Shown here in pieces: positions 1 through 64,000 of a stretch of DNA of 64,000 nucleotides. The stretch's first letter is position 1. Every line of letters starts with the position of its first letter. Under the pieces are notes generated by a model. It searched no databases, was not told the DNA's origin, and saw only the letters and a list, made by a program, of their open reading frames with translations. The stretch is from NCBI RefSeq assembly GCF_002286985.1, contig NZ_NSKC01000003.1, forward strand, positions 434,001 to 498,000. Direction: 5' to 3'. Source of the DNA: Halorubrum salipaludis. GTDB taxonomy: Archaea; Halobacteriota; Halobacteria; Halobacteriales; Haloferacaceae. Both the position numbers and the translations under genes were made by a program.

Positions 1-238
1 GGCTCGACGCCATCGCGGCGTACAGCCCGCTGACCGGGCTCGCGGGATCGACGTTCGCGAGGTACCCCGCGGCGTCGAACGGCCACTCCGAGACCTTCCC
101 GAGGCCGGCGAACAGGATCATCCCGCCGATCGTCGCCCGAAGCAGGACGATGAACAGCGCCGACAGCGAGTGCGCCTTCCCCAGGAGCGTGACGCCGCCG
201 AACTCTCCGCCGAACTCGTTTGTGGTTTTCGTGGACAT
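1..238 (-). CDS. DoxX-family membrane protein, 5' part only
   Basis: The reverse strand from a start codon at 236-238 reads open to the window edge, so only the first 79 or so residues are seen. After a short hydrophilic start comes a hydrophobic helix (LSALFIVLLRATIGGMILFAG) ending in GLGKVSEW, then a loop with AAGYLA. This layout matches the first membrane helix of DoxX/DUF6653-type small quinol-oxidase-associated or thiosulfate-linked membrane proteins. Function in this strain is unknown. The 3' end and any partner gene lie outside the window. An alternative is another four-helix membrane family with a similar first helix. Confidence 0.65.
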   Translation of the reverse strand, partial: MSTKTTNEFGGEFGGVTLLGKAHSLSALFIVLLRATIGGMILFAGLGKVSEWPFDAAGYLANVDPASPVSGLYAAMASS

Positions 239-417
239 TGTGTCTCTCCTCACTTACGGATACGACGACCGTATGAATAAACCCGGAAGCGAGTTCCCTC
301 TCGGAGGGAACGGATCGGCGATCTCCCCCGATCGGTTGGGTCTTTAACTAATCGCCCCCGAACACGTTCCTCGGATTCACGGCGACTCGCCGCTCGCCAG
401 CGCCGCGTCGTCCCGGT

Positions 418-1101
418 TCACCACGCCTCGCCGCTCGCCAGGTCCACGTCGCCGTCGCCCTTCTCGGAGGGACACACGTCCGCGAGCACGCAGTCGCCGC
501 AGTCCGGGTTGATCGCGGTACACGTCGCGCGGCCGTGGTCGATCATGAGATGCGTGAACTGCTGCCAGTCCGCCTCGGGGACCACGTCGAGGAGGTCCTG
601 TTCGATCTTCGGCGGGCTCTCCTCCTCCGTGATCGCGAGCCGCCGAGTGAGCCGCTGGACGTGGGTGTCGACGACGATCCCCTCCACCACGTCGTGGCCG
701 TGCTGGAGCACGACGTTGGCGGTCTTGCGGCCGACGCCCGCCAGGTCCGTCAGCTCCGACATCGTGTCGGGCACCTCGCCGTCGTGTTTCTCGGCGATGT
801 CGGCGCAGGCCGACCGGATGTACTTCGCCTTGTTGTTGTAGTAGGTGATCGAGTTGATCGCCTCCGCGAGCTCCTCTTGGGGCGCGTTCGCGTACTCCTC
901 GGGCGTCCGGTACGTCTCGAAGAGGTCGGCGCACACCTTGTTCACGCGCTCGTCCGTACACTGCGCGGAGAGGATCACGGCGATGAGCAGCTCCAGCCGG
1001 TTCGAGTAGTTCAGCGAGATGGTCGAATCGGGGTACTCCTCGTAGAGCCGGTCGAGGACCTCCTCGACCTGCTCCTCCCGCGGCTCCAGTGGCGTTCCCA
1101 T
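418..1101 (-). CDS. nth: Endonuclease III (DNA glycosylase/AP lyase)
   Basis: Bifunctional base-excision-repair enzyme that removes oxidised pyrimidines and nicks the abasic site. All hallmarks are present in 227 residues: the helix-hairpin-helix ending GVGRKTANVVL with catalytic Lys126, the catalytic aspartate in VDTHVQRL (Asp145), and a C-terminal [4Fe-4S] loop with Cys194, 201, 204 and 210 spaced C-x6-C-x2-C-x5-C. Length fits the family (about 210-230). The ATG start is followed by a typical acidic N-terminal helix. It stands alone between a DoxX-like gene and a divergent small membrane protein. Confidence 0.96.
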   Translation of the reverse strand: MGTPLEPREEQVEEVLDRLYEEYPDSTISLNYSNRLELLIAVILSAQCTDERVNKVCADLFETYRTPEEYANAPQEELAEAINSITYYNNKAKYIRSACADIAEKHDGEVPDTMSELTDLAGVGRKTANVVLQHGHDVVEGIVVDTHVQRLTRRLAITEEESPPKIEQDLLDVVPEADWQQFTHLMIDHGRATCTAINPDCGDCVLADVCPSEKGDGDVDLASGEAW

Positions 1102-1213
1102 ACAGACGCCTCCGCGCGGGCGCCATTGAACGATCCGGAAGCGGTAGGCACCCGTCGCGTGTGCCCGGACCCGAAACCGGCAGATTCACGTCGCCTCCCC
1201 GACACGTCGAGGC

Positions 1214-1579
1214 GTGTCCCGGTCCCGCGATCGACGGCGACGGCGCCCGGCGTACAGCCGGCGCCCGCAGCAGTTCTACTGGCTGTGGATCGCCGCGACG
1301 GCGACGTACGGCGTCGGCGACATCGTCTCGACGATCGCCTTCCTGGAGTACGTGCCGACGATTCAGGAGGCGAATCCGATCGTCGCGTTCGCGCTCGAGG
1401 CGTTCGGACTCGGCGGGCTGGTCGCCCTGAAGATCGCCGTGTACCTGATCATGCTCTCGATTAGCGTCCACGGCGCCCGCGAGGGCGACGGGCTCCTCTA
1501 CTACTTCCCGCCGGTCCTCCTGACGGTCGTCGGGACCTACCTCACCGCGAGCAACGTCCGGCTGCTGTTGCTCTCCTGA
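1214..1579 (+). CDS. Small membrane protein, DUF5658-like
   Basis: 121 residues with a basic N-terminus (arginine-rich residues 2-12) and three to four hydrophobic segments. The core has the pattern D-[IV]-x-S-T...EANP-[IV]...G..KIA, seen in haloarchaeal DUF5658 proteins of unknown function. A GTG codon is the only start that keeps the N-terminal helix. A second protein of the same design is encoded at 16419-16742, where the matching positions read DVASTYVAI and EGSPVGAAF. No function is claimed. Confidence 0.7.
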   Translation: MSRSRDRRRRRPAYSRRPQQFYWLWIAATATYGVGDIVSTIAFLEYVPTIQEANPIVAFALEAFGLGGLVALKIAVYLIMLSISVHGAREGDGLLYYFPPVLLTVVGTYLTASNVRLLLLS

Positions 1580-1651
1580 GACGGTCGCCGGCGGTCCCCT
1601 TCCCCCACCGCGACCGACATCGGTTTGCGGCGGCGCGACCCATGTCCGGCC

Positions 1652-2650
1652 ATGCTCTCGGACACCCCGGGTCTCCACCACGTGACGGGGATCGTCGGCG
1701 ACCCCGGCGCGAACGCCGCGTTCTACGCGGAGACCCTCGGCCTCCGGCTCCTGCGGCGGACGGTCAACTACGAGGACTCGCTCCAGTACCACCTCTACTT
1801 CGGCGACGCGACGGGGTCGCCCGGCTCCGTCTTCACCGTCTTCCCGGACCCGCGCGGCGACCCCGGCCGCGCCGGGAAGCCCGGGTACGCCGCCGTCGCC
1901 TTCGCGGTCCCGCCTGGATCGCTCGGCTTCTGGCGCGAGCGACTGACCGACCGGGGTATCGCGGTCGAGGAGATCGCCTCGGCCGACCGGTTCGGCGACC
2001 GCGCGCTCTCCGTCGCCGACCCCTCCGGCACCCGGGTCGAACTGGTCGAGAGCGACGCCGACGGCGACCCGTGGGTCGATGAGGCCGAAGGGAACGCGAA
2101 CGCCGACCCGGTCCCCGAGTCGGCCGCGATCCGCGGGTTGTACGGCGTCACCGCGCTCCCCGCGGACCCCTACGGGACGGCGAGCGTCCTCGACACCCTC
2201 GGCTTCGAGTACGAGGCGGAGACGGGAGATCGGATCCGGTACCGCGCCTCCGGCGACCGCGCGACCGCCGTCGACCTCCTCGACCGGGACGCGCCGTACC
2301 TCCGCGAGGGCCCGGGCGCGCTCCACCACGCCGCCGTGCGCGTCCCCGACCGCGAGGCGTTGCTGGAGTGGCACGACCTGTTCCGCGACCGCGGCTACGA
2401 CGTGTCGCGGGTGAAGGACCGCCACTTCTTCCACTCGCTGTACGTGCGCGGCCCCGGCGGGCTCCTCGTCGAGCTCGCGACTGAGGCCCCGACGCCCGAC
2501 GGGCCGCAGACGCCCGGCCTCGCCAACCCCGACGCGACCGGTCACGCGACGGAGCTGTACCTCCCGCCCCGGTTCGAGGACGACCGCGAGCTGATCGAGG
2601 GCCAGCTCCCCGCGTTCGAGTTCGGGGACGACCGAACCGGTGTACGATGA
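1652..2650 (+). CDS. Glyoxalase/VOC ring-cleaving dioxygenase (MhqO/catechol-2,3-dioxygenase type)
   Basis: A 332-residue protein made of two tandem vicinal-oxygen-chelate modules (about 1-145 and 150-310). It begins LHHVTGIVGDPGANAAFYAETLGLRL, with the metal-ligand histidine early in module one. It has a second His near LHHAAVRV and a Glu near LLVELAT. This is the arrangement of ring-cleaving dioxygenases of the MhqO/LinE group, which open hydroquinone or catechol rings with Fe(II). The ATG at 1652 is chosen because the family begins directly before this motif. The stop overlaps the next start by 4 nt (ATGA), so the two genes are coupled, as mhqO and mhqD are in Firmicutes. The substrate is not known. 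Confidence 0.85.
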   Translation: MLSDTPGLHHVTGIVGDPGANAAFYAETLGLRLLRRTVNYEDSLQYHLYFGDATGSPGSVFTVFPDPRGDPGRAGKPGYAAVAFAVPPGSLGFWRERLTDRGIAVEEIASADRFGDRALSVADPSGTRVELVESDADGDPWVDEAEGNANADPVPESAAIRGLYGVTALPADPYGTASVLDTLGFEYEAETGDRIRYRASGDRATAVDLLDRDAPYLREGPGALHHAAVRVPDREALLEWHDLFRDRGYDVSRVKDRHFFHSLYVRGPGGLLVELATEAPTPDGPQTPGLANPDATGHATELYLPPRFEDDRELIEGQLPAFEFGDDRTGVR

Positions 2651-3372
2651 CCCGGCGGCTCGCGGGCGTCGAGGGCCCGCACGCCGACGCTTCGCTGGAG
2701 ACCGGGGGCGCCCCGGCCGCGGCCGCGGCGGTCGCGGTCGTGCTCGTCCACGGTCGGGGCGGGACGGCCGAGGGTCTGCTCCGGCTCGCGGACGAGTTCT
2801 ATCGGCCGGGCGCGGCGCTTTTCGCCCCGCAGGCGGTCCGCTCGAACTGGTTCCCCGCCGGCCACGACGCGCCGGTCGCCGCCAACGAGCCGGCGCTGAC
2901 CTCGGCGGTCGACTGCGTCGCCGTGACCCTCGACGCCGCCGACGAGATCGGGATTCCGCCTGAGCGCGTCGTCCTCGTCGGCGTCTCGCAGGGCGGCGCC
3001 GTGGTGAGCGAGTTCCTCCGGCGTCGCCCGCGGCGGTACGGGGCCGCCTTCGTCGTCTCCGCGGCGCTCCCCGGGGACGACCTGACGGAGCGATCGGTGG
3101 CCGACGCGGCGGAAGGGGAGGCGACCGACGCCGGCGACGGCCGGGACCTCGCCGACACGCCGGTCGCGCTCGACAGCAGCGAAGACGACCCGTACGTCCC
3201 GGTCGAGCGCGTGCGCGCGACCGCGGCGGCGTTCCGCCGGGGCGGCGCGGCGGTCGACCTCCGGATCGACGAGGGCGACGGCCACGGCCTCTCTGACGCG
3301 ACGATGGCCCGGATCGGCGACCGGATCGCGGCGCTGCTCGACGGGCGCGGCGACGATCGCGCAGACGGCTAG
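2647..3372 (+). CDS. Alpha/beta hydrolase, phospholipase/carboxylesterase (MhqD) type
   Basis: 241 residues with the fold of small carboxylesterases: VVLVHGRGG (oxyanion loop), nucleophile elbow GVSQGGAVV, an Asp in the EDDPYVPVERV segment, and a C-terminal catalytic His in GDGHGLS. It starts within the stop codon of the VOC dioxygenase gene, so the pair is probably made together. In bacteria such a hydrolase accompanies the MhqO dioxygenase in quinone and hydroquinone resistance. The same role here is inference from gene order. Confidence 0.85.
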   Translation: MTRRLAGVEGPHADASLETGGAPAAAAAVAVVLVHGRGGTAEGLLRLADEFYRPGAALFAPQAVRSNWFPAGHDAPVAANEPALTSAVDCVAVTLDAADEIGIPPERVVLVGVSQGGAVVSEFLRRRPRRYGAAFVVSAALPGDDLTERSVADAAEGEATDAGDGRDLADTPVALDSSEDDPYVPVERVRATAAAFRRGGAAVDLRIDEGDGHGLSDATMARIGDRIAALLDGRGDDRADG

Positions 3373-3456
3373 TGACGGCGGCGCGAAGCCAACGACCCGC
3401 ATAGCCGAACGTGTTCGCGACACGACCCATCCCCCTCGGGAGGCGAGTGACGATCG

Positions 3457-3999
3457 ATGACCGAACTCGACGTCAGACAGCTCCCGCCGAGCGAGCGGCA
3501 CGACCGGATCCACGAGGCGTTCGCCGAACTGGACCCCGGCGAGACGCTCACGATCGTCAACGACCACGAGCCGACCCCCCTCTACCACGAGATGGCGGCG
3601 GAGGTGCCCGCGTTCGACGCCGACGGCTACGCAGTCGAGCGCGAGGAGGCGTCCCGGTTCGTCGCCGAGTTCCCGAAGGTCGAGCCCGAGTCGGGCGTGA
3701 CGAAGGTCCGGCTCGCCGACCTCGACGGCGAGCCGCACGCGGCGGCGTTCCCGGGGCGCGAACCGAAGACGGTCCGGCTGTCCCTTGACGCCGGGCAGAG
3801 CGTCCCCGAACACACCCACCCGGACCGGACGGTCCTGTTCCACGCGCTGACGGGCGCGTTCGCGGTCCGGCTCGACGGCGAGGAACACGCGGTCGAGGCC
3901 GGCGAGATCGTCCGGTTCGACGGCGAGACGGCGGTCGAGCCGACGGCGACCGAGGACGCCACCGCGCTCGTGGTGCTGGCGCCGAAGCCGGACGCGTGA
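3457..3999 (+). CDS. DUF2249-cupin fusion protein
   Basis: 180 residues. The N-terminal part (about 1-85) is a DUF2249 domain, with LDVRQLPPSERH and the GETLTIVNDHEPTPLYHEM block. The C-terminal part (about 95-178) is a small cupin with a metal-binding HTHPDRT pair and a second histidine in VLFHALTG. DUF2249 proteins often act near haem-copper or nitrogen-oxide metabolism, but nothing nearby supports that here. It may share a transcript with the preceding hydrolase (85-nt gap). Substrate and regulation are unknown. Confidence 0.75.
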   Translation: MTELDVRQLPPSERHDRIHEAFAELDPGETLTIVNDHEPTPLYHEMAAEVPAFDADGYAVEREEASRFVAEFPKVEPESGVTKVRLADLDGEPHAAAFPGREPKTVRLSLDAGQSVPEHTHPDRTVLFHALTGAFAVRLDGEEHAVEAGEIVRFDGETAVEPTATEDATALVVLAPKPDA

Positions 4000-4030
4000 C
4001 GCGAGGCGGACGATCGACCTCGCCGCCGAC

Positions 4031-4040
4031 GTTTTATAGG
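4031..4040 (+). promoter_or_regulatory. TATA box of the 4060 gene
   Basis: GTTTTATAGG lies about 26 nt before the ATG at 4060. This spacing places transcription start at the start codon, as in leaderless haloarchaeal mRNAs. Confidence 0.65.
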
Positions 4041-4059
4041 TCGTCGTCGAATCCCGCCC

Positions 4060-4335
4060 ATGGAGACGACCCGCCAGCGCATCGCCGACACGCTCCGCGA
4101 GGGGCCGGCGACCGCGAGCGACCTCGGGGAGATGCTGTCGCTGCCGACGCCGGTCGTGTACGACCACGTCGAACACGTCTCGCGGTCGGTCGACGGCGAC
4201 GCGGAGCTGCTCGTCGCGCCCCCCGAGTGCCGCGACTGCGGTTTCGACGGCTTCGACGATCCGATCAACGAGCCCTCGCGGTGCCCGGAGTGCAAGAGCG
4301 AACGGATCGAGGAGCCGGCGTTCGTGATCCGCTGA
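4060..4335 (+). CDS. Small HTH-zinc ribbon DNA-binding protein
   Basis: 91 residues. An N-terminal winged-helix segment (TRQRIADTLREGPATASDLGEML then TPVVYDHVEHVS) is followed by a zinc ribbon with CRDCGF and CPECKS. This combination is a common haloarchaeal regulator family in which the helix-turn-helix binds DNA. The target is not evident. It is probably transcribed alone and leaderless. Its neighbour downstream is convergent. Confidence 0.82.
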   Translation: METTRQRIADTLREGPATASDLGEMLSLPTPVVYDHVEHVSRSVDGDAELLVAPPECRDCGFDGFDDPINEPSRCPECKSERIEEPAFVIR

Positions 4336-4362
4336 CTGCGACGCGGTCTGTTTAAGAGAATT

Positions 4363-5040
4363 TTACAGCTCGTCCAGCAGCGTCGCCGCCGCGTCGGCCG
4401 ACGACCCCGGTCCGCGCGCGGTGATCAGGTCGCCGTCGACGGTGACGCTCGTGTCCGCGTCGAGCTCGGCGTCCCAGTCGGCGCCCGCGAGGACGACCTC
4501 GTCTTCCACCCAGTACGGGAGCTTCCGGCCGTCCGGCATCACGTCGTTCTCGTCCACGATGTCCTCCTCCCACGCGTTCGGGAAGCCGGTCACGGAGCGC
4601 CCCTCGACGAGGGGCGTCCCGTCGGCCTCGCGGGTGAACGCCAGGATGCCGACCGCGTGGCAGACGACGAGCGCGACGCCCGCCTCGCCCGCGACCGCGT
4701 CGAGCAGGAGCTGGCGGGCGTGCCGGTCCTGGTTCACGTCCCAGACGGTGCCGTGGCCGCCGGGGAACACGACCGCGTCGTACCCCGCGGCGTCGACGGA
4801 CGCGACCGGTTCGGGGTCGTTGAGCTTCGGGTGCTCCTCGTCGACCTCGCGGAGCTCCGCGACCCGCTCCTCGCCGCCCGCGGCCTCCGGGTCGAGCGAC
4901 CGCTCGTCGACGACCGGCGGCGACCCGGACGGGGTCGCGACGGTCACGTCGACGCCCTCGGATTCCAGCGTGGTCAGCGGCTCGATGCACTCCTCGGCCC
5001 AGTACCCCTCCTCGCTCACGACGAATAGCGCGTCAGTCAT
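4363..5040 (-). CDS. DJ-1/PfpI-family glutamine-amidotransferase-like protein
   Basis: 225 residues with the class I glutamine amidotransferase-like fold. VVFPGGHGTVWD forms the Glu/Gly-rich loop. The nucleophile elbow is VVCHAVGIL with the Cys followed by His, as in Hsp31/YajL-like members. Family members act as chaperones, deglycases or glyoxalase III. A glyoxalase III-type role would fit the methylglyoxal synthase elsewhere in the window, but that is inference. A TATA-like CCTTATAAAC on the reverse strand at about 5109-5119 precedes it. Confidence 0.85.
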   Translation of the reverse strand: MTDALFVVSEEGYWAEECIEPLTTLESEGVDVTVATPSGSPPVVDERSLDPEAAGGEERVAELREVDEEHPKLNDPEPVASVDAAGYDAVVFPGGHGTVWDVNQDRHARQLLLDAVAGEAGVALVVCHAVGILAFTREADGTPLVEGRSVTGFPNAWEEDIVDENDVMPDGRKLPYWVEDEVVLAGADWDAELDADTSVTVDGDLITARGPGSSADAAATLLDEL

Positions 5041-5159
5041 GCGTGTTTCGTCCTTATGGCGCTCAACGGAAAAGGCGCCCGCGCCCGGAAGCGACGAGGG
5101 GGGTCGCGAGGTTTATAAGGGACCGAGCCGCGAGGACCGCCGAGCGGGCCTCGCTCCGC

Positions 5160-5444
5160 TCACGTCGTGAACAGCTCGGTGTCGTCGGGGACGGCGAACA
5201 GCCCCATCCGGACGCCGGCGTCGAGCCAGCCGTAGCCGTACGAGTACGACGCGAGCGCGTTGACGGGGTCGCCGTCCTCGCGGAAGTGCCGCCCGTCCTC
5301 GAGGTACGACTCGGCCATCTCCAGCACGTCGGCGGCGGCCTCGCCGAGGGGGGTGTCAGCGGGCGGCCGCGGCTCCGCGACCGCCAGCGCGTCGGCGAGC
5401 ATTTGCTCGTAGCGGTCCGTCTTCTCCTCTAGGTCGGCGGCCAT
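5160..5444 (-). CDS. DUF357-family protein
   Basis: 94 acidic residues, all helical in appearance, starting MAADLEEKTDRYEQML and containing the family block ASYSYGYGWLDAGVRMGLF. DUF357 is a widespread archaeal family of unknown function. The protein is often encoded beside information-processing genes, and here it is divergent from the RNase P/proteasome string. The ATG at 5442-5444 is preferred over longer upstream reading because conservation begins here. Confidence 0.8.
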   Translation of the reverse strand: MAADLEEKTDRYEQMLADALAVAEPRPPADTPLGEAAADVLEMAESYLEDGRHFREDGDPVNALASYSYGYGWLDAGVRMGLFAVPDDTELFTT

Positions 5445-5523
5445 GCGAGCCGTTCCGGAGAGCGGGGCAAAAACCCGTCGGCGAAGCGCAACCTCGATAC
5501 GCCCGGAGCCGAAACAGGCGGGC

Positions 5524-6288
5524 ATGTACGAGGCCGTCCACGCTCACCCAGACGGCGACGCGACCGCCGCCCGCCACGCCGCCACCGCGGCGCGGTACGG
5601 GTACGAGGGGGTCGTCGTCCGGACGCGAGACGCGCTCGATCCGGTCGGCGGGGACGCGGACGGCGGCGGCTCCGGAACCGGCGGGGACGCGGTCGACGAT
5701 CGGTCCTCGGAGGCCGCCGCGCTCCGCGAGGAGTACGGGGTCGACGTCGTCGACGCGGTCGAGATCGACGCCGACAGCGCCACGAGCGCCTCGGGCGCGG
5801 TGGGCAACTACCGGACCGAGCGCACCGTGGTCTGCGTCGTCGGCGGCGACGACGGCCTCAACCGCTTCGCGGTCGAGGAGCCGCGCGTCGACGTGCTGGT
5901 CCGTCCGATGGACGGGTCGGGGGACTTCAACCACGTCCTCGCGAAGGCCGCCCGCGACAACGGTGTTCACGTCGAGTTCGACCTCGGGCCGCTGTTCCGC
6001 GCCACCGGCGGGAAGCGGGTCCGCGCGCTGGCGGACCTCCGGAAGCTCCGGGAGATCGTGACCTACTACGACGCGCCCCACGTCGTCAGCGCGAACCCCC
6101 GGTCGCACCTGGGGCTCCGTGCGCCGCGCGAGGTCGTCGCCGCCGCGGAGGCGGTCGGGTTCGACGCCGAGTGGGTCGAGGAGGGCCTCCGGGCGTGGGG
6201 CGAGATCGCGGCCCGAAACCGCGAGCGGCGCTCCGAGGCCTTCATAGAGCCGGGGGTCCGACTGGGACGGTATGAAGAAGACGGTTGA
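5524..6288 (+). CDS. rnp3: RNase P protein component 3 (Rpp30)
   Basis: Subunit of archaeal RNase P, which removes the 5' leader of tRNA precursors. 254 residues with a PHP-like TIM barrel. Family marks are the early YEAVHAH segment, ARYGYEGVVVR, FNHVLAKAARDNGVHVEFDL and ANPRSHLGLRAPREV. It carries a low-complexity Gly/Asp insertion (about residues 45-60) that many haloarchaeal versions have. The gene overlaps the methyltransferase start by 17 nt and leads a string containing the partner subunit Pop5 and proteasome alpha. Confidence 0.93.
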   Translation: MYEAVHAHPDGDATAARHAATAARYGYEGVVVRTRDALDPVGGDADGGGSGTGGDAVDDRSSEAAALREEYGVDVVDAVEIDADSATSASGAVGNYRTERTVVCVVGGDDGLNRFAVEEPRVDVLVRPMDGSGDFNHVLAKAARDNGVHVEFDLGPLFRATGGKRVRALADLRKLREIVTYYDAPHVVSANPRSHLGLRAPREVVAAAEAVGFDAEWVEEGLRAWGEIAARNRERRSEAFIEPGVRLGRYEEDG

Positions 6289-6898
6289 GGAGCACGCCGC
6301 GCGCTTCTCCGAGAAGGCCGCCGAGTACGACGACTCGAAGAGCGACGAGTACCACGCGTGCGCGAGCCTCGTGATCGAGTACGCCGACCCGACCCCCGAC
6401 GATATCGTCCTCGATCTCGGCGCCGGCACGGGCGCCATCGCGCTCGCGGTCGCCGAGGACGCGGAGCGGGTGCTCGCGCGCGACATCAGCGAGGGGATGA
6501 TGGAGGAGGGGCGCCGCAAGGCCGACGCGCGCGGGATCGACAACGTCGCGTTCGCGTACGGCGAGTTCCGCGATCCCGGGATCGACCCCGACCAGCGGGT
6601 CGATATCGTCACCTCGAACTTCGCCTTACACCACCTCGCGGACGACGAGAAGCGCGAGGCGATCCGCGAGATGGCCGCCACGGGCGCGCGCCGGATCGTC
6701 CTCGGCGACGTGGCCTTCTTCGAGGAGCCGGACCCCGACGCGCCCTTCTACGGGCCCGAGGTCGACGACCCCGCGACCGTCGGCACCCTCGTCGAGGCGT
6801 TCACGGCCGAGGGGTTCGCGGTGACCGCGGTCGAGCGCGTCCACGACCAGGTGGCCGTGATCGTCGCGGAGCGCGACGCGGCGCTGGGAGACCGGTGA
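6272..6898 (+). CDS. SAM-dependent class I methyltransferase
   Basis: 208 residues with motif I VLDLGAGTGAIAL, an acidic post-I segment (RDISEGMMEEGRRKA) and motif IV SNFALHHL. This is the small-molecule (UbiE/Coq5-like) layout. It lies between the two RNase P protein genes and overlaps Rpp30 by 17 nt, an order typical of haloarchaea. A link to tRNA processing is therefore possible but not shown by the sequence. Confidence 0.87.
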   Translation: MKKTVEEHAARFSEKAAEYDDSKSDEYHACASLVIEYADPTPDDIVLDLGAGTGAIALAVAEDAERVLARDISEGMMEEGRRKADARGIDNVAFAYGEFRDPGIDPDQRVDIVTSNFALHHLADDEKREAIREMAATGARRIVLGDVAFFEEPDPDAPFYGPEVDDPATVGTLVEAFTAEGFAVTAVERVHDQVAVIVAERDAALGDR

Positions 6899-6905
6899 TC
6901 CGGCC

Positions 6906-7385
6906 GTGAAACACCTCCCCAAACACCTCCGGCCGCGCTGGCGGTACCTCGCGGTCGGGATCGAGACGTGGCCCGAGGCCGACCTCGGGCGGCGCGCGTT
7001 CCAGCGCGCGCTGTGGTACGCCGCGGGCAACCTCCTCGGCGACGCCGGCAGCGCCGACGCCGACCTCACGCTCCTGGCCTTCTCGCACGACGGCGGGGAG
7101 GGCGAGGCGATCGTCCGGGCCCGCCACGGCCACGTCGACGACGCGCGCGCCGTGATCGGGTGCGTGAGCGAGGTCGACGGCGACCCCGTCGGGATCCGCG
7201 TTCGCGGGATTTCGGGGACGGTGCGTGCCTGTGAGGAAAGATATATGGGTCGCGCGGGCGGTAGTTCGACACAGCGAGACGTCGCGTTCGAGGGTGCCGA
7301 GCGGTCCGCGGTCGTGCGCGGCGACGCGCGCGACGTGCGGACCGAGTCGGGGTACGTCGGCGCGGCGGCGTTCGACACCGAGTGA
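6906..7385 (+). CDS. rnp2: RNase P protein component 2 (Pop5/Rpp14)
   Basis: 159 residues starting at GTG 6906, 7 nt after the methyltransferase stop. The start MKHLPKHLRPRWRYLAVGIE and the RALWYAAGNLLGD segment are typical of archaeal Pop5, which pairs with Rpp30 on the catalytic domain of RNase P RNA. The C-terminal 50 residues are an extension with weak complexity, longer than in methanogen homologues. Proteasome alpha follows after 4 nt. Confidence 0.92.
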   Translation: MKHLPKHLRPRWRYLAVGIETWPEADLGRRAFQRALWYAAGNLLGDAGSADADLTLLAFSHDGGEGEAIVRARHGHVDDARAVIGCVSEVDGDPVGIRVRGISGTVRACEERYMGRAGGSSTQRDVAFEGAERSAVVRGDARDVRTESGYVGAAAFDTE

Positions 7386-7389
7386 TATC

Positions 7390-8193
7390 ATGCAGGGACA
7401 ATCCCAACAGCAGGCGTACGACCGAGGAATCACTATCTTCTCTCCCGACGGCCGGCTCTACCAGGTCGAGTACGCCCGGGAGGCGGTGAAACGCGGGACG
7501 GCGAGCGTCGGCGTCCGCGCCGAGGACGGCGTCGTCCTCGCGGCGGACAAGCGCGCCCGCTCCCCGCTGATGGAGCCGGAGAGCATCGAGAAGCTGCACA
7601 AGGCCGACGACCACGTCGGCGTCGCGAGCGCGGGCCACGTCGCCGACGCCCGCCAGCTCATCGACTTCGCGCGCCGACAGGCGCAGGTGAACCGCCTGCG
7701 CTACGGCGAGGCGATCGGGATCGAGACGCTCACCAAGAACATCACCGACCACATCCAGCAGTACACGCAGGTCGGCGGCGCGCGCCCCTTCGGCGTCGCG
7801 CTGATCGTCGGCGGGATCGAGAACGGCGAGCCGCGCCTGTTCGAGACCGACCCGTCCGGCACCCCCTACGAGTGGCAGGCGCTGTCGATCGGCTCCGACC
7901 GGAGCGACCTCCGCGACTACTTAGAGGAGGAGTACGAGGAGGGGCTCTCCACCGACGAGGCCGTCGCGCTCGCGCTCGACACCCTCGCGCAGTCGAACGA
8001 CGGCGAGCTGTCGCCCGAGGGCGTCGGCGTCGCGACGATCACCGTCGACGACCCCGAGTACACGGTGCGGCCGACCGACGAGATCGAGGAGGTCCTCGCC
8101 GAGCGCGACCTGCTCCCTGACGAGGAGGACGCGGCCGACGGAGAAGACGGCGCTGACGCGGCCGACGAAGCGGACGACTCCGACGAGGAGTAA
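7390..8193 (+). CDS. psmA: Proteasome alpha subunit
   Basis: Outer-ring subunit of the 20S proteasome; it gates entry to the proteolytic chamber and docks the PAN ATPases. 267 residues beginning with the alpha-type N-terminus (AYDRGITIFSPDGRLYQVEYA) that forms the gate. It lacks the catalytic threonine of beta subunits. The C-terminus ends in a long Glu/Asp/Ala tail (about residues 240-267), common in haloarchaea. ATG 7390 is the start, because the family begins with this motif. Co-transcription with rnp2 is suggested by the 4-nt spacing. Confidence 0.97.
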   Translation: MQGQSQQQAYDRGITIFSPDGRLYQVEYAREAVKRGTASVGVRAEDGVVLAADKRARSPLMEPESIEKLHKADDHVGVASAGHVADARQLIDFARRQAQVNRLRYGEAIGIETLTKNITDHIQQYTQVGGARPFGVALIVGGIENGEPRLFETDPSGTPYEWQALSIGSDRSDLRDYLEEEYEEGLSTDEAVALALDTLAQSNDGELSPEGVGVATITVDDPEYTVRPTDEIEEVLAERDLLPDEEDAADGEDGADAADEADDSDEE

Positions 8194-8310
8194 CGCGCCG
8201 GCGCCCCGCGCGGGCACATTCTTCCGTTCCGTCCGTCCACCCGTTTCGTTCGTCCCGTCCGTCCGCCCGTCCCTATTCCGTCCGCCAGCTTGTCGCCGGT
8301 CGGGAGAGTT

Positions 8311-9195
8311 ATGGCGCCGGGGACCGACCGACGACGCGTGCAGAAGACGGTACTCATCACCGGCTGTTCCTCCGGCATCGGGCGCGCCGCGGCGCGCGCG
8401 TTCCTCGACGAGGGGTGGACCGTGTACGCGACCGCGCGGAATCCCGCGGACATCCAGACGCTCGGCGAGGCGGGCTGCGAGCTGGCGACGCTCGACGTCA
8501 CGGACCAGTCCGACATCGACCGCGTCGTCGACCGGATCTTAGACGAGGAGGGCGCGATCGACGCGCTGATCAACAACGCCGGCTACGGCCAGTTCGGGCC
8601 GGTCGAGGACGTGCCGACCGCGAAGGTCCACGAGCAGTTCGACGTGAATGTGTACGGCCCGCACCGGCTCATCAAGGCCGTCCTCCCCGGAATGCGCCGC
8701 GAGCGAGACGGGACGATCGTCAACGTCTCCTCCGTCGCCGGCCGGGTGTCGATCCCCGGCGGCGGCGTGTACAGCGGCTCGAAGTTCGCGGTCGAGGCGC
8801 TCTCGGACGCGCTCCGCAACGAGGTCGCGGAGTACGGGGTCGACGTGGTCGTCGTCGAGCCCGGTCCCGTGCAGACGAACTTCGCGAAGCGGGCGGAGCG
8901 GGAGGCGGGCGCCGACGACGCGGACGGCGAGGCCGACGACGGCGGGCTCGACCGCTCGGGCGCCTACGAGGAGTTCTACGCGATCTTCGAGGACACGCAA
9001 CTGCTCGGCGGCGACGGACCGGGCGCGATCGAGCCCGAGGTCGTCGCCGACGCGATCGTCAACGCCGCGAGCGCGACCCAGCCGCCGGCGCGGGTCCAGC
9101 CCGGCACCGTCGCCCGGATCGGCGTGCTCGCGCGGTTCCTCCCCGACGCGATCCTCGATCGGGGGTACGAGCTCGTCCGGAAGTTCACGAGCTGA
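8311..9195 (+). CDS. Short-chain dehydrogenase/reductase (SDR)
   Basis: Classical SDR of about 294 residues. The cofactor loop is TGCSSGIGRA, the NNAG motif reads NNAGYGQ, and the active-site pair is YSGSK with an upstream Ser in VSSVAGRV. R at VYATARN suggests NADP(H). Residues about 195-215 carry an acidic low-complexity insertion. The ATG at 8311 is taken; a GTG at 8338 directly before KTVLITG is an equally good start. The substrate is unknown. Confidence 0.88.
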   Translation: MAPGTDRRRVQKTVLITGCSSGIGRAAARAFLDEGWTVYATARNPADIQTLGEAGCELATLDVTDQSDIDRVVDRILDEEGAIDALINNAGYGQFGPVEDVPTAKVHEQFDVNVYGPHRLIKAVLPGMRRERDGTIVNVSSVAGRVSIPGGGVYSGSKFAVEALSDALRNEVAEYGVDVVVVEPGPVQTNFAKRAEREAGADDADGEADDGGLDRSGAYEEFYAIFEDTQLLGGDGPGAIEPEVVADAIVNAASATQPPARVQPGTVARIGVLARFLPDAILDRGYELVRKFTS

Positions 9196-9220
9196 TCTCG
9201 GTCGGCGGTCGGGTCGACGC

Positions 9221-9730
9221 TCACTCCCCGCCGCCCGCCCCCACCGCGAACGGGTTCTCTCCCTCCCGCCAGTCCCATCCGGGGAGCCGCGTCTGGAACC
9301 CCGCCGCGAGCGCGGCGTCGAGGTCGTCGGCGCCGGCCGCGCCCGCGCCGTCGGCGGTCGCGTCCTCCGCGACCCGCACGTCGACGAGGTGGAACGTCGC
9401 CTGCGCGAGCAGCGAGAGGGGGCGTCCGCCGGCGACCGTCGCGGCGAGCTCGCGGCCGAGCACCTCGTCGACGACGAACCCGGGGTAGTCGCCCGCCACG
9501 TCGAGGTCGCGGAGCAGGGCGACGCAGCCGGCGACGTTGACGGCGACCTCGCCGTCCGCGAACACCGCGTCGACCTCGCGGCGGTACGCCTCGGGGGTGA
9601 CCGGGTCAACCTCGGTCTCGAAGAGCCCGCCCAGCCGATCGCGGGTCTCGTTGATCACGGGGACGACGACCGGCGCGCGATCGCGGACCCACGCGTGCTC
9701 GTCGCGGACCGTCTCGGTCGTGATGCGCAT
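9221..9730 (-). CDS. Conserved haloarchaeal protein of unknown function
   Basis: 169 residues, predicted soluble, alpha/beta. Recognisable blocks include an N-terminal RITTETVRDEHAWVRDRAPVVVPVINETRDRLGG and a C-terminal aromatic motif GFQTRLPGWDWREGENPF. I do not recognise a characterised family. Cysteine is almost absent (one Cys in NVAGCVALL). It runs convergent with the SDR gene and divergent from aCPSF1, with a shared promoter region between 9731 and 9957. Confidence 0.6.
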   Translation of the reverse strand: MRITTETVRDEHAWVRDRAPVVVPVINETRDRLGGLFETEVDPVTPEAYRREVDAVFADGEVAVNVAGCVALLRDLDVAGDYPGFVVDEVLGRELAATVAGGRPLSLLAQATFHLVDVRVAEDATADGAGAAGADDLDAALAAGFQTRLPGWDWREGENPFAVGAGGGE

Positions 9731-9769
9731 GGGGCCGCGTTCGGCGGGCGGGGGTTTGCCATTTGCGAA

Positions 9770-9778
9770 GGGTTTTAT
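9770..9778 (+). promoter_or_regulatory. TATA-like box between divergent genes
   Basis: GGTTTTATAACG is the clearest AT block in the 227-nt gap between the 9730 gene (reverse) and aCPSF1 (forward, 9958). Used forward, it would give aCPSF1 a leader of about 155 nt. Read backward (TTATAAAACC), it lies about 40 nt before the reverse gene. Confidence 0.4.
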
Positions 9779-9957
9779 AACGACCGGGCTAATCATCAGC
9801 TAAGCGGGTTTTCGCTGGCTGTTCCCGCACGGTACCACCTACGGACAGTACTACCACTATGCCTATCCCGTCACGGTCGACCGTTCGGCGCCGAGCCGCG
9901 TACCGGAACGCGAGACGACTCGACGGCGACGGCGATCGCGGCGACCCGCGGTGAGAT

Positions 9958-11883
9958 ATGAGTCAAGTCGATAAGCAACTCGATACCCTGAAATCAGAGA
10001 TCGAACAGGAGATTCCGAACGACATCACGGTCACCGACGTGAAATACGAGGGACCGGAACTGGTCGTGTACACGCGCGACCCCAAGGAGTTCGCCGGCGA
10101 CGGCGACCTGATCCGCCGGCTCGCCTCGAAGCTCCGGAAGCGGATCACGGTCCGTCCGGACCCGAGCGCCCTCTCTCCCCCGGCCCGCGCCGAGGAGGAG
10201 GTCCGCGAGGTGATCCCGGAGGAGGCCGGCGTGACCGACCTCGACTTCCACGAGGACACCGGCGAGGTCGTCATCGAGGCCGAGAAGCCCGGCATGGTGA
10301 TCGGCCGCCGCGGCTCGACGCTCCGGGAGATCACCCAGGAGGTCGGCTGGACCCCCGAGGTCGTTCGGACGCCCCCGATCGAGTCCTCCACCGTCTCGAA
10401 CGTGCGCGGCTTCCTCAAGAACGAGCGCGAGGAGCGACGCGACATCCTCGAACGCGTCGGCCGGCAGATCCACCGCGAGGAGATGTCCGACGACGAGTGG
10501 GTCCGGATCACGACGCTCGGCTGCTGTCGCGAGGTCGGCCGCGCCTCCTTCATCCTCTCGACGCCCGAGACGCGCGTCCTGATCGACTGCGGCGACAAGC
10601 CGGGCGCGGAGGGAGAGGTGCCGTACCTCCAAGTCCCCGAGGCGCTCGGCGCCGGCGCCGCGACCCTCGACGCGGTCGTGCTCACCCACGCCCACCTCGA
10701 CCACTCGGCGCTCATCCCGCTCCTCTTCAAGTACGGCTACGACGGCCCGATCTACACGACCGAGCCGACCCGCGACCTGATGGGCCTGCTCACCCTCGAC
10801 TACCTCGACGTCGCCGCCAAGGAGGGCCGTACGCCCCCCTACGAGTCGGCGCAGGTCCGCGAGGCGATCAAACACACCATCCCGCTGGAGTACGGCGACG
10901 TGACCGACATCGCGCCGGACGTGAAGCTCACCTTCCACAACGCGGGCCACATCCTCGGCAGCGCGGTGACCCACTTCCACATCGGCGACGGCCTCTACAA
11001 CGTCGCCTTTTCCGGCGACATCCACTACGAGGACACGCGCCTGTTCAACGGCGCCGTCAACGACTTCCCGCGCGTCGAGACGCTCGTCTTAGAGTCCACC
11101 TACGGCGGCCGCGACGATTACCAGACCGACCAGGAGGACTCCGAGGAGGCGCTCAAGGAGGTCATCAACGAGACGTACGAGCAGGGCGGGAAGGTCGTCA
11201 TCCCCGCGTTCGCCGTGGGGCGCTCGCAGGAGATCATGCTCGTCTTGGAGGAGGCGATGCGCGAGGGCGAGATCCCGGAGATGCCCGTCCACCTCGACGG
11301 GATGATCTGGGAGGCGACGGCGATCCACACCACCTACCCCGAGTACCTCCGCGACGACCTCCGCGACCGGATCTTCCACGACGACGAGAACCCGTTCCTT
11401 GCCGACCAGTTCAACCACATCGACGGCGGCGAAGACGAGCGACAGGATGTCGCCGACGGCGAGGAGTGCATCGTCATCTCCACCTCCGGGATGATCGAGG
11501 GCGGGCCGATCATGTCGTGGCTCCGCCACATCGGTCCCGAGCCGGAGTCGAACCTCGTGTTCGTCGGGTACCAGGCGCAGGGGACGCTCGGCCGCCGGAT
11601 CCAGAACGGCTGGGACGAGATCCCGGTCGACGGCTGGGGCGGCGGCGGCCGCGGCGACACGCTCACCCTGGAGATGGGCACCGAGGTCGTCGACGGCTTC
11701 TCCGGCCACGCCGACCGGCAGGGGTTAGAGAACTTCGTGAAGACGATGAACCCGCGCCCCGAGAAGGTGCTGTGCGTCCACGGCGACGAGCGCTCCGTCC
11801 AGGACCTCTCGTCGGCGCTGTACCACGACTACAACATGCGGACGTTCGCCCCGAAGAACCTGGAGACGTTCCGGTTCAAGTAA
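9958..11883 (+). CDS. aCPSF1, beta-CASP ribonuclease (transcription termination factor)
   Basis: 641 residues. Two KH-like RNA-binding domains come first (about 1-145, with a GRRGSTLREI loop). Then a metallo-beta-lactamase domain has the zinc signature THAHLDHS (His244, His246, Asp248, His249). Later come a beta-CASP insertion (about 385-585) and the C-terminal GFSGHADRQGL and CVHGDE motifs. In archaea this enzyme cleaves nascent RNA at U-rich 3' ends to terminate transcription. Length and domain order are full. It is nearly invariant among haloarchaea. Confidence 0.97.
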   Translation: MSQVDKQLDTLKSEIEQEIPNDITVTDVKYEGPELVVYTRDPKEFAGDGDLIRRLASKLRKRITVRPDPSALSPPARAEEEVREVIPEEAGVTDLDFHEDTGEVVIEAEKPGMVIGRRGSTLREITQEVGWTPEVVRTPPIESSTVSNVRGFLKNEREERRDILERVGRQIHREEMSDDEWVRITTLGCCREVGRASFILSTPETRVLIDCGDKPGAEGEVPYLQVPEALGAGAATLDAVVLTHAHLDHSALIPLLFKYGYDGPIYTTEPTRDLMGLLTLDYLDVAAKEGRTPPYESAQVREAIKHTIPLEYGDVTDIAPDVKLTFHNAGHILGSAVTHFHIGDGLYNVAFSGDIHYEDTRLFNGAVNDFPRVETLVLESTYGGRDDYQTDQEDSEEALKEVINETYEQGGKVVIPAFAVGRSQEIMLVLEEAMREGEIPEMPVHLDGMIWEATAIHTTYPEYLRDDLRDRIFHDDENPFLADQFNHIDGGEDERQDVADGEECIVISTSGMIEGGPIMSWLRHIGPEPESNLVFVGYQAQGTLGRRIQNGWDEIPVDGWGGGGRGDTLTLEMGTEVVDGFSGHADRQGLENFVKTMNPRPEKVLCVHGDERSVQDLSSALYHDYNMRTFAPKNLETFRFK

Positions 11884-12214
11884 GCCGATCGGCCGGAGAG
11901 ACCGCGTCGTTCCGGCCGCCGAGCGCGATACTCGGGTGCGTTCTCGGTTCCTCCGAATATTGACAGAGATATTTTAATACGGACCCTTTTATTCCCCTAC
12001 GAGAGCACAGAGACACGCGTCGACGACGTGTGGCGACACCGCCACGTCTCGACGGGGACGCCACGTCGGGGACGGGCGGTCCGCGTCCGTTCCCGATCGC
12101 GGAGCGTCCCGGTATCGGTGCGGAGACCCGTTCGATGCGGCCTGAGACCGGACGACGTCCGACGGGTCCGCGGCCGGCTCGGCCCCCGACGAACACGCCG
12201 GACAGGAACCAGAT
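11884..12214 (+). promoter_or_regulatory. Intergenic region with promoter and long leader before the histidine kinase
   Basis: 331 nt without a convincing gene. An AT-rich block at about 11966-11993 (GATATTTTAATACGG and CTTTTATTCCC) is the likely promoter. It would leave a leader of roughly 210-220 nt before ATG 12215, unusual in a genome of mostly leaderless mRNAs. The leader contains several near-complementary CGACGTG/CACGTC segments, so it may fold. No named riboswitch is recognised. Confidence 0.4.
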
Positions 12215-14011
12215 ATGTCCACTCACCACGTCGTTTACGTCCTCCTGATCGCCGCCTCCGGCGTGCTGTCGGCGTCCCTCTCCGTCGGCGCCCTGCGCAA
12301 CCGCGACATCGTCGGCGCGCTGCCGCTGGGGATCCTGCTTTCTGCCGTTACGCTGTGGTCGGCCGGAAAGCTCGTCGAGCTCGCGAGTCCGGGGTTGGCG
12401 GCCACCGTGTTCTGGGCGAACGTCCAGTACCTCGGGATCGTCGTCGTCGTCGCGACGTGGCTGCTCTTCGCGCTCGCGTACACCGGCCGGAGCGAGTGGC
12501 TGACCGGCCGCACCGTGCTCCTGTTGGCCGTCGAGCCGGTGCTCGTGCTGGCCGCGATCGGGACCAACGGGAGCCACGGCCTGTTCCGGACCTCGACGGA
12601 CCTCGTGGCGTACGGGTCGCTCACGGGGCTGATGTCGACCCCCGGACCGGCCTTTTGGATCCACTCGGCCTACTCGTACCTCCTCCTGCTCCTCGGGGCG
12701 GTCCTGATACTCCGACTGGTGGCCCGCTCGGGCCGCCTGTTCCGCAGTCAGGCGGTCGGACTGCTGCTCGCGGTGTTCTCTCCGTGGATCGGCAACGGGC
12801 TGTTCCTCGCCGGCGTCGCGCCCCCCGCGCTCGACACGACGATCATCGGCTTCTCGGTCACGGGGACCGTGCTGGCGGTTATCACCGTCCGTCACCGGCT
12901 CCTCGACATCGTCCCGGCCGTCCGCGAGGTGGCCCGCGACGAGCTGATCGAGAGCATGACCGACGCGGTCCTCGTCGTCGACCACCGGAACCGCCTCGTC
13001 GACGCCAACCCGGCCGCGGAGTCCCTCCTGGGGGAGCCGATCGGTGACGCGGTCGGGGAACCGATCGACGAGGTGTTTCCCGCGCTCGCGGACGCGGTCG
13101 AGGGGAGCGAAAGCGACGGCGGCGCGAGCGACGGAGGCCGGGCCGAGGGCGGCGCGAGCGACGGAGGCCTGGCCGATGGCGGCGCGAGCGACGACGACGA
13201 ACCGTTCCGGACGGAGATCGAACGGCGGGAGGAGAGCGCGGTCCGCTACTACGACGTGCGGGTCTCCCCCCTCGAGCGCGGCCTCGGGGCGCCGACCGGG
13301 CGGCTGATCAGCCTCCGTGACGTCTCCGACCAGCGACAGCGGGAGCAACAGCTGGAGGTGTTGAACCGGCTGTTGCGTCACAACTTCAGAAACGACGCGA
13401 CCGCCATACAGGGGAACGCGTCGCTTCTCAGGGAGGAGGTCACGGATCCGGCAGCCCTGCGGCGACTCGAAACGATCAACCGGACCGTCGAGACGATGAT
13501 CGAGCGCAACGAGCGGTTCTCGCACCTGATCGGGCGACTGGACGACTCCGACCGCGACTCGATCGACCTCACGGCGGAGATCGAGGGGGTGGTCGCGGAC
13601 AAGCGCCGCCGACATCCCGAGGTCACTATCGTCTTCGACCGCGCGGACCCGATCAGGGTCGACACCGGCGAGATCGTCGTCTCGGCGCTGGACGAACTCA
13701 TCACCAACTCGATCGATCACAACGACGCCGAGCGTCCCCGCGTGCGAGTCTCGGTGACCCCCGCGGAACGGAGCGAACGCGACGCCGTCCGGATCCGGAT
13801 ACGCGACAACGGTCCGGGAATTCCCCCGCACGAGATCAGGCCGATCGACCGGGGGACCGAGACGCCGCTGGAACACGCGAGCGGCGTCGGCCTCTGGCTG
13901 GCGACGTGGATCATCCGCGAGGTGGACGGGTCCATCACCTTCGCCGAGGACGGGGACGGGGCCGCGGTGACCGTGTTCCTCCCCGCGGACCGGTCGTCCG
14001 GGCCCGAGTGA
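12215..14011 (+). CDS. Membrane sensor histidine kinase with 7TM and PAS domains
   Basis: 598 residues. About 1-225 is a seven-helix 'histidine kinase N-terminal 7TM' region. About 240-375 is a PAS domain (DAVLVVDHRNRLVDANPAAESLLG). Next comes the H-box RLLRHNFRNDATAI with His389, and last an HATPase with DELITNSIDHND, RDNGPGIPPHE and SGVGLWLATWI. Residues about 302-327 are a Gly/Ala/Ser/Asp repeat coded by a 30-bp tandem repeat that interrupts the PAS domain. No response regulator is adjacent, so the partner is unknown. Confidence 0.9.
   Translation: MSTHHVVYVLLIAASGVLSASLSVGALRNRDIVGALPLGILLSAVTLWSAGKLVELASPGLAATVFWANVQYLGIVVVVATWLLFALAYTGRSEWLTGRTVLLLAVEPVLVLAAIGTNGSHGLFRTSTDLVAYGSLTGLMSTPGPAFWIHSAYSYLLLLLGAVLILRLVARSGRLFRSQAVGLLLAVFSPWIGNGLFLAGVAPPALDTTIIGFSVTGTVLAVITVRHRLLDIVPAVREVARDELIESMTDAVLVVDHRNRLVDANPAAESLLGEPIGDAVGEPIDEVFPALADAVEGSESDGGASDGGRAEGGASDGGLADGGASDDDEPFRTEIERREESAVRYYDVRVSPLERGLGAPTGRLISLRDVSDQRQREQQLEVLNRLLRHNFRNDATAIQGNASLLREEVTDPAALRRLETINRTVETMIERNERFSHLIGRLDDSDRDSIDLTAEIEGVVADKRRRHPEVTIVFDRADPIRVDTGEIVVSALDELITNSIDHNDAERPRVRVSVTPAERSERDAVRIRIRDNGPGIPPHEIRPIDRGTETPLEHASGVGLWLATWIIREVDGSITFAEDGDGAAVTVFLPADRSSGPE
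13118..13195 (+). repeat. 30-bp in-frame tandem repeat inside the histidine kinase
   Basis: Units start at 13118, 13148 and 13178 (last one partial). Each carries GGCGGCGCGAGCGACGGAGG or a close variant and encodes a ten-residue GGASDGG-type unit in a PAS-domain loop. Copy number probably varies between strains. Confidence 0.85.
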
Positions 14012-14020
14012 CCTTTTAAG
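14011..14020 (+). promoter_or_regulatory. TATA box of mgsA
   Basis: ACCTTTTAAG begins directly after the kinase stop codon and ends 23 nt before the mgsA ATG, so mgsA probably has its own leaderless transcript. Confidence 0.6.
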
Positions 14021-14043
14021 GACCCCGGTCGAGTACGCTCCGT

Positions 14044-14415
14044 ATGCGCATCGCGCTCATCGCTCACGACGAGCTGAAAGACGAGATGGTCGAGTTCGTC
14101 AGCGCCCACGCCGACGCCCTCGGCGCGTGCGAGCTCGTGACGACGGGGACCACGGGCAAGCGGATCGCCGACGAGACGGGACTGGCGGTGAACCGGCAGG
14201 CCTCGGGGCCGTACGGGGGCGACCTCCAGATCGGCGCGAAGATCGCCGACGGGGCGATCGACGGCGTCGTCTTCCTCCGCGACCCGCTCACCGCGCAGGC
14301 CCACGAGCCCGACATCTCCGCGCTCCTGCGAGTCTGCGACGTGAAGGACGTGCCCCTCGCGACGAACGTCGCCTCCGCGGAACTGCTCGTCGAGGGGCTC
14401 CTCGAAGGGGCGTGA
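14044..14415 (+). CDS. mgsA: Methylglyoxal synthase
   Basis: Converts dihydroxyacetone phosphate to methylglyoxal and phosphate, bypassing lower glycolysis. 123 residues with the full signature: [10 protein letters not shown] with catalytic Asp near the start, TGTTGKRI phosphate loop, [12 protein letters not shown] with the second catalytic Asp, [15 protein letters not shown], and [13 protein letters not shown]. The length is close to the E. coli enzyme minus its C-terminal tail. In haloarchaea it is present in only some lineages. Methylglyoxal may be detoxified by other enzymes, such as the DJ-1 homologue at 4363-5040 (inference). Confidence 0.94.
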
Positions 14416-14530
14416 CCGGGAAAGCGGCGTCCGTGGCCGCGTCGCGCCGCACCCGCTTCCGACGCACCGAGTATCAGACCGGATAACCGGCCCCGCGCCG
14501 TTTTTACCCGGCCGGCCGTAGCCCCACCCG

Positions 14531-15073
14531 ATGACGCGCCGCTCTCGGTCCGGACTCACCGCCCGCGTCGCGGTGTCGGTCGCGCTGCTCCTTGTCGTCG
14601 CGACCGTCGCGACCGGAGGGCTCGCCGGCGCCGCGGCGGCGACGTCCGGCGGCGACGCCGGGGCGCCGGGGGGATCGGACGGCGGCGGTGCGCTCGCCGC
14701 GGACCGCGTCGCTCCGCCGACCCAGTGCTTCGCGGGAGCGGGGCACCCCATATCCATCGGGGACGGCGGCGGCAGTGGGGCGGCGATCGAGGCGCTCGTC
14801 CACCTCTCCGTGCTGACCGACCCGGCCGCCGGCAACGAGTTCGGGATGGAGGCGGCGGGGACGCTCGACGGCGAGCCGATCGTGGTCCTCGGCGCCGGGG
14901 TCCGGCTGACCGCGCGCGAGGCCGTCGCGGACGGCGTCGACCCGTTCGCGGCGTTCGACGTGCTGTACGCCTACGAGCTGCGGCTCCCGATGTTCGACGG
15001 GTCGATCGGCGACTCGGAGTACCGCGACGACGGGTCGCCGATCGACGCCGGCGCGGGCGTGGTGCCCTGCTAG
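14531..15073 (+). CDS. Secreted protein of unknown function
   Basis: 180 residues with an N-terminal export signal: basic MTRRSRSGLTAR, a hydrophobic stretch VAVSVALLLVVATVATGGLA, and an Ala-rich cleavage region. The mature part is acidic, with two cysteines (CFAGAG near residue 66 and the last residue, C180) positioned to form a disulfide. Likely exported by Sec. No family is recognised. It is followed by the convergent flavoprotein gene. Confidence 0.65.
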   Translation: MTRRSRSGLTARVAVSVALLLVVATVATGGLAGAAAATSGGDAGAPGGSDGGGALAADRVAPPTQCFAGAGHPISIGDGGGSGAAIEALVHLSVLTDPAAGNEFGMEAAGTLDGEPIVVLGAGVRLTAREAVADGVDPFAAFDVLYAYELRLPMFDGSIGDSEYRDDGSPIDAGAGVVPC

Positions 15074-15126
15074 CCGGACTCGGCGAGTTATAACGTATCC
15101 CGACCGGTCCGCTCGGCGACGCAGAC

Positions 15127-16200
15127 TCAGTCGTCGTCGGCGGCGGGCTGCTCCGTCTCGGCGCTTCCCTCTCTCCGCGGGCCGCCAGCGTGCCCCTCGT
15201 GGGCGACCGCGGTCGCCATGAGCTCCGGCGAGATCGCGGGCACCTCGTCGGCGTCGACGGGGCCGTCGCGGGCGATATCTTCCGTCGAGCGCGGGAACTC
15301 GCGGATCTCCTTGTGGATCGCGAGGCCGGCCTTCGCGCCCTGCCCCATCGCGACGGGCACCTGGTTGTGTCCGGGGGTGATGTCGCCGACCGCGAAGACC
15401 CCGTCCTCGCTGGTGCGCCCGTGGTCGTCGACATCGATCTCGCCGCCGTCGGTCAGGTCGCAGCCGAGCCCCTCGGCCAGGGCGGTGTTGTAGTCGGAGC
15501 CGTACATCGGGAACCCGCCGCGGTACTCGCGGCGGGTGCCGTCCTCGAACTCCAGGGCCTCCAGCCACCCGGAGTCAGGGTCGTTCTCGACGCCCGTCAC
15601 GTCCTCGCGGACGACCTCGACGGGGTGCGCCTCCAGCTGTGCCGCGGTCTCGTCGCTCCACGTCGGCTCTTCGCCGCGGGTCAACAGATCCACGTCGTCG
15701 GTCACGTTGAGCATGATCATCGCGACGTGGGCGGCCGCCTCGCCGTGGCCCATCACGTACACCGGCTCGTCGACGAACATGTAGGCGTCGCAGTGGAGAC
15801 AGTAGTGGAGCCCCCTTCCCGTCCGCGGGAGCGGCGGGTCCGGGCGCTCGTCGGAGAAGCCGGTCGCGAGCACGACGCGGTCCGCGGTGAGTTCCGCGTC
15901 GTTCGTCGAGAGGCGGAACCGGTCGTCGCCGGTGCGCTCGACGTCGGTGACGAAGCCGCGCTCGAACGTCCCGCCGTACGACTGCACCTGCTCGCGGCCG
16001 GTCTGGAGGAACTCGTTGCCGGAGGTCTCCTCGGTGACGCCGATCACGTTGTGGGTGTCGGCCATCATCGCTGCACGGCCGCCGCCGCGGTCGATGAGCA
16101 CCGTCTCGTGACCCAGTCGCGCACCGTACAGCGCGGTCGTCAGCCCCGCGGGGCCGCCGCCGACCACCGCGATATCGTACTCGTCGTCGGACGAACTCAT
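15127..16200 (-). CDS. Thioredoxin-reductase-like FAD/NAD(P) oxidoreductase
   Basis: 357 residues. The FAD-binding GGGPAGLTTALYGARLG comes first. A redox pair follows in YCLHCDAY (C-x2-C), and the second dinucleotide site appears as YVMGHGEAAAHVA. Near the C-terminus FAVGDITPGHNQVPVAMGQGAKAG closes the FAD site. The layout matches TrxB-type flavoproteins that pass electrons to small thiol proteins. The C-terminal 55 residues are an acidic extension. The ATG at 16198-16200 is 25 nt below a TTTAAAT box, so transcription is probably leaderless. Confidence 0.88.
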   Translation of the reverse strand: MSSSDDEYDIAVVGGGPAGLTTALYGARLGHETVLIDRGGGRAAMMADTHNVIGVTEETSGNEFLQTGREQVQSYGGTFERGFVTDVERTGDDRFRLSTNDAELTADRVVLATGFSDERPDPPLPRTGRGLHYCLHCDAYMFVDEPVYVMGHGEAAAHVAMIMLNVTDDVDLLTRGEEPTWSDETAAQLEAHPVEVVREDVTGVENDPDSGWLEALEFEDGTRREYRGGFPMYGSDYNTALAEGLGCDLTDGGEIDVDDHGRTSEDGVFAVGDITPGHNQVPVAMGQGAKAGLAIHKEIREFPRSTEDIARDGPVDADEVPAISPELMATAVAHEGHAGGPRREGSAETEQPAADDD

Positions 16201-16224
16201 TACCGGACCTACGCGTTGCGCCGG

Positions 16225-16231
16225 TTTAAAT
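16225..16231 (-). promoter_or_regulatory. TATA box of the flavoprotein gene
   Basis: On the reverse strand ATTTAAACC lies about 25-31 nt before the start codon at 16200, the expected distance for a leaderless haloarchaeal mRNA. Confidence 0.6.
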
Positions 16232-16307
16232 GAAGTCGTGCTGTGCGCGAGCCGCGACCAGCCCGCACCCGGCGCGGACGGGTCGCCGAGCCGGCCCCTA
16301 CTCTCGG

Positions 16308-16351
16308 CCGTCAGGTTCGCCGCCCTCGCCCCGTCAGGTTCGCCGCCCTCG
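16308..16351 (+). repeat. 21-bp direct repeat in an intergenic region
   Basis: CCGTCAGGTTCGCCGCCCTCG occurs at 16308-16328 and again at 16331-16351, with a degenerate third trace just after. It sits in the gap between the divergent flavoprotein and the 16419 gene. Confidence 0.8.
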
Positions 16352-16418
16352 GACGCCCGGTTCGCGTCCGTCGGTTCGGCGCGTCCCCGGAAGCTTATAC
16401 CGATCCACCGCGTGCGCT

Positions 16419-16742
16419 GTGCCAGTGCCATCGCGACTCGCCGCCGCCGTCGTGATTCTCCTCGTCGGTGCAGTCGCCGACGTCGCCTCGACGTACGTCG
16501 CCATCTCGGGCGGCCAGTACGTCGAGGGGTCGCCGGTGGGCGCCGCGTTCATCGCGACGTTCGGCCTCCTCCCCGGAATGCTGCTCACCAAGGCCGCGGG
16601 GATGGTCCTCATCGGGATCCCCGTCGCGGTCGCGGGCGGGACCCGCCGGCTGGTCGCGACCCTGATGTGCGCCGGCGTCGGCGTCCTGTCGCTCGCGACC
16701 GCGGTCCGGAACGTCCTCTTCGTCGCCGGCGTCTGGCCGTGA
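16419..16742 (+). CDS. Small membrane protein, DUF5658-like (second copy)
   Basis: About 107 residues with three to four hydrophobic segments, beginning MPVPSRLAAAVVILLVGAVADVAST. It shares the layout of the protein at 1214-1579: DVAST in helix one, a polar G-[SN]-P loop, a GLLPGMLLTKAAGM helix and a final hydrophobic stretch. The start is one of two GTG codons (16419 or 16425). A TTATAC box at 16394-16400 is at a promoter-like distance. Function unknown. Confidence 0.65.
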   Translation: MPVPSRLAAAVVILLVGAVADVASTYVAISGGQYVEGSPVGAAFIATFGLLPGMLLTKAAGMVLIGIPVAVAGGTRRLVATLMCAGVGVLSLATAVRNVLFVAGVWP

Positions 16743-16792
16743 GCCGGCGTGCGGGCGGGATCGCGCGCTCGCCCCGATTCACTCGCTCTGAT

Positions 16793-17464
16793 TCACTCGC
16801 CCTTATACAGCCGCGCGGCGGTCCGCTCGGGGAGCCCGGCGTCGGCGACCGCCTCGCTCACGCGGTCCACGTCGTACGCGACGCGCCGCAGGTCGACCGC
16901 GCCGCGCTGCGTGTCGAGCACGGCGTACCCCGCGTCCGGGTCGCCGTCGCGCGGCTGGCCGACGCTCCCCGGATTGACCACGACCCCGCCCGCGACCGAC
17001 CGCTTTCCCTGCACGTGGGTGTGTCCGAGCACGATCCCGTCGTGCTCGCCCATGTGGCGGTCCAGGTTCGGGAACTCCTCCGGGTAGACGTAGGCGTCCT
17101 CGCGCTCGGCCGCGGGGTGCGAGTGGACGAGGAGGTACCGGTCGCCCGCGAACGTCTCGGCGCGCGGGAGGCCGTCGAGCCACGCGCGCTGGTCGTCCGA
17201 GAGCGACGCCTTCGCGTGTTCGAGGCCCGCCTCCGCCATGCGGTTGGCCCGGTAGCGCTCGGGCGTTCCGACGGTGCGGTCGTGGTTCCCCCGGACCGTC
17301 TTCGCGGCGACCTCGCGTACGCGCTCCACGCACTCGGCCGGCCACGGGTTGTACCCGATCACGTCGCCGGCGCAGACGATCCGGTCGACCGCGGGCATGT
17401 CGTCGAGGACGGCCTCGAGCGCGGGCAGGTTCGCGTGGACGTCCGAGATGAGCCCCACTTTCAT
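16793..17464 (-). CDS. Metallophosphoesterase (calcineurin-like, YfcE/MJ0936 type)
   Basis: 223 residues with all metal motifs of the calcineurin superfamily: D-x-H in LISDVHANL, GD in CAGDVIGYNP, GNHD in VRGNHDRTV, and two histidine blocks, LLVHSHP and LGHTHVQG. Length and motif spacing match bacterial and archaeal phosphodiesterases such as YfcE/MJ0936. The natural substrate is unknown. Upstream lies the non-coding repeat element at 17556-17966. Confidence 0.9.
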   Translation of the reverse strand: MKVGLISDVHANLPALEAVLDDMPAVDRIVCAGDVIGYNPWPAECVERVREVAAKTVRGNHDRTVGTPERYRANRMAEAGLEHAKASLSDDQRAWLDGLPRAETFAGDRYLLVHSHPAAEREDAYVYPEEFPNLDRHMGEHDGIVLGHTHVQGKRSVAGGVVVNPGSVGQPRDGDPDAGYAVLDTQRGAVDLRRVAYDVDRVSEAVADAGLPERTAARLYKGE

Positions 17465-17555
17465 CGAGTCGTGGTTCGGCGTCGACGCCCGAATAGGTTC
17501 TCCCCGTACGCGGTATTGGAGGCAGTCGATCGCTTGGAGGCGGCTGCCGGCGATC

Positions 17556-17966
17556 CGACGGTGAACGCCTCAAAAACTCCGGCCGCTCGACAGCACGTGA
17601 TTGACCTCTCCGCGGTGAAGACTTCCAAAGCCCCAGCCGCTCGCTCATAAATGGTTGCTGTCGGATCGACGGTGAACACCGCCAAAGCCCCAGCCGCGGG
17701 GCGGGCGCACGCTCGCTGCGCGCTTTGGTCGCTCGCTGCGCGCTTTGGTCGCTCGCGTTGCTCGCTCCCTGCAGTGCTTGCGTCGCCTGCGCCCGCCCCG
17801 CGGCTGCCCCTTTGAGTCCACCCGACCGCACAGCAACCGCACCTCACGCCTCCCCAGCCTCGTCAGTCGTCGTCGCTTCGCTCCGACGACTGACTCCCTC
17901 GCGCGTGCTCCTCGGCCGCGAGGCGGCCTCGGAGGCACGCGCCGACAGCAGTTTGCTTATAATGAG
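17556..17966 (-). ncRNA. Dispersed structured element, copy B (core plus three tails)
   Basis: Read on the reverse strand. A TATA-like ATTATAAGC (17954-17962) comes first, and the P1 hairpin (17901-17942) is next. The P2 hairpin (17862-17894) has an 11-bp stem and 11-nt loop. A conserved 55-nt block (17807-17861) leads to a perfect 19-bp P3 stem (17691-17709 with 17788-17806) enclosing 78 nt. Three tail units GCTGGGGCTTTGG...TCACCG follow, with a 53-57-nt period. It matches copy A at 45662-46111 block by block, but its stem sequences differ with pairing kept. Reading frames across it are repetitive and unlike proteins. Transcription is inferred, not shown. Confidence 0.6.
17711..17750 (+). 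repeat. 20-bp tandem duplication in the P3 loop of copy B
   Basis: CGCTCGCTGCGCGCTTTGGT is present twice in tandem. This accounts for nearly all of the 22-nt length difference between the P3 loops of copies A (56 nt) and B (78 nt). Confidence 0.85.
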
Positions 17967-17983
17967 TCCACGACGCCCGCTCT

Positions 17984-18649
17984 TCACTCCACCTTCGTCG
18001 ACACCGCGATCCCGGAACCGACCGGGAGGATCGCGGTCTCGACGGCGTCGTCGGAGCGCACCGTCCCGACGTACTCGCCGATGCCGCGCGTCTCGCCGTC
18101 GACCTCGGGGTCCGGCAGCGGCGCGCCGTCCTCGAAGTGCGCGACGAGGTCGCCGAAGTCGATCGGCCCGCGGGTGATGTTGTCGGCGACGATCACGCCG
18201 CCCGTTCGGACCTTCGGGAGGACGGTGCGGTACGCCTCGGCGTACCGGCCCTTCTGGTGGTCGATGAGGACGACATCGAAGGGACCGTCGTAGCGCTCGA
18301 CCGTCTCCATCGCGTCGCCGACCTCGAAGGTGACGCTGTCGGCGTACCCGCCGTCGGCGGCGAACCGGACGCCGCGCTCGGCCTCATCCTCGTCGAACTC
18401 GGTGCAGATCACGGCGTCGGCGCCGCCCCGGAGGAACCACGTCGCGGAGTAGCCGAAGCCGGAGCCGAACTCGAAGACGCGATCGGCGTCGGTCAGGCGG
18501 GCGAGCAGCCGGAGGACCGCGCCCGCCTCCGGGCCGATGATGGGGAACCCCCAGTCGTCCGCGAGGGCGGCCATCTCCGCCTGCGTCGCGGTGTGCTCGG
18601 GCGCCGTCGCGGCCAGGAAGCGCTCGGTGGCGTCGGGGAGGACGTCCAT
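17984..18649 (-). CDS. O-methyltransferase (class I SAM, COMT-like)
   Basis: 221 residues from ATG 18649. Motif I is [15 protein letters not shown], the acidic ribose-binding residue is in [12 protein letters not shown], and the metal-binding aspartates of the catechol O-methyltransferase group are in [10 protein letters not shown] and [10 protein letters not shown]. The acceptor is unknown. The gene end is close to the structured element at 17556-17966, whose TATA-like end abuts it. Confidence 0.87.
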
Positions 18650-18742
18650 GGTCCGCGTTCGACCGGACGGCACTTGAAACCGCCCGTCGGCGGGAGGTCG
18701 GCGGTTCGCGGTGCCGGTTCGGACCCACGCCCCCGAAAAGTG

Positions 18743-18750
18743 TTAAGTCG
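18743..18750 (+). promoter_or_regulatory. TATA-like box of the mutase gene
   Basis: GTGTTAAGTCG ends about 23 nt before ATG 18773, at leaderless-promoter distance. Confidence 0.5.
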
Positions 18751-18772
18751 CGCTCGCGAGACCCGTTTACCA

Positions 18773-20449
18773 ATGTACGATCCTGAGGAACTGGACGCGA
18801 TCCGCGACGCCAAGGAGTCGTGGGAGGAGGGGACCTACGGCGAGACGGTCGACCGGTTCGGGGAGCGCACGGAGTCGTTCACCACGGACACGGGCGGGCA
18901 GGAGGTCGACCCGCTGTACACGCCCGCCGACGTGGCCGACCACGACTACCGCGAGGACGCCGGCTTCCCGGGCGAGGAGCCGTACACCCGCGGCGTCTAC
19001 TCCACGATGCACCGCGGGCGGCTGTGGACGATGCGCCAGTACGCGGGGATGGGGACCGCGAGGGAGACCAACGAGCGCTTCAACTACCTCATCGATCAGG
19101 GCTCCTCCGGGCTCTCGATGGCGTTCGACCTCCCGACCCAGATGGGGTACGACTCCGACGCCGCGATGGCCGAGGGCGAGGTGGGACGGTCGGGCGTCGC
19201 CATCGACACCTTGGACGACTTCGAGACCGTCTTCGACGGGATCCCCCTCGACGAGGTGTCCACGTCGATGACGATCAACGCCCCCGCCGGCGTCCTCCTC
19301 GCGATGTACGTCGCGATGGGGGACAAACAGGGCGTCCCGCGCGAACAGCTCCGGGGGACGATCCAGAACGACATCATGAAGGAGTACGTCGCGCGGAACC
19401 TCTACATCTACCCGCCCGAGCCCTCGATGCGGCTCATCACGGACATCTTCGAGTTCTGCGCCGCCGAGACGCCGAACTTCAACACCATCTCCATCTCGGG
19501 GTACCACATCCGCGAGGCGGGCTCGACCGCCGCACAAGAGGTCGCGTTCACGCTCGGCAACGGGATCGAGTACGTCGAGGCCGCGATCGACGCCGGGCTC
19601 GACGTCGACGAGTTCGCCCCCCAGCTCTCCTTCTTCTTCAACGCCCACAACAACATCTTCGAGGAGGCCGCGAAGTTCCGCGCCGCCCGCCGGATGTGGG
19701 CGCAGATCATGGACGAGCGCTTCGACGCGCAGAACCCGAAGTCGAAGCAGCTCAAGTTCCACACCCAGACCGGCGGCTCCACCCTCACCGCCCAGCAGAT
19801 CGAGAACAACGTCGTCCGGGTCGCCTATCAGGCGCTCGCGGCGGTGCTCGGCGGCACCCAGAGCCTCCACACGAACGGGAAAGACGAGGCGCTCGCGCTC
19901 CCGACCGAGCAGTCGGTCCGCACCGCGCTCCGCACCCAGCAGATACTCGCGCACGAGTCGGGCGCGGCCGACACGATCGACCCGCTCGCGGGGTCGTACT
20001 ACGTCGAGAGCCTCACCGACGGGATCGAGGAGGACGCCTTCGAGATACTGGAGGAGGTCGACCGCCGCGGCGGCATGCTGGAGGCGGTCAAGAGCCAGTG
20101 GGTCCAGCGACAGATCCAAGACGTGGCCTTCGAGCGCCAGCGCGAGATCGAGGACGGCGAGCGCGTCATCGTCGGCGTCAACGAGTACGCGGTAGACGAG
20201 GAGCCGGAGATGGACTTAGAGGAGGTCGACCCCGAACAGGAGCGGAACCAGCGCGAACGCCTCCAGGAAGTGAAGGCCGACCGCGACGACGACGCCGTCG
20301 ACGACGCGCTTGCGTCGCTGCGCGAGGCCGCGCGGGGCTCCGAGAACGTGATGCCCCACGTCGTCGACGCCGTGAAGGCGTACGCGACGGTCCAGGAGGT
20401 CTCGGACGTACTCCGCGACGAGTTCGGCGAGTACAAGCCGGGGCGCTGA
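18773..20449 (+). CDS. mcmA1: Methylmalonyl-CoA mutase, large (substrate-binding) subunit
   Basis: Carries the catalytic TIM barrel that interconverts succinyl-CoA and methylmalonyl-CoA with adenosylcobalamin. 558 residues. Family motifs include [28 protein letters not shown]-type text near residue 75, [40 protein letters not shown] with the catalytic His, and [15 protein letters not shown]. The C-terminal B12-binding domain is absent, as usual in archaea, where a separate small subunit supplies it. That gene is not in this window. The epimerase acting on the product is 2.3 kb downstream at 22773-23159. Confidence 0.95.
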
Positions 20450-20470
20450 CCCGGAGACGGCGAAGCGCCG

Positions 20471-21673
20471 TCACACGACCGCGAGCGCTCGGAACGTCGC
20501 GTACGACCCGACCGTCGCCAGCGCGGGGACGAGGTGCTGCATGGCGACGACCCGAACGGTGGTCGCCGGATCGAACAGCGAGTCGTCGGTCGGCGCGTCC
20601 GCGTCGCCGACGGGGGACGGCTCTGCGCTCGGCGTCTCGCGGTCGGGCTCGGTGACCGTCGGTCCCCCGGCCTCCGCGGCGAGAGTGTCGACGCTCACGC
20701 CCTCGACGATGTCGCCGCGGACCGCCTCCTCGACGGTGAACGTGCGCGACGCCCGCCCCCATCCGAGCCCGGCGATGCTCAGGGTCGCGATGATGACGAA
20801 CGAGGCCGGGATCCCGAGGGCCGAGAGGAGCACGACGAGCCCGGAGCTGACGACGGCGACGACGATCGCGGCGGTCAGCGGGAGGTCGGCGATGTCGTTT
20901 CCCAGCGTCTCCATCGTCCGGCGAGCGATGGTGAAGGCGCCGACCGCGACGGCCGCCGAGCCGATCAGGATGCCGGCGTTCATCCCCAGCCGACCGCTCC
21001 CGACCAGCGGTGCGATCGCGTTCGCGATGTTGCTCGCGCCCGAACTGAACGCCATCAGGCAGCCGATGCCGATGACCGAAAGGGTTCCGACGAGCTCCCG
21101 TCGGGTCGTTTCTGGAGCGGGGGCCGGAAGCGGGATCGGACCAGAGGCGTCGACGACTAACAGCGGTCCCTCGGACCGGTCGATCGAGACAATCCGCACG
21201 ACGTACGGGTAGAGGTACCGGCCGACCACGAGCGAGATCCAGAAGCCGGCGACCGGGGAGACGATCCACCACACCGCGATTTCGCCCACCACGGCCGCGT
21301 TCAGCTCGCCGGATGCCAGCCCGAGCCCGGCGATGGCGCCCACGGCGGTCATCGATGTCGACGCCGGAGCCCCCGAGAGGTTCCCGATCAGGAGCGCCCC
21401 GCCGATGAAGAAGAGCACGCCGATGCTCGTGGTCAGCGTGAACACGCTCGGGTCACGGACCAACCCCTCACCGAGGGTCGTCACCACGCGGCGGCCGAGC
21501 GTCCACGCGCCGAGGAAGAAACAGACCGACATCAGGATCGCCGCCCCGCGCTTCGAAACGACATCCGCGCCAACCGCCGGGCCGAACGCCGGACCGGTCG
21601 TCGCCCCGCCCACGTTGTACGCGACGAAGCAGGCGATACCGACACCGACGACGAACGCCGTACCGACAGCCAT
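20471..21673 (-). CDS. Inorganic phosphate transporter, PiT family
   Basis: 400 residues with about ten membrane helices. The two inverted PiT halves each carry the family motif: VAYNVGGATTGPAFGPAVGA near the N-terminus and FSSGASNIANAIAPLVGS in the middle. PiT proteins carry metal-phosphate or phosphate with H+ or Na+. A cytoplasmic acidic loop of about 60 residues (around 310-370) separates the last helices. Expression may respond to phosphate, but no motif shows it. The stop is 22 nt from the convergent mutase stop. Confidence 0.88.
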   Translation of the reverse strand: MAVGTAFVVGVGIACFVAYNVGGATTGPAFGPAVGADVVSKRGAAILMSVCFFLGAWTLGRRVVTTLGEGLVRDPSVFTLTTSIGVLFFIGGALLIGNLSGAPASTSMTAVGAIAGLGLASGELNAAVVGEIAVWWIVSPVAGFWISLVVGRYLYPYVVRIVSIDRSEGPLLVVDASGPIPLPAPAPETTRRELVGTLSVIGIGCLMAFSSGASNIANAIAPLVGSGRLGMNAGILIGSAAVAVGAFTIARRTMETLGNDIADLPLTAAIVVAVVSSGLVVLLSALGIPASFVIIATLSIAGLGWGRASRTFTVEEAVRGDIVEGVSVDTLAAEAGGPTVTEPDRETPSAEPSPVGDADAPTDDSLFDPATTVRVVAMQHLVPALATVGSYATFRALAVV

Positions 21674-21797
21674 CGGTACCGCGTAGAGGAGCCGAACGCA
21701 AGTGCATTCTGCATCGCCCCGGCCCGTCGGAGCGCCCCACCGACGGAACGCCCTCCCGGCGGAGTAGTAAAGTGGTTCAGTCGCCGAACGTACACGT

Positions 21798-22379
21798 ATG
21801 GATCTGTCCGGACGACAGACGCAGTTCTACATCGACGTCGTCTACGGGATCGGTTTCAGTCTCGGCTTCGGCTACCTCCTCTTCGTCGGACCCGATCCGC
21901 GCGTCGCGGCGTTTCAGGGTGGTCTCGTCTTCGGCTACTTCCTCCGCGTGTGGGAGAACATGACGATCTACGAGCGCGTTCTGGAGGAGGAGGTCGCGGC
22001 GGAGGCCGCCGAGGCGGTCGCCGAGCGGGTTCCCGACGAGGCGGAAACGCAGGTCGAACGGCAGGTCGAAGAGCAGGTCCCTTCGGAGGTCGAGGCGACC
22101 GTTTCGGACCGGGTCGCCGACGAGGTGGACGAGCAAGTGGAGGAGCGTGTCGACGAGCAAGTGGAGGAGCGTGTCGACGAGCAAGTGGAGGAGCGTGTCG
22201 ACGAGCAAGTGGAGGAGCGTGTCGACGAGCAAGTGGAGGAGCGCGTCGACGAGCAAGTGGAGGAGCGCGTCGACGAGCAGGTCACAGACGAGCTCGTGGC
22301 CCGGTTGCGCGAGATAGACGAAGAGCTAGCCCAAGAGCTCCAGGACCGCCTCACGGCGACGGGCTCCGACTCAGCGTAG
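21798..22379 (+). CDS. Membrane-anchored protein with an eight-residue repeat helix
   Basis: 193 residues. Two hydrophobic segments (about 10-30 and 36-52) anchor the N-terminus. From about residue 55 onward the chain is highly charged and helical. Residues 111-158 consist of six exact copies of the octapeptide DEQVEERV, followed by related DEQVTDELVARL text. An eight-residue period differs from the heptad of ordinary coiled coils. The gene overlaps the convergent YbjQ-like gene by 9 nt. No function is known; a membrane-tethered spacer or scaffold is one reading. Confidence 0.75.
   Translation: MDLSGRQTQFYIDVVYGIGFSLGFGYLLFVGPDPRVAAFQGGLVFGYFLRVWENMTIYERVLEEEVAAEAAEAVAERVPDEAETQVERQVEEQVPSEVEATVSDRVADEVDEQVEERVDEQVEERVDEQVEERVDEQVEERVDEQVEERVDEQVEERVDEQVTDELVARLREIDEELAQELQDRLTATGSDSA
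22128..22271 (+). repeat. Six tandem 24-bp coding repeats
   Basis: GACGAGCAAGTGGAGGAGCG plus TGTC or CGTC is repeated at 22128, 22152, 22176, 22200, 22224 and 22248. Units 1-4 end CGTGTC and units 5-6 end CGCGTC, so the array has grown by copying whole units. It is in frame within the gene at 21798-22379. Confidence 0.95.
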
Positions 22380-22685
22380 CCGCACCGCGGTCCCGTACGC
22401 GAGGATCTCCGCGCCGCTGTCGGCGATCGAGGAGGTGGTGAACCGGACGTTGATCACGCCGTCGGCGCCCAGCGCCTCGGCCTCCTCGACCATCCGGTCT
22501 TGCGCCTGGTTGCGGGCGTCGGTCATCAGCTCGGTGTACCCCTTCAGCTCGCCGCCCGCGAGGTTGCGGAGACCCTGTGTGATGTCGCGGCCGACGTTGC
22601 GGGCGCGGACGGTGTTCCCGCGGACGACGCCGAGCGTCTCGACCACTTCCTTGCCGGCGATCGAATCCGTGTTGGAGAGCTCCAT
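22371..22685 (-). CDS. YbjQ/UPF0145-family protein
   Basis: 104 residues with the family layout: VVETLGVVRGNTVRARNVGRDI near the start, then AQDRMVEEAEALGADGVINVRF and a C-terminal EILAYGTAVRL strand. YbjQ proteins form pentameric rings and are often labelled heavy-metal-binding, but the biochemical role is open. The start at 22685 lies about 26 nt from an ATATTTAA box, part of a divergent promoter pair with the epimerase gene. Confidence 0.9.
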   Translation of the reverse strand: MELSNTDSIAGKEVVETLGVVRGNTVRARNVGRDITQGLRNLAGGELKGYTELMTDARNQAQDRMVEEAEALGADGVINVRFTTSSIADSGAEILAYGTAVRLR

Positions 22686-22710
22686 GCCGCGCGGTTCGAC
22701 GGGATTCGAC

Positions 22711-22748
22711 TTAAATATCGACGCCGGCTTCCGCTCGGTCCTTATAAG
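22711..22748. promoter_or_regulatory. Divergent promoter pair for the YbjQ-like gene and the epimerase
   Basis: Reverse-strand ATATTTAA (22711-22718) is 26-33 nt before the start at 22685. Forward-strand TTATAAG (22742-22748) is 25-31 nt before ATG 22773. Both are at leaderless spacing. Confidence 0.65.
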
Positions 22749-22772
22749 TCGGCGGCGCTCGATCCGGGAGCC

Positions 22773-23159
22773 ATGCGCTTCGACCACGTCGGCGTCGCCA
22801 CGCGCGACGCCGCCGACCTCGCCGACCTGTTCGACGGCCTGCTCGACGCGCCGGTCGCTCACGAGGAGACGTTCGACGGGATGGCGGTCGTCTTCCTCGA
22901 ACTCGACGGCGGCGGCTACTTCGAGCTGCTCGAACCGACCGCCGGCGGCGCGATCGCCGACTACCTCGACCGCGAGGGGCCGGGGATCCACCACGTCGCG
23001 CTCGCGACCGACGACGTCTCGGGAGCGCTTGACCGCGCCCGCGACCTCGGGATCGACCTCGTCGACGAGGAGCCGCGTCCGGGGGCGTGGGGGCACGAGG
23101 TCGCCTTCCTCCATCCCCGGTCGACGGGCGGGGTGCTCGTGGAGTTCGTCGAGCACTGA
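22773..23159 (+). CDS. mce: Methylmalonyl-CoA epimerase (VOC family)
   Basis: 128 residues, a two-module VOC protein beginning MRFDHVGVATRDA with the first metal His. It has ELLEPTAGG, GIHHVALATDDV with the second His, and a C-terminal Glu in VLVEFVEH. This is the set of ligands of methylmalonyl-CoA epimerase, which converts (S)- to (R)-methylmalonyl-CoA. The mutase subunit nearby supports the assignment. Another small VOC enzyme is possible but less likely. Confidence 0.85.
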   Translation: MRFDHVGVATRDAADLADLFDGLLDAPVAHEETFDGMAVVFLELDGGGYFELLEPTAGGAIADYLDREGPGIHHVALATDDVSGALDRARDLGIDLVDEEPRPGAWGHEVAFLHPRSTGGVLVEFVEH

Positions 23160-23184
23160 ACGAGGCTCCGGCCGGTGCTCCGAC

Positions 23185-25410
23185 TCAGTCGCCGTCTCCG
23201 TCGTCCTCGACCGCCGGGTCGTGCGTCTCGTACCAGTCGAGGATCTTCTCTAACCGGTGGATCGCGCGGTCGGGGTCGCCGACGTTGTGGTGCTCGTTCG
23301 GATAGACCACCAGTTCGGCGTCGACGCCCTGTTTGCGGGCCGCGACGTACAGCTGCTCCGACTGCGAGGGCGGGCACCGCCAGTCCTCGCCGCCGGCCAT
23401 CACCAGCAGGGGCGTCTCGATGTTCCCGGCGTCGAGCACCGCGGTCGCGGCGTCGTACGCCTCCTGATCCTCCCACGGGAGCCCGAACTCCGTCTCCAGC
23501 CAGGTGTGCGTGTCGTCGGTGCCGAACGCCGACCGCAGGTCGTAGATGCCGTGCTCCGGCGCGGCCGCCGCGAACAGGTCCGGCTCCCGCGTGACCAGGA
23601 ACCCCTGCGCGATCCCGCCGTACGAGAAGCCGTGGCCGAACACGCGGTCCGGGTCGACCCAACCGCGGTCCGCGAGCGACGCGACGCCCGCCGCGATGTC
23701 GTCGACCTCGGCAGTCCCCCACGCCCCGGTCAGTTCCGCGGCGAACTCGCGCCCACGTGAGGTGCCGCCCCGGTAGTTCGGCCGGAGCACGAGGTACCCG
23801 CGGCTGGTCAGCGCGGCGTGCGCGAAGCTGAAGACCGGCTCGTCGTACGACATCGGGCCGCCGTGGATCGCCACCACCAGCGGGTGGTCGCCGTCCTCGG
23901 GCTCCACGTCCGGACCGTGGTAGAGCACCCCGTCGATCGTCCAGCCGTCGGACTCCCACTCGACGCGCCGGGCCGTCGGCATGGCGAACTCGTCGGTGAG
24001 CGACTCGTTGACGCGGGTGAGCCGCCGGAGGGAGTCGGGCTCGGCCGCCGCGTCGTCATTTGCGCGGCGCCCATCGGTCGCCGCGTCGTCACCTGCGCGG
24101 CGCCCATCGCTCGCCGCGTCGAGGTCGTCGACGTCGACCGCGTACAGGTCGCTCCCCGCCTCGGGGTCCGAGAGGACCATCGCCGCCGTCGACCCGCCGG
24201 CCGAGGCGTCGAACCCGGCCATGGCGCGGCCGCGCCCCTGCGCCTCGAAAACGCGCTCGACGGTCGGGTCGGGGCCGGCGGCGCCCCCGTCGTCGCCCGG
24301 ATCGACGCGGGCCAGCCGGGTGCTGCTCTCGTCGGCGATCCGGACGTAGACCGCGCCGTCGACCCACTCGGGCTCGCCGCCGCGCGCGACCGTTCGATCG
24401 AGGTCGGCGGTGAGGGAGGTCGCGCCGTCGTCGCCTGAGTCGTCCGGGGTCAGGTACACCGCCGCCGGGGCGGGCGGGTCGTTCGGATTGCTCGCGACCG
24501 TCGCGATCCCCCCGCCGCCGGGTCGCCACGCCGGCGCCCCGTGGGTGAGGTCGCCGTCCGTGAGTCGCTCGGCGTCGCCGCCGTCGGCCGAGACGACGTA
24601 GAGGTCCCGGACGGTGGTGTCGTCGGGTCGATCGAGTCGGCAGGACGTGAACGCGATCCGGTCGTCCTCGCCCCACGCGGGGTCCATGCCGGCGACGTCC
24701 TGGAACGCGCCGCCGCCGTACGCGTCGTCGAGTCGACGGGGGTCGCCGTCGGGGTCGTCGAGGTCGACGACGAAGAGGTACGTGGTCACGTCGTCGGTCC
24801 ACCCCGCGCCGTTCACCTTGTGCTGGAGCCGGGTCGTCTCGATCGGCCCGCCCTCCTCGCGCACCTGATCGAGGTACTCGGACTCCTCGTCGGTCGGGTC
24901 GCGCGACTCGATCACCAGTCGGTCGCCGTCGGGCGACCAGTCGAAGCCGGCGACGCCCTCGTCGCGGTCCGTTACCTGTCTGGCGTCGCCGCCCAGGGCG
25001 AGGTCGAACAGCCACACCTGCGGCTTCGGCTCCTCGTCGCCGTTTCCGAGGGGCTCGTCGTCGGGGTCGTCCGCATCGTCGGCTTCCTCGCCGTCGTCCG
25101 CGTCCCCCTCTGCGTCCTCGTCGCGGTCCCGCCACCCCACTCGCCGCTCGGTGTCGCGGTCGCGGGCCGCCAGGAACGCGAGGCGGTCGCCGTCGGGCCC
25201 CCAGGCCGGCGCGGAGGCGCCGGACGCGCTCGTCAGGCGATGGGGGTCACGGGAGCCGTCGGTCGGGACGACGAAGAGGGAGGTGACCGCCTCGTCGGCG
25301 GCCTGGTCGTACTCGGTCGCGGTGACGGCGACGCGGTCGCCGGACGGGGAGACGGCGACCTCGCCGATCTGCGTCAGGTCGTAGTAGGCGTCGAGCGGGA
25401 GTTCCGACAT
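23185..25410 (-). CDS. S9-family serine peptidase (acylaminoacyl/dipeptidyl peptidase type)
   Basis: 741 residues. An N-terminal beta-propeller (about 1-480) is built of repeats with WGPDGDRLAF-like strands. A C-terminal alpha/beta-hydrolase domain follows. The catalytic Ser lies in GHGFSYGG, Asp in AGGEDWRCPPSQ and His in NEHHNVGD. Two low-complexity acidic inserts lie in the propeller, and one (about residues 433-455) is coded by a 33-bp duplication. It has no signal peptide, so it is likely a cytoplasmic peptide hydrolase. The ATG at 25410 is chosen because upstream codons are unlike the family. Confidence 0.92.
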   Translation of the reverse strand: MSELPLDAYYDLTQIGEVAVSPSGDRVAVTATEYDQAADEAVTSLFVVPTDGSRDPHRLTSASGASAPAWGPDGDRLAFLAARDRDTERRVGWRDRDEDAEGDADDGEEADDADDPDDEPLGNGDEEPKPQVWLFDLALGGDARQVTDRDEGVAGFDWSPDGDRLVIESRDPTDEESEYLDQVREEGGPIETTRLQHKVNGAGWTDDVTTYLFVVDLDDPDGDPRRLDDAYGGGAFQDVAGMDPAWGEDDRIAFTSCRLDRPDDTTVRDLYVVSADGGDAERLTDGDLTHGAPAWRPGGGGIATVASNPNDPPAPAAVYLTPDDSGDDGATSLTADLDRTVARGGEPEWVDGAVYVRIADESSTRLARVDPGDDGGAAGPDPTVERVFEAQGRGRAMAGFDASAGGSTAAMVLSDPEAGSDLYAVDVDDLDAASDGRRAGDDAATDGRRANDDAAAEPDSLRRLTRVNESLTDEFAMPTARRVEWESDGWTIDGVLYHGPDVEPEDGDHPLVVAIHGGPMSYDEPVFSFAHAALTSRGYLVLRPNYRGGTSRGREFAAELTGAWGTAEVDDIAAGVASLADRGWVDPDRVFGHGFSYGGIAQGFLVTREPDLFAAAAPEHGIYDLRSAFGTDDTHTWLETEFGLPWEDQEAYDAATAVLDAGNIETPLLVMAGGEDWRCPPSQSEQLYVAARKQGVDAELVVYPNEHHNVGDPDRAIHRLEKILDWYETHDPAVEDDGDGD
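24050..24115 (-). repeat. 33-bp tandem duplication in the S9 peptidase gene
   Basis: Units at 24050-24082 and 24083-24115 encode RRA(N/G)DDAATDG-like text in a surface loop of the propeller. The frame is kept. Confidence 0.8.
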
Positions 25411-25468
25411 GCCCCCATCCAGCGGCGGGCGGAGGAAATACGTTCGGGAGGCGGAAGGCCGTCGGGGC

Positions 25469-25990
25469 TCAGCCCTCACTCTCCGCCACGCCTCGGTCCG
25501 CGGCCCGCTCGCGTATCAGCCGGGCGCGCTTCCGAACGCGGGCGACGTAGCGGTCGATCTTCTCGGGCTTCTCGCCGTAGTACGAGGCGACCCAGTTCCG
25601 ACCCGTCTCCGGCTGGGTGAGCAGGTAGCCGACGAGCGTGTCGCGGCCGGCCTGGATGATCGCCGGCGGGACCCCTCGGTCGCCGGTTCCGGCCTCCTGA
25701 AACCCGTTCACGTCGAAGTACACGTCGGCGTACAGCTCCGCGGCCTCGGGGTCGTCGAAGGCGATCCCCTCGTGGTTCGGGGCCTCGAACCGGTAGACCG
25801 GATCGCCGTCTCCGGCGGCCTCCTCGCGTATCCGCACGCCGAAGGCGTAAGACGCGTGTATCGTCCGGTCGCGGTCCTCCGCGGCGTCTGTGGTGTCGGC
25901 GTCTGTAGCGGCGTCGTTCGTAGTGTCGCCGTTCATCGGTGCGTCGCCGTTCGCCGGGTCGTCGGCGGTCGTGTGGTTCGTTCGTGACAT
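25469..25990 (-). CDS. Conserved haloarchaeal protein of unknown function
   Basis: 173 residues. The first 40 are a low-complexity Asp/Thr/Ala/Asn region. The folded part (about 42-170) has YAFGVRIREEA, VYRFEAPNHEGIAF, DVYFDVNGFQEAGTGDRGVPPAI and NWVASYYGEKPEKIDRYV. No motif gives a biochemical role, and no export signal or membrane helix is seen. It may be encoded at a promoter shared with the S9 peptidase, but the genes are separated by 58 nt with no TATA box in between. Confidence 0.6.
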   Translation of the reverse strand: MSRTNHTTADDPANGDAPMNGDTTNDAATDADTTDAAEDRDRTIHASYAFGVRIREEAAGDGDPVYRFEAPNHEGIAFDDPEAAELYADVYFDVNGFQEAGTGDRGVPPAIIQAGRDTLVGYLLTQPETGRNWVASYYGEKPEKIDRYVARVRKRARLIRERAADRGVAESEG

Positions 25991-26075
25991 CGTGGTCTGG
26001 TGGTCGCTTCGCGTCGGGGGAGGGCCGATCGCTGGTGTCCGCGGGACCCGCGGTCGCCGGAGTCCGCGGCGGCGC

Positions 26076-26780
26076 TCACGATCGCCGGCGGGCGACGGCG
26101 ACCGCCGAGAGCGCGCCGACGGCGGCGAGCGCGCCGAGCAGGACGACGACGCCGAGCGAGGGGCCGTCGCCGCTCCCGGCGAGCTCCTCGACCGGTCCCG
26201 CCGAGGACGACTCGGCGCTCTCAGTGCCGGACGCCGCCCCCGATCCCGTGACGGTCAGGGTCCCGGCCCGGGACGCGGGCCGGAGCCGGTCTCCCTCGTT
26301 GTCGTCGACCTGCTGCGGGTCGACGGTCAGTTCGGCCTCGCCCGGCGCGTCGCCGGCAATCTCGACCGTCGCGAGGGTCACGTCCGTCGCGCCGGCGTCG
26401 ACGGTCGACCCCATGTCGGCCGCTTCGAGCACGACGGTTTCACCCGACTCGCCGATCTCCGGATCGGTCGTGAGATCGAACCGGTCCGGGTAGCTGGCGG
26501 ACTCGATGCGGGCCACGTCGGGGTCGTCGACGGTCAGTTCGAGGTTGTAGCCGGCGAGCCCGTCCGGCGCCGACGTGAGCACCACGTCGACGGTGGCCGT
26601 GTCGGACTGGGAGAGCTCCGCGTCGGTGACGCTCACCGCCGGGTCGTCGGGCTGGGCCGCCGCGAGGCTCGCCCCCGCGCCGAGGAGCGCGAGCGCCGCG
26701 AGCGCTACCGCGAGGGCCGCCACCGTCGGACGAGCTGGCGTTTCGAAGGCGTCGGAGCGCGTCTGGGTGCGTTTCGTCAT
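26076..26780 (-). CDS. Membrane-anchored cohesin-like domain protein
   Basis: 234 residues. A signal segment (about 20-42, VAALAVALAALALLGAGASLAAA) leads to one beta-sandwich domain (about 45-180) resembling cohesins: VSVTDAELSQSDTATVDVVLTSAPDGLAGYNLELT, then VARIESASYP and VTLATVEIAG. A Ser/Glu/Gly linker and a final helix (LGVVVLLGALAAVGALSAVAVARRR) would anchor it facing outward. The same domain precedes the dockerin of the neighbouring PhoX-type protein. The two genes lie on one strand, 123 nt apart. Binding between them is inferred. Confidence 0.75.
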   Translation of the reverse strand: MTKRTQTRSDAFETPARPTVAALAVALAALALLGAGASLAAAQPDDPAVSVTDAELSQSDTATVDVVLTSAPDGLAGYNLELTVDDPDVARIESASYPDRFDLTTDPEIGESGETVVLEAADMGSTVDAGATDVTLATVEIAGDAPGEAELTVDPQQVDDNEGDRLRPASRAGTLTVTGSGAASGTESAESSSAGPVEELAGSGDGPSLGVVVLLGALAAVGALSAVAVARRRS

Positions 26781-26903
26781 TGGCGTGTCTGGGTGGGTGT
26801 CTCGGGAGAGCGAAGCGGGGGCGGGTGTGGCGCAGGCCCGGATGTAGATCCGGGCCGAACCGGGCGGGAGACCTGACGGATCCGCGGGAGCGCGTCGGTC
26901 CGA

Positions 26904-29567
26904 CTAGTTGACCTCCGCGTAGAGGCTCACCACGTCGTCGAAGTCGAGCCGGTCGTTCTGGTTGAAGTCGAACGCCCGCGCGTTCGACGTGACGCTGTCG
27001 CTCTCGAGGTTCCGGAACAGGAGCTCCACGTCGGCGTAGTCGACCCGACCGTTGCCGTTGACGTCCTCGTAGTACCCGTCGCCGTCGGGGTCCGTCGGGG
27101 GATTGCCGCCGGATCCGATGTTCGCGGGTCCGGTGATCGCGAGCCCGGAGCGCGCCTCGACCTCGACGGGCTCGCCGTCGTCGTCGTCGAGCGCCCCCTC
27201 GGTGTCGATGTCGGTGACGCCCGCGCCCCGGCCCGTGAGCGTGACCGTCGCCAGCGTGAAGTCGGTGTCGGCCGGCTCCATCGCGTCGTCGATGTCGGCG
27301 AACCGGAACGAGGCCGTCTCGCCGTCACCGGAGATCGTCGGCGGCTCGGAGAGCCCGACCTCGTCGGGGTAGCTCGCGCTCGTGATGCCGACGACCTCGG
27401 GGTCGGCGACGCTCACGGTGAACTCGCCGCCCGCGAGGCCCTCGGGGACGTTCCGTGCGACGACCTCGGCCTCGACGGCGTTGCCCTGCCCGACCGCGAC
27501 GGAGCTGACGTCGAGGCGGACGTGCGGCTGGAACACGTAGAGCCCGTCGTTCGGATACGAGCGGGCGGGACCGCCGAACCCGTCCTCACAGCAGAGCACG
27601 CGCCCGTCGCGCATCGTGTACACGTTGTCGATGTTGCGGAGCGCGTCGTCGGCGTCCTCGGGCGTGTCGGTGAAGTCCGGCCCGGTGATCACGGGTTCGA
27701 GCGTCGAGACGTTGTAGTCCGGCTCCAGCTCGGCGCGGTAGACGACCCCGCCGTCGACGCGGTCCATCTGCACGTCGCCCTCGTCGTCGGCGAGCGCGTC
27801 GTTGAACTCGGAGATGCCGAAGTAGACGAAGTCGCCGGGCTCGGAGTCGTCCACGCTGTCGACCCCCTCGGCCTTGTTGAACTCGATCGAGGCGCCGATC
27901 TCCTTGGCCGCCGCGCGGGTCTCCACGAAGGGGACGCGCCGGAGCTCCTCGTCGACGCCGTCCGGGCCGTTCTCCTCGTACTGCGACGCCCACTCGACGA
28001 TCTCTTCGACGGTGACGTAGTTCTGGTTCCCGTTCTCGATGACCTCGAGGTCGGCCTCTTTGATCGCCTCACCGATCGCGACGTCCGTGCCGAGTTCGTC
28101 CTCGCTGTACTCGGTGTGCTCCGTGATGTACTCGATCTGGGTGACGTCGTCGTACTCGGCGATCCAGGACGCGACCTCGCCGTTGGTAGCGCTTCCGAGC
28201 GGGATCCACTCGACGTCGAGGGGCGTCTGTGCGGGGGAGTTCCGCTCGCCGGCGTCCTCGACGCTCGCGGCGTCGTTGGTGATCTTCGGGGCGAACAGCG
28301 TCCCCGCGACGTCGTCGGTGTCGTCGTACTCGTCGATCGGCTCGTCGGCGACGAACTTGTAGATGCCCTTGCTGTCGCCGTCCGAACAGCCGTAGACGGT
28401 TCGGCGGTCGCCCTGGATGTCCGGGGCCTCCCACGCGGCCCGGCCCATCACCCAGTACTTTATCGGCGTGGGCTCGTCCGCCGCCGGGTCGCGGATGTCG
28501 ACGTGGTAGCCGTAGCGGTACGGGTTCGGATAGACGTCGCCGATGGGGTCCGTGCTGCTCCCGTCTTCCCCGTCCGAGCGCTCCGCGCCGAGATAGTACG
28601 CGAGGAGCTCGATGCCACCGAGCGCCCAGCCGCCCTGCGGATACCACGACTCGGCGATATCGCCGTCGTCGGCGTAGGCGTTGATCGCGTCCGTGGCCTC
28701 GGTCGGATTCGGCCTGTTCCAGAAGTGTCTGGCTCCGAGGATCCCCTCGCCGCCGTCGGCTTCGAGAAGGTCGCTCGGCGTGTGCTTCAGGGAGACCGCC
28801 GGGTGTCCGTAGTCCTCCTCGGAGGAGATCATCGTCTCCCAGGGACTGAGGTCGCCGTAACAGTTGACCCGCGTCCCGCCGATGTCGCGGAAGGCCTCCG
28901 TGTTGGGGAGGTTGAGCGCCTCGTCAGACCCCGTGTCCGCACTCCACTCGCCGCTGTCGTCCTGGCTGATCGGAACCCGCGTGATGCAACCGGGGTACCC
29001 CTCCCAGTTGGTGAACAGATACCCCTCGGTCCCCTCGGCGTTCGTCGGAACGAACTGGTTGCAGTCCGGACTGGTGCCGAAGCCGCCACCGATCTCGTTG
29101 AGAGAGGTTCCGTCGGGCGTCTGGCAAACGCCCAGGCTCTCGCTGCCGTTCTGAATGGGTTCGCGTCCCTGGAACAGGATTTCGTAATCGCCGACCTCCG
29201 ACCGCACCTTCCGCTGTTTCTCCTCGGTGTCCGGAACGCCGACCTCCGGGAAGTCGTCGTTTCGGCCGTCGAACTCGAACTGGAACCCGCTGAAGTAGCC
29301 CACCGCGGCGCGCCCGAACTTTCCGGGATTGCTCTGGTCGGGGTGCTGGAGACTGTACAACAGCGACCCGTCCTCGAACACGAACGGGCCCGTCACCTCC
29401 GCGCCGAACGCCGTCGTCGAGAGTCGCTTCAGGTCCCCTTGGACGCTCGGTGCGCCCGGCGTGTCCGACTCCGGTACCTCCTCCGCACTCGCTACGCCCG
29501 CGACGCTGGCTCCCAGCGCGGCGGCGACTGACGCACGCATCAACCCTCGGCGGTTCATGTCCACCAT
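26904..29567 (-). CDS. Exported PhoX-type phosphatase with cohesin-like and dockerin domains
   Basis: 887 residues. The twin-arginine leader NRRGLMRASVAAALGASVAG targets Tat. About 60-645 is a PhoX (DUF839) phosphatase domain: CNQFVPTNAEG, VNCYGDLSPWETMISSEEDYGHP and YVFQPH are recognisable. About 650-785 is a cohesin-like sandwich (VPEGLAGGEFTVSVADPEVV). The last 70 residues are a dockerin-like pair of calcium loops, VNGNGRVDYADVELLF and FDFNQNDRLDFDDVVSLY. The enzyme would release phosphate outside the cell, possibly tethered through the dockerin. Start 29567 is used; 29558 is possible. An AT-rich promoter lies just upstream. Confidence 0.82.
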   Translation of the reverse strand: MVDMNRRGLMRASVAAALGASVAGVASAEEVPESDTPGAPSVQGDLKRLSTTAFGAEVTGPFVFEDGSLLYSLQHPDQSNPGKFGRAAVGYFSGFQFEFDGRNDDFPEVGVPDTEEKQRKVRSEVGDYEILFQGREPIQNGSESLGVCQTPDGTSLNEIGGGFGTSPDCNQFVPTNAEGTEGYLFTNWEGYPGCITRVPISQDDSGEWSADTGSDEALNLPNTEAFRDIGGTRVNCYGDLSPWETMISSEEDYGHPAVSLKHTPSDLLEADGGEGILGARHFWNRPNPTEATDAINAYADDGDIAESWYPQGGWALGGIELLAYYLGAERSDGEDGSSTDPIGDVYPNPYRYGYHVDIRDPAADEPTPIKYWVMGRAAWEAPDIQGDRRTVYGCSDGDSKGIYKFVADEPIDEYDDTDDVAGTLFAPKITNDAASVEDAGERNSPAQTPLDVEWIPLGSATNGEVASWIAEYDDVTQIEYITEHTEYSEDELGTDVAIGEAIKEADLEVIENGNQNYVTVEEIVEWASQYEENGPDGVDEELRRVPFVETRAAAKEIGASIEFNKAEGVDSVDDSEPGDFVYFGISEFNDALADDEGDVQMDRVDGGVVYRAELEPDYNVSTLEPVITGPDFTDTPEDADDALRNIDNVYTMRDGRVLCCEDGFGGPARSYPNDGLYVFQPHVRLDVSSVAVGQGNAVEAEVVARNVPEGLAGGEFTVSVADPEVVGITSASYPDEVGLSEPPTISGDGETASFRFADIDDAMEPADTDFTLATVTLTGRGAGVTDIDTEGALDDDDGEPVEVEARSGLAITGPANIGSGGNPPTDPDGDGYYEDVNGNGRVDYADVELLFRNLESDSVTSNARAFDFNQNDRLDFDDVVSLYAEVN

Positions 29568-29786
29568 GCGACTGCGAGTGTCGGCGAAGCCGGCATGAAG
29601 TTTTATAATTCTTATATTTATGGAGTAATTGTATCTTCCCACCGTAATGTTTCAATATACGTGTCGGTCGGTCTCTATTTCGGTATATACCCCACCGGAG
29701 CGCTCGGCCGTCCGCCGCCGAAGGGTCGGTCCCGGCCGAGACGACCGGCCGCCGGTGTTTATGAGGCGTCGGCGTCAGGGGTCACC
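29568..29786. promoter_or_regulatory. AT-rich divergent promoter region
   Basis: 219 nt, markedly AT-rich at 29597-29695 against a very GC-rich background. Reverse-strand AATTATAAAACTTC (29598-29611) serves the PhoX-type gene. Forward-strand GTGTTTATGAG at about 29755-29765 serves the cyclase. The AT-rich middle (with TTATATTTATGG and AATATACG) exceeds the needs of two TATA boxes and may bind a regulator. Confidence 0.55.
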
Positions 29787-30494
29787 GTGTTCCGCGATCT
29801 CTCGCGACCGATCGAGACGGGGATGCCGACGTATCCGGGCGACCCGGACGTGACGCTCGCGCCGGACGCGACCCACGAGGCGGACGGCTACGCGACGAGC
29901 GAGCTCCGGACCGGGACGCACGCGGGGACCCACGTCGACGCGCCGCGGCACACGCTCCCGGGGGGCGAGACGATCGACGGGGTCGACGCCGGGCGGTTCG
30001 CCTTCGACGCCCGCCTCGTCGACTGCCGGCCGCTGGAGCCGCGGGAGCCGATCGGGGCCGAGGCGTTGCCTGACCCGGACGCCGGCGACCCGGGTACCCC
30101 CGGCGCCACCGCCCTCGACCCCGCGGTCGACCTCCTCGTCCTCCGGACCGGCTGGGCGGCCCACTGGGGCACGGACCGGTACCGCGATCACCCGTACCTG
30201 ACCGCGGCGGCCGCGGAGCGGTGCCGGGAGCTGGGCGTCGGCGTCGGCCTCGACGCGCTCGGCCCGGACCCGACGCCGCCCGGCCCGGCGGCGACCGGAC
30301 CTGACGGCTCACGCGACGCGGAGCCCGACGGCACCCCCGCCCACGACGCCCTCCTCGGCGACTCGCTGCCGATCGTCGAGAACCTCTGTGGCCTCGAGGA
30401 CCTCCCTCCGCGGTTCCGGCTGTACGCCTTCCCGCTCCGGCTCCGCGACGGGGACGGGTCGCCGGTGCGGGCGGTCGCGGAGTGGGAGGGGTGA
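29787..30494 (+). CDS. Cyclase/kynurenine-formamidase-like metal hydrolase
   Basis: 235 residues from GTG 29787. The metal-binding motif of the family, HxGTHxDxPxH, is present as THAGTHVDAPRH near residue 50. A C-terminal NLCGLEDLPPRFRLYAFPLRL is also typical. Members hydrolyse formylkynurenine or act as polyketide-cyclase-like enzymes. A Pro/Gly/Asp insertion (about 160-190) is unusual. No kynurenine-pathway gene is nearby, so the substrate is open. Confidence 0.85.
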   Translation: MFRDLSRPIETGMPTYPGDPDVTLAPDATHEADGYATSELRTGTHAGTHVDAPRHTLPGGETIDGVDAGRFAFDARLVDCRPLEPREPIGAEALPDPDAGDPGTPGATALDPAVDLLVLRTGWAAHWGTDRYRDHPYLTAAAAERCRELGVGVGLDALGPDPTPPGPAATGPDGSRDAEPDGTPAHDALLGDSLPIVENLCGLEDLPPRFRLYAFPLRLRDGDGSPVRAVAEWEG

Positions 30495-30568
30495 GCGGGA
30501 GGCGCGCCACCGCGTCGGCGGTGGCTCGAGGGAGAGGGTACCGCCGCCCGCGGGCAAGACCAAACCCG

Positions 30569-30575
30569 TTTTAAG
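30569..30575 (+). promoter_or_regulatory. Promoter of the L44e operon
   Basis: GTTTTAAGC at 30568-30576 is the best TATA candidate before the ribosomal operon, leaving about a 10-nt leader to ATG 30611. Confidence 0.5.
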
Positions 30576-30610
30576 CGTCGGCGACGAACCGCGACTCAAG
30601 GTCGATATCC

Positions 30611-30892
30611 ATGGAGATGCCACGTCGTTTCAACACGTACTGTCCACACTGTGACTCCCACCAGGAGCACGAAGTGGAAAAGGTTCGATCGGGTCGGGCG
30701 ACCGGAATGAAACGCGACGCGCGCCAGCGACGCCGCGCGCTCGCGACGATCGGCAACGCCGGCGGGTACTCGAAGGTGCCCGGTGGCGACAAGCCGACCA
30801 AGAAGACCCACCTGAAGTACCGCTGCGGCGACTGCGGCAAGGCCCACATGCGCGAGGGCTGGCGCGCCGGCCGGCTCACGTTCCAGGAGTAA
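30611..30892 (+). CDS. rpl44e: Ribosomal protein L44e (eL42)
   Basis: 93 residues, starting [14 protein letters not shown] with a zinc-binding C-x2-C (YCPHC) and a second pair in [10 protein letters not shown]. The basic middle ([19 protein letters not shown]) contacts 23S rRNA near the E site. First gene of a conserved translation operon; S27e begins 3 nt after its stop. Confidence 0.96.
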
Positions 30893-30894
30893 GC

Positions 30895-31068
30895 ATGGCG
30901 GGAAGCTTCCACCGCGTCGCCTGCGGCGACTGCGAGAACGAACAGGTCGTCTTCGGCAAAGCCTCCTCGACGGTGTCGTGCGCGGTCTGCGGCACGACCC
31001 TCGCGACCCCGACCGGCGGGGAGGCCGAGCTCCACGGCGAGATCGTCGAAACCGTTGAGGCGCGGTAA
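30895..31068 (+). CDS. rps27e: Ribosomal protein S27e (eS27)
   Basis: 57 residues: MAGSFHRVACGDCENEQVVF, then VSCAVCGTTLATPTGGEAEL. The two C-x2-C pairs (CGDC and CAVC) form the zinc ribbon of S27e. It is shorter than the usual size cut-off for gene calls but is placed exactly between L44e and aIF2alpha, as in other archaea. Confidence 0.95.
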   Translation: MAGSFHRVACGDCENEQVVFGKASSTVSCAVCGTTLATPTGGEAELHGEIVETVEAR

Positions 31069-31086
31069 CCGCCTCACCACCCCCGT

Positions 31087-31887
31087 ATGAAGTACAGCGG
31101 CTGGCCCGAACCCGGCGAGCTGGTGGTCGGCGACGTCGACGAGATCGCCGACTTCGGCGTGTTCGTCGACCTCGACGAGTACGAGGACAAGCGCGGCCTC
31201 TGTCACATCAGCGAGGTCGCCTCCGGCTGGATCAAGAACGTCCGCGACCACGTCCGCGAGGGACAGACGGTCGTCGCGAAGGTGCTCGACGTCGATGAGT
31301 CGTCGAACCAGATCGACCTCTCGATCAAAGACGTCAACGAACACCAGCGCAAGGACAAGATACAGGCCTGGAAGAACTCGCAGAAGGCCGACAACTGGAT
31401 GCTGATCGCGCTCGGCGAGGACGTCGACGACGACCGCTACACCGAGGTCGCAAACGCCCTCCTCGTCGAGTACGACTCCCTGTACGACGCCTTCGAGGCG
31501 GCCGCGATCAGCGGCGACGAGGCGCTCGAAGCCGTCGACATCGACGACGACGCGCTCGACGCGATCGTCGAGGCCGCCCGTGACAACGTCTCGGTCCCGT
31601 ACGTCGACGTGACCGGCTACGTCGACTTGGAGTCCGCGGCCCCCGACGGCGTCGACGACGTGAAGGAGGCGCTCGAAGCGGCCGAGGGCAACGGCGAGGT
31701 CCCGGACGGCGTCGACCTCGAGGTCGGCTACGTCGGCTCGCCCGAGTACCGGATCAAGGTCCGCGCGCCCGACTACAAGACGGCCGAGGACCAGCTCGAG
31801 GCCGCCGCGGCCCGCGCCCGCGAGGCCATCGAGACCGCCGGCGGCGCCGGCGAGTTCCACCGCGAGCGCCGCGAAGAGGACGAGTAG
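31087..31887 (+). CDS. eif2a: Translation initiation factor aIF2, alpha subunit
   Basis: 266 residues. The N-terminal S1 domain (about 1-85) has [34 protein letters not shown]-type text. A helical domain and an alpha-beta C-terminal domain (about 180-265, ending in an acidic tail) follow. It binds mRNA and stabilises initiator tRNA on aIF2gamma. Its position 18 nt after S27e shows operon membership. Confidence 0.96.
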
Positions 31888-31933
31888 CCGCCAGCGGTTC
31901 GTCCCCGACCCCCTCTCTCCTCCATCCCCAACC

Positions 31934-32116
31934 GTGAAATCCGACATCCGCGTCTGCGCGAACTGGGAGACCGCCCACGACCGCCCGGTGTACGCGCTCG
32001 GCGACCGCTGCCCGGAGTGCGACGGGCCGACCGAGAACAGCGCCCCGGCGCCGTTCAGCCCCGAGGACCCCTACGGGGAGTACCGGCGCCGGGCGCGACG
32101 GCGGGCGTCGGAGTAG
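31934..32116 (+). CDS. nop10: H/ACA RNP protein Nop10
   Basis: 60 residues from GTG 31934. Recognised by the C-terminal FSPEDPYGEYRRRAR motif and the zinc-ribbon half CPECDG. It supports pseudouridylation by the box H/ACA particle. Oddly, the first knuckle reads VCANWE with a tryptophan where a second cysteine usually stands, so only three of four zinc-ligand cysteines are present. Confidence 0.93.
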   Translation: MKSDIRVCANWETAHDRPVYALGDRCPECDGPTENSAPAPFSPEDPYGEYRRRARRRASE

Positions 32117-32226
32117 CGCGGTTCCCGGCGTCGCCGCCGTCCCCGCCGAGCGACCCGTTCGACGCCGAGCCGCGCGTAGCACCGGAATAGCCACCCTCTT
32201 GTGAGCCCCGCCCGGAGTACCCCGGT

Positions 32227-32979
32227 ATGGACGACATCGAGATCGACGAGGTCGCGACGCCGGAGCTCGACGACCCGGTGCTCATCGAGGGGCTGCCGGG
32301 CGTCGGCCACGTGGGGAAGCTGGCGGCGGAGCACCTGTTAGAGGAGTTCGACGGCGAGTTAGTCCGCCGCGTCTACACCACCGAGTTCCCGCCGCAGGTG
32401 AGTGTCGACGGCGACGGCGTCGCGGAGCTGACCTGCGCGGAGTTCCACGCGGTCGAGACCGACGGCGCCGATCTGCTGGTGTTGACCGGCGACCACCAGG
32501 CCGGCTCGAACAAGGGCCACTACACGCTCACCACGACGTTCCTCGACATCGCCGAGGAGTTCGGCGCGAGTCGGGCGTTCGCCCTCGGTGGCGTCCCGAC
32601 CGGCGAGCTCGTCGAGGAGTACACCGTGCTCGGCGCGGTCTCCGACGACGGCCTCATCGACGACCTGGAGGAGGTCGGCGTCGAGTTCCGACCCGACGAG
32701 CCCGCAGGCGGCATCGTCGGCGTCTCCGGGCTCGTGCTCGGGCTCGGCGGCCGCCGCGGCTTCGACGCCGCCTGCCTGATGGGCGAGACGAGCGGCTACC
32801 TCGTCGATCCGAAGAGCGCGCAGGCGGTACTGGAGGTGCTCGCGGACCGCCTCGAATTCGACGTCGACTACGAGAGCTTAGAGGACCGCGCCGAGGAGAT
32901 GGAGGAGGTCGTCGGCAAGATCCAGGAGATGCAGGACGGGCCGGCGGTGCCGGACGACGACCTGCGGTACATCGGCTGA
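32227..32979 (+). CDS. PAC2-family proteasome assembly chaperone homologue
   Basis: 250 residues, beginning with VLIEGLPGVGHVGKLAAEHLLEE, and with GVPTGELVEEYTVLGA and RGFDAACLMGETSGYLVDPKSAQAVLE. The fold is shared with eukaryotic PAC2 and archaeal PbaB. Such proteins help assemble the proteasome alpha ring. It closes the L44e-S27e-aIF2alpha-Nop10 string in many archaea. The C-terminal helix (about 215-250) is acidic. Confidence 0.92.
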   Translation: MDDIEIDEVATPELDDPVLIEGLPGVGHVGKLAAEHLLEEFDGELVRRVYTTEFPPQVSVDGDGVAELTCAEFHAVETDGADLLVLTGDHQAGSNKGHYTLTTTFLDIAEEFGASRAFALGGVPTGELVEEYTVLGAVSDDGLIDDLEEVGVEFRPDEPAGGIVGVSGLVLGLGGRRGFDAACLMGETSGYLVDPKSAQAVLEVLADRLEFDVDYESLEDRAEEMEEVVGKIQEMQDGPAVPDDDLRYIG

Positions 32980-33024
32980 CTCCGACGTACACAGTGTTGG
33001 CAGTCCTCCACCGGTTCCGGCAGG

Positions 33025-33031
33025 GATAAAC
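33025..33031 (+). promoter_or_regulatory. TATA box of the thiolase gene
   Basis: CAGGGATAAACC is 24-30 nt before ATG 33055. Confidence 0.55.
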
Positions 33032-33054
33032 CGGTCCCGGATTATCGTTCGTGT

Positions 33055-34221
33055 ATGACCGACGTACGCGTCGCCGGGGTCGGCCTCACGCGCTTCGGGA
33101 GCCACCCGGACCGGACCGGCCGCGACCTCTTCGCGACGGCCGCGCTGCGGGCGTTCGAGGACGCCGGCGTCCCGCGCGAGGACGTCGAGGAGCTGAACTA
33201 CGGCAACTTCATGGGTGCGCTCGCCGAGCACCAGGGCCACCAGGCCCCGCTCATGGCCGAGGCGGCCGGCGTGAACTGCCCGTCGACCCGCTACGAGGAG
33301 GCGTGCGCCTCGGCCGGTGTCGCGGTCCGCGAGGCGGTCCGGACCGTCCGCGCGGGCGACGCCGACGTGGCGCTGGCCGGCGGGATGGAGCGCATGACCA
33401 ACCTCCCGACCGACGAGGTGACCGAGGGGCTCGCCATCGCCGCCGACGACCTGTTCGAGGTGCGGGCCGGGGTGACGTTCCCCGGCGCGTACGCGCTGAT
33501 GGCCAACGCCTACTTCGACGCGTTCGGCGGGGGCCGCGAGGACCTCGCGCACGTCGCCGCGAAGAACCACGCGAACGCGGTCCCCAACGAGTACGCCCAG
33601 TACCGCAAGGAGGTGTCCGTCGAGGAGGCGCTGGACGCCCCGCCCGTCGCCGAGCCGCTCCACCTCTACGACGCCTGCCCGATCACCGACGGGGCCAGCG
33701 CGCTCGTGATCGTCTCCGAGGAGTACGCGGCCGAACACGACGTGGACGCCCCGGTCGCGGTGACGGGAACCGGGCAGGGGACCGACCGGATGGCGCTCGC
33801 GGACCGCGAGCATCTCGCGCGCACGCCCGCGGCCGACGACGCGGCCGACGCGGCCTACGCCGACGCCGGGGTCGGCCCGGACGACGTCGACGTGGCGGAG
33901 GTCCACGACTGCTTCACCGTCGCGGAGGTGCTCGCGACGGAGTCGCTCGGCTTCTTCGAGCCCGGCGAGGGGATCGCCGCCGCCCGAGACGGTGTCACGA
34001 CCGCCGACGGCGACCTCCCCGTGAATCTCTCCGGCGGCCTGAAGGCGAAGGGGCATCCGGTCGGCGCGACCGGCGGCTCGCAGATCGCGGAGCTCACCCG
34101 ACTGTTGCGCGGCGACCACCCCAACAGCGAGCACGTCGCCGACGCCGAGGTGGGGGTCGCCCACAACGCCGGCGGGACCGTGGCCAGCGCGGTCGTCCAC
34201 GTGCTGGAGGTGGCGGAATGA
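33055..34221 (+). CDS. Thiolase-like acetyl-CoA acyltransferase (SCP2-thiolase type)
   Basis: 388 residues. The nucleophile Cys lies in YEEACASAG, and the second block is EVHDCFTVAEV. The catalytic His is in GLKAKGHPVGATG. The last motif reads AHNAGGTV instead of the CxG of biosynthetic thiolases, as in SCP2-thiolases and the archaeal acetoacetyl-CoA thiolase that works with HMG-CoA synthase. The DUF35 partner gene overlaps it by 4 nt (ATGA). Together they probably form a thiolase/DUF35 complex; whether for mevalonate or fatty-acid breakdown is open. Confidence 0.9.
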   Translation: MTDVRVAGVGLTRFGSHPDRTGRDLFATAALRAFEDAGVPREDVEELNYGNFMGALAEHQGHQAPLMAEAAGVNCPSTRYEEACASAGVAVREAVRTVRAGDADVALAGGMERMTNLPTDEVTEGLAIAADDLFEVRAGVTFPGAYALMANAYFDAFGGGREDLAHVAAKNHANAVPNEYAQYRKEVSVEEALDAPPVAEPLHLYDACPITDGASALVIVSEEYAAEHDVDAPVAVTGTGQGTDRMALADREHLARTPAADDAADAAYADAGVGPDDVDVAEVHDCFTVAEVLATESLGFFEPGEGIAAARDGVTTADGDLPVNLSGGLKAKGHPVGATGGSQIAELTRLLRGDHPNSEHVADAEVGVAHNAGGTVASAVVHVLEVAE

Positions 34222-34631
34222 GCGACGACGCCCCGGCGCCCGCGAGCAACGGCGGCTACGACGAGTGGCTCGACGCGCTCGCGGACGGCGAGGGGTACGC
34301 CCTCGTCTGTCCGGACGGCCACGGGTCGCTCCCCCCGCGGCGGGTGTGTCCCGAGTGCGGATCCGCGTCGCTCTCGGCGGAGCCGCTCGCCGAGACCGGA
34401 ACGGTCGAGACGCACAGCGTCGTCCACGTCGCCGGGCCCCGGTTCGCCGACGACACCCCGTACGCGACCGCGATCGCCGACTTCGGGCCGGTCCGGCTCA
34501 CGGGCGTCCTGCGCGGGGTCGACCCCGAGACCGACGCCGTCGCGGTCGGCGACCGGGTGGCGGTCGGCCTCGAGGAGCGCGCCACCGACGGGGAGCCGCT
34601 CGTCGTCTTCCGGCCGGCCGGCGGGGAGTAG
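34218..34631 (+). CDS. DUF35 (zinc ribbon/OB-fold) partner of thiolase
   Basis: 137 residues. A zinc-ribbon region (about 25-55) has CPDGHGSLPPRRVCPECGS. An OB-fold follows (about 60-135; TVETHSVVHVAGPRFADDTPY, GDRVAVGLEE). In archaea DUF35 proteins bridge thiolase and HMG-CoA synthase. The start codon overlaps the thiolase stop, so the pair is translationally coupled. One metal position of the first knuckle is C-x2-x-H rather than C-x2-C. Confidence 0.9.
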   Translation: MSDDAPAPASNGGYDEWLDALADGEGYALVCPDGHGSLPPRRVCPECGSASLSAEPLAETGTVETHSVVHVAGPRFADDTPYATAIADFGPVRLTGVLRGVDPETDAVAVGDRVAVGLEERATDGEPLVVFRPAGGE

Positions 34632-34704
34632 TCGCGTCTCGTCGCTGGCGTCTCGTCCGAGACGGTCCAAACGGTTATGTCGGGGTCACGAGTATCCCGA
34701 GTCC

Positions 34705-37479
34705 ATGAGCGACCGCATCCGCGTGCTCCACGTCGAGGACGACCCGGACCTCGCGGAGATCACCGCGTCGTTCCTCGAACGGGAGGATCCGCGGATCGCG
34801 GTCGAGACCGCTTCGGACGCCGCCGAGGGGCTCGAACGACTCGACGACCCCGACGCCGAAATCGACTGTATCGTCTCCGACCACGACATGCCGGGCCGGA
34901 ACGGGATCGAACTCCTGGAGGCGGTCCGCGAGCGCGACCCGGAGATCCCCTTCGTCCTCTACACCGGGAAGGGGTCGGAGTCGGTCGCCAGCGAGGCGAT
35001 CTCCGCGGGCGTGACGGACTACCTCCAGAAGGGCGGCGGCACGGAGCAGTACGAGATCCTCGCGAACCGCGTCGTCGACGCGGTCGAGAAGTGCCGGATC
35101 GAGCGGGAGGCCGACCGCACGCGGGCGCACCTGCAGGCGATCACCGACCACTCGATGGACGCGATCGTCACCATCGACGCCGACAGCCGGATCCGGTTCG
35201 CGAACCCGGCGGTCGAGCGGCTGTTCGGCTACCCGCCCGCGGAGCTGGAGGGCGAACCGCTGACGACGCTGATGCCGGAACGGAAGCGGGAGGCGCATCG
35301 TGGGGCCCTCGAGCGGTACTGCGAGACCGGAGAGCGCTCGATCGACTGGTCGGCCGTCGAGTTCCCGGGCACCCACCGCGACGGCCACGAGATCCCCCTG
35401 TCGATCTCCTTCGGGGAGTTCGAGGAGAACGGCGAGCGCCGGTTCGTCGGGATCATCCGGGACGTGACGGAGCGAGAGCGCCACCGCGCGTTCGTGGAAC
35501 AGTCCAGCGACATCGTCACCGCGCTCGACGCGGACGGGACGTTCCAGTACGCGAGCCCCTCGGTCGAGCGGATCCTCGGCCACGAGCCGGCGGAGATGGT
35601 GGGCGAGTACGCGTTCTCGTACGTCCACCCGGAAGACCGCGAGCGCGTCCTCGAGACGTTCGCGCGGTCGGTCACGGGCGAGGAGCCCAATCCGACGGTC
35701 GAATACCGGCTGGCGGACGCGGACGGAGGGTACCTGTGGGTGGAGTCGGTCGGGAGCAACCGGCTCGACGAGTACGGCGTCGGCGGGTTCGTGATCAACA
35801 CCCGCGACATCTCGGACCGCAAGCGCCGCGAGGAGAAGCTGTCGCGGCTCCGCGAGTGGACGCGGGACCTCAACTACACGCGAACGGTGGCGGAAACGAC
35901 GCAGCTGGCGGTCGACGCGGCGGACGAGATCGTCGGCGCGGGGCTCAGCGGGATTCACCTCCTGAACGAGGCCGGCGACGAGCTCGAACCCGCCGCGCTC
36001 GCCGAGTCGGTGCCGGCGTTCTTCGATGAGCAGCCGTCCTACGACGGGGACGCCCCCGCTGGAACGCGCGCGGCCCTCGCGTGGGAGGCGTACCGGGGCG
36101 ACGAGCCGCTCTCGATCGGCGAGCTGTCGACGTACGAACCGCTCGACGAGGAGACCCCCGCGGAGAGCATCGTCCTCCACCCCATCGGCGACCACGGGCT
36201 GTTCGTCATCTCCTCGGCTGAGCCGCACGCGTTCACCGAGACCGACGTGCTCATCGCGGAGATCCTCGCGAACCACTTGGAGGCCGCGTTGGACCGGGTC
36301 GCCCGCGAGACCAGCTTGGAGCGGCTCCACGACGCGACCCGGAGCCTGATACGCGCCGACTCCCCGGAGGGGATCGCCGAGCGCGTCGTCGAGGCGGCCG
36401 AGGAGGTGCTCGGCTTCTCCGTGGTCACCGTCCGGCTGTACGACGAGGAGGCCGGCGGGCTCGTCCCCGTCGGAGTCTCGGCGGGGGTCGAAGCGGTGCT
36501 CCCCGAGCGGACCGTGTTCACTCCCGACGGCGGGAGCCTCAACTGGGAGGCGTTCGAGGCGGGCGAGCCCCGCGTGTACGACGACATCGAGGCGTCCGAG
36601 GGGGTCGACGCCGGGACGGGGCTCCGGAGCCTGATGGTCCTCCCCGTCGGCGAGCACGGGACCATCGCCATCGGCGAGACGGAACCGGACGTGTTCGACG
36701 GCACCGACGAGCACCTCGCGCGGATCCTCGCGACCGCGACCGAGACGGCGCTCAACGCCGCGGCGCGGACCAGCCGGCTCCACGAGCGGAGCGCGGAGCT
36801 GGAGCGCCAGAACGACCGGCTGGCGGAGTTCGCCAGCGTCGTCTCCCACGACCTCCGGAACCCGCTGAACGTGGCGCAGGGGCGGGTGGAGCTGGCCCGC
36901 GACGAGTGCGACAGCGAGCACCTCGACGCCGTCGCGGGGGCCCACGAGCGGATGGACACGCTGATCGCCGACCTGCTCACGCTCGCTCGCGAAGGCGAAC
37001 GGGTGAGCGAGACGCGGCCGGTCCGGCTCTCCGCCGTCGTCGAGTCCTGCTGGCAGACCGTCGAGACGGCCGACGCGACGCTGACCGTCGAGTCGGACCT
37101 CTGGCTCCGGGCCGACGAGAGCCGGCTCAGACAGCTCGTCGAGAACCTGGTGCGGAACGCGGTCGAGCACGGCGGCGACGACGTGTCGATCACCGTGGGC
37201 GCGCTCGGCGGTGAGGAGACGGACGGGGAAGCCGGAGCGGGTGGCGAAGCCGCCGACGAGGTCGGCTTCTTCGTCGAGGACGACGGGCCGGGGATCCCCG
37301 CGGCGGACCGCGATCAGGTGTTCGACGCCGGCTACTCCACCTCACAGGAGGGGACCGGTTTCGGCCTTCGGATCGTCGAGCAGGTGGCGACGGCCCACGG
37401 CTGGTCGGTCCGGGTCGCCGAGGGCCGCGACGGCGGCGCGCGGTTCGAGGTGACGGGCGTGGAACGGGCGGAGGAGTGA
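34705..37479 (+). CDS. Hybrid sensor: receiver-PAS-PAS-GAF-GAF-histidine kinase
   Basis: 924 residues, soluble. A receiver domain (about 4-118) has phosphoacceptor Asp59 in IVSDHDMPGRNG. PAS 1 (about 135-255, with IVTIDADSRIRFANPAVERLFGY) and PAS 2 (about 262-380) follow. Two GAF domains lie at about 390-525 and 530-690, then HisKA with His715 in VVSHDLRNPLN and an HATPase (about 800-920) with RQLVENLVRNAVEHGG, EDDGPGIPAADRD and GTGFGLRIVEQ. It has no membrane segment, so signals are cytoplasmic. No downstream regulator is adjacent. An acidic Gly/Glu insert interrupts the ATPase near residue 835-850. Confidence 0.92.
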   Translation: MSDRIRVLHVEDDPDLAEITASFLEREDPRIAVETASDAAEGLERLDDPDAEIDCIVSDHDMPGRNGIELLEAVRERDPEIPFVLYTGKGSESVASEAISAGVTDYLQKGGGTEQYEILANRVVDAVEKCRIEREADRTRAHLQAITDHSMDAIVTIDADSRIRFANPAVERLFGYPPAELEGEPLTTLMPERKREAHRGALERYCETGERSIDWSAVEFPGTHRDGHEIPLSISFGEFEENGERRFVGIIRDVTERERHRAFVEQSSDIVTALDADGTFQYASPSVERILGHEPAEMVGEYAFSYVHPEDRERVLETFARSVTGEEPNPTVEYRLADADGGYLWVESVGSNRLDEYGVGGFVINTRDISDRKRREEKLSRLREWTRDLNYTRTVAETTQLAVDAADEIVGAGLSGIHLLNEAGDELEPAALAESVPAFFDEQPSYDGDAPAGTRAALAWEAYRGDEPLSIGELSTYEPLDEETPAESIVLHPIGDHGLFVISSAEPHAFTETDVLIAEILANHLEAALDRVARETSLERLHDATRSLIRADSPEGIAERVVEAAEEVLGFSVVTVRLYDEEAGGLVPVGVSAGVEAVLPERTVFTPDGGSLNWEAFEAGEPRVYDDIEASEGVDAGTGLRSLMVLPVGEHGTIAIGETEPDVFDGTDEHLARILATATETALNAAARTSRLHERSAELERQNDRLAEFASVVSHDLRNPLNVAQGRVELARDECDSEHLDAVAGAHERMDTLIADLLTLAREGERVSETRPVRLSAVVESCWQTVETADATLTVESDLWLRADESRLRQLVENLVRNAVEHGGDDVSITVGALGGEETDGEAGAGGEAADEVGFFVEDDGPGIPAADRDQVFDAGYSTSQEGTGFGLRIVEQVATAHGWSVRVAEGRDGGARFEVTGVERAEE

Positions 37480-37809
37480 GATAGCCGGGGCGTGCGAATC
37501 CCCTGATCGATGGCTGGAGTGAGTTTCGCACGGTAGTGGAGTGGTCATTTATAAGTCGGATGATGGTGGTGCTGTCGGATGTTTATAAGCGATCGTCGCC
37601 GTCGCTCACGGCTGTTTAAATACTGTCTCGCCGCTACTGATCTGCAATACCCACTCTCCAACCGCCGCTGTGTCCGTACTGATCGCAGCGGGAACGGACG
37701 TATCGCTTTCCGCGATTTTCAACGGGACGATTTATAAGCGATCGACCCGCCGCTCCCGCGGACGTTCCGTCTGCGTAACGTATTTGCCGGCCACCCGCCT
37801 CCGACGGGT
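37480..37809 (-). other. Intergenic region holding the core-less element copy C
   Basis: 330 nt without a gene. Its left two thirds are copy C of the dispersed element (37548-37658). TTTATAAGC boxes also stand at 37582 and 37731, and the last is about 65-80 nt before the SNF2 start at 37810. Promoters for the helicase gene may therefore come from the element. Confidence 0.6.
37548..37658 (-). repeat. Dispersed element, copy C (ends only, core absent)
   Basis: On the reverse strand it reads GAGAGTGGGTATTGCAGATC, TATTTAAACAGCCGTGAGCG, then GATCGCTTATAAA. It then passes directly to CATCCGACAGCACCACCATC and CCGACTTATAAA. These are the left end (45662-45738) and right end (46066-46111) of copy A, with the 340-nt core and tails missing. 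The junction is one GATCGCTTATAAA, which in copy A occurs twice, on either side of the core. Confidence 0.75.
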
Positions 37810-39564
37810 ATGGACGACGAGGACCTCGTGTCGGTCGAGGTCACCCACGAACCGCCGGACGATCTCCTCAAGGCGCTCGACGAGGGTGAACCGGAGACGG
37901 CCCACTGGGCCGGTCTGACCGCGACGCGGCTTCGACACGGCGAGGCCTCCAAGGAGCTCCGCTCGCTGGCCGCCGTCGACGAGGCGGAGGTCAAACTGCT
38001 GGAACACCAGGTCGACGCCGCCCACCGGGCGCTGTTCGACATGAACGGAAAGGCCCTCCTGGCGGACGAGGTGGGCCTCGGCAAGACGATCGAGGTCGGG
38101 ATGATCCTGAAGGAGATGCACTTCCGGGACACCGACGACTCGGTGCTCGTCTTGACCCCCGCGCAGCTCGCCAAGCAGTGGCAAGCCGAGATGGGAGAGA
38201 AGTTCGGACTGGAGTTCGTCTGCAACTACGACGACGAGTTCGAGGGGTTCGACGCCCACGACCACGTCATCGCCAGCATCGACACGGCGAAAAGCGATCG
38301 CCACCGGGCGACCGTCCTCGCCCGCGACTGGGACGTGCTGGTCCTCGACGAGGCGCACTACGTCAAAAACGAGGACACCGACCGCTACGAGCTGATCGAA
38401 CGCATCTCGTACGACTACGCCTTCTTCCTCACCGCCACTCCGATCCAGAACGATCTCACGGACCTGTACAACATCGTCACGCTCCTCCGGCCGGGGCTGT
38501 TCGGCTCTCGGGAGGTGTTCCATCGGTATTTCATCGACGGCGATCAGGAGACGCTGGTCAACCGAAACGAGCTGCAAGAGCGGCTCGAGCAGGTGATGAT
38601 CCGGAACCGACGCGAGGAGACGGACATCGACTTCACGGAGCGACACGTCGACACTCGGACCTTCGAGCCGAGCCGCGCGGAACGGGAGCTGTACGAGGCG
38701 GTCTCGGAGTACGTCAAAGGCGCCTACGGTCGGGATCAGGGCCAGAAGCTCGTCTTGATGCTCCTCCAGAAGGAGGTGGTCTCCAGTCCGGCCGCCCTCC
38801 GGAAGACGATCGAGAAACGACTCTACGAGCAGGGAGAGCTCACACACAAGGCCGAGTTGGAGTCGATCCTGGAGGCGATCGACGCGATCGAGACGGTCAC
38901 GAAACGGGAGCGACTGCTGGACATCGTCGAGGAGGCCCGCGAGCGGGTCGAGATGGGCCGCGTCATCGTGTTCACCCAGTTCCGCGCCACCCAGGACCGG
39001 ATCATCGAGCGGCTCGCCCGGGAGGGGTACGAGACCCACGCGTTCCACGGCGGCCACTCCAGCCGCGAGAAAGAGGAGATCGTCGCCGCCTTCGAGGAAC
39101 GCGGCGGGGTGCTCGTCTCGACGGACGCGATGAACGAGGGGCGGAACCTCCAGTTCTGTAACATCATGGTCAACTACGACCTCCCGTGGAACCCCATGAA
39201 GGTCGAACAGCGGATCGGCCGCATCCACCGGATCGGACAGAAGCGCGCGGTGTACGTCTTCAACATGGCGCTCGAAGACACCGTCGAGGAGCACGTCCTC
39301 GATCGGCTCTACCACAAGATCGACCTCTTCCAGCAGTCGGTCGGCGAGCTGAGCTCGATCCTCACCCGGCTCGAGGACTCCGGGACGAGCTTCGAAGACG
39401 AGATCTTCGAGCGCCTGGTCAGTGCCGGCTCGGAGGTCGACTTGGAGAACGACTTCGACGCCATGGCCGTCGACCTGCGGGAACAGCGCGATCTGGCCCG
39501 GAAGGTCGAGGAGTTCAACAGCGGCGTGTTCCGGGGGTTCGATCTGGGGGCCGACGATGAGTGA
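37810..39564 (+). CDS. SNF2-family helicase (RapA-like)
   Basis: 584 residues. Motif I LLADEVGLGKTIEVGMIL has Lys92. Motif II is VLDEAHYVKN (about 178-187), motif III FLTATPIQND, and motifs V-VI STDAMNEGRNLQFC and QRIGRIHRIGQKRAV. It is a compact SNF2 translocase without targeting domains. The last helices continue past motif VI to a PAC-like end. It overlaps the next gene by 8 nt (GATGAGTGA), implying that the two proteins work together. RapA-type enzymes recycle RNA polymerase, and relatives occur in phage-defence loci; neither role is shown here. Confidence 0.9.
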   Translation: MDDEDLVSVEVTHEPPDDLLKALDEGEPETAHWAGLTATRLRHGEASKELRSLAAVDEAEVKLLEHQVDAAHRALFDMNGKALLADEVGLGKTIEVGMILKEMHFRDTDDSVLVLTPAQLAKQWQAEMGEKFGLEFVCNYDDEFEGFDAHDHVIASIDTAKSDRHRATVLARDWDVLVLDEAHYVKNEDTDRYELIERISYDYAFFLTATPIQNDLTDLYNIVTLLRPGLFGSREVFHRYFIDGDQETLVNRNELQERLEQVMIRNRREETDIDFTERHVDTRTFEPSRAERELYEAVSEYVKGAYGRDQGQKLVLMLLQKEVVSSPAALRKTIEKRLYEQGELTHKAELESILEAIDAIETVTKRERLLDIVEEARERVEMGRVIVFTQFRATQDRIIERLAREGYETHAFHGGHSSREKEEIVAAFEERGGVLVSTDAMNEGRNLQFCNIMVNYDLPWNPMKVEQRIGRIHRIGQKRAVYVFNMALEDTVEEHVLDRLYHKIDLFQQSVGELSSILTRLEDSGTSFEDEIFERLVSAGSEVDLENDFDAMAVDLREQRDLARKVEEFNSGVFRGFDLGADDE

Positions 39565-40714
39565 CGCGTCGCTGTCCGTCACGCAGGCCCGCGTCGAGCG
39601 GTTCGCCGAGCGCTACCTCGAGGCGGTCGGCTGTTCCGTGCGCGAGCGGGGCGACGAGCTCGTCGTCACCGTTCCCGAGACCGCGAGAACGGACCTGTTC
39701 GAGGCGGGGACGACGACGATCGTGTGCGCCGCCGACCCCGAGCGTATCGGGGCCGACCTCGCGCTCCACCCCGAAAGCGAGACGTTCCGGTCGCTGTTGC
39801 GCGAGGCGGCCGACCGGGCGCCGATCGGCCGCGTCGAGCTCGCGGCCGCGGACGCCGAGGTCCGACTCCCCGGGTGGCTCGTCGAGAGCGAGGCGACCGT
39901 CACCGACACGGAGTTTTCGCCGTACTACGACCGGACCGCGGTCGTCGGGCTGTTCCGGATCGGGGTCGAGACCGTCAGCGAGTACCAGACCGACGTGCTC
40001 CGCGCCGGCGCCGTCGACGCGGACTCGCTGCGCGAGCTGCCGGCGCTCGCCGACCGACTGCTCGCCCGGGCGACGCCCGACTCGGCACCGCTCGAGGCCG
40101 CCGCGACGACCCTCGACGAGGACGCCGTCCGAGAGGCGGTCGACGCCCTGGGCGAGCGCATCGTCGAGCGGGTTCGGCCGACGATCGCGGAGATACGAGA
40201 GGGCGCGACGCGCGCCGCGGGCGCCGAGCTGGACGAGTACCGACAGCTGCAGGACCAGCGCATCGACGAGCTCGAAGCCGAGATATCGAGCGTCTCCGAC
40301 GCGATAGAGCGGCTGAGCACGGCCGCCGAGGCGGTCGACAGCCAGGCGGAACGGCTGGAAACGCTCCGGGAGCGGAAGGAGCTGAAGGCGAAACGCGCCG
40401 AGCTGCGGGACGAGCTGACCGAGCTGACGGACGCCCGCGCGGCGGGATTTCCGGAAAAGCGCCGCGAGGTGGGTGACAGGCACGGTCTCGAGGTCGCGGT
40501 CGAGCCGCTGACCGTGACCGAGCTCCGGTACGTCCAGGGCGAACTGGAGGTGTCGATAGCGGACGCCGCGGACCGAACGACCCTCCGCGTCGGCTACGGG
40601 GCCGGCGTCGGGGTGACCGAACCCCTGGCGTGTGAGCGCTGCGGATCGACCCTGTCGGCCGCGAACCCGCTCCGACTCGACGGCGAGACGGTCTGCTGTA
40701 CGTCCTGTCGGTAG
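39557..40714 (+). CDS. Coiled-coil/zinc-finger partner of the SNF2 helicase
   Basis: 385 residues from ATG 39557. About 1-190 is an alpha/beta domain (RVERFAERYLEAVGCSV, VPETARTDLFEAGTTTIVCA, EFSPYYDRTAVVGLFRIGVETVSEYQTDV). About 195-320 is a long coiled coil of Glu/Arg-rich heptads. The C-terminus is a zinc ribbon with CERCGSTL and CCTSCR. I recognise no named family. Overlap with the helicase gene and shared strand suggest a two-protein machine. Confidence 0.7.
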   Translation: MSDASLSVTQARVERFAERYLEAVGCSVRERGDELVVTVPETARTDLFEAGTTTIVCAADPERIGADLALHPESETFRSLLREAADRAPIGRVELAAADAEVRLPGWLVESEATVTDTEFSPYYDRTAVVGLFRIGVETVSEYQTDVLRAGAVDADSLRELPALADRLLARATPDSAPLEAAATTLDEDAVREAVDALGERIVERVRPTIAEIREGATRAAGAELDEYRQLQDQRIDELEAEISSVSDAIERLSTAAEAVDSQAERLETLRERKELKAKRAELRDELTELTDARAAGFPEKRREVGDRHGLEVAVEPLTVTELRYVQGELEVSIADAADRTTLRVGYGAGVGVTEPLACERCGSTLSAANPLRLDGETVCCTSCR

Positions 40715-40793
40715 CGCCCCGGGCGGCCGAGCGGGCACGCGGCCGACCGCCGGGACCCGAACGTTGAGTACCGTCCGGAGCCGGGGATCGGTC

Positions 40794-41204
40794 GTGAGCA
40801 CCCAGCCCGAACCCGCCTCTGACGGCGCCGGCTCCGCGTCGGAAGCCGCCGGCGACGCCGACGCGACCGACCGACGGTTCGACGGGCCGTGGCTGCGCGT
40901 CCTCGCGATCGCCGCCGGCGGCTGGACCCTGCTGTACGCGCTCGACTGGGCGCTGCTCTCGGCCGGCACCCCGGCCGGCGCCGCCGCGGGGTTCGCCCAC
41001 GGCTACCTGCTCGCGCCGCTCGCGACCGCGGCTGTCCTCCTCGACGCGCTCTCGCTCGCCGAGCGAGGGGTCGCCGATCTCGGCCTTTTCAAGTGGCTCT
41101 ACGCGGTCGCCGCGCTGGTCGCCCCGCCGGTCGCGGTCGTCTACTACGCGCACCGCGAGTGGCTGAAACCGGACCGGCCGGCCCTGCTCGGAGGCGCGGG
41201 ATGA
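40794..41204 (+). CDS. Small membrane protein of unknown function
   Basis: 136 residues from GTG 40794. The N-terminal 30 residues are acidic and low complexity. Three hydrophobic stretches follow (LRVLAIAAGGWTLLYALDWALL, GFAHGYLLAPLATAAVLLDALSL, FKWLYAVAALVAPPVAVVYYAH). The C-terminus overlaps the MOSC gene by 4 nt (ATGA), so it may assist or share transcription with it. No family is recognised. Confidence 0.6.
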   Translation: MSTQPEPASDGAGSASEAAGDADATDRRFDGPWLRVLAIAAGGWTLLYALDWALLSAGTPAGAAAGFAHGYLLAPLATAAVLLDALSLAERGVADLGLFKWLYAVAALVAPPVAVVYYAHREWLKPDRPALLGGAG

Positions 41205-41794
41205 CTGACCACGACAGCGACGCCGCCGACCGCGACGGGCCGCGGACCGGTTCCGTCCGGGGGCTCGTCACCGCCGCCGAGAGCGGCGCCCCGCCCGAAC
41301 TGCGGACCGCGGTCGCGATCCGCCCCGACGGGGTCGAGGGGGACCGGTACCGCCTCGGCGAGGGGACCTTCCAGCTCGACGGCTGCGCGGTCACGCTCGT
41401 CGCCGCCGAGGCGCTCGACGCGATCCGCGAGGAGACCGGGATCGACCTCGCCGACGGCCGCCATCGACGAAACGTCGTCGTCGAGGGGTTCGGCGCCGGG
41501 ATGGACGACCTGCTCGACGCGACCGTCGCGGTCGGCGGGGCGCTCCTCAGACCCACCCGCCGCCGACCGCCCTGCGCGCACGTCGAGGAGCTGGCGGGGG
41601 CCGACGGGCTGGCTGCGGCCCTCGCGGAGCGCGGCGGCCTCTGCTGTGACGTGATCGAGCCCGGCCGCGTCGCCGTCGGCGATTCCGTCAGCGTCGCGGA
41701 GCCGGACCCTCGGAGCGCGGGCGCCGCGATCGCCGACCGGCTGCGGGAGCGCTCGTCCGACGGAGACCGCCGCTCCGGTTCGCACGGAGAGTGA
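41201..41794 (+). CDS. MOSC-domain protein (molybdenum-sulfur carrier)
   Basis: 197 residues. The MOSC core has GVEGDRYRLGEGTFQ, LTLV-like strand VTLVAAEALD, the RRNVVV strand and a conserved Cys in RRPPCAHVEEL that would carry sulfur or bind the cofactor. MOSC proteins move sulfur to or bind molybdenum cofactor. The XdhC and MobA-like genes at 58-59.7 kb are molybdenum-related too, but distant. The acidic N-terminal 20 residues and C-terminal 25 are tails. Confidence 0.85.
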   Translation: MTDHDSDAADRDGPRTGSVRGLVTAAESGAPPELRTAVAIRPDGVEGDRYRLGEGTFQLDGCAVTLVAAEALDAIREETGIDLADGRHRRNVVVEGFGAGMDDLLDATVAVGGALLRPTRRRPPCAHVEELAGADGLAAALAERGGLCCDVIEPGRVAVGDSVSVAEPDPRSAGAAIADRLRERSSDGDRRSGSHGE

Positions 41795-41881
41795 CCGTCG
41801 ACGCGACCGCCCCTCGCGGCGTTGTCCGGTACCGAAAGCGTTGACCCGGAACCGGCCCGACTGGTCGCCAGTGACGGCCGG

Positions 41882-43054
41882 ATGAGCTGGCAGTACCGCC
41901 ACACGGTGCTGTCTTTGTGCATGCTCGCGTTCCTGGTGACCTACTTCGCCAGGCTGGCGATCAGCCCCGTGGTTCCGCTGATCGTCGACGACTTCGCGGT
42001 GTCGAACACCGCCATCGGCGTCGCGCTCTCCGGGATGTGGCTGGCGTACGGCGCCGCGCAGTTCCCCAGCGGCGTGCTCGCGGACCGCTTCGGCGAGCGG
42101 CGCGTGATCCTCGTCGCCGTCGGCGGGACCGCGGCGATGAGCGTGGTGCTCGGGCTGGCGCCCGTCTTCCCCGCGTTCGTGCTCGCGGCGGTCCTCCTGG
42201 GGCTCGTCGCCGGGCTCCACTACGCGGTGGCGACGACGCTGCTCTCGCGGACCTTCGACGACCTCGGGACCGCGATCGGGCTGCACTCGGTCGGCGGGCC
42301 GCTCGCGGGGCTCGTGGCGCCGGTCGCCGCCGCGTGGGTCGGAGTCCGGTACGGCTGGCGCCCCGCGGTCGCGCTGGCCGCGCTGGTCGGCGCGCCGGTG
42401 TTCCTGCTGTTCGCGTGGCGGGTCCGCCCGACCGAGCCTCGGCGCCCCGACCAGCCGATGCGGGACCGGTTCGCGCTCGCGCCCCTCGTCGAGCTCCTCT
42501 CGCGGCCGAGCGTCCTCCTCCCGCTGTTCATCGCGATGACCGGCACGTACGTGGTCCAGGGCGTGATGTCGTTTCTCCCGACCTTCCTCGTCGAATTCCG
42601 CGGCTACTCGCCGTCGCTCGCCGCCGGGGTGTTCTCGGCGTTCTTCGTCGTCCGGGCGGTCGCGCAGGTCGGGCTCGGTCGGCTGTCGGACAGCGCGGGC
42701 CGCGACGTCGCCATCGGCGCGGCGATGCTCGCGGGCGCGGTCGGGACCGCCGCCTTCGTCCTGGGCCCCGGGCTCGCCGGCGTCGCGGTCGCGGTGCTTC
42801 TGGCCGGCTCCGGCGCGAGCTTCTTCTCGGCGATCGACCCGCGGTTCATGGACGCGCTCGGCGACGCGGAGCGCGGCGCCGGATTCGGGCTCGTCCGCAC
42901 GGTGTACACCGTGATCGGCTCCGCGGGTTCCGTCGGCGTCGGGCTCGCGGCCGACCTGTTCGGCTGGGGCGTCTCCTTCGCGATCCTGGCGGTGTTGTTC
43001 GGAGTCACGTTCGCCGTGCTCGTCGCGAACCGGGCGCTCGGGACGGGGTACTGA
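41882..43054 (+). CDS. Major facilitator superfamily transporter
   Basis: 390 residues with 12 hydrophobic segments. Loop 2-3 has the MFS signature GVLADRFGERRVILVAVGG. The ATG at 41882 (MSWQYRHTVLSL) precedes helix one. The subfamily resembles nitrate/oxalate-type or generic organic-anion carriers, but the substrate cannot be named. It is followed by a short GGGGAGCC tandem repeat (43057-43098). Confidence 0.9.
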   Translation: MSWQYRHTVLSLCMLAFLVTYFARLAISPVVPLIVDDFAVSNTAIGVALSGMWLAYGAAQFPSGVLADRFGERRVILVAVGGTAAMSVVLGLAPVFPAFVLAAVLLGLVAGLHYAVATTLLSRTFDDLGTAIGLHSVGGPLAGLVAPVAAAWVGVRYGWRPAVALAALVGAPVFLLFAWRVRPTEPRRPDQPMRDRFALAPLVELLSRPSVLLPLFIAMTGTYVVQGVMSFLPTFLVEFRGYSPSLAAGVFSAFFVVRAVAQVGLGRLSDSAGRDVAIGAAMLAGAVGTAAFVLGPGLAGVAVAVLLAGSGASFFSAIDPRFMDALGDAERGAGFGLVRTVYTVIGSAGSVGVGLAADLFGWGVSFAILAVLFGVTFAVLVANRALGTGY

Positions 43055-43160
43055 ACGGGGGAGGGGAGCCGGGGGGAGCCGGGGGGAGCCGGGGGAGGCC
43101 GCGTGCCAACGGTTCGCACCCGACCCGAAACTACGAGTCGGTCCGGACCGAACTCGGCCC

Positions 43161-43985
43161 GTGCACGACTACCACGTCCACTCGAACTACTCTGACGGCG
43201 CGTTCCTCCGCCGGATGGTGGACGCCGCCGCCGAGGCGGGCGTCGACGGGGTGGGGATCGCCGACCACTGCAACGTCTCGCCCGACCCGAACGCGGAGCG
43301 GTTCAAGCGCGCCCTCGGCTTCAACCTCGACCTGACCTACGAGCGCCGGCGCGAGGCGATCGAGGCGGTCCGGGCGGACCCCGACGTCGCGGTCGACGTG
43401 TTCGACGCCGTGGAGATGGACTACGACCCCGCCCACGAGGCGGCGATCGGCGACTTCCTCGACGAGGCCGGGTTCGACTACGCGATCGGAAGCGTCCACG
43501 GCCTCGACGGCGCGAACGTCCACACGCGCTCGCACTTTGCCGACAAGCCGGCCGCGGAGCGACGGGAACTCGTCGACCGCTACTTCGAGAAGCTGGTCGC
43601 GCTGATCGATTCCGAGCTGTTCGCGATCGCCGCGCACCCGGACCTGATCGAGCGCAACCCGCACCTCCGCGGGCTCGCGACCGAGGACCACTACGCCGCC
43701 GTCGCCGAGGCGTTCCGCGACTCGCGGACCGTCCCGGAGATCAACGCCGGACGCCTGCTCGACGACTACGGCGAGTTCCACCCGGCGCCCGCCTTCTTGG
43801 ACCGGCTCGCGGACGCGGGGCTCCGGGTCAGCGTCGGCACCGACAGCCACGAGCCGGGGGTCATCGCGCCCCGGCTCGACGAACTCGAGGCCGAACTGGA
43901 CCGGCGCGGACTCGACCCCGTCCGGCCGGACGAGTTCGTCGACGCCGCCGACGCCGCCGACACTGCCGACACTGCCGACCGGTGA
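43161..43985 (+). CDS. PHP-domain phosphoesterase (histidinol-phosphatase-like)
   Basis: 274 residues from GTG 43161. Metal motifs of the PHP fold are complete: HVHSNYSDG, IADHCNVS, DAVEMDY, GSVHG, AAHPD and GTDSHEPG. The barrel matches histidinol-phosphate phosphatase of the PHP type and related nucleoside phosphoesterases. Gene context does not include a his operon. The C-terminus is an acidic (Asp-Ala) low-complexity tail. Confidence 0.87.
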   Translation: MHDYHVHSNYSDGAFLRRMVDAAAEAGVDGVGIADHCNVSPDPNAERFKRALGFNLDLTYERRREAIEAVRADPDVAVDVFDAVEMDYDPAHEAAIGDFLDEAGFDYAIGSVHGLDGANVHTRSHFADKPAAERRELVDRYFEKLVALIDSELFAIAAHPDLIERNPHLRGLATEDHYAAVAEAFRDSRTVPEINAGRLLDDYGEFHPAPAFLDRLADAGLRVSVGTDSHEPGVIAPRLDELEAELDRRGLDPVRPDEFVDAADAADTADTADR

Positions 43986-44006
43986 CCCGGGCGCGGGCGG
44001 TCTCGG

Positions 44007-44750
44007 TCAGTGAACCGTCCGGTCGTCGTCGATGTCGATCCCCTCGATCGGGTCGGCGTTCCCGAACTCGGGCGTCGGGCCGTCGCCCGGCGTCGCCCAC
44101 GCGACCGCGTTCCGGAGCACCTGCCGCACGTCGTCGTCGTAATAGATCGGGTACGTCTCGTGGCCGGGGCGGAAGTAGAACACCCGCCCGTTGCCGCGGC
44201 GGTAACAGCACCCCGAGCGGAACACCTCGCCGCCGGCGAACCAAGAGGTGAACACGAGCGTGTCCGGCGCGGGAACATCGAACCGCTCGCCGTACATCTC
44301 CGCCTCCGCCAGCTCGACGTACTCGCCGATCCCGTCGGCGATCGGATGACCCGGCTCGACGACCCACAGCCGCTCCGTCTCGGCGGCCTCCCGCCACTTG
44401 AGCGAGCAGCTGGTGCCCATCAGCCGCCTGAAGATCTTCGAGTAGTGCGCGGAGTGGAGGACCAACAGGCCCATCCCGTCGAGGACGCGCCCGCGCACGC
44501 GCTCGACGACCTCGTCGCGCACCTCGTCGTGCGCCGCGTGTCCCCACCACGCGAGCACGTCGGTGTCGTCTAACACCGCCTCGGTGAGCCCGTGGTCCGG
44601 CCCCTCGTCGAGGGTCGCGGTGCGGACCTCGTGGCCGCCCTCGCGGAGGGCGTCAGCGATGACCGCGTGGATCCCGTCGGGGTACACGTCGGCGACCGCG
44701 TCGCTCTCCCGCTCGTGACGGTACTCGTTCCAGACCGTGACGCGTGCCAT
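44007..44750 (-). CDS. ThuA-domain protein (trehalose-utilisation-like amidotransferase fold)
   Basis: 247 residues. Characteristic text: [53 protein letters not shown], and [16 protein letters not shown]. ThuA proteins have a glutamine-amidotransferase-like fold but usually lack the full triad. They are linked to sugar breakdown (trehalose, palatinose). No sugar dehydrogenase is adjacent. Substrate unknown. Confidence 0.88.
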
Positions 44751-44788
44751 GCGTCCCCTCCGCGGCCGACCGACTTGTAAGCGGGGCC

Positions 44789-44877
44789 GAAACGAGGCGC
44801 TCGGAAGGCAGAAACGGGGGCGTTCAGATGTCGAAACGGGGGCGTTCGGAAGGTCGAAGCGGGGGCGTTCAGATGTC
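44789..44877 (-). repeat. 22-23-bp tandem repeat overlapping the 3' end of the kinase-like gene
   Basis: Four units at 44789, 44811, 44833 and 44856, each starting GAAACGGGGGCG or a close variant. They alternate two endings (...GGAAGG.. and ...CAGATGTC), so the array looks like a doubled 45-bp unit. The last unit contains the stop codon (44869-44871) of the cytidylate-kinase-like gene; the array is a duplicated gene tail. Confidence 0.75.
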
Positions 44878-45483
44878 GAAATCGGGCGTGTCGAACGCGC
44901 CCTCGTCAGATTCCACGTCGTATCCCTCGATCGCCGTGAGCGCCAGATCGAGCGTCGCCTCGGCGTCCCAGCGCCCCGTGTTGATCGCGAGGTCGTAGAT
45001 GGAGCGGTCGGAGAGATCGATCCCGTAGTACGACTGGTAGCGCTGCTCTTCGATCACCTCGCGGACCTGCATCTCCGAGGTCATCTCCTCGCGGTCGAGG
45101 GTGCGGTCGGCGCGCACCTCGTCGGGCGCGTCGAGCCAGATCCGGATGTCCGCCCGGTTGCCGGCGATCCAGCCGGCGAGCCGCGACTCGAGGACGAACG
45201 CCTTGTTCGCGGTCCCCCACTTCTCGGCGATCCGGCGGAGCCGCTTGTCGAGCGCGCGGTCGATCTCCTCGGACTCGCCGGCCTTCGCGATCAGCTGCGA
45301 GAGGCTCATGTCGCGCTCGGCAGCGATCTCGCGGAACAGCTCGCCGCCGGAGACGTAGCCGCAGTCGAGCGCGGCCGCGATCCCCTCCACCAGCGTCGTC
45401 GCGCCGCAGCCCGGCGGCCCCGAGACGGTGACGAAGAGGTTCCGGTCGATCTCCCGTTCTGCCGTCGCCGAGGTTCCACTCAT
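44869..45483 (-). CDS. Cytidylate-kinase-like P-loop protein with altered Walker A
   Basis: 204 residues. The first strand and loop read [17 protein letters not shown]: Ala28 stands where Walker A normally has lysine. Other CMP-kinase features remain: [50 protein letters not shown] and [11 protein letters not shown]. The sequence is otherwise well kept, so loss of function is not obvious; it may be a regulatory or differently catalytic member. The ATG at 45481-45483 precedes the family N-terminus. Its tail is duplicated (44789-44877). Confidence 0.8.
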
Positions 45484-45661
45484 ACGTGCGCCGCCACGGG
45501 CGGATCGCGGATAAACGGGCCGGTTCCCGCGAAGACGGTCCGCTTCGCGTGACCGCGGAGCGCGTCCCCGTCGAATTCGACGTAACGGCCCCACTGAACA
45601 TCCCTCGTTCTGAGCGCTTCCTGAAACGAATCTCGCTGAAAACTGCTCCCTGATTGAATGT

Positions 45662-46111
45662 GAGAGTGGGTATTGCAGATCGATAGCGGCGAGACAGTAT
45701 TTAAACAGCCGTGAGCGACAGGGACGATCGCTCATAAAGGACGCCGCGGTGGCGTGCGCCTCCGAGCGGGCCGAAGGTCCGCGAGGAGACCGCACGAGGG
45801 AGTCGGCGGCGACCAACGGGAGCCGCCGACGAGGCTGGGGAGGCGTGAGGCTGCGGTTGCTGTGCAGGGTGGGCTCAAAGGGACAGGCGTGAGGCGCCCA
45901 GAGACGATGCAAGCACCGCAGGAACGAGTGGAACGAGTGACGAGGAGCGCAGCGAGTGTCTGGGCGCCTCACGCCTGGGGCTTTGGAGGTCCTCGCCGTC
46001 GATCTCCAGTTAACCGTTTATAAGTGATCGCCTGAGGCTTTGGAGGTCTCCACCACAGACACATCGATCACTTATAAAAGCCGCCAGCATCACCACAATC
46101 CGACTTATAAA
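45662..46111 (+). ncRNA. Dispersed structured element, copy A (complete)
   Basis: Order: left end with TATTTAAA (45698-45705) and TATA-like CTCATAAAGG (45731-45740); P1 hairpin 45754-45795 (conserved CTCCGA/GAGGAG around tandem G-A pairs); P2 hairpin 45802-45830 (9-bp stem, 11-nt loop); conserved 52-nt block 45831-45882; P3 stem of 19 perfect base pairs (45884-45902 with 45959-45977) enclosing 56 nt; two tail units GGCTTTGGAGGTC; an inverted repeat TTTATAAGTGATCG (46017-46030 and 46065-46078); right end. Copy B has the same order and spacing with different but still complementary stems. An RNA made forward from the TATA box is inferred; a DNA role is possible. Confidence 0.6.
45733..45739 (+). 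promoter_or_regulatory. TATA-like box of element copy A
   Basis: CATAAAG in CTCATAAAGG. From its first A (45734) to the conserved CCTCCGAG at 45759 is 25 nt, the same distance as in copy B. An alternative TATTTAAA stands 36 nt upstream. Confidence 0.5.
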
Positions 46112-46212
46112 CAACCGACTCACCGCAATGAGTCACGTGCTCCCGCTATCGATCAGTAGGTACTCGCCACGGACAGAGCGAAGGATCGAAAGGGAGACCG
46201 GGTTAGCTCCGG

Positions 46213-46782
46213 TCAGTCGTCGCCCTGCGCGTCGACGATGACGACCTCGCCGTCCTCGACGGTGACGTTGATCAGGGTCTTCACGTTGTAGTCGGTCTGG
46301 TCGAGCTCGTTTTCGCCCGCCTTCTTGATCACGGCGACCACGTCGACGACGTCCGCGCCGACCTCCTTCGTCAGCGCGTCGAGGATCGCCTTCATCGTGC
46401 CGCCCGTCGAGAGCACGTCGTCGAGCACGAGCACGCGGTCGCCCTCCTCCACGTCGTTGATGTACATCTCCGACTCGGAGTAGCCGGTCTCCTGGAACAG
46501 CGGGACCTCGCCGTCGAGGCCGTACTGACGCTTGCGGATGACGACCAGCGGGATGTCGGTCATCAGCGAGAGCGCGGTGGAGATGTGGATCCCCATCGCC
46601 GCGGGGGTGACGATCTTGTCGACGTTCTCCAGCTCGGCCTTCCGGATGATCCGGATGACGATCTCCCGGAGGAGCTCCGGTTTGAGCATGGGAACGCCGT
46701 CGCTGATCGGGTGGACGAAGTACTGGTACTCGCCTTTCTCGATGATCGGCGCGTCGAGGAGCGACTGCCGCAACTGGTCCAT
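46213..46782 (-). CDS. hpt: HGPRTase-like purine phosphoribosyltransferase
   Basis: 189 residues starting [22 protein letters not shown]. The PRPP-binding loop is [15 protein letters not shown], preceded by a PAAMGIHIS strand and RKRQYG. It belongs to the archaeal hypoxanthine/guanine phosphoribosyltransferase group that salvages purine bases; the exact base is not proven. Start 46782 is 19-28 nt from a TTTATTAAGC box on the same strand, so transcription is leaderless. Confidence 0.93.
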
Positions 46783-46800
46783 GTCGCCGGTACTCGGGCG

Positions 46801-46810
46801 GCTTAATAAA
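46801..46810 (-). promoter_or_regulatory. TATA box of hpt
   Basis: GCTTAATAAA reads TTTATTAAGC on the reverse strand, 19-28 nt before the hpt start at 46782. Confidence 0.6.
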
Positions 46811-46872
46811 GCGTGGCGATTCCCCGGTTCCGTGAACCCCGATCGCACGGGCCGAGGAGGGGAACCGCCGCG

Positions 46873-47652
46873 CTACTCGAACTCCGGCTCCCGCTTCTCT
46901 AAGAACGCCCGCATCCCCTCGCGCTGGTCGTGGGTGCCGAACAGGCCGGCCCACGCCCGGCGCTCCAAGGCGAGCCCGCCCCGCTGGCTGCCGTCGTGGA
47001 CCGCGTTGAGCGCCTCCTTCGCCGCGCGGGTCGCGAACGCGGGCTTCGCGGCCAGCGCCGCCGCCAGCTCGTCGATCCGGTCGTCGAACGCCTCGTCGGG
47101 GACGACTTCGCCGACGAGGCCGAGATCGGCCGCCTCCGCGGCGTCGACCCGCTCGCCGAGGAAGACCAGCCGCTTGGCCGTCTCGTCGCCGACCAGCCGC
47201 GAGAGCCGCTGGGTCCCGCCCCAGCCGGGGATGATGCCGAGGTCGATCTCGGTCTGTCCGATCACGGCGCTCTCGGCCGCGACGCGGAGGTCGCACGCGA
47301 GCGCGAGCTCCGAGCCGCCGCCGAACGCGTAGCCGTCGATCGCGGCGACCGTCGGCGCCGGGAACGACTCGATCGCGTCCGCGACGCGGTGGCCGAGCTC
47401 GGCGTACGCCTGCGCCTCCGGCGTCGACAGCTCGACCATGTAGGAGATGTCCGCGCCGGCGACGAACGCCTCGTCGCCCGCGCCGGCGAGCACGAGCGCG
47501 CGGGCGCCGGCCGCCTCGGCCTCAGCGAGCGCCGCCTCGATCGCTTCGAGCGTGTCGACGGTGAGGGCGTTGAGCTGGTCCGGTCGGTCGACGGTGAGCG
47601 TCGCGACGTCGGTCTCCGCGTCGACATCGAGCGTGATCGTGTCCCAGGCCAT
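46873..47652 (-). CDS. Enoyl-CoA hydratase/isomerase family protein
   Basis: 259 residues. Crotonase motifs: AGADISYMVEL (oxyanion), DGYAFGGGSELALACDLRVA, IDLGIIPGWGGTQRLSRLVG with the second acidic residue, and LVGEVVPDEAFDDR. Fits hydration of enoyl-CoA in beta-oxidation or propionyl-type pathways, in line with the mutase, epimerase and thiolase genes of the window. The ATG at 47652 starts MAWDTITLDV. Confidence 0.9.
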   Translation of the reverse strand: MAWDTITLDVDAETDVATLTVDRPDQLNALTVDTLEAIEAALAEAEAAGARALVLAGAGDEAFVAGADISYMVELSTPEAQAYAELGHRVADAIESFPAPTVAAIDGYAFGGGSELALACDLRVAAESAVIGQTEIDLGIIPGWGGTQRLSRLVGDETAKRLVFLGERVDAAEAADLGLVGEVVPDEAFDDRIDELAAALAAKPAFATRAAKEALNAVHDGSQRGGLALERRAWAGLFGTHDQREGMRAFLEKREPEFE

Positions 47653-47786
47653 ACCGGCCCCTCGCTCGCCGCCGTGAAAGTCGTTCGGCAGGCGGCCGCC
47701 CGCGGCGGCTCGCGGCGGCGGTCGAGCGGCCGCCCGCGGTGGCGGTCGAGAGGGACGGTTGAGACGGGCCGCAGAGAGCCGGGGCG

Positions 47787-48014
47787 TCAGATCTCCTCGC
47801 GGCTGTCGATCTCGCTGTAGATGTACCACGCGGTGGCGTACGCGCCGATGAACAGCAGGTAGCCGACGACGAGCCCGACGAGCTGGCGCGAGCCGAGCCC
47901 GCCCGGCAGCGTCCGCGAGAGGAGCCAGAGCGCGAACGCGAAGACGAGAAGCGAGAACAGCCCGGAGAGGGCGTACACGCCGAGATCGGAGGTGAGTCGA
48001 TCGCGCACGCTCAC
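47787..48014 (-). CDS. Small two-helix membrane protein
   Basis: 75 residues from GTG 48014 (or 48008). Two strongly hydrophobic helices (LGVYALSGLFSLLVFAFALWLL and QLVGLVVGYLLFIGAYATAWYIY) flank a short Gly loop, and the C-terminus is acidic. Divergent from aroC. No family recognised. Confidence 0.6.
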   Translation of the reverse strand: MSVRDRLTSDLGVYALSGLFSLLVFAFALWLLSRTLPGGLGSRQLVGLVVGYLLFIGAYATAWYIYSEIDSREEI

Positions 48015-48085
48015 GACAACGCGGTCCCGTGATAAACCATCTCCGGTCGCGGCGAGGCGTCGGTTGGTTGCGCGGATTGCAACCC

Positions 48086-48093
48086 CTATATGC
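48086..48093 (+). promoter_or_regulatory. TATA box of aroC
   Basis: CTATATGC ends 20 nt before ATG 48114, at leaderless distance. Confidence 0.6.
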
Positions 48094-48113
48094 CCTCGGC
48101 CATACGGTCGCGT

Positions 48114-49301
48114 ATGAACGGGAACCGGTTCGGTCGGCTCTTCCAGGTGACGACGTACGGCGAGAGCCACGGCGACGCGATGGGCGTGACGGTCTCGGGC
48201 GTGCCCGCCGGCGTCGAGCTCGACGAGGCGGCCATCCAGGCGCAGCTCGACCGGCGCAAGCCGGGCCAGTCGATGATCACGACCTCTCGGGGCGAGCCCG
48301 ACGAGGTCGTCGTCAACTCCGGCGTGCAGGACGGCTACACCACCGGCACGCCGATCGGCATGGTGATCCAGAACAAGGACGCGCGCTCGGGGAAGTACGA
48401 GCCGTACGTCACCGCGCCGCGCCCCTCGCACGGCGACTACACCTACTCCGCGAAGTTCGGCACGCGCAACTGGGGCGGCGGCGGGCGCTCCTCCGCGCGC
48501 GAGACGGTGAACTGGGTCGCGGCGGGCGCGGTCGCCGAGCAGGTGCTCGACGCCTCCGAGTACGACGTGGAGATCAAGGCACACGTGAACCGCATCGGCG
48601 ACGTCGAGGCCGACGACGTGTCCTTCGAGCAGATCCTCGCGAACAGCGAGGACAACGACGTGCGCTGTGCCGACCCCGAGGCGGCCGCCGAGATGCAGGA
48701 GCTGATCGAGGAGTACCAGGAGGCGGGCGACTCCATCGGCGGCTCCATCTACTTCGAGTGCCGCGGCGTCCCGCGCGGGCTCGGCGCCCCGCGCTTCGAC
48801 GGCTTCCCGAGCCGGCTCGGGCAGGCGATGTTCTCCATCCCGGCGACGACCGGCGTCGAGTTCGGGCTCGGGACGGACGCCGTGAACGTGTCCGGCAGCG
48901 AGCGCAACGAGGACTGGACGTTCGACGACGGCGAGTCGTTCGACCACGTCGCAAGCGAGGAGGGCGACCCGGTCCCGGTCGGCAACGACCACGGCGGACT
49001 ACAGGGCGGAATCACGACCGGCGAGCCCATCTACGGCGAGGCGACGTGGCACGCGCCCACCTCGATCCCCAAGAAGCAGCGCTCCGCCGACTGGGAGACG
49101 GGCGAGGAGAAAGAGATTCAGGTCGTCGGGCGCCACGACCCCGTCCTCCCGCCGCGGGCCGTCCCCGTCGTCGAGGCCATGCTCTACTGCACCGTCCTCG
49201 ACTTCATGCTGCTCGCCGGGCGGATCAACCCCGACCGCGTGGACAACAGTCCGGGGCGGTACGACACCGACTACCACCCGAGCAGTCCGGACAACGAGTA
49301 G
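48114..49301 (+). CDS. aroC: Chorismate synthase
   Basis: Last step of the shikimate pathway: makes chorismate from 5-enolpyruvylshikimate-3-phosphate with reduced FMN. 395 residues. The start MNGNRFGRLFQVTTYGESHG is invariant in the family. Other motifs are RRKPGQSMITTSRGEPDEV, RPSHGDYTYSAKFG, GGGRSSARETVNWVAAG, and NDHGGLQGGITTGEP. The ATG at 48114 is preferred over an upstream in-frame ATG. Confidence 0.97.
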   Translation: MNGNRFGRLFQVTTYGESHGDAMGVTVSGVPAGVELDEAAIQAQLDRRKPGQSMITTSRGEPDEVVVNSGVQDGYTTGTPIGMVIQNKDARSGKYEPYVTAPRPSHGDYTYSAKFGTRNWGGGGRSSARETVNWVAAGAVAEQVLDASEYDVEIKAHVNRIGDVEADDVSFEQILANSEDNDVRCADPEAAAEMQELIEEYQEAGDSIGGSIYFECRGVPRGLGAPRFDGFPSRLGQAMFSIPATTGVEFGLGTDAVNVSGSERNEDWTFDDGESFDHVASEEGDPVPVGNDHGGLQGGITTGEPIYGEATWHAPTSIPKKQRSADWETGEEKEIQVVGRHDPVLPPRAVPVVEAMLYCTVLDFMLLAGRINPDRVDNSPGRYDTDYHPSSPDNE

Positions 49302-49367
49302 CGACAAGAAGCTCAACACGCAGAAGAAGGAAACAACGGCCCCAGAATGTATCCGTCTTCTCCTCGA

Positions 49368-49840
49368 TTATCGGGTTTCGTCTAACAGTTCGATACCGCG
49401 CTCGATCACCGCGTCAGTGGTGAACAGACTCGTCTCTCGCTGAAGCGCTCGCATTTGCGTGGCAGCCTCGTCGGCGTCGAGTCGTCCGCGACCGTGTGCG
49501 AGAGCGATGACACCGATCGATCCGTGTACCTCGATCCCAGCGTCTGCCGCCGACTCGCGGGCCGCGAGGTCATCCGTTAGCAGAGTGACCTTACGCTCTC
49601 TCGCGATCGATATCGCTGCGCTCTCGCCGACATCCAAATCGCCCGTTTTCTTCTCCTCGGCATCGGTTTCGACGAGTTCGTACGACACGTCGGCCAGCCC
49701 GGGCGGAACGCCGCCCGCTTCGATCTCTGCGTACACCGTCTCTGGGACGAGGAGCCCGTCAAACACGGAAAGGAGTCCGAGTGAGTCGATCTCAGCGAGG
49801 TGGATGAGCGGCCGGAGTTGGAAACGGCCGCGAGCGTCAC
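49368..49840 (-). pseudogene. DUF3368/PIN-type toxin with a frameshift
   Basis: The reverse strand from GTG 49838-49840 reads TLAAVSNSG, the usual start of DUF3368/PIN toxins. It then shifts frame at about 49806-49813: the expected continuation PLIHLAEIDSLGLLSVFDGLLVPETVYAEIE lies in the next frame. A single base seems to be missing in GGCCGCTC. The remainder (to 49368) keeps LTDDLAARESA and later PIN text. GTG overlaps the antitoxin stop by 4 nt. A sequencing error could mimic this. Confidence 0.75.
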
Positions 49841-50088
49841 GCGTTCAGGCCCCAGTCGACGTCCTCTTCCACGATCCGCTGTTCTCGTTCCACGCGTTCG
49901 ACTTCCGTCCGTCCGACCTGCTCGATCGCTTCATCCCGATCGATCTCGCCGCCGAGATACCGCCTCAGAACAACGTCTTCCCACAGGATTTCGAGACCGC
50001 GTTCAAGCGCGCGTTCAAACACTTCGGACTCCGGGAGATCGTTAGCCTCCGCGATCTCGCGAACGCGATCGGAAATCTCTGCAGCCAT
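49837..50088 (-). CDS. UPF0175-family antitoxin
   Basis: 83 residues: ISDRVREIAEANDLPESEVFERALERGLEILWEDVVLRRYLGGEI, then DEAIEQVGRTEVERVEREQR. UPF0175 proteins are the usual partners of DUF3368 toxins. The stop overlaps the toxin start by 4 nt, matching the toxin-antitoxin layout. Its toxin is frameshifted, so the antitoxin may now be orphaned or kept as a regulator. Confidence 0.82.
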   Translation of the reverse strand: MAAEISDRVREIAEANDLPESEVFERALERGLEILWEDVVLRRYLGGEIDRDEAIEQVGRTEVERVEREQRIVEEDVDWGLNA

Positions 50089-50173
50089 AATTGGGGATTG
50101 CTCGGCAACGTTCTTAAATGCATGTCCGGGCGGGGAAGTCCCTCACAGCCCCACAAGTAACGGAACCATCGGC

Positions 50174-50383
50174 TCACTCCTCCGGCGACCACTCGCAGGC
50201 GTTCCCCGCGGTGAGGTCCTTCTCGTCGACGTGCGCCGCGAGGCACGCGTAGTTACAGAAGTAGGCGGGCGCGCCGCAGCCGTCGTCGCAGTCGCGCACG
50301 CAGATCGGGTCGTGCTCGAAGATCCGCGAGCCGCAGTACGCGCACGGCTGGTCGGCGTCGGGCGTGGAGACGGTCGTGGACAT
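50174..50383 (-). CDS. Small cysteine-rich zinc-finger protein
   Basis: 69 residues with eight cysteines: CAYCG, CVRDC, CG, CNYAC, C near the end, and two histidines (HDP, AHV) in a pattern that can bind two zinc ions. Many haloarchaea have such short zinc-finger proteins, some with roles in stress or swarming. The exact role here is unknown. No partner gene is apparent. Confidence 0.7.
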   Translation of the reverse strand: MSTTVSTPDADQPCAYCGSRIFEHDPICVRDCDDGCGAPAYFCNYACLAAHVDEKDLTAGNACEWSPEE

Positions 50384-50434
50384 GTCCGGAGGCAGGGCGC
50401 CACGAACCGAAAAGGCGTCGGCGCTCCCGCGGGC

Positions 50435-51334
50435 TCACACCACCACGACGGCGTCGACGACGACGAGCAGCACGAAGCCGACGAGGAACGCCCCGGTCGC
50501 GGCGTCGGCGTGACCGTGGCCGTGCGAGGAGGGGATCAGTTCCCGGAACACGACCGCCAGCATCGCGCCGGCGGCGAACCCGGAGGAGACAGGGAACAGC
50601 CCGGCGGCGAGCGCGACGAGCAGGAAGCCGAACACGGAGGCGACCACCTGCGGGATCAGCCCCGAGAGCGTGGTGTACCAGAGCACGCGCAGGTTCGACA
50701 TCCCGGTATCGGCCATCGGGACCGCGAAGGCGAACCCGTCGGGCACGTTCTGGAGGCCGATGACGACCGCGAGCACCAGCGCGACCTCCTCTAACCCCGA
50801 GGCGAACGCGACGCCGATCGCCAGCCCCTCCGGCGCGTTGTGGAGGGTGATCGCGCCGCCGATGAGCAGCGCCTTCCGGAGCGTCACCTCCCGCTCGGCG
50901 GCGTCAGCGTCGGCATCGGCAGAGGCCGCGGCGTCGGCGGTCTCGACGGGATCGGCGAACTCCGAGAGCTCGCGGTCCGCCCGTTCCTCCTCGCCGGCCG
51001 TCTCCATCGCCGCGGCGTCGTCCCCCGTCGCGCCGCCCTCGGGGAGCCACTCGCGGTACTGCGCGTGGAGGTGGGGGATGGCGTAGTTCCCGGCGAGCAG
51101 ACCGACGCCGCCGAGGAGGAGCCCCGTCATCACCGCCGCGAGCGTCCCCTCCTCCATCCCGGGGATGATCAGGCCGAAGACGCTGGCCGCGACCATCAGT
51201 CCGGCGGCGAGCCCGAGCGCCGCGTCGTAGACGCGGTGCGTGACGCGAGCGCGGAAGAACACCGGGAGCGCGCCGAGCCCCGTCGCGAGCCCCGCCACGC
51301 CGGTGACGGCCACGACGGTCTGCAGAGTCGTCAT
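50435..51334 (-). CDS. ZIP-family metal transporter
   Basis: 299 residues with eight hydrophobic helices. Helix 4 carries the metal path HNAPEGLAIGVAFASG and helix 5 carries QNVPDGFAFAVPM, matching the zinc ports of ZIP (GufA/ZupT) carriers. The cytosolic loop (about 115-155) is acidic and Ala-rich rather than His-rich. The start at 51334 precedes helix one; a longer start is possible. Confidence 0.88.
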   Translation of the reverse strand: MTTLQTVVAVTGVAGLATGLGALPVFFRARVTHRVYDAALGLAAGLMVAASVFGLIIPGMEEGTLAAVMTGLLLGGVGLLAGNYAIPHLHAQYREWLPEGGATGDDAAAMETAGEEERADRELSEFADPVETADAAASADADADAAEREVTLRKALLIGGAITLHNAPEGLAIGVAFASGLEEVALVLAVVIGLQNVPDGFAFAVPMADTGMSNLRVLWYTTLSGLIPQVVASVFGFLLVALAAGLFPVSSGFAAGAMLAVVFRELIPSSHGHGHADAATGAFLVGFVLLVVVDAVVVV

Positions 51335-51456
51335 GAAACGCGATTCCCCCCACGGCCACATAAATCCGACCGACGACGGCGCGGTCCGCCTCGGTTCGCG
51401 TCGGCTCGCATCGGCTCGCGTCGGTCCGTGTCGATTCGCCTCGCCCGGCGCCGCGG

Positions 51457-52047
51457 TCAGCGCTCGACCGCCCTCCGGAGGTCGCTCCCGTAGACGCCGA
51501 CGGCGACCGCCAGCGTCGCGAGCGCGCCGACCGGGAGCACGGCGAGCCACCCCGCGGTGGCCCCGGCGCCGAACCGGACCGCGACGCCGACGGCGACCCA
51601 CAGGCTCGCGGCCGCGGCGAGCGCGAGGAGCCCCCCGGTCACGCGCCGGTCCTCCCACCCGAGCGCGACCCCCGCGGTCGCGCTGGCCGCGGCGAGCAGG
51701 TGAAAGCCGATCGCGAGCGGCCACGCCCGGATCGACGCCGGGAGCGACCCGAAGGAACGCGGCTGGTCGAGGAAGTACGCCCACACGGGGTAGCCGCCGA
51801 CGCCGAGCGTCCCGTCCGATCCGGGCGCGCCGACGAAGCCCCAGAGGCTCACAATCGTGAGGTCATCACCGGGGATCACCGCCATCGGGACCGCGAGGAG
51901 ACCGACGACGAGGAGCCAGCCGACCAGACGGTCGGACTGGCTGCTCCGACGGGCATCCGGGCCACCGCGGCGATCGTCACGGCCGCTGCGGTCGCTCGCC
52001 GAGGACGGGTTCGCGCTCGGCTTCTCGGACCCGGACGCCGCGGACAT
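51457..52047 (-). CDS. Haloarchaeal multi-helix membrane protein (resembles TIGR04206)
   Basis: 196 residues. The N-terminal 35 are polar and Ser/Arg-rich. About four to five helices follow with LLVVGLLAVPMAVIPGDDLTIVSLWGF, a PVWAYFL loop and LALAAAASLWVAVGVAV. The pattern of an opening helix, a P-G-D segment and a final RR end resembles the haloarchaeal TIGR04206 family of unknown function. Family placement is tentative. Confidence 0.6.
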   Translation of the reverse strand: MSAASGSEKPSANPSSASDRSGRDDRRGGPDARRSSQSDRLVGWLLVVGLLAVPMAVIPGDDLTIVSLWGFVGAPGSDGTLGVGGYPVWAYFLDQPRSFGSLPASIRAWPLAIGFHLLAAASATAGVALGWEDRRVTGGLLALAAAASLWVAVGVAVRFGAGATAGWLAVLPVGALATLAVAVGVYGSDLRRAVER

Positions 52048-52125
52048 GTCGTCGACTCGGCGGGGCGCGGATAAGTATCGTCCGCCTCCCTCCCGATTTA
52101 TGTACTCCGAGCGAAACGATCGGTC

Positions 52126-53013
52126 ATGGCGGCCCTCCAATCGATCCGACCGGCGGTCAGCGGCATCGTTCGCAACCCGATACTCGTGCTCGTCACGGCG
52201 CTGTACGGGCTCTTCCAGCTCCCGAACCTGCTCGTGGAGTCGACCAGCCCGGTGCTCGCGTCGGCGATCTCGCTCGTCACGTTCGGCGTGCTGATCGTCG
52301 TCCTGCCGTTCTTCCAGGGCGGGGTGCTCGGCATGGCCGACGAGGCGGTCGCCGGCGAGACGCGGCTCGGGACGCTGGTCGCGGTCGGGAAGGCGAACTA
52401 CGTCCCGCTGCTCTTAGGCTACTTCGCCCTGCTCGCGGTGAACATGGTCTTCGGGTTCATTGCGTTCATGGGCGTGCTCGTCGTGATCATCGGCGGGTTC
52501 GCCACCGGGATGGACGGCGAGGCGGGCACGGGAATGGACGGTGCCGGCGGCGCCGCCACCGGCGTCGACGCCCCGGCCTTCGGCTTCGACCCCGCGCTGC
52601 TCGTTATCGTGGGCGTCGTCGCCGTCGGGCTGATTCTGGCGTATCTCCTCGTCACCTTCTTCATCCAGTTTTACGCGCACGCCGTCGTCTTGGACGACAC
52701 CGAACTCGTCGACGGGTTCCGCCGCAGCGCGGGGCTCGTCAGGTCGAACTTCCTCAGCGTGTTCGGCTACACGGTGCTGCTCGCGGTCGGCGGTCTGGTG
52801 ATCGGCCTGGTGGCCGCGGCCGGATCGCTCCTCTTCGGCCCGCAACAGCCCGCCGGCTCCCCGTTCGCGGACCTCGTCTCGGTCGAACCGACCCTCGCGG
52901 TCGTCGCCGCGCTCGCGCTCGGATACATTCTCCTGACGGGGGTTTCCGGGGCGTTCTACGCGACGTACTCGGTCGCGTTCTACCGGTCGATCAGCGGGGG
53001 TCCGGCGAACTGA
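52126..53013 (+). CDS. Haloarchaeal multi-helix membrane protein (resembles DUF7847)
   Basis: 295 residues with about six helices: LQSIRPAVSGIVRNPILVLVTALYGLFQLPNLL, VLIVVLPFFQGGVLGMADEAVAG, long hydrophobic middle segments with a Gly-Met-Asp-rich periplasmic insert (about 125-150), and a C-terminal pair. It resembles a haloarchaeal family in which the first helix starts with ARPAVSAIRRNPVLF-like text. No biochemical function is known. Confidence 0.65.
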   Translation: MAALQSIRPAVSGIVRNPILVLVTALYGLFQLPNLLVESTSPVLASAISLVTFGVLIVVLPFFQGGVLGMADEAVAGETRLGTLVAVGKANYVPLLLGYFALLAVNMVFGFIAFMGVLVVIIGGFATGMDGEAGTGMDGAGGAATGVDAPAFGFDPALLVIVGVVAVGLILAYLLVTFFIQFYAHAVVLDDTELVDGFRRSAGLVRSNFLSVFGYTVLLAVGGLVIGLVAAAGSLLFGPQQPAGSPFADLVSVEPTLAVVAALALGYILLTGVSGAFYATYSVAFYRSISGGPAN

Positions 53014-53117
53014 CGCGGGCGGGGAGAAATGAGGGGGCACGGCAAACTGAGGCGACTGCGGCACCCGAGCCCGACAGCTTAAGCGATCCCGGGGCGAACC
53101 CGGCAGTCGAACACGCG

Positions 53118-54218
53118 ATGTCGCCCTCCATCCCCGCCACCCTCCGGTCCGTCCCGCCGTTCGATCGGCTCGCCCGGCTCGACCACGAGCAGCGGCTCCG
53201 GCTCCGGATCGCGGTCGCGACCGGGCTGGTGGTCGCGCTCCCGTTCGCGTTCGCGTACACGTTCGTTATCCTGATCAACGAGATCGGACTCCCCCTCTTG
53301 GAGTGGGCGAACGAGCGCCCCTACACCGGAGAGGTCTACGTCGATCCCGTCTTCCTCGCGGTCGTCGTGTTCGGCGGGCTCGCGCTCCAGTACCGGTACG
53401 GCCCGCGGACGGTGGTGCGTTCGGTCGGCGGGCGCCGGGTCTCCGCGGACGAGTACCCGGAGCTCCACGCCGCCGTCACCCGGCTGGCGGCGCAGGCGGA
53501 CGTGCCGAAGCCGGACGTGGCGGTCGCGCGGACGGACCTCCCGAACGCTTTCGCGGTGGGGCGGCGGGAGAACGGCACCGTCGTCGTCACGACCGCGCTG
53601 TTGGAGACGCTCGACGACGACGAGCGCGACGCCGTGCTGGCCCACGAGCTCGCCCACCTCAAGAACCGCGACGCGAGCCTGATGACCGTCGCGTGGGTGT
53701 TGCCGACGGTCACCTACTACCTCGCCGTGCTCGCCTTTTACGTGCTGTACGGCCTGTTCCGGTTCCTCGGCGCTGGCGGCGGGTCGGGCGGCGACCGCGA
53801 CGGGCGGGCGCTCGCCGTCGGGATCGTCGTGATCACCGTGAGCGCGCTCGTCACGCTCACCGTCTCGGCGATGTTCTGGTGCGGCAGCGTCCTGATCCAC
53901 CGCGTGCTCTCGCGGTACCGCGAGTACGCCGCCGACCGCGCGGCCGCCGAGATCACCGGGTCGCCGGCCGCGCTCGCGAGCGCGCTCGACGCCCTCGACG
54001 AGTCGATGCCGGAGGTCCCGGAGCGCGACCTCCGCGAGTTCGACGGCGGCGCGGAGGCGCTGTACGTCGCGCCCCTGGAGAGCCGCGCGTTCGGCGACAA
54101 GGAGCTCGTGAGCACCGACGTGTTCCCGGAGACCCACCCGCCGACCCGCGAGCGGATCGACCGGCTCCGCGAGATGGTCGGCGAGAGCGCGAGCGCGGGT
54201 GCGGGTGAGACGGCGTGA
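53118..54218 (+). CDS. htpX: M48 membrane metalloprotease HtpX
   Basis: 366 residues. Hydrophobic helices (about 35-60, 75-90) precede the zinc site HELAH (His176, His180, in VLAHELAHLKN). Two further helices follow, and the third ligand lies in REYAADRAAAE. This is the M48B layout of HtpX, which degrades damaged membrane proteins. The stop overlaps the start of the next gene by 4 nt (GTGA), suggesting linkage. Confidence 0.93.
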   Translation: MSPSIPATLRSVPPFDRLARLDHEQRLRLRIAVATGLVVALPFAFAYTFVILINEIGLPLLEWANERPYTGEVYVDPVFLAVVVFGGLALQYRYGPRTVVRSVGGRRVSADEYPELHAAVTRLAAQADVPKPDVAVARTDLPNAFAVGRRENGTVVVTTALLETLDDDERDAVLAHELAHLKNRDASLMTVAWVLPTVTYYLAVLAFYVLYGLFRFLGAGGGSGGDRDGRALAVGIVVITVSALVTLTVSAMFWCGSVLIHRVLSRYREYAADRAAAEITGSPAALASALDALDESMPEVPERDLREFDGGAEALYVAPLESRAFGDKELVSTDVFPETHPPTRERIDRLREMVGESASAGAGETA

Positions 54219-55615
54219 CGGGAGGAACACGAGAGCGTCTCGACCTCTCGCGGCGCCGGCTCCTCTCCGCGGCCGGCGCCGGCGTCGCGGCCGCCCTCAC
54301 CGGCTGCGGCTACCGCCCCGGCGGCGGCGACCTCGTGTGGGAGTCCGAACTCGACGACGGGGGGATCCTCGGGTCCGGGAGGACGTGGTTCGCGGTCACG
54401 ACGGACCGGCTGTTCGCGGTCCGGAACCAGTCGGGGCGCACCTACGACTTCGAGGCCGAGACGTGGGGGACCGTAGAGAACGCGAGCGTGACCGCGGTCG
54501 ACCGGGCGGGGACGCCCCGGCTCCACGCGGAGACGGAGCGGCAGGCCGTCGCTCCGCCGGCGGTCACCGATTCCTCGGTGTTCGTCCCCGTCGAGGGCGG
54601 GGGAGTCACTGCGATCGACCGCGACGCGGCCGGGGTCGACCCCGACGCGCGACGGACGACCGGCGGGACCGGCGGCGACGAGACCGGAACCGGCGCCGCC
54701 GAGGACGACGAGATCCGCTGGCAGGTCGACGGGATCGCGGCGAACGGTGGCGGTTCCGACGCGTCCGACGGATTGGACGAGTCCGACGGTTCCGACGAGT
54801 CGGACGGGACGACCGACCCGCCGGGAATCGACGGCCTCCGCGCGAGCGAGCGACTCGTGGCCGTGATCGCGGAAACGGACCTGGTGGCGCTCGACGCCGA
54901 AACGGGCGATCGGGCCTTTCGAGTCGCCGAGGCGTGGCCGGGCGGAACCGGCGGCGGAGCCGGCCGCGTCGCGGTCGACGGCGACGACGTGTGGGCCGCC
55001 GTCGCGGCGACCGGCGACGAGAGCGGTTCAGAGGAGAGCGGTTCGGAGGAGAGCTCGGGCGGCCGAGGGACGGTCCTCGCCCGATTCGGTCCGACCGGCG
55101 ACCGGCGGGCCGCGCGCTCGCTCTCGGCCGAGGCGGACTGGCTCGCCGTCGCCGGCGAGACGATCACGGTCGGCGAGGCCGGCGACCGTCTCGTCAGCTA
55201 CGACCGCGACCTCGACCGTCGGTTCGCGCTGCCCGAGCGGTCCCCAAGGGACCGACCGCGTGCGCCGCCCGGCGACGGGAGCCGCCTCTACTACGCGACC
55301 GGGGGGACGGTGCGGTCGGTCGACGCGAGCGGGGGCGAGCTCGCGTGGGAGCGGTCCGACCTCCCCGGCGGCCCGCTGGCGGTCGACCGGGAGGGTGCGT
55401 ACGTCGCCGAGAACGGGTCCGGCTTCGGAGGGGGGAGCGAATCTCGGATCGTCGCCGTCGACGCCGACGGCGGGGACCGCTGGACCGCACCCCTCCCCGA
55501 GGGCGTCGCCGTCGACGAGCTGTTCGCGGTCGCCGGTCGGCTGATCGTCGTCGACGGCGAGGAACTGTACGGGTTCCACGCGGCGCCGGGAGAACGGTGG
55601 TCGGTGCTGGGGTAA
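54215..55615 (+). CDS. Tat-exported PQQ-like beta-propeller lipoprotein
   Basis: 466 residues from GTG 54215. The leader has the twin-arginine motif SRRRLLSAAG and the lipobox ALTGC, with the modified cysteine at about residue 29. The mature protein has repeated strands (VAVIAETDLVALDAETGD, LVSYDRDLDRRFALP, IVAVDADGGDRWTAPLP) typical of a PQQ-like propeller. Long Ser/Asp/Glu linkers intervene. It may bind or scaffold at the cell surface; no quinone-binding motif is evident. Coupling to htpX suggests a joint envelope role (inference). Confidence 0.82.
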   Translation: MTGGTRERLDLSRRRLLSAAGAGVAAALTGCGYRPGGGDLVWESELDDGGILGSGRTWFAVTTDRLFAVRNQSGRTYDFEAETWGTVENASVTAVDRAGTPRLHAETERQAVAPPAVTDSSVFVPVEGGGVTAIDRDAAGVDPDARRTTGGTGGDETGTGAAEDDEIRWQVDGIAANGGGSDASDGLDESDGSDESDGTTDPPGIDGLRASERLVAVIAETDLVALDAETGDRAFRVAEAWPGGTGGGAGRVAVDGDDVWAAVAATGDESGSEESGSEESSGGRGTVLARFGPTGDRRAARSLSAEADWLAVAGETITVGEAGDRLVSYDRDLDRRFALPERSPRDRPRAPPGDGSRLYYATGGTVRSVDASGGELAWERSDLPGGPLAVDREGAYVAENGSGFGGGSESRIVAVDADGGDRWTAPLPEGVAVDELFAVAGRLIVVDGEELYGFHAAPGERWSVLG

Positions 55616-55664
55616 ACGGCGGTCGCAGATCGAGTGTGACCGACGGCGACGAGTCTGCGTTCCT

Positions 55665-57011
55665 TTAGGCGTTCAGGAGGCTGTCGCCGTCGAACTCGTC
55701 GTCGGTCTCCACGTCCATGAGATCGAGGATCGTCGGGGTCACGTCGAAGAGGTTCGACCCGTCGACGTCGAGGTCGGGATCGGTGGCGTAGAGCAGCGAG
55801 TTCTCGAACTTGTGCATCCCGTTGCGCGGCCCCTCGGTGAAGACGGACTTCTTCCCGCCGAAGCCGGACTTCAGGTCGAACCCGTCGGCGGGGATGACCA
55901 CGAGGTCGGGCGCGATCTCGGTGTGGGCGCCGTCGAAGGCGTCCTCGCCGTCCACGATCCGCCTGCACACCTGCCGGCCGTCGGGGCCGGTGAGCGATTC
56001 GAGGTCGGCGCGCAGCTCGTCGCGCACCGCCTCGTACTCCTCTTCGGGGACGACGCCCTCCGGCTCGCGGCCCTCCAGGTTGAGGTAGAACCGGCCGGGA
56101 ATGAGCGAGTACGCCCGGGTCTCGTCGTCGATGTCGGTCAGGGAGTCGTGGTCGTCATCGTCGTACGAGAGCCACCCCTCGTCGGCGAGGAACTGGTTGC
56201 AGTTCACCTCCCACTCCAGTTCGGTGAACCCGTGATCTGAGGCGATGATCAGGGTCGTGTCGTCGTCGAGCGAGTCGCGGATCTCGCCGATGTACTCGTC
56301 GAGCGTCCGGTAGAACTCGAGGAATTCCTCTGCGTACTCTCCGTCGTTCGCGTAGTCGCCGAACAGGAAGTGGTTCACCCGGTCGGTGCTCATGAAGACG
56401 CCGAAGAACAGGTCCCAGTCGTCCTGGTCGAGGTAGTGGGTGAACACGTCGTACCGGGCGTCGAGCGTCGCGTGCGCGTTCTCGATGAAGTCGGTCTTGT
56501 CGTCGTCGTGGCCGAGCTTCGCGTTCACGTCGATCCGGTAGTCGCGGTCCTCGAGGACCTGTTTGACGGCGTCGTCGCTTGCGGCCGCGTCGAGTCCGGG
56601 CGAGAGGAAGCCGGAAACCTGCCGCTGGATCCGGCTGGACGGCGGGAACGTGACGGGGACGTTGAGTACGGTCGCGTCGCGCCCGTCGTCGGTGACGCGG
56701 TCCCACAGCCGCGTCGCCGACACGTGTTTGCCCATCGGCACGTACGTCTCGTAGGAGCCGATCTCGCGGTCCTGGAAGCCGTACACGCCGGTTTCGCCGG
56801 GGTTCACCCCGGTCGTGAGGCTCGGCCAGCAGGCGCTCGACTCGGGCGGCACGATGCTCTCCAGCCGCCCCGCCGAGCCCGTCTCGGCGATGTCGGTCAG
56901 GTTCTCGAAGACGTCGGGGTGATCCTGCACGAGGTCGTACGGTACGCCGTCGACGCCGAGAAAGACCACGCGCTCGTCGCCGCCGCCGCGCAGCCGGTCG
57001 AACAGTCCCAT
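55665..57011 (-). CDS. Type I phosphodiesterase/nucleotide-pyrophosphatase-like (alkaline phosphatase superfamily)
   Basis: 448 residues. Metal and nucleophile segments of the family are present: VVFLGVDGVPYDLV, the SSACWPSLTTGVNPGETGVYGF segment with the catalytic Thr, DRVNHFLFGDYAND, and ASDHGFTELE. Such enzymes hydrolyse phosphodiesters or transfer phosphate-type groups. In haloarchaea several act in glycan or glycolipid pathways. It is divergent from the CysD-like gene at 57196. Confidence 0.86.
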   Translation of the reverse strand: MGLFDRLRGGGDERVVFLGVDGVPYDLVQDHPDVFENLTDIAETGSAGRLESIVPPESSACWPSLTTGVNPGETGVYGFQDREIGSYETYVPMGKHVSATRLWDRVTDDGRDATVLNVPVTFPPSSRIQRQVSGFLSPGLDAAASDDAVKQVLEDRDYRIDVNAKLGHDDDKTDFIENAHATLDARYDVFTHYLDQDDWDLFFGVFMSTDRVNHFLFGDYANDGEYAEEFLEFYRTLDEYIGEIRDSLDDDTTLIIASDHGFTELEWEVNCNQFLADEGWLSYDDDDHDSLTDIDDETRAYSLIPGRFYLNLEGREPEGVVPEEEYEAVRDELRADLESLTGPDGRQVCRRIVDGEDAFDGAHTEIAPDLVVIPADGFDLKSGFGGKKSVFTEGPRNGMHKFENSLLYATDPDLDVDGSNLFDVTPTILDLMDVETDDEFDGDSLLNA

Positions 57012-57195
57012 GGCCGTGGAGTGACTTCGAGTCGACATATCCCTTGCGTTCTGGCGAGTCATGCCGCGATCCGCGTTCCGCGGCGAACCACACCATCGCC
57101 CCCGTTTCGCGGCGAATCGCGCCGCCGTTCTGGCGCGCTGGCAAGCTGCACCGATTCAGAAGGCCTATTCCCCTCGGCGGAGACATATCCGGCGT

Positions 57196-58167
57196 ATGAC
57201 CGAGGACTTCCCGGCGAGCGTCGACGTCGACTACGCCGACGGCGAGGGCGAGGACCCGGCGGACTACCCGTCGCTCCAGCACAAAATCGAGAAGGCGATC
57301 GAGGTCACCCGCCGCGGGTTAGAGCAGTACGACAACCCGGCCGTGATGTGGACGGGCGGGAAAGACTCCACGCTCACGCTGTACTTCATCAACCAGGTCG
57401 CCGAGGAGTTCGGCTACGAGAAGCCGACCGCCGTCTTCATCGACCACTTCCAGCACTTCGACTCGATCACCGACTTCGTCGAGCGCTGGGCCGACGAGTG
57501 GGACATCGAGCTGGTGTACGCCCGCAACGAGGATGTGGGCGCGTACGTCGACGAACACGGGCTGGAGCCGGGCGACGACATCCCGGTCTCGGCGCTGAAC
57601 GAGCAGAACCAGCACCACATCCGGGACATCCTCGAGTTCGAGGAGGACACGTTCCCGTTCCTGCTCGACACCTACGTCGGGAACCACCTGCTGAAGACGG
57701 TCGCGCTCAACAACGCCCTCGAAGAGCACGACATCGACGGCGTGATCTCGGGCGTCCGCTGGGACGAACAGGAGGCGCGGGCCGACGAGACGTTCTTCTC
57801 GCCGCGTCACGACCCCGACCTGTTCCCGCCGCACGACCGCATCCAGCCCATCCTGCAGTTCGCCGAGGCCGACGTGTGGGACGCCTTCTGGAACTACGTC
57901 GTCCCCGACACGGTCGACGCGTTCCCCGACGAGGGGTACGTCCCGCAGGCCGACGACGACCTCCCCGAGGGCGTCACGCAGGAGGACGTGCCGATCTCGC
58001 CGAAGTACTTCGCCGGGTTCCGCTCGCTCGGCAGCGAAGTGAGCACGGAGAAGACGACCGAGGAGCCCGCGTGGCTCCAGAACCTCGAAGACACGACCGA
58101 GCGCGCCGGCCGCGCCCAGGACAAGGAGGACCTGATGGAGCGCCTGCGCGACCTCGGCTACATGTGA
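57196..58167 (+). CDS. PP-loop ATPase resembling CysD, often labelled PAPS reductase
   Basis: 323 residues. The PP-loop is MWTGGKDSTLTLYF, then VFIDHFQHFDS. The later text, GVRWDEQEARADETFFSPRHD, RIQPILQFAEADVWD and TTERAGRAQDKEDLMERLRDLGY, matches sulfate adenylyltransferase small subunit CysD rather than PAPS reductase. The protein has no cysteine, so the ECGLH active site of PAPS reductase is missing. CysD would make adenosine phosphosulfate together with a GTPase (CysN), which is not in the window. Activation for glycan sulfation is one hypothesis. Confidence 0.75.
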   Translation: MTEDFPASVDVDYADGEGEDPADYPSLQHKIEKAIEVTRRGLEQYDNPAVMWTGGKDSTLTLYFINQVAEEFGYEKPTAVFIDHFQHFDSITDFVERWADEWDIELVYARNEDVGAYVDEHGLEPGDDIPVSALNEQNQHHIRDILEFEEDTFPFLLDTYVGNHLLKTVALNNALEEHDIDGVISGVRWDEQEARADETFFSPRHDPDLFPPHDRIQPILQFAEADVWDAFWNYVVPDTVDAFPDEGYVPQADDDLPEGVTQEDVPISPKYFAGFRSLGSEVSTEKTTEEPAWLQNLEDTTERAGRAQDKEDLMERLRDLGYM

Positions 58168-58217
58168 TCGACGGGATCGACCGAGCCCGCTGACCGACCC
58201 CTTTTCGCGTTCCCCCG

Positions 58218-58982
58218 TTACGGCTCCGGCGACGGCGGCGCGTCCACGTCCACGCGGTCGTGGATGTGGCCCTCCCGCTCGCGGAGGTGTCTCGGCGCCC
58301 GGCCGTTGCTGACTGCGAGCACCTCGCCGACGATGCTGTGGGCGATCTGATACGGCGATCCGCCGCCCAAGTCGAGACCGATCGGCGTGTACAGCGAGTC
58401 GAGCGCCGACTCGTCGAACGTCGTCCCCTCCTCGTCGAACGCCGCCAGCATCTCCTCGAACCGCTCGCGCGGGCCCATCAGCCCGACGTAGGGCGCGGGC
58501 GACCGCAGCAGCGCCTCGACGGCGATCCGGTCGTCGACGAAGTTGTGCGTCATCACGACCGCGTGCGTTCGCTCGTCGACGTCGAGCGCCTCGTCGAGCG
58601 CCCCCGGCGAGGTCGTCACGGTCCGGTGGGCCTCGGGGAACCGCTCCGCGAGGTCGACGGCGCCGCGGAAGCCGACCACGGTGACCCGGAAGTCGTTCCG
58701 CTCGGCAAACTCCACGACCGGGCCGACGTCGTGGCCGGTCCCGAAGACGACCAGGTCGTCGGGGGCGGCGATCCCGTCGACGAACACCTCGAGCGTTCGG
58801 CCGTCGGCCCCCTCGACCCGAACGACGTCCGCGGCGCCGCGCTCGGCGAGGTCCGCGGCCGGACCGGCCAGCGCGTCCGCCGGCCAGTCGGCCGCGGGCG
58901 ACCCGTCCGGAAGCGTCAGTCGCCCCTCGTCGGGGCGGTAGTAGGCGCGTTCGCCGAGCCCGTCCGGTCCTGTCGTCCTCAC
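58218..58982 (-). CDS. XdhC-family protein lacking its N-terminal domain
   Basis: 254 residues from GTG 58982. The C-terminal Rossmann half of XdhC/CoxI is present: VVFGTGHDVGPVVEFAERN, VVMTHNFVDDRIAVEALLRSPAPYVGLMGP and GLDLGGGSPYQIAHSIVGEVLAV. The N-terminal part of the family, with its GGC-type motif and extra strand block, is not found. The frame upstream meets a stop (TAG) within 60 nt. XdhC inserts molybdenum cofactor into xanthine dehydrogenase-type enzymes. It may be a truncated copy or one domain of a split pair. Confidence 0.7.
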   Translation of the reverse strand: MRTTGPDGLGERAYYRPDEGRLTLPDGSPAADWPADALAGPAADLAERGAADVVRVEGADGRTLEVFVDGIAAPDDLVVFGTGHDVGPVVEFAERNDFRVTVVGFRGAVDLAERFPEAHRTVTTSPGALDEALDVDERTHAVVMTHNFVDDRIAVEALLRSPAPYVGLMGPRERFEEMLAAFDEEGTTFDESALDSLYTPIGLDLGGGSPYQIAHSIVGEVLAVSNGRAPRHLREREGHIHDRVDVDAPPSPEP

Positions 58983-59046
58983 GGAGTCGGCGCTGTCGGC
59001 CGGCGACGCGGTCGAGGTCGTCCCCTACCCCGTCGTCGAGCGATGA
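58945..59046 (+). pseudogene. Possible 3' remnant of a lost gene
   Basis: Between a TAG (58942-58944) and TGA (59044-59046) the forward frame reads ...VVLTESALSAGDAVEVVPYPVVER, which is protein-like, unlike the Arg/Pro text of shadow frames here. Its stop overlaps the next ATG by 4 nt (ATGA), as in coupled genes. It would be the tail of a gene that was removed together with the 5' part of the xdhC-like gene. I cannot name the family. Confidence 0.3.
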
Positions 59047-59738
59047 CCGACGACGGGCTCCCGACCGCGAGACCGCCGTTCGAGGCGGACGACGCCGGTC
59101 CCGGCGGCTCGCTCCCGGAGAGGGAAAGCGGGAGAGATCCCGACCGAGTGGGGGGCGTGCTCCTCGCGGCCGGCACGAGCAGCCGCTTCGGCGACGCGAA
59201 CAAGCTCCTCGCGACGGTCGACGGCGAGCCGATCGTCCGCCGCGCGGCGCGGACGCTCGCGGCGGCCGGCCTGGCACGGATCGTCGCGGTCGTCGGCCAC
59301 GAGGCCCCGCGAGTCCGAGCGGCGCTTTCCGACCTCCCGATCGAAACGGTCGAGAACGACGCGTACGCAGCCGGGCAGTCGGCGTCGCTGCGCGCGGGGA
59401 TCGAGGCGCTGTCGGGCGGCAGTGGGGACGAGCCCGCGGTCGACGCGGCGGTCGTCGCGCTCGGGGACATGCCGTTCGTCGAGCCGGCGACCATCGAGAC
59501 GCTGGTGGCGGCGTACGCCGCCGGGGCGGGCGACGCGCTCGCCGCCGCGCACGACGGGGAGCGCGGGAATCCGGTGCTGTTCGACGCCCGGTTCTTCGAC
59601 CGGCTCACGGCGGTCGACGGCGACGTGGGGGGACGAGCGATCCTGCTGGGGAGCGACGCGAGCGCGCTCGTCGCCGTCGACGACCCGGGTGTCCGGCGGG
59701 ACGTCGACCGGCCGCGAGACCTCCCCGACGACCGGTGA
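59043..59738 (+). CDS. MobA/MocA-like nucleotidyltransferase
   Basis: 231 residues. The GT-A signature GVLLAAGTSSRFGDANKLLATVDGEPIVRRAA is at about 38-70, and the metal-binding Asp is in VVALGDMPFVEP. Close relatives (MocA, MobA) attach CTP or GTP to molybdopterin. It adjoins an XdhC-type gene, in keeping with cofactor work for a molybdenum hydroxylase. The N-terminal 35 residues are low complexity. Confidence 0.86.
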   Translation: MTDDGLPTARPPFEADDAGPGGSLPERESGRDPDRVGGVLLAAGTSSRFGDANKLLATVDGEPIVRRAARTLAAAGLARIVAVVGHEAPRVRAALSDLPIETVENDAYAAGQSASLRAGIEALSGGSGDEPAVDAAVVALGDMPFVEPATIETLVAAYAAGAGDALAAAHDGERGNPVLFDARFFDRLTAVDGDVGGRAILLGSDASALVAVDDPGVRRDVDRPRDLPDDR

Positions 59739-59801
59739 TCCGGTCGCGCGGGCGGCTCCGGAGCGGGACGGCGTCAGTCTCCACGCGAGGGCGGGACGGC
59801 G

Positions 59802-59987
59802 TCAGTCCTCGCGGGGCGCCTTCCGCACCACGATGTTGCCGTCTTCGACGTGCCACTCGACGCGGTCGCCGGCGCCGACGTCGAGGAAGTTCCGCACCGG
59901 TTTCGGGACCGTCGTCAGGTTCTTCTCGGAGACTTTGGTGTCCGTCAGCGTACCCATCAAATCGTCGTTCGTGCGTAGCAGGGACAT
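59802..59987 (-). CDS. AbrB/SpoVT-type DNA-binding protein
   Basis: 61 residues, MSLLRTNDDLMGTLTDTKVSEKNLTTVPKPVRNFLDVGAGDRVEWHVEDGNIVVR: the swapped-hairpin AbrB fold. These are antitoxins or transition-state regulators. A start at residue 11 (MGTLTDTKV) is also possible. The gene at 60064-60351 on the same strand could be a partner. Confidence 0.82.
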   Translation of the reverse strand: MSLLRTNDDLMGTLTDTKVSEKNLTTVPKPVRNFLDVGAGDRVEWHVEDGNIVVRKAPRED

Positions 59988-60063
59988 AGCTTTCGCTACG
60001 AGTAGCCATAGTTCGGCGGGCGGTCCGGCGGAAAGCCCGCGACGGTCGGGCGGCCGATCCGGT

Positions 60064-60351
60064 TCAGACCGACGAGTGCCAGCGGTGGGCGCCGCCGTCG
60101 GAGGCGTTCTCGAAGTCCAGATCGAAGCGGTCCGACTCGAGGAGCACCCGTCCCGGAACGTACGCGCCGTCGTCGGCGGCCGCGAGGAGGTCGCGGTCGC
60201 ACATCGTCTCTAAAACGTCCTCGACTGTGCGTTCGCGCCCCTCGATCAGGTTCGCCTCCTCGACGACGCCCGGAACGGTGACCCGTCCCGTGAGCATCGC
60301 CAGTCGGATCGCCGACACCCAGGCGGGCTCTCGGGTCATCTCCCGACACAT
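60064..60351 (-). CDS. Small winged-helix-like protein of unknown function
   Basis: 95 residues. VSAIRLAMLTGRVTVPGVVEEANLIEGRERTVEDVLETMCDRDLLAAADDGAYVPGR has the spacing of a helix-turn-helix or winged-helix fold. TATA ATATATATAT at 60377-60386 (reverse) is 26 nt from ATG 60351, so transcription is leaderless. Neighbouring AbrB gene on the same strand may be linked. No family recognised. Confidence 0.6.
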   Translation of the reverse strand: MCREMTREPAWVSAIRLAMLTGRVTVPGVVEEANLIEGRERTVEDVLETMCDRDLLAAADDGAYVPGRVLLESDRFDLDFENASDGGAHRWHSSV

Positions 60352-60376
60352 GATAATTGTAACACGACCGGGGGAG

Positions 60377-60386
60377 ATATATATAT
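60377..60386 (-). promoter_or_regulatory. TATA box of the 60351 gene
   Basis: ATATATATAT on the reverse strand, 26 nt before the start at 60351; the strongest TATA run in the window. Confidence 0.7.
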
Positions 60387-60452
60387 GTTCGCAAGCCGCA
60401 CGGCCGACGACTCGGCTGTCGTCCGCGCGATCGCGTCGCAGTGCGTCGTCCT

Positions 60453-60526
60453 GATCGCCGCCCGCGGTGCGCCGCCCTGATCGCCGCCCGCGGTGCGCCG
60501 CCCTGATCGCCGCCCGCGGTGCGCCG
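60453..60526 (+). repeat. 26-bp tandem repeat next to the epimerase gene
   Basis: GATCGCCGCCCGCGGTGCGC plus CGCCCT repeated at 60453 and 60479, with a partial copy at 60505 and a degenerate one before 60453. It occupies most of the gap between the wHTH-like gene and the epimerase 3' end. Confidence 0.85.
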
Positions 60527-60536
60527 GCGCCGCTCG

Positions 60537-61460
60537 CTACCGTCCGCCGTTCAGATACGGCTCGCAGACGAGCTCGACGCCCTCCTCGAAGCTGATTTCG
60601 GGTTCCCAGCCGGTCGCCTCGCGGAAGTTCGAGTAGTCGGCCATGGTGTCGTGGACGTAGCCGTCGAAGGGACACTCGATGTACTCGGGGTCGACGTCGG
60701 TGCCGAGTGCGTCGTTGATCATGGAGACCATCTCGTTGAAGGAGTAGGCCTCCTGGGTGCCGACGTTGTACACGCCCGTCAGCTCGTGGTCGGCGGCGAG
60801 CTCGCAGGCGCGGGCCACGTCCGAGACGTGCATGAAGTCGCGTGTCTGGGTGCCGTCGCCGAACAGCTCCGGGGCTTCGCCCGAGGCGATCGCGTCCGCG
60901 AACTGCGCGACCGTGTTCGCGTACTCGCCTTTGTGTTCCTCGTTGCCGCCGAACCCTTGGTACACCGAGAAGAAGCGGAGCCCCGCCACGTGCATGTCGT
61001 AGTGGTTGGCGTAGTACTCGGCGTAGCGCTCGCGGGCCAGTTTCGAGGCCTCGTAGGCGGTGTGCGCCTCCACGTCCATGCTCTCGGGCGAGGGCTCGGT
61101 GCGACTCCCGTAGATCGAGGAGGTGGAGGCGTAGACGACCGTTTCACATCCTTCCTTCCGGGCGCGCTCGACGGTGTTGACGAACCCCTCGACGTTGACG
61201 CGACAGCCGCGTTGGGGGTCCGACTCGTGCATGTTCCGCGAGGAGAGCGCGGCGAGGTGGAAGACGACGTCGACGTCGACCGGGAAGTCGTCGTCGACGA
61301 CGGAGGCCTCGACGAACTCCACCTCGTCGTCGAGGTTCTCGGCCGTGCCGAGGTACGTGTCGTCGACCGCGATCACGTCGTTGTCGGCTGCGAGCCGGTT
61401 CGCGAGGTTCGACCCGATGAACCCTGCACCGCCCGTCACGAGGACGCGCTGACCCTGCAT
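60537..61460 (-). CDS. NAD-dependent nucleotide-sugar epimerase/dehydratase
   Basis: 307 residues of the extended SDR type. The cofactor motif is VTGGAGFIGSNLANRL, then VDDTYLGTAENL and the catalytic pair YEASK. ASTSSIYGSR holds the Ser/Thr. It resembles UDP-glucose 4-epimerases. Next to a UDP-glucose dehydrogenase, it fits production of UDP-sugars for S-layer or exopolysaccharide glycans. The exact sugar is not shown. Confidence 0.88.
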   Translation of the reverse strand: MQGQRVLVTGGAGFIGSNLANRLAADNDVIAVDDTYLGTAENLDDEVEFVEASVVDDDFPVDVDVVFHLAALSSRNMHESDPQRGCRVNVEGFVNTVERARKEGCETVVYASTSSIYGSRTEPSPESMDVEAHTAYEASKLARERYAEYYANHYDMHVAGLRFFSVYQGFGGNEEHKGEYANTVAQFADAIASGEAPELFGDGTQTRDFMHVSDVARACELAADHELTGVYNVGTQEAYSFNEMVSMINDALGTDVDPEYIECPFDGYVHDTMADYSNFREATGWEPEISFEEGVELVCEPYLNGGR

Positions 61461-61550
61461 GGGCGAGTGTCCCCGGAGCAGTCGGTTTAGCGCTTCGGTT
61501 CGTCCCGTGTTCGCTTCGCTCCAACTGGCCCCGCCAAGCGATCGCAGAAC

Positions 61551-61991
61551 TCATCGAGACGCCGCCGTCTCCGGCGCGAGACGATCGACGACACCGTCGA
61601 AATCATCGTCGAAACTCAACACCCGATCGATGTCGTGGTGCTCGGCGTGTGCGACGGTCATCGCGTCGGTGAAACTGAGTTCGTGTTCGGCGTACCTCCG
61701 GTGGACTGCCACGGCGCGATCGAACAGCGACGGCGACGCGTGGAGAAGTTCGATCGCAGAGGGGTACCCCTCGCCGCGAATGCGCCGTCCGACCTCAAGG
61801 CCGGCGTCGATGTCGCCGGTTCGACGGTGTGTGAGCGTGACGACCTCGTCGTAGACGTAGTCGCTCGTCATTATGTGGCCGTACTCCGACGACGTGAGAA
61901 CGGTGTTCAGCGCCTCGGAGCCCACGTCGTGGCGACTCGCGTCGGTGTCGTGATGCGCGTAGAACACGCCCGTATCGACGAACACGCTCAT
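61551..61991 (-). CDS. PIN-domain toxin (VapC-like)
   Basis: 146 residues. PIN acidic residues are in VFVDTGVFYA, MTSDYVYDEVVT and LSFTDAMTVAHA with FDDDFDG near the end. This is a VapC ribonuclease. It overlaps the antitoxin gene by 4 nt (61988-61991). It sits between the epimerase and UDP-glucose dehydrogenase genes. Confidence 0.87.
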   Translation of the reverse strand: MSVFVDTGVFYAHHDTDASRHDVGSEALNTVLTSSEYGHIMTSDYVYDEVVTLTHRRTGDIDAGLEVGRRIRGEGYPSAIELLHASPSLFDRAVAVHRRYAEHELSFTDAMTVAHAEHHDIDRVLSFDDDFDGVVDRLAPETAASR

Positions 61992-62263
61992 CCGTAGAGG
62001 ATCTCGTCGATGTCTTCTTCGTCAGTTTCGGTCCCCGAAGCAATCCGCCCCTCGTTGAACCGTTCGATTTCTTCCTCACTCAGCTCTAAACTCCCGTCTC
62101 GGAACGAGTCGATGAACTCGGATCGGGAGTCGACGACCGTTTCGATCAGCTCCGACAGGAGTTCCTGTTGTGTGACTTTCTTGCCGGTCTTCAGCCGAAT
62201 CTCCGCCTGAAGCTCTTCGAGCTTTGATTTGGCCTCGTCGTCCATTTTCACGGCCGTCGACAT
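61988..62263 (-). CDS. VapB-like antitoxin
   Basis: 91 residues: STAVKMDDEAKSKLEELQAEIRLKTGKKVTQQELLSELIETVV, a ribbon-helix-helix-type DNA-binding front, then an acidic tail. The stop codon overlaps the VapC start, as in toxin-antitoxin operons. Unlike many VapB proteins, it has a long acidic C-terminus for toxin contact. Confidence 0.82.
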   Translation of the reverse strand: MSTAVKMDDEAKSKLEELQAEIRLKTGKKVTQQELLSELIETVVDSRSEFIDSFRDGSLELSEEEIERFNEGRIASGTETDEEDIDEILYG

Positions 62264-62600
62264 ACGTACTAGTTGCTCTTACGACGTGGTTAATCTTTCT
62301 ACCGACATAGGTGACGTCTCGTACTCACACTCAAACGTTGTCGATCGCGTCGGTCTCGACCTGTGCCCGATCGACGGCGGCGTCGTTTCCGAAATCCGGT
62401 GCAGCGAACCGGTATTCGATGCGCGGATAGCCGTCTCGAAGCGCGCGGACGACCGACCGGGGGACGTACTCGTCGTCAACCCCTCGAACACGCGAGTTCG
62501 AGACGCCGTGTGCCGACGGAGTCTGTCTCGTACACGAACTCACTTCCGGAATCGGTGCTCGAAGAGTTTCACGCGGTCTGATCCGAGGGCGGCGAGGACG
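62264..62600. other. Intergenic region with a doubtful small frame
   Basis: 337 nt between VapB and the UDP-glucose dehydrogenase stop. A reverse frame 62331-62543 reads DEYVPRSVVRALRDGYPRIEYRF and ends DAIDNV. This is more protein-like than its surroundings but has no promoter or known family. GC content is lower than average. It could be the remnant of a gene that belonged to the VapBC island. Confidence 0.35.
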
Positions 62601-63905
62601 CTACCAGGTCAGCCCCTCGTAGGTGATGCCGTCGCGACGCTCGATGATCCGTCGGCCGTCGACGACGACGGGATCGGCCATGTTGTCGAACGCATCGTCG
62701 AGCGCGGCGAACTCGTCCCAGTCCGTGACGACGACCGCGCCGTCGGCGCCGTCCAGCGCCGCCGCGGCCGAGTCGGCGTACGTCACGTCGTCGAGGTAGT
62801 CGCGCGCGTTCTCCGTCGCGACCGGGTCGTAGGCGGTCACCGTCGCGCCGCGCGCCTGGAGCGACTCGATGACGGGGATCGCCCGGGAGTTGCGCATGTC
62901 GTCCGTCCCCGGCTTGAACGCGAGCCCGAGCACGGCGATCCGAGCGCCGTCGAGGGCGACGTGGTCCGCGAGGAGATCGACCAAGCGGCCCGGCTGGCGG
63001 TCGTTGACCGCGACGGCCGCGTTGAGGACCGCCGGGTCGTAGCCCTGTTCCTCGGCGGCGGCGATGATGGCTGCGACGTCCTTCGGAAAACAACTCCCAC
63101 CCCAGCCGACGCCGCTCCGGAGGAACTGCTCGCCGATACGGTCGTCTAAGCCGATCGCGTCGGCGACCTCGTACGAGTCGATCCCGAACTCCTTGCAGAT
63201 ATTTCCGAGGTCGTTGATCAGGCTGATCTTCGCCGCGAGGAAGGCGTTGTTGGCGTACTTGATCATCTCCGCCGTGCGGGTGTCGGTCTCGACGACCGGT
63301 GCGTCGGCGCGGGAAACGAGCGGCTCGAACACCTCGTGCATGTCGGCGAGCGCGCGCTCGTCGTCGGCGCCGAGCACGACCTTGTCCGGGTTCAGGAAGT
63401 CGCTTACGGCGGTCCCCTCGCGGAGGAACTCCGGGTTCATGCCGACGCCGAACGCCTCCCCGGCGGTCTTGCCGCTTTCGGCTTCCAGAATGGGGGTAAT
63501 GGCGTCCTCGGTGGAGCCGGGAACGACCGTGCTCTTGACGACGACCGTGTGCCAGTCCGGCTTGTCGGCGAGGACCTCTCCCAGGTGACTCGCGCCAGCC
63601 TCCATGATCGACAGATCGATGCTGCCGTCGTCGTTCTGCGGGGTCGGCAGACAGAGGAACGTCACGTCGGTGTCGAGGACCGCCGCGTAGTCCGTGGTGG
63701 CTCTGAGGCGACCCGTTCCTTCGGGGCCGGCGTGGTCGGCGACGAGCTCGTCGAGCCCCTCCTCGTGGATGGGTGCGTCCCCGGCGTTGATCGTCTCGAC
63801 GATTCCCTCGTCGATGTCGATGTTGACGACCTCGTGGCCCAGATCCGCGAAACACGCCGCGACGGTCGTGCCGACGTAGCCGCTCCCGATGATAGACAGG
63901 CGCAT
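62601..63905 (-). CDS. aglM: UDP-glucose 6-dehydrogenase
   Basis: 434 residues from ATG 63905. The NAD site is [22 protein letters not shown]. The active-site Cys272 is in [14 protein letters not shown]. Domain text includes [14 protein letters not shown] and the C-terminal [21 protein letters not shown]. It makes UDP-glucuronate, used by haloarchaea in N-glycosylation of S-layer proteins (AglM in Haloferax). Its gene follows an epimerase gene on the same strand. Confidence 0.94.
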
Positions 63906-64000
63906 ATTGATGTCTCGTTCGGGGGTGTACGACAAGAAACGTCTGATCGGGAGTACGCGTTTCGCAGCGTTTTCGTGTTGCTCGCACACCCCTCGTTTCG
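63906..64000. other. Window end, upstream of aglM
   Basis: 95 nt with no recognised gene. AT-rich GACAAGAAACG and an open forward end may belong to an upstream gene outside the window. Confidence 0.3.

Follow-up and report, generated by a model that had tools for sequence, protein, structure and literature searches.

The window analysed here, a 64,000-nucleotide stretch of Halorubrum salipaludis DNA (assembly GCF_002286985.1, contig NZ_NSKC01000003.1, positions 434,001 to 498,000 of the forward strand), contains two look-alike structured elements, copy A on the + strand and copy B on the - strand. The neighbours of A and B are cytidylate-kinase-like, phosphoribosyltransferase, O-methyltransferase and metallophosphoesterase genes. 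A preliminary description had placed the copies at 45662-46111 (A) and 17556-17966 (B, reverse), and had proposed that they share three hairpins in the same order but with different sequences. Both copies were found where they had been placed, with P1, P2 and P3 in the same order and with the shared blocks GAGGCTGGGGAGGCGTG and GGGCTTTGG. However, the conserved fold is narrower than these intervals, spanning 45746-45986 (+) in A and 17682-17948 (-) in B. The remainder of the interval proposed for A holds degenerate terminal inverted repeats (TIRs), a TATA-like box and partial 3′ tandem units. Two covariance models, R1 (P1, P2 and core) and R2 (P3), found exactly these two copies in the window and nothing else convincing: R1 matched 45746-45886 (E = 1e-19) and 17804-17948 on the - strand (E = 7e-23), and R2 matched 45876-45986 (E = 2e-25) and 17682-17814 on the - strand (E = 5e-21). 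The largest intergenic gap of the window (49302-50173, 872 bp, convergent) contains no element.

In copy A, hairpin P1 (45754-45795, +; GTGCG-C-CTCC-GA-GCGGGCC paired with GGTCCGC-GA-GGAG-AC-CGCAC) carries a conserved tandem G.A and is followed by hairpin P2 (45802-45830, +), whose arms GTCGGCGGC and GCCGCCGAC enclose an 11-nt G.A cap. Next comes an invariant single-stranded 20-mer, GAGGCTGGGGAGGCGTGAGG (45831-45850, +), the columns of which were nearly all at least 90% identical in an alignment of copies, and then a variable linker. The P3 domain (45876-45985, +) consists of CAAAG/CTTTG, a purine internal loop (GGG/GGG in the family), a 19-bp helix (45884-45902 with 45959-45977), an inner GCACC/GGAGC and a G.A-capped P4. 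In copy B, the corresponding features are P1 (17901-17942, -; GCGCGTG-C-CTCC-GA-GGCCGC paired with GCGGCC-GA-GGAG-CACGCGC), P2 (17862-17894, -; arms GTCAGTCGTCG and CGACGACTGAC, again with an 11-nt G.A cap), the invariant block GAGGCTGGGGAGGCGTGAGG (17842-17861, -) and the P3 domain (17683-17814, -) with 19-bp arms at 17806-17788 and 17709-17691. The P3 arms are exactly 19 perfect pairs in each copy, as the preliminary description had stated. Copy B also has an internal duplication (CGAGCGACCAAAGCGCGCAG repeated, 17711-17757) in the P3 cap that lengthens the loop. Both copies fold far better than dinucleotide shuffles, with z-scores of -5.6 (A) and -6.1 (B) and 0 of 200 shuffles as stable.

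A TATA-like box lies just upstream of each unit: TCATAAAG (45732-45739, +) in A, which is weak and falls just outside the motif list used, and ATTATAAG (17956-17963, -) in B. A TATA-like motif at this spacing was found in 63% of 137 copies against 0.4% of control windows. Downstream of the unit, A has an extra partial 3′ unit, CCTGAGGCTTTGG (46031-46043, +), belonging to a tandem unit of about 57 bp, with CTTATAAA-type boxes at 46017-46024, 46071-46078 and 46104-46111. Tandem 3′ units were present in 67 of 139 copies. Each has a copy of the P3 3′ end (CGGCTGGGGCTTTGG), a short GGTG/CACC palindrome and a TATA-like box, and one copy (L265, 1225-1470) has five spaced ends. Copy A is bounded by a degenerate left TIR (45651-45683, +) and a right TIR with a degenerate inner part (46123-46155, -). 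The family consensus of these repeats is TGATCGATnGCGGGAGTGAGTnTYGCARATYGG.

The two copies are members of a large family. A DNA search gave 64 matches in the genome of H. salipaludis, among which A has three full-length relatives 92% identical. The 20-mer GAGGCTGGGGAGGCGTGAGG with up to two mismatches occurs 132 times in this 3.5-Mb genome (69 on one strand and 63 on the other) and 9-194 times in each of 52 genomes of the genus, against 0 or 1 per strand for the reversed pattern. Two contigs of the same assembly (C23 and C27, positions 12-313 of each) begin inside near-identical copies of the element, and the assembly probably broke at these repeats. Named carriers include many Halorubrum species, Haloparvum, Halorussus and Halobellus. 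R1 reached E<=0.001 in 116 of 392 genomes of the order and in 31 of 95 genera, with 52, 69 and 43 copies in three genomes outside Halorubrum. There the layout is the same, with R2 next to R1 in most loci that have it. Some copies in distant genera (L224, L229, L232, L242 and L248) have only the half with P1, P2 and core and no R2 match next to it, so the two halves may be separable. R2 alone gave matches in 280 of 392 genomes, but its G.A-rich hairpin is less specific, and the R1 figures are therefore used here. No Rfam 15 family matched at or above its gathering score, and no description of the element was found in the literature searched, which lacked most subscription papers. The family is thus apparently unnamed, in line with the preliminary description, which knew of no named haloarchaeal RNA with this layout.

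Comparison of copies revealed heavy compensatory change. In the H. salipaludis genome, 34 of 36 P3 pairs and 18 of 24 P1/P2 pairs change on both sides, with 95.6% and 94.9% of cells paired, respectively. None of 500 shuffles was as high, and structures slid by 1-3 columns collapsed to 21-49% paired. In-register Watson-Crick pairing of P3 was 93% over 130 copies against 24-31% when slid by 1-2. Across the genus and allies, 25 of 36 and 15 of 24 pairs show two-sided change, and among distant families the numbers are 31 of 36 and 19 of 24. The outermost P3 pair is C-G in Halorubrum and mostly G-C in the distant families. The alignments of the own-genome paralogs and of the distant families were fitted to the model, which favours the structure, while those across the genus and allies were not. 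Covariation was assessed by counting pairs in the aligned structures rather than with R-scape, and RNAalifold applied to a raw MAFFT alignment of all lengths was misled by nested insertions. Tandem G.A columns are 94-100% conserved while the pairs beside them are among the most variable, so that the unpaired bases, and not only the pairing, are held. The proposal that a structure rather than a sequence is conserved is therefore supported. However, part of the two-sided change comes from gene conversion swapping whole hairpins between copies, and the argument of the preliminary description that random change would not preserve pairing is not by itself proof of selection. The covariation between distant families and the invariant G.A mismatches are the stronger evidence.

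The copies favour convergent gene gaps. Using a simple gene finder of our own, 30 of 64 copies in this genome were found to lie in convergent gaps against 59 of 306 gene pairs in the background (p = 5e-7). The downstream neighbour is co-directional in only 18 of the 64, which does not fit a cis-regulatory 5′ leader. A second set of 118 copies from other genomes gave the same pattern (55 convergent, 15 divergent). In 737 kb of small replicons of four genomes R1 found none, where about 33 are expected from whole-genome density (P about 4e-15), whereas two 20-kb chromosomal stretches searched alongside gave 3 and 1. No copy was found in viral contigs or phages, and plasmid searches gave only a few weak hits.

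Ten pairs of copies, one from another species and one from this genome, share both flanks in the same orientation (flank identity 78-94%), yet their hairpins often differ completely. At the B site, relatives show occupied states with different P1, P2 and P3, 5′ or 3′ remnants, and empty states. At the A site, 10 of 29 relatives have a copy beside the same phosphoribosyltransferase gene end in the same orientation and one in the other orientation, although the gene on the far side differs. Identical P2 hairpins occur with unrelated P3 domains (mean P3 similarity 0.72 against 0.70 for pairs with different P2). Conversion among paralogs therefore appears to exchange hairpins as modules, which explains the same hairpins with different sequences. 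Rare recombinants with mismatched P3 arms (copies L155 and L163) suggest that broken combinations are removed. About one third of the sampled copies of this genome, including A, have TIRs (21 with two), and no target duplication was recognised by eye at 21 TIR-bearing copies. The TIR pattern is in 22 of 51 genus genomes and was not found (<=3 mismatches) in 29, although all carry the element. TIRs are thus a secondary feature of some species. TIR-bearing copies often lie next to another shared repeat, GGCTCTGTTGAA...TTCTTCAGACA (outer flanks of L005, L156, L167 and L195), which may be a different small mobile element.

RNA is the likelier medium of the fold, although not a demonstrated one. 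The G.A tandems make the fold specific to the + strand, since the complement has T.C. Isolated G.T mismatches outnumber A.C (42 against 8), but counted as unique contexts the difference (14 against 8) is not significant, and it was not seen in whole-alignment counts that include misaligned upper stems. About half of the copies outside this genome lack a TATA-like box, and copies with and without one are equally well paired (0.966 against 0.969 paired). No transcript was seen, in the absence of expression data, and no protein partner was found. A and B belong to an order-wide haloarchaeal family of interspersed, chromosome-resident elements. With these reservations, the explanation that we consider somewhat more likely than not, and which is inferred, is that the + strand is transcribed (from its own TATA box in most Halorubrum copies, otherwise by read-through from an adjoining gene) and folds into a scaffold bound by one dedicated host or element protein. 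Because all copies must fit the same partner, copies with broken folds would be lost or overwritten by conversion from paralogs, so that the fold and the unpaired blocks stay fixed while stem sequences turn over. Copies would persist mainly vertically, and in one set of Halorubrum species the unit would have been captured between TIRs and spread further like a MITE. The scaffold may serve the host, for example at gene ends, or only the persistence of the element. We lean slightly to a tolerated element with an RNA-level requirement.

Other explanations appear unlikely. The + strand might fold as single-stranded DNA and be a substrate for an HUH (Y1/RAYT-like) transposase, as REPINs and PATEs are. 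The hairpins are strand-specific, GCGAAGC-type caps and PyGAPu tandem mismatches are probably also very stable in DNA, the high copy number, intergenic sites and long vertical persistence resemble REPINs, and 22 of 29 genus genomes have a Y1_Tnp gene (PF01797). However, Y1_Tnp was not found in 7 of 29 genomes, including near-complete ones with 125-130 elements, and the H. salipaludis genome has only one, so a REPIN-RAYT partnership is not required. The long conserved unpaired blocks, the linker and the spaced TATA box are also unlike REP/PATE anatomy, and the absence from small replicons and viral contigs counts against this reading. About as unlikely is a cis-acting element of gene 3′ ends (terminator, mRNA end processing or transcription insulator) selected at each site for the neighbouring gene. 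The preference for convergent gaps and for lying downstream of genes, the copies beside the same gene end as A in 10 of 29 relatives and the chromosomal restriction would fit. On the other hand, presence at a site is not conserved, the B site being empty or deleted in several relatives, copy number varies 9-194 between species, the element faces either way relative to its neighbours and often has its own upstream TATA, and avoidance of promoters alone would give the same location.

It is more doubtful still that the element is simply a MITE moved in trans by a DDE transposase, with the inner structure as passenger DNA. The TIR-bearing copies and the full-length relatives of A favour this view. 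However, the TIR pattern was not found in most genus genomes, no clear target duplication was seen, and order-wide covariation and vertical orthologs are not expected of passenger DNA; the absence from small replicons also counts against this view. No mobilising enzyme for the TIRs was found, and no autonomous partner was seen among the own-genome TIR places looked at, which were element-bearing copies except for one locus (L194) with a 284-bp span and no core and one (L199) with a single TIR; there was no plasmid or viral match. Least likely is the absence of selection on structure, with paired arms persisting only because gene conversion copies both arms of a hairpin together or because hairpin-templated repair corrects one arm from the other. 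The modular exchange of hairpins is in its favour, but it does not explain the invariant tandem G.A mismatches next to covarying pairs, the invariant unpaired blocks, the covariation between families or the rarity of recombinants with mismatched P3 arms.

Among known systems, bcr1/ERIC/BOX-type repeats of bacteria seem to share tens to hundreds of intergenic copies with a conserved RNA-like fold, mobile-element traits and no coding capacity. The present element is archaeal, spans an order and is confined to the chromosome, with a longer multi-domain fold, an invariant unpaired core, stems that turn over almost completely and an own TATA box in many copies. REP/REPIN-RAYT systems are likewise high-copy, vertically persistent, intergenic and palindromic, but the present fold is large and asymmetric rather than a short doublet. 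The MITEs, PATEs and SMRs of Haloquadratum (PMC3119063) are haloarchaeal, non-coding and multi-copy, and the TIRs of some copies (as in MITEs/SMRs) and the lack of an evident target duplication (as in SMRs) are shared with them. However, TIRs were not found in most species here, the structured core is conserved across families, and PATEs have only near-terminal palindromes related to IS605 ends. IS200/IS605-associated wRNAs (sotRNAs, RF02656/RF02657) and HEARO are also structured RNAs linked to mobile elements, but none of these matched even at E<=5, no tnpB/iscB gene lies beside A or B, and no constant-to-variable guide boundary was seen. SINEs of eukaryotes offer only an analogy, as many dispersed copies of one structured RNA gene with its own promoter; there is no evidence here of reverse transcription, tails or target duplications, and the element is confined to the chromosome.

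It remains possible, although less likely than not, that the family represents an undescribed and very abundant class of haloarchaeal structured RNA (or RNA-protein particle), encoded about once per 15-30 kb on the main chromosome of copy-rich Halorubrum species and excluded from plasmids and viruses, with a host function tied to the chromosome, and with stems rewritten by conversion among about 100 copies while the fold and unpaired motifs are held constant. If transcribed, the family would be one of the most numerous structured RNA families known in Archaea, with over 100 copies per genome in many species of a common genus and a presence in at least 31 genera, yet apparently without a name. 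It gives a rare natural experiment in which hundreds of paralogs per genus keep one fold while their stems are replaced, and its restriction to the chromosome poses a testable question about what tells chromosome from plasmid in haloarchaea.
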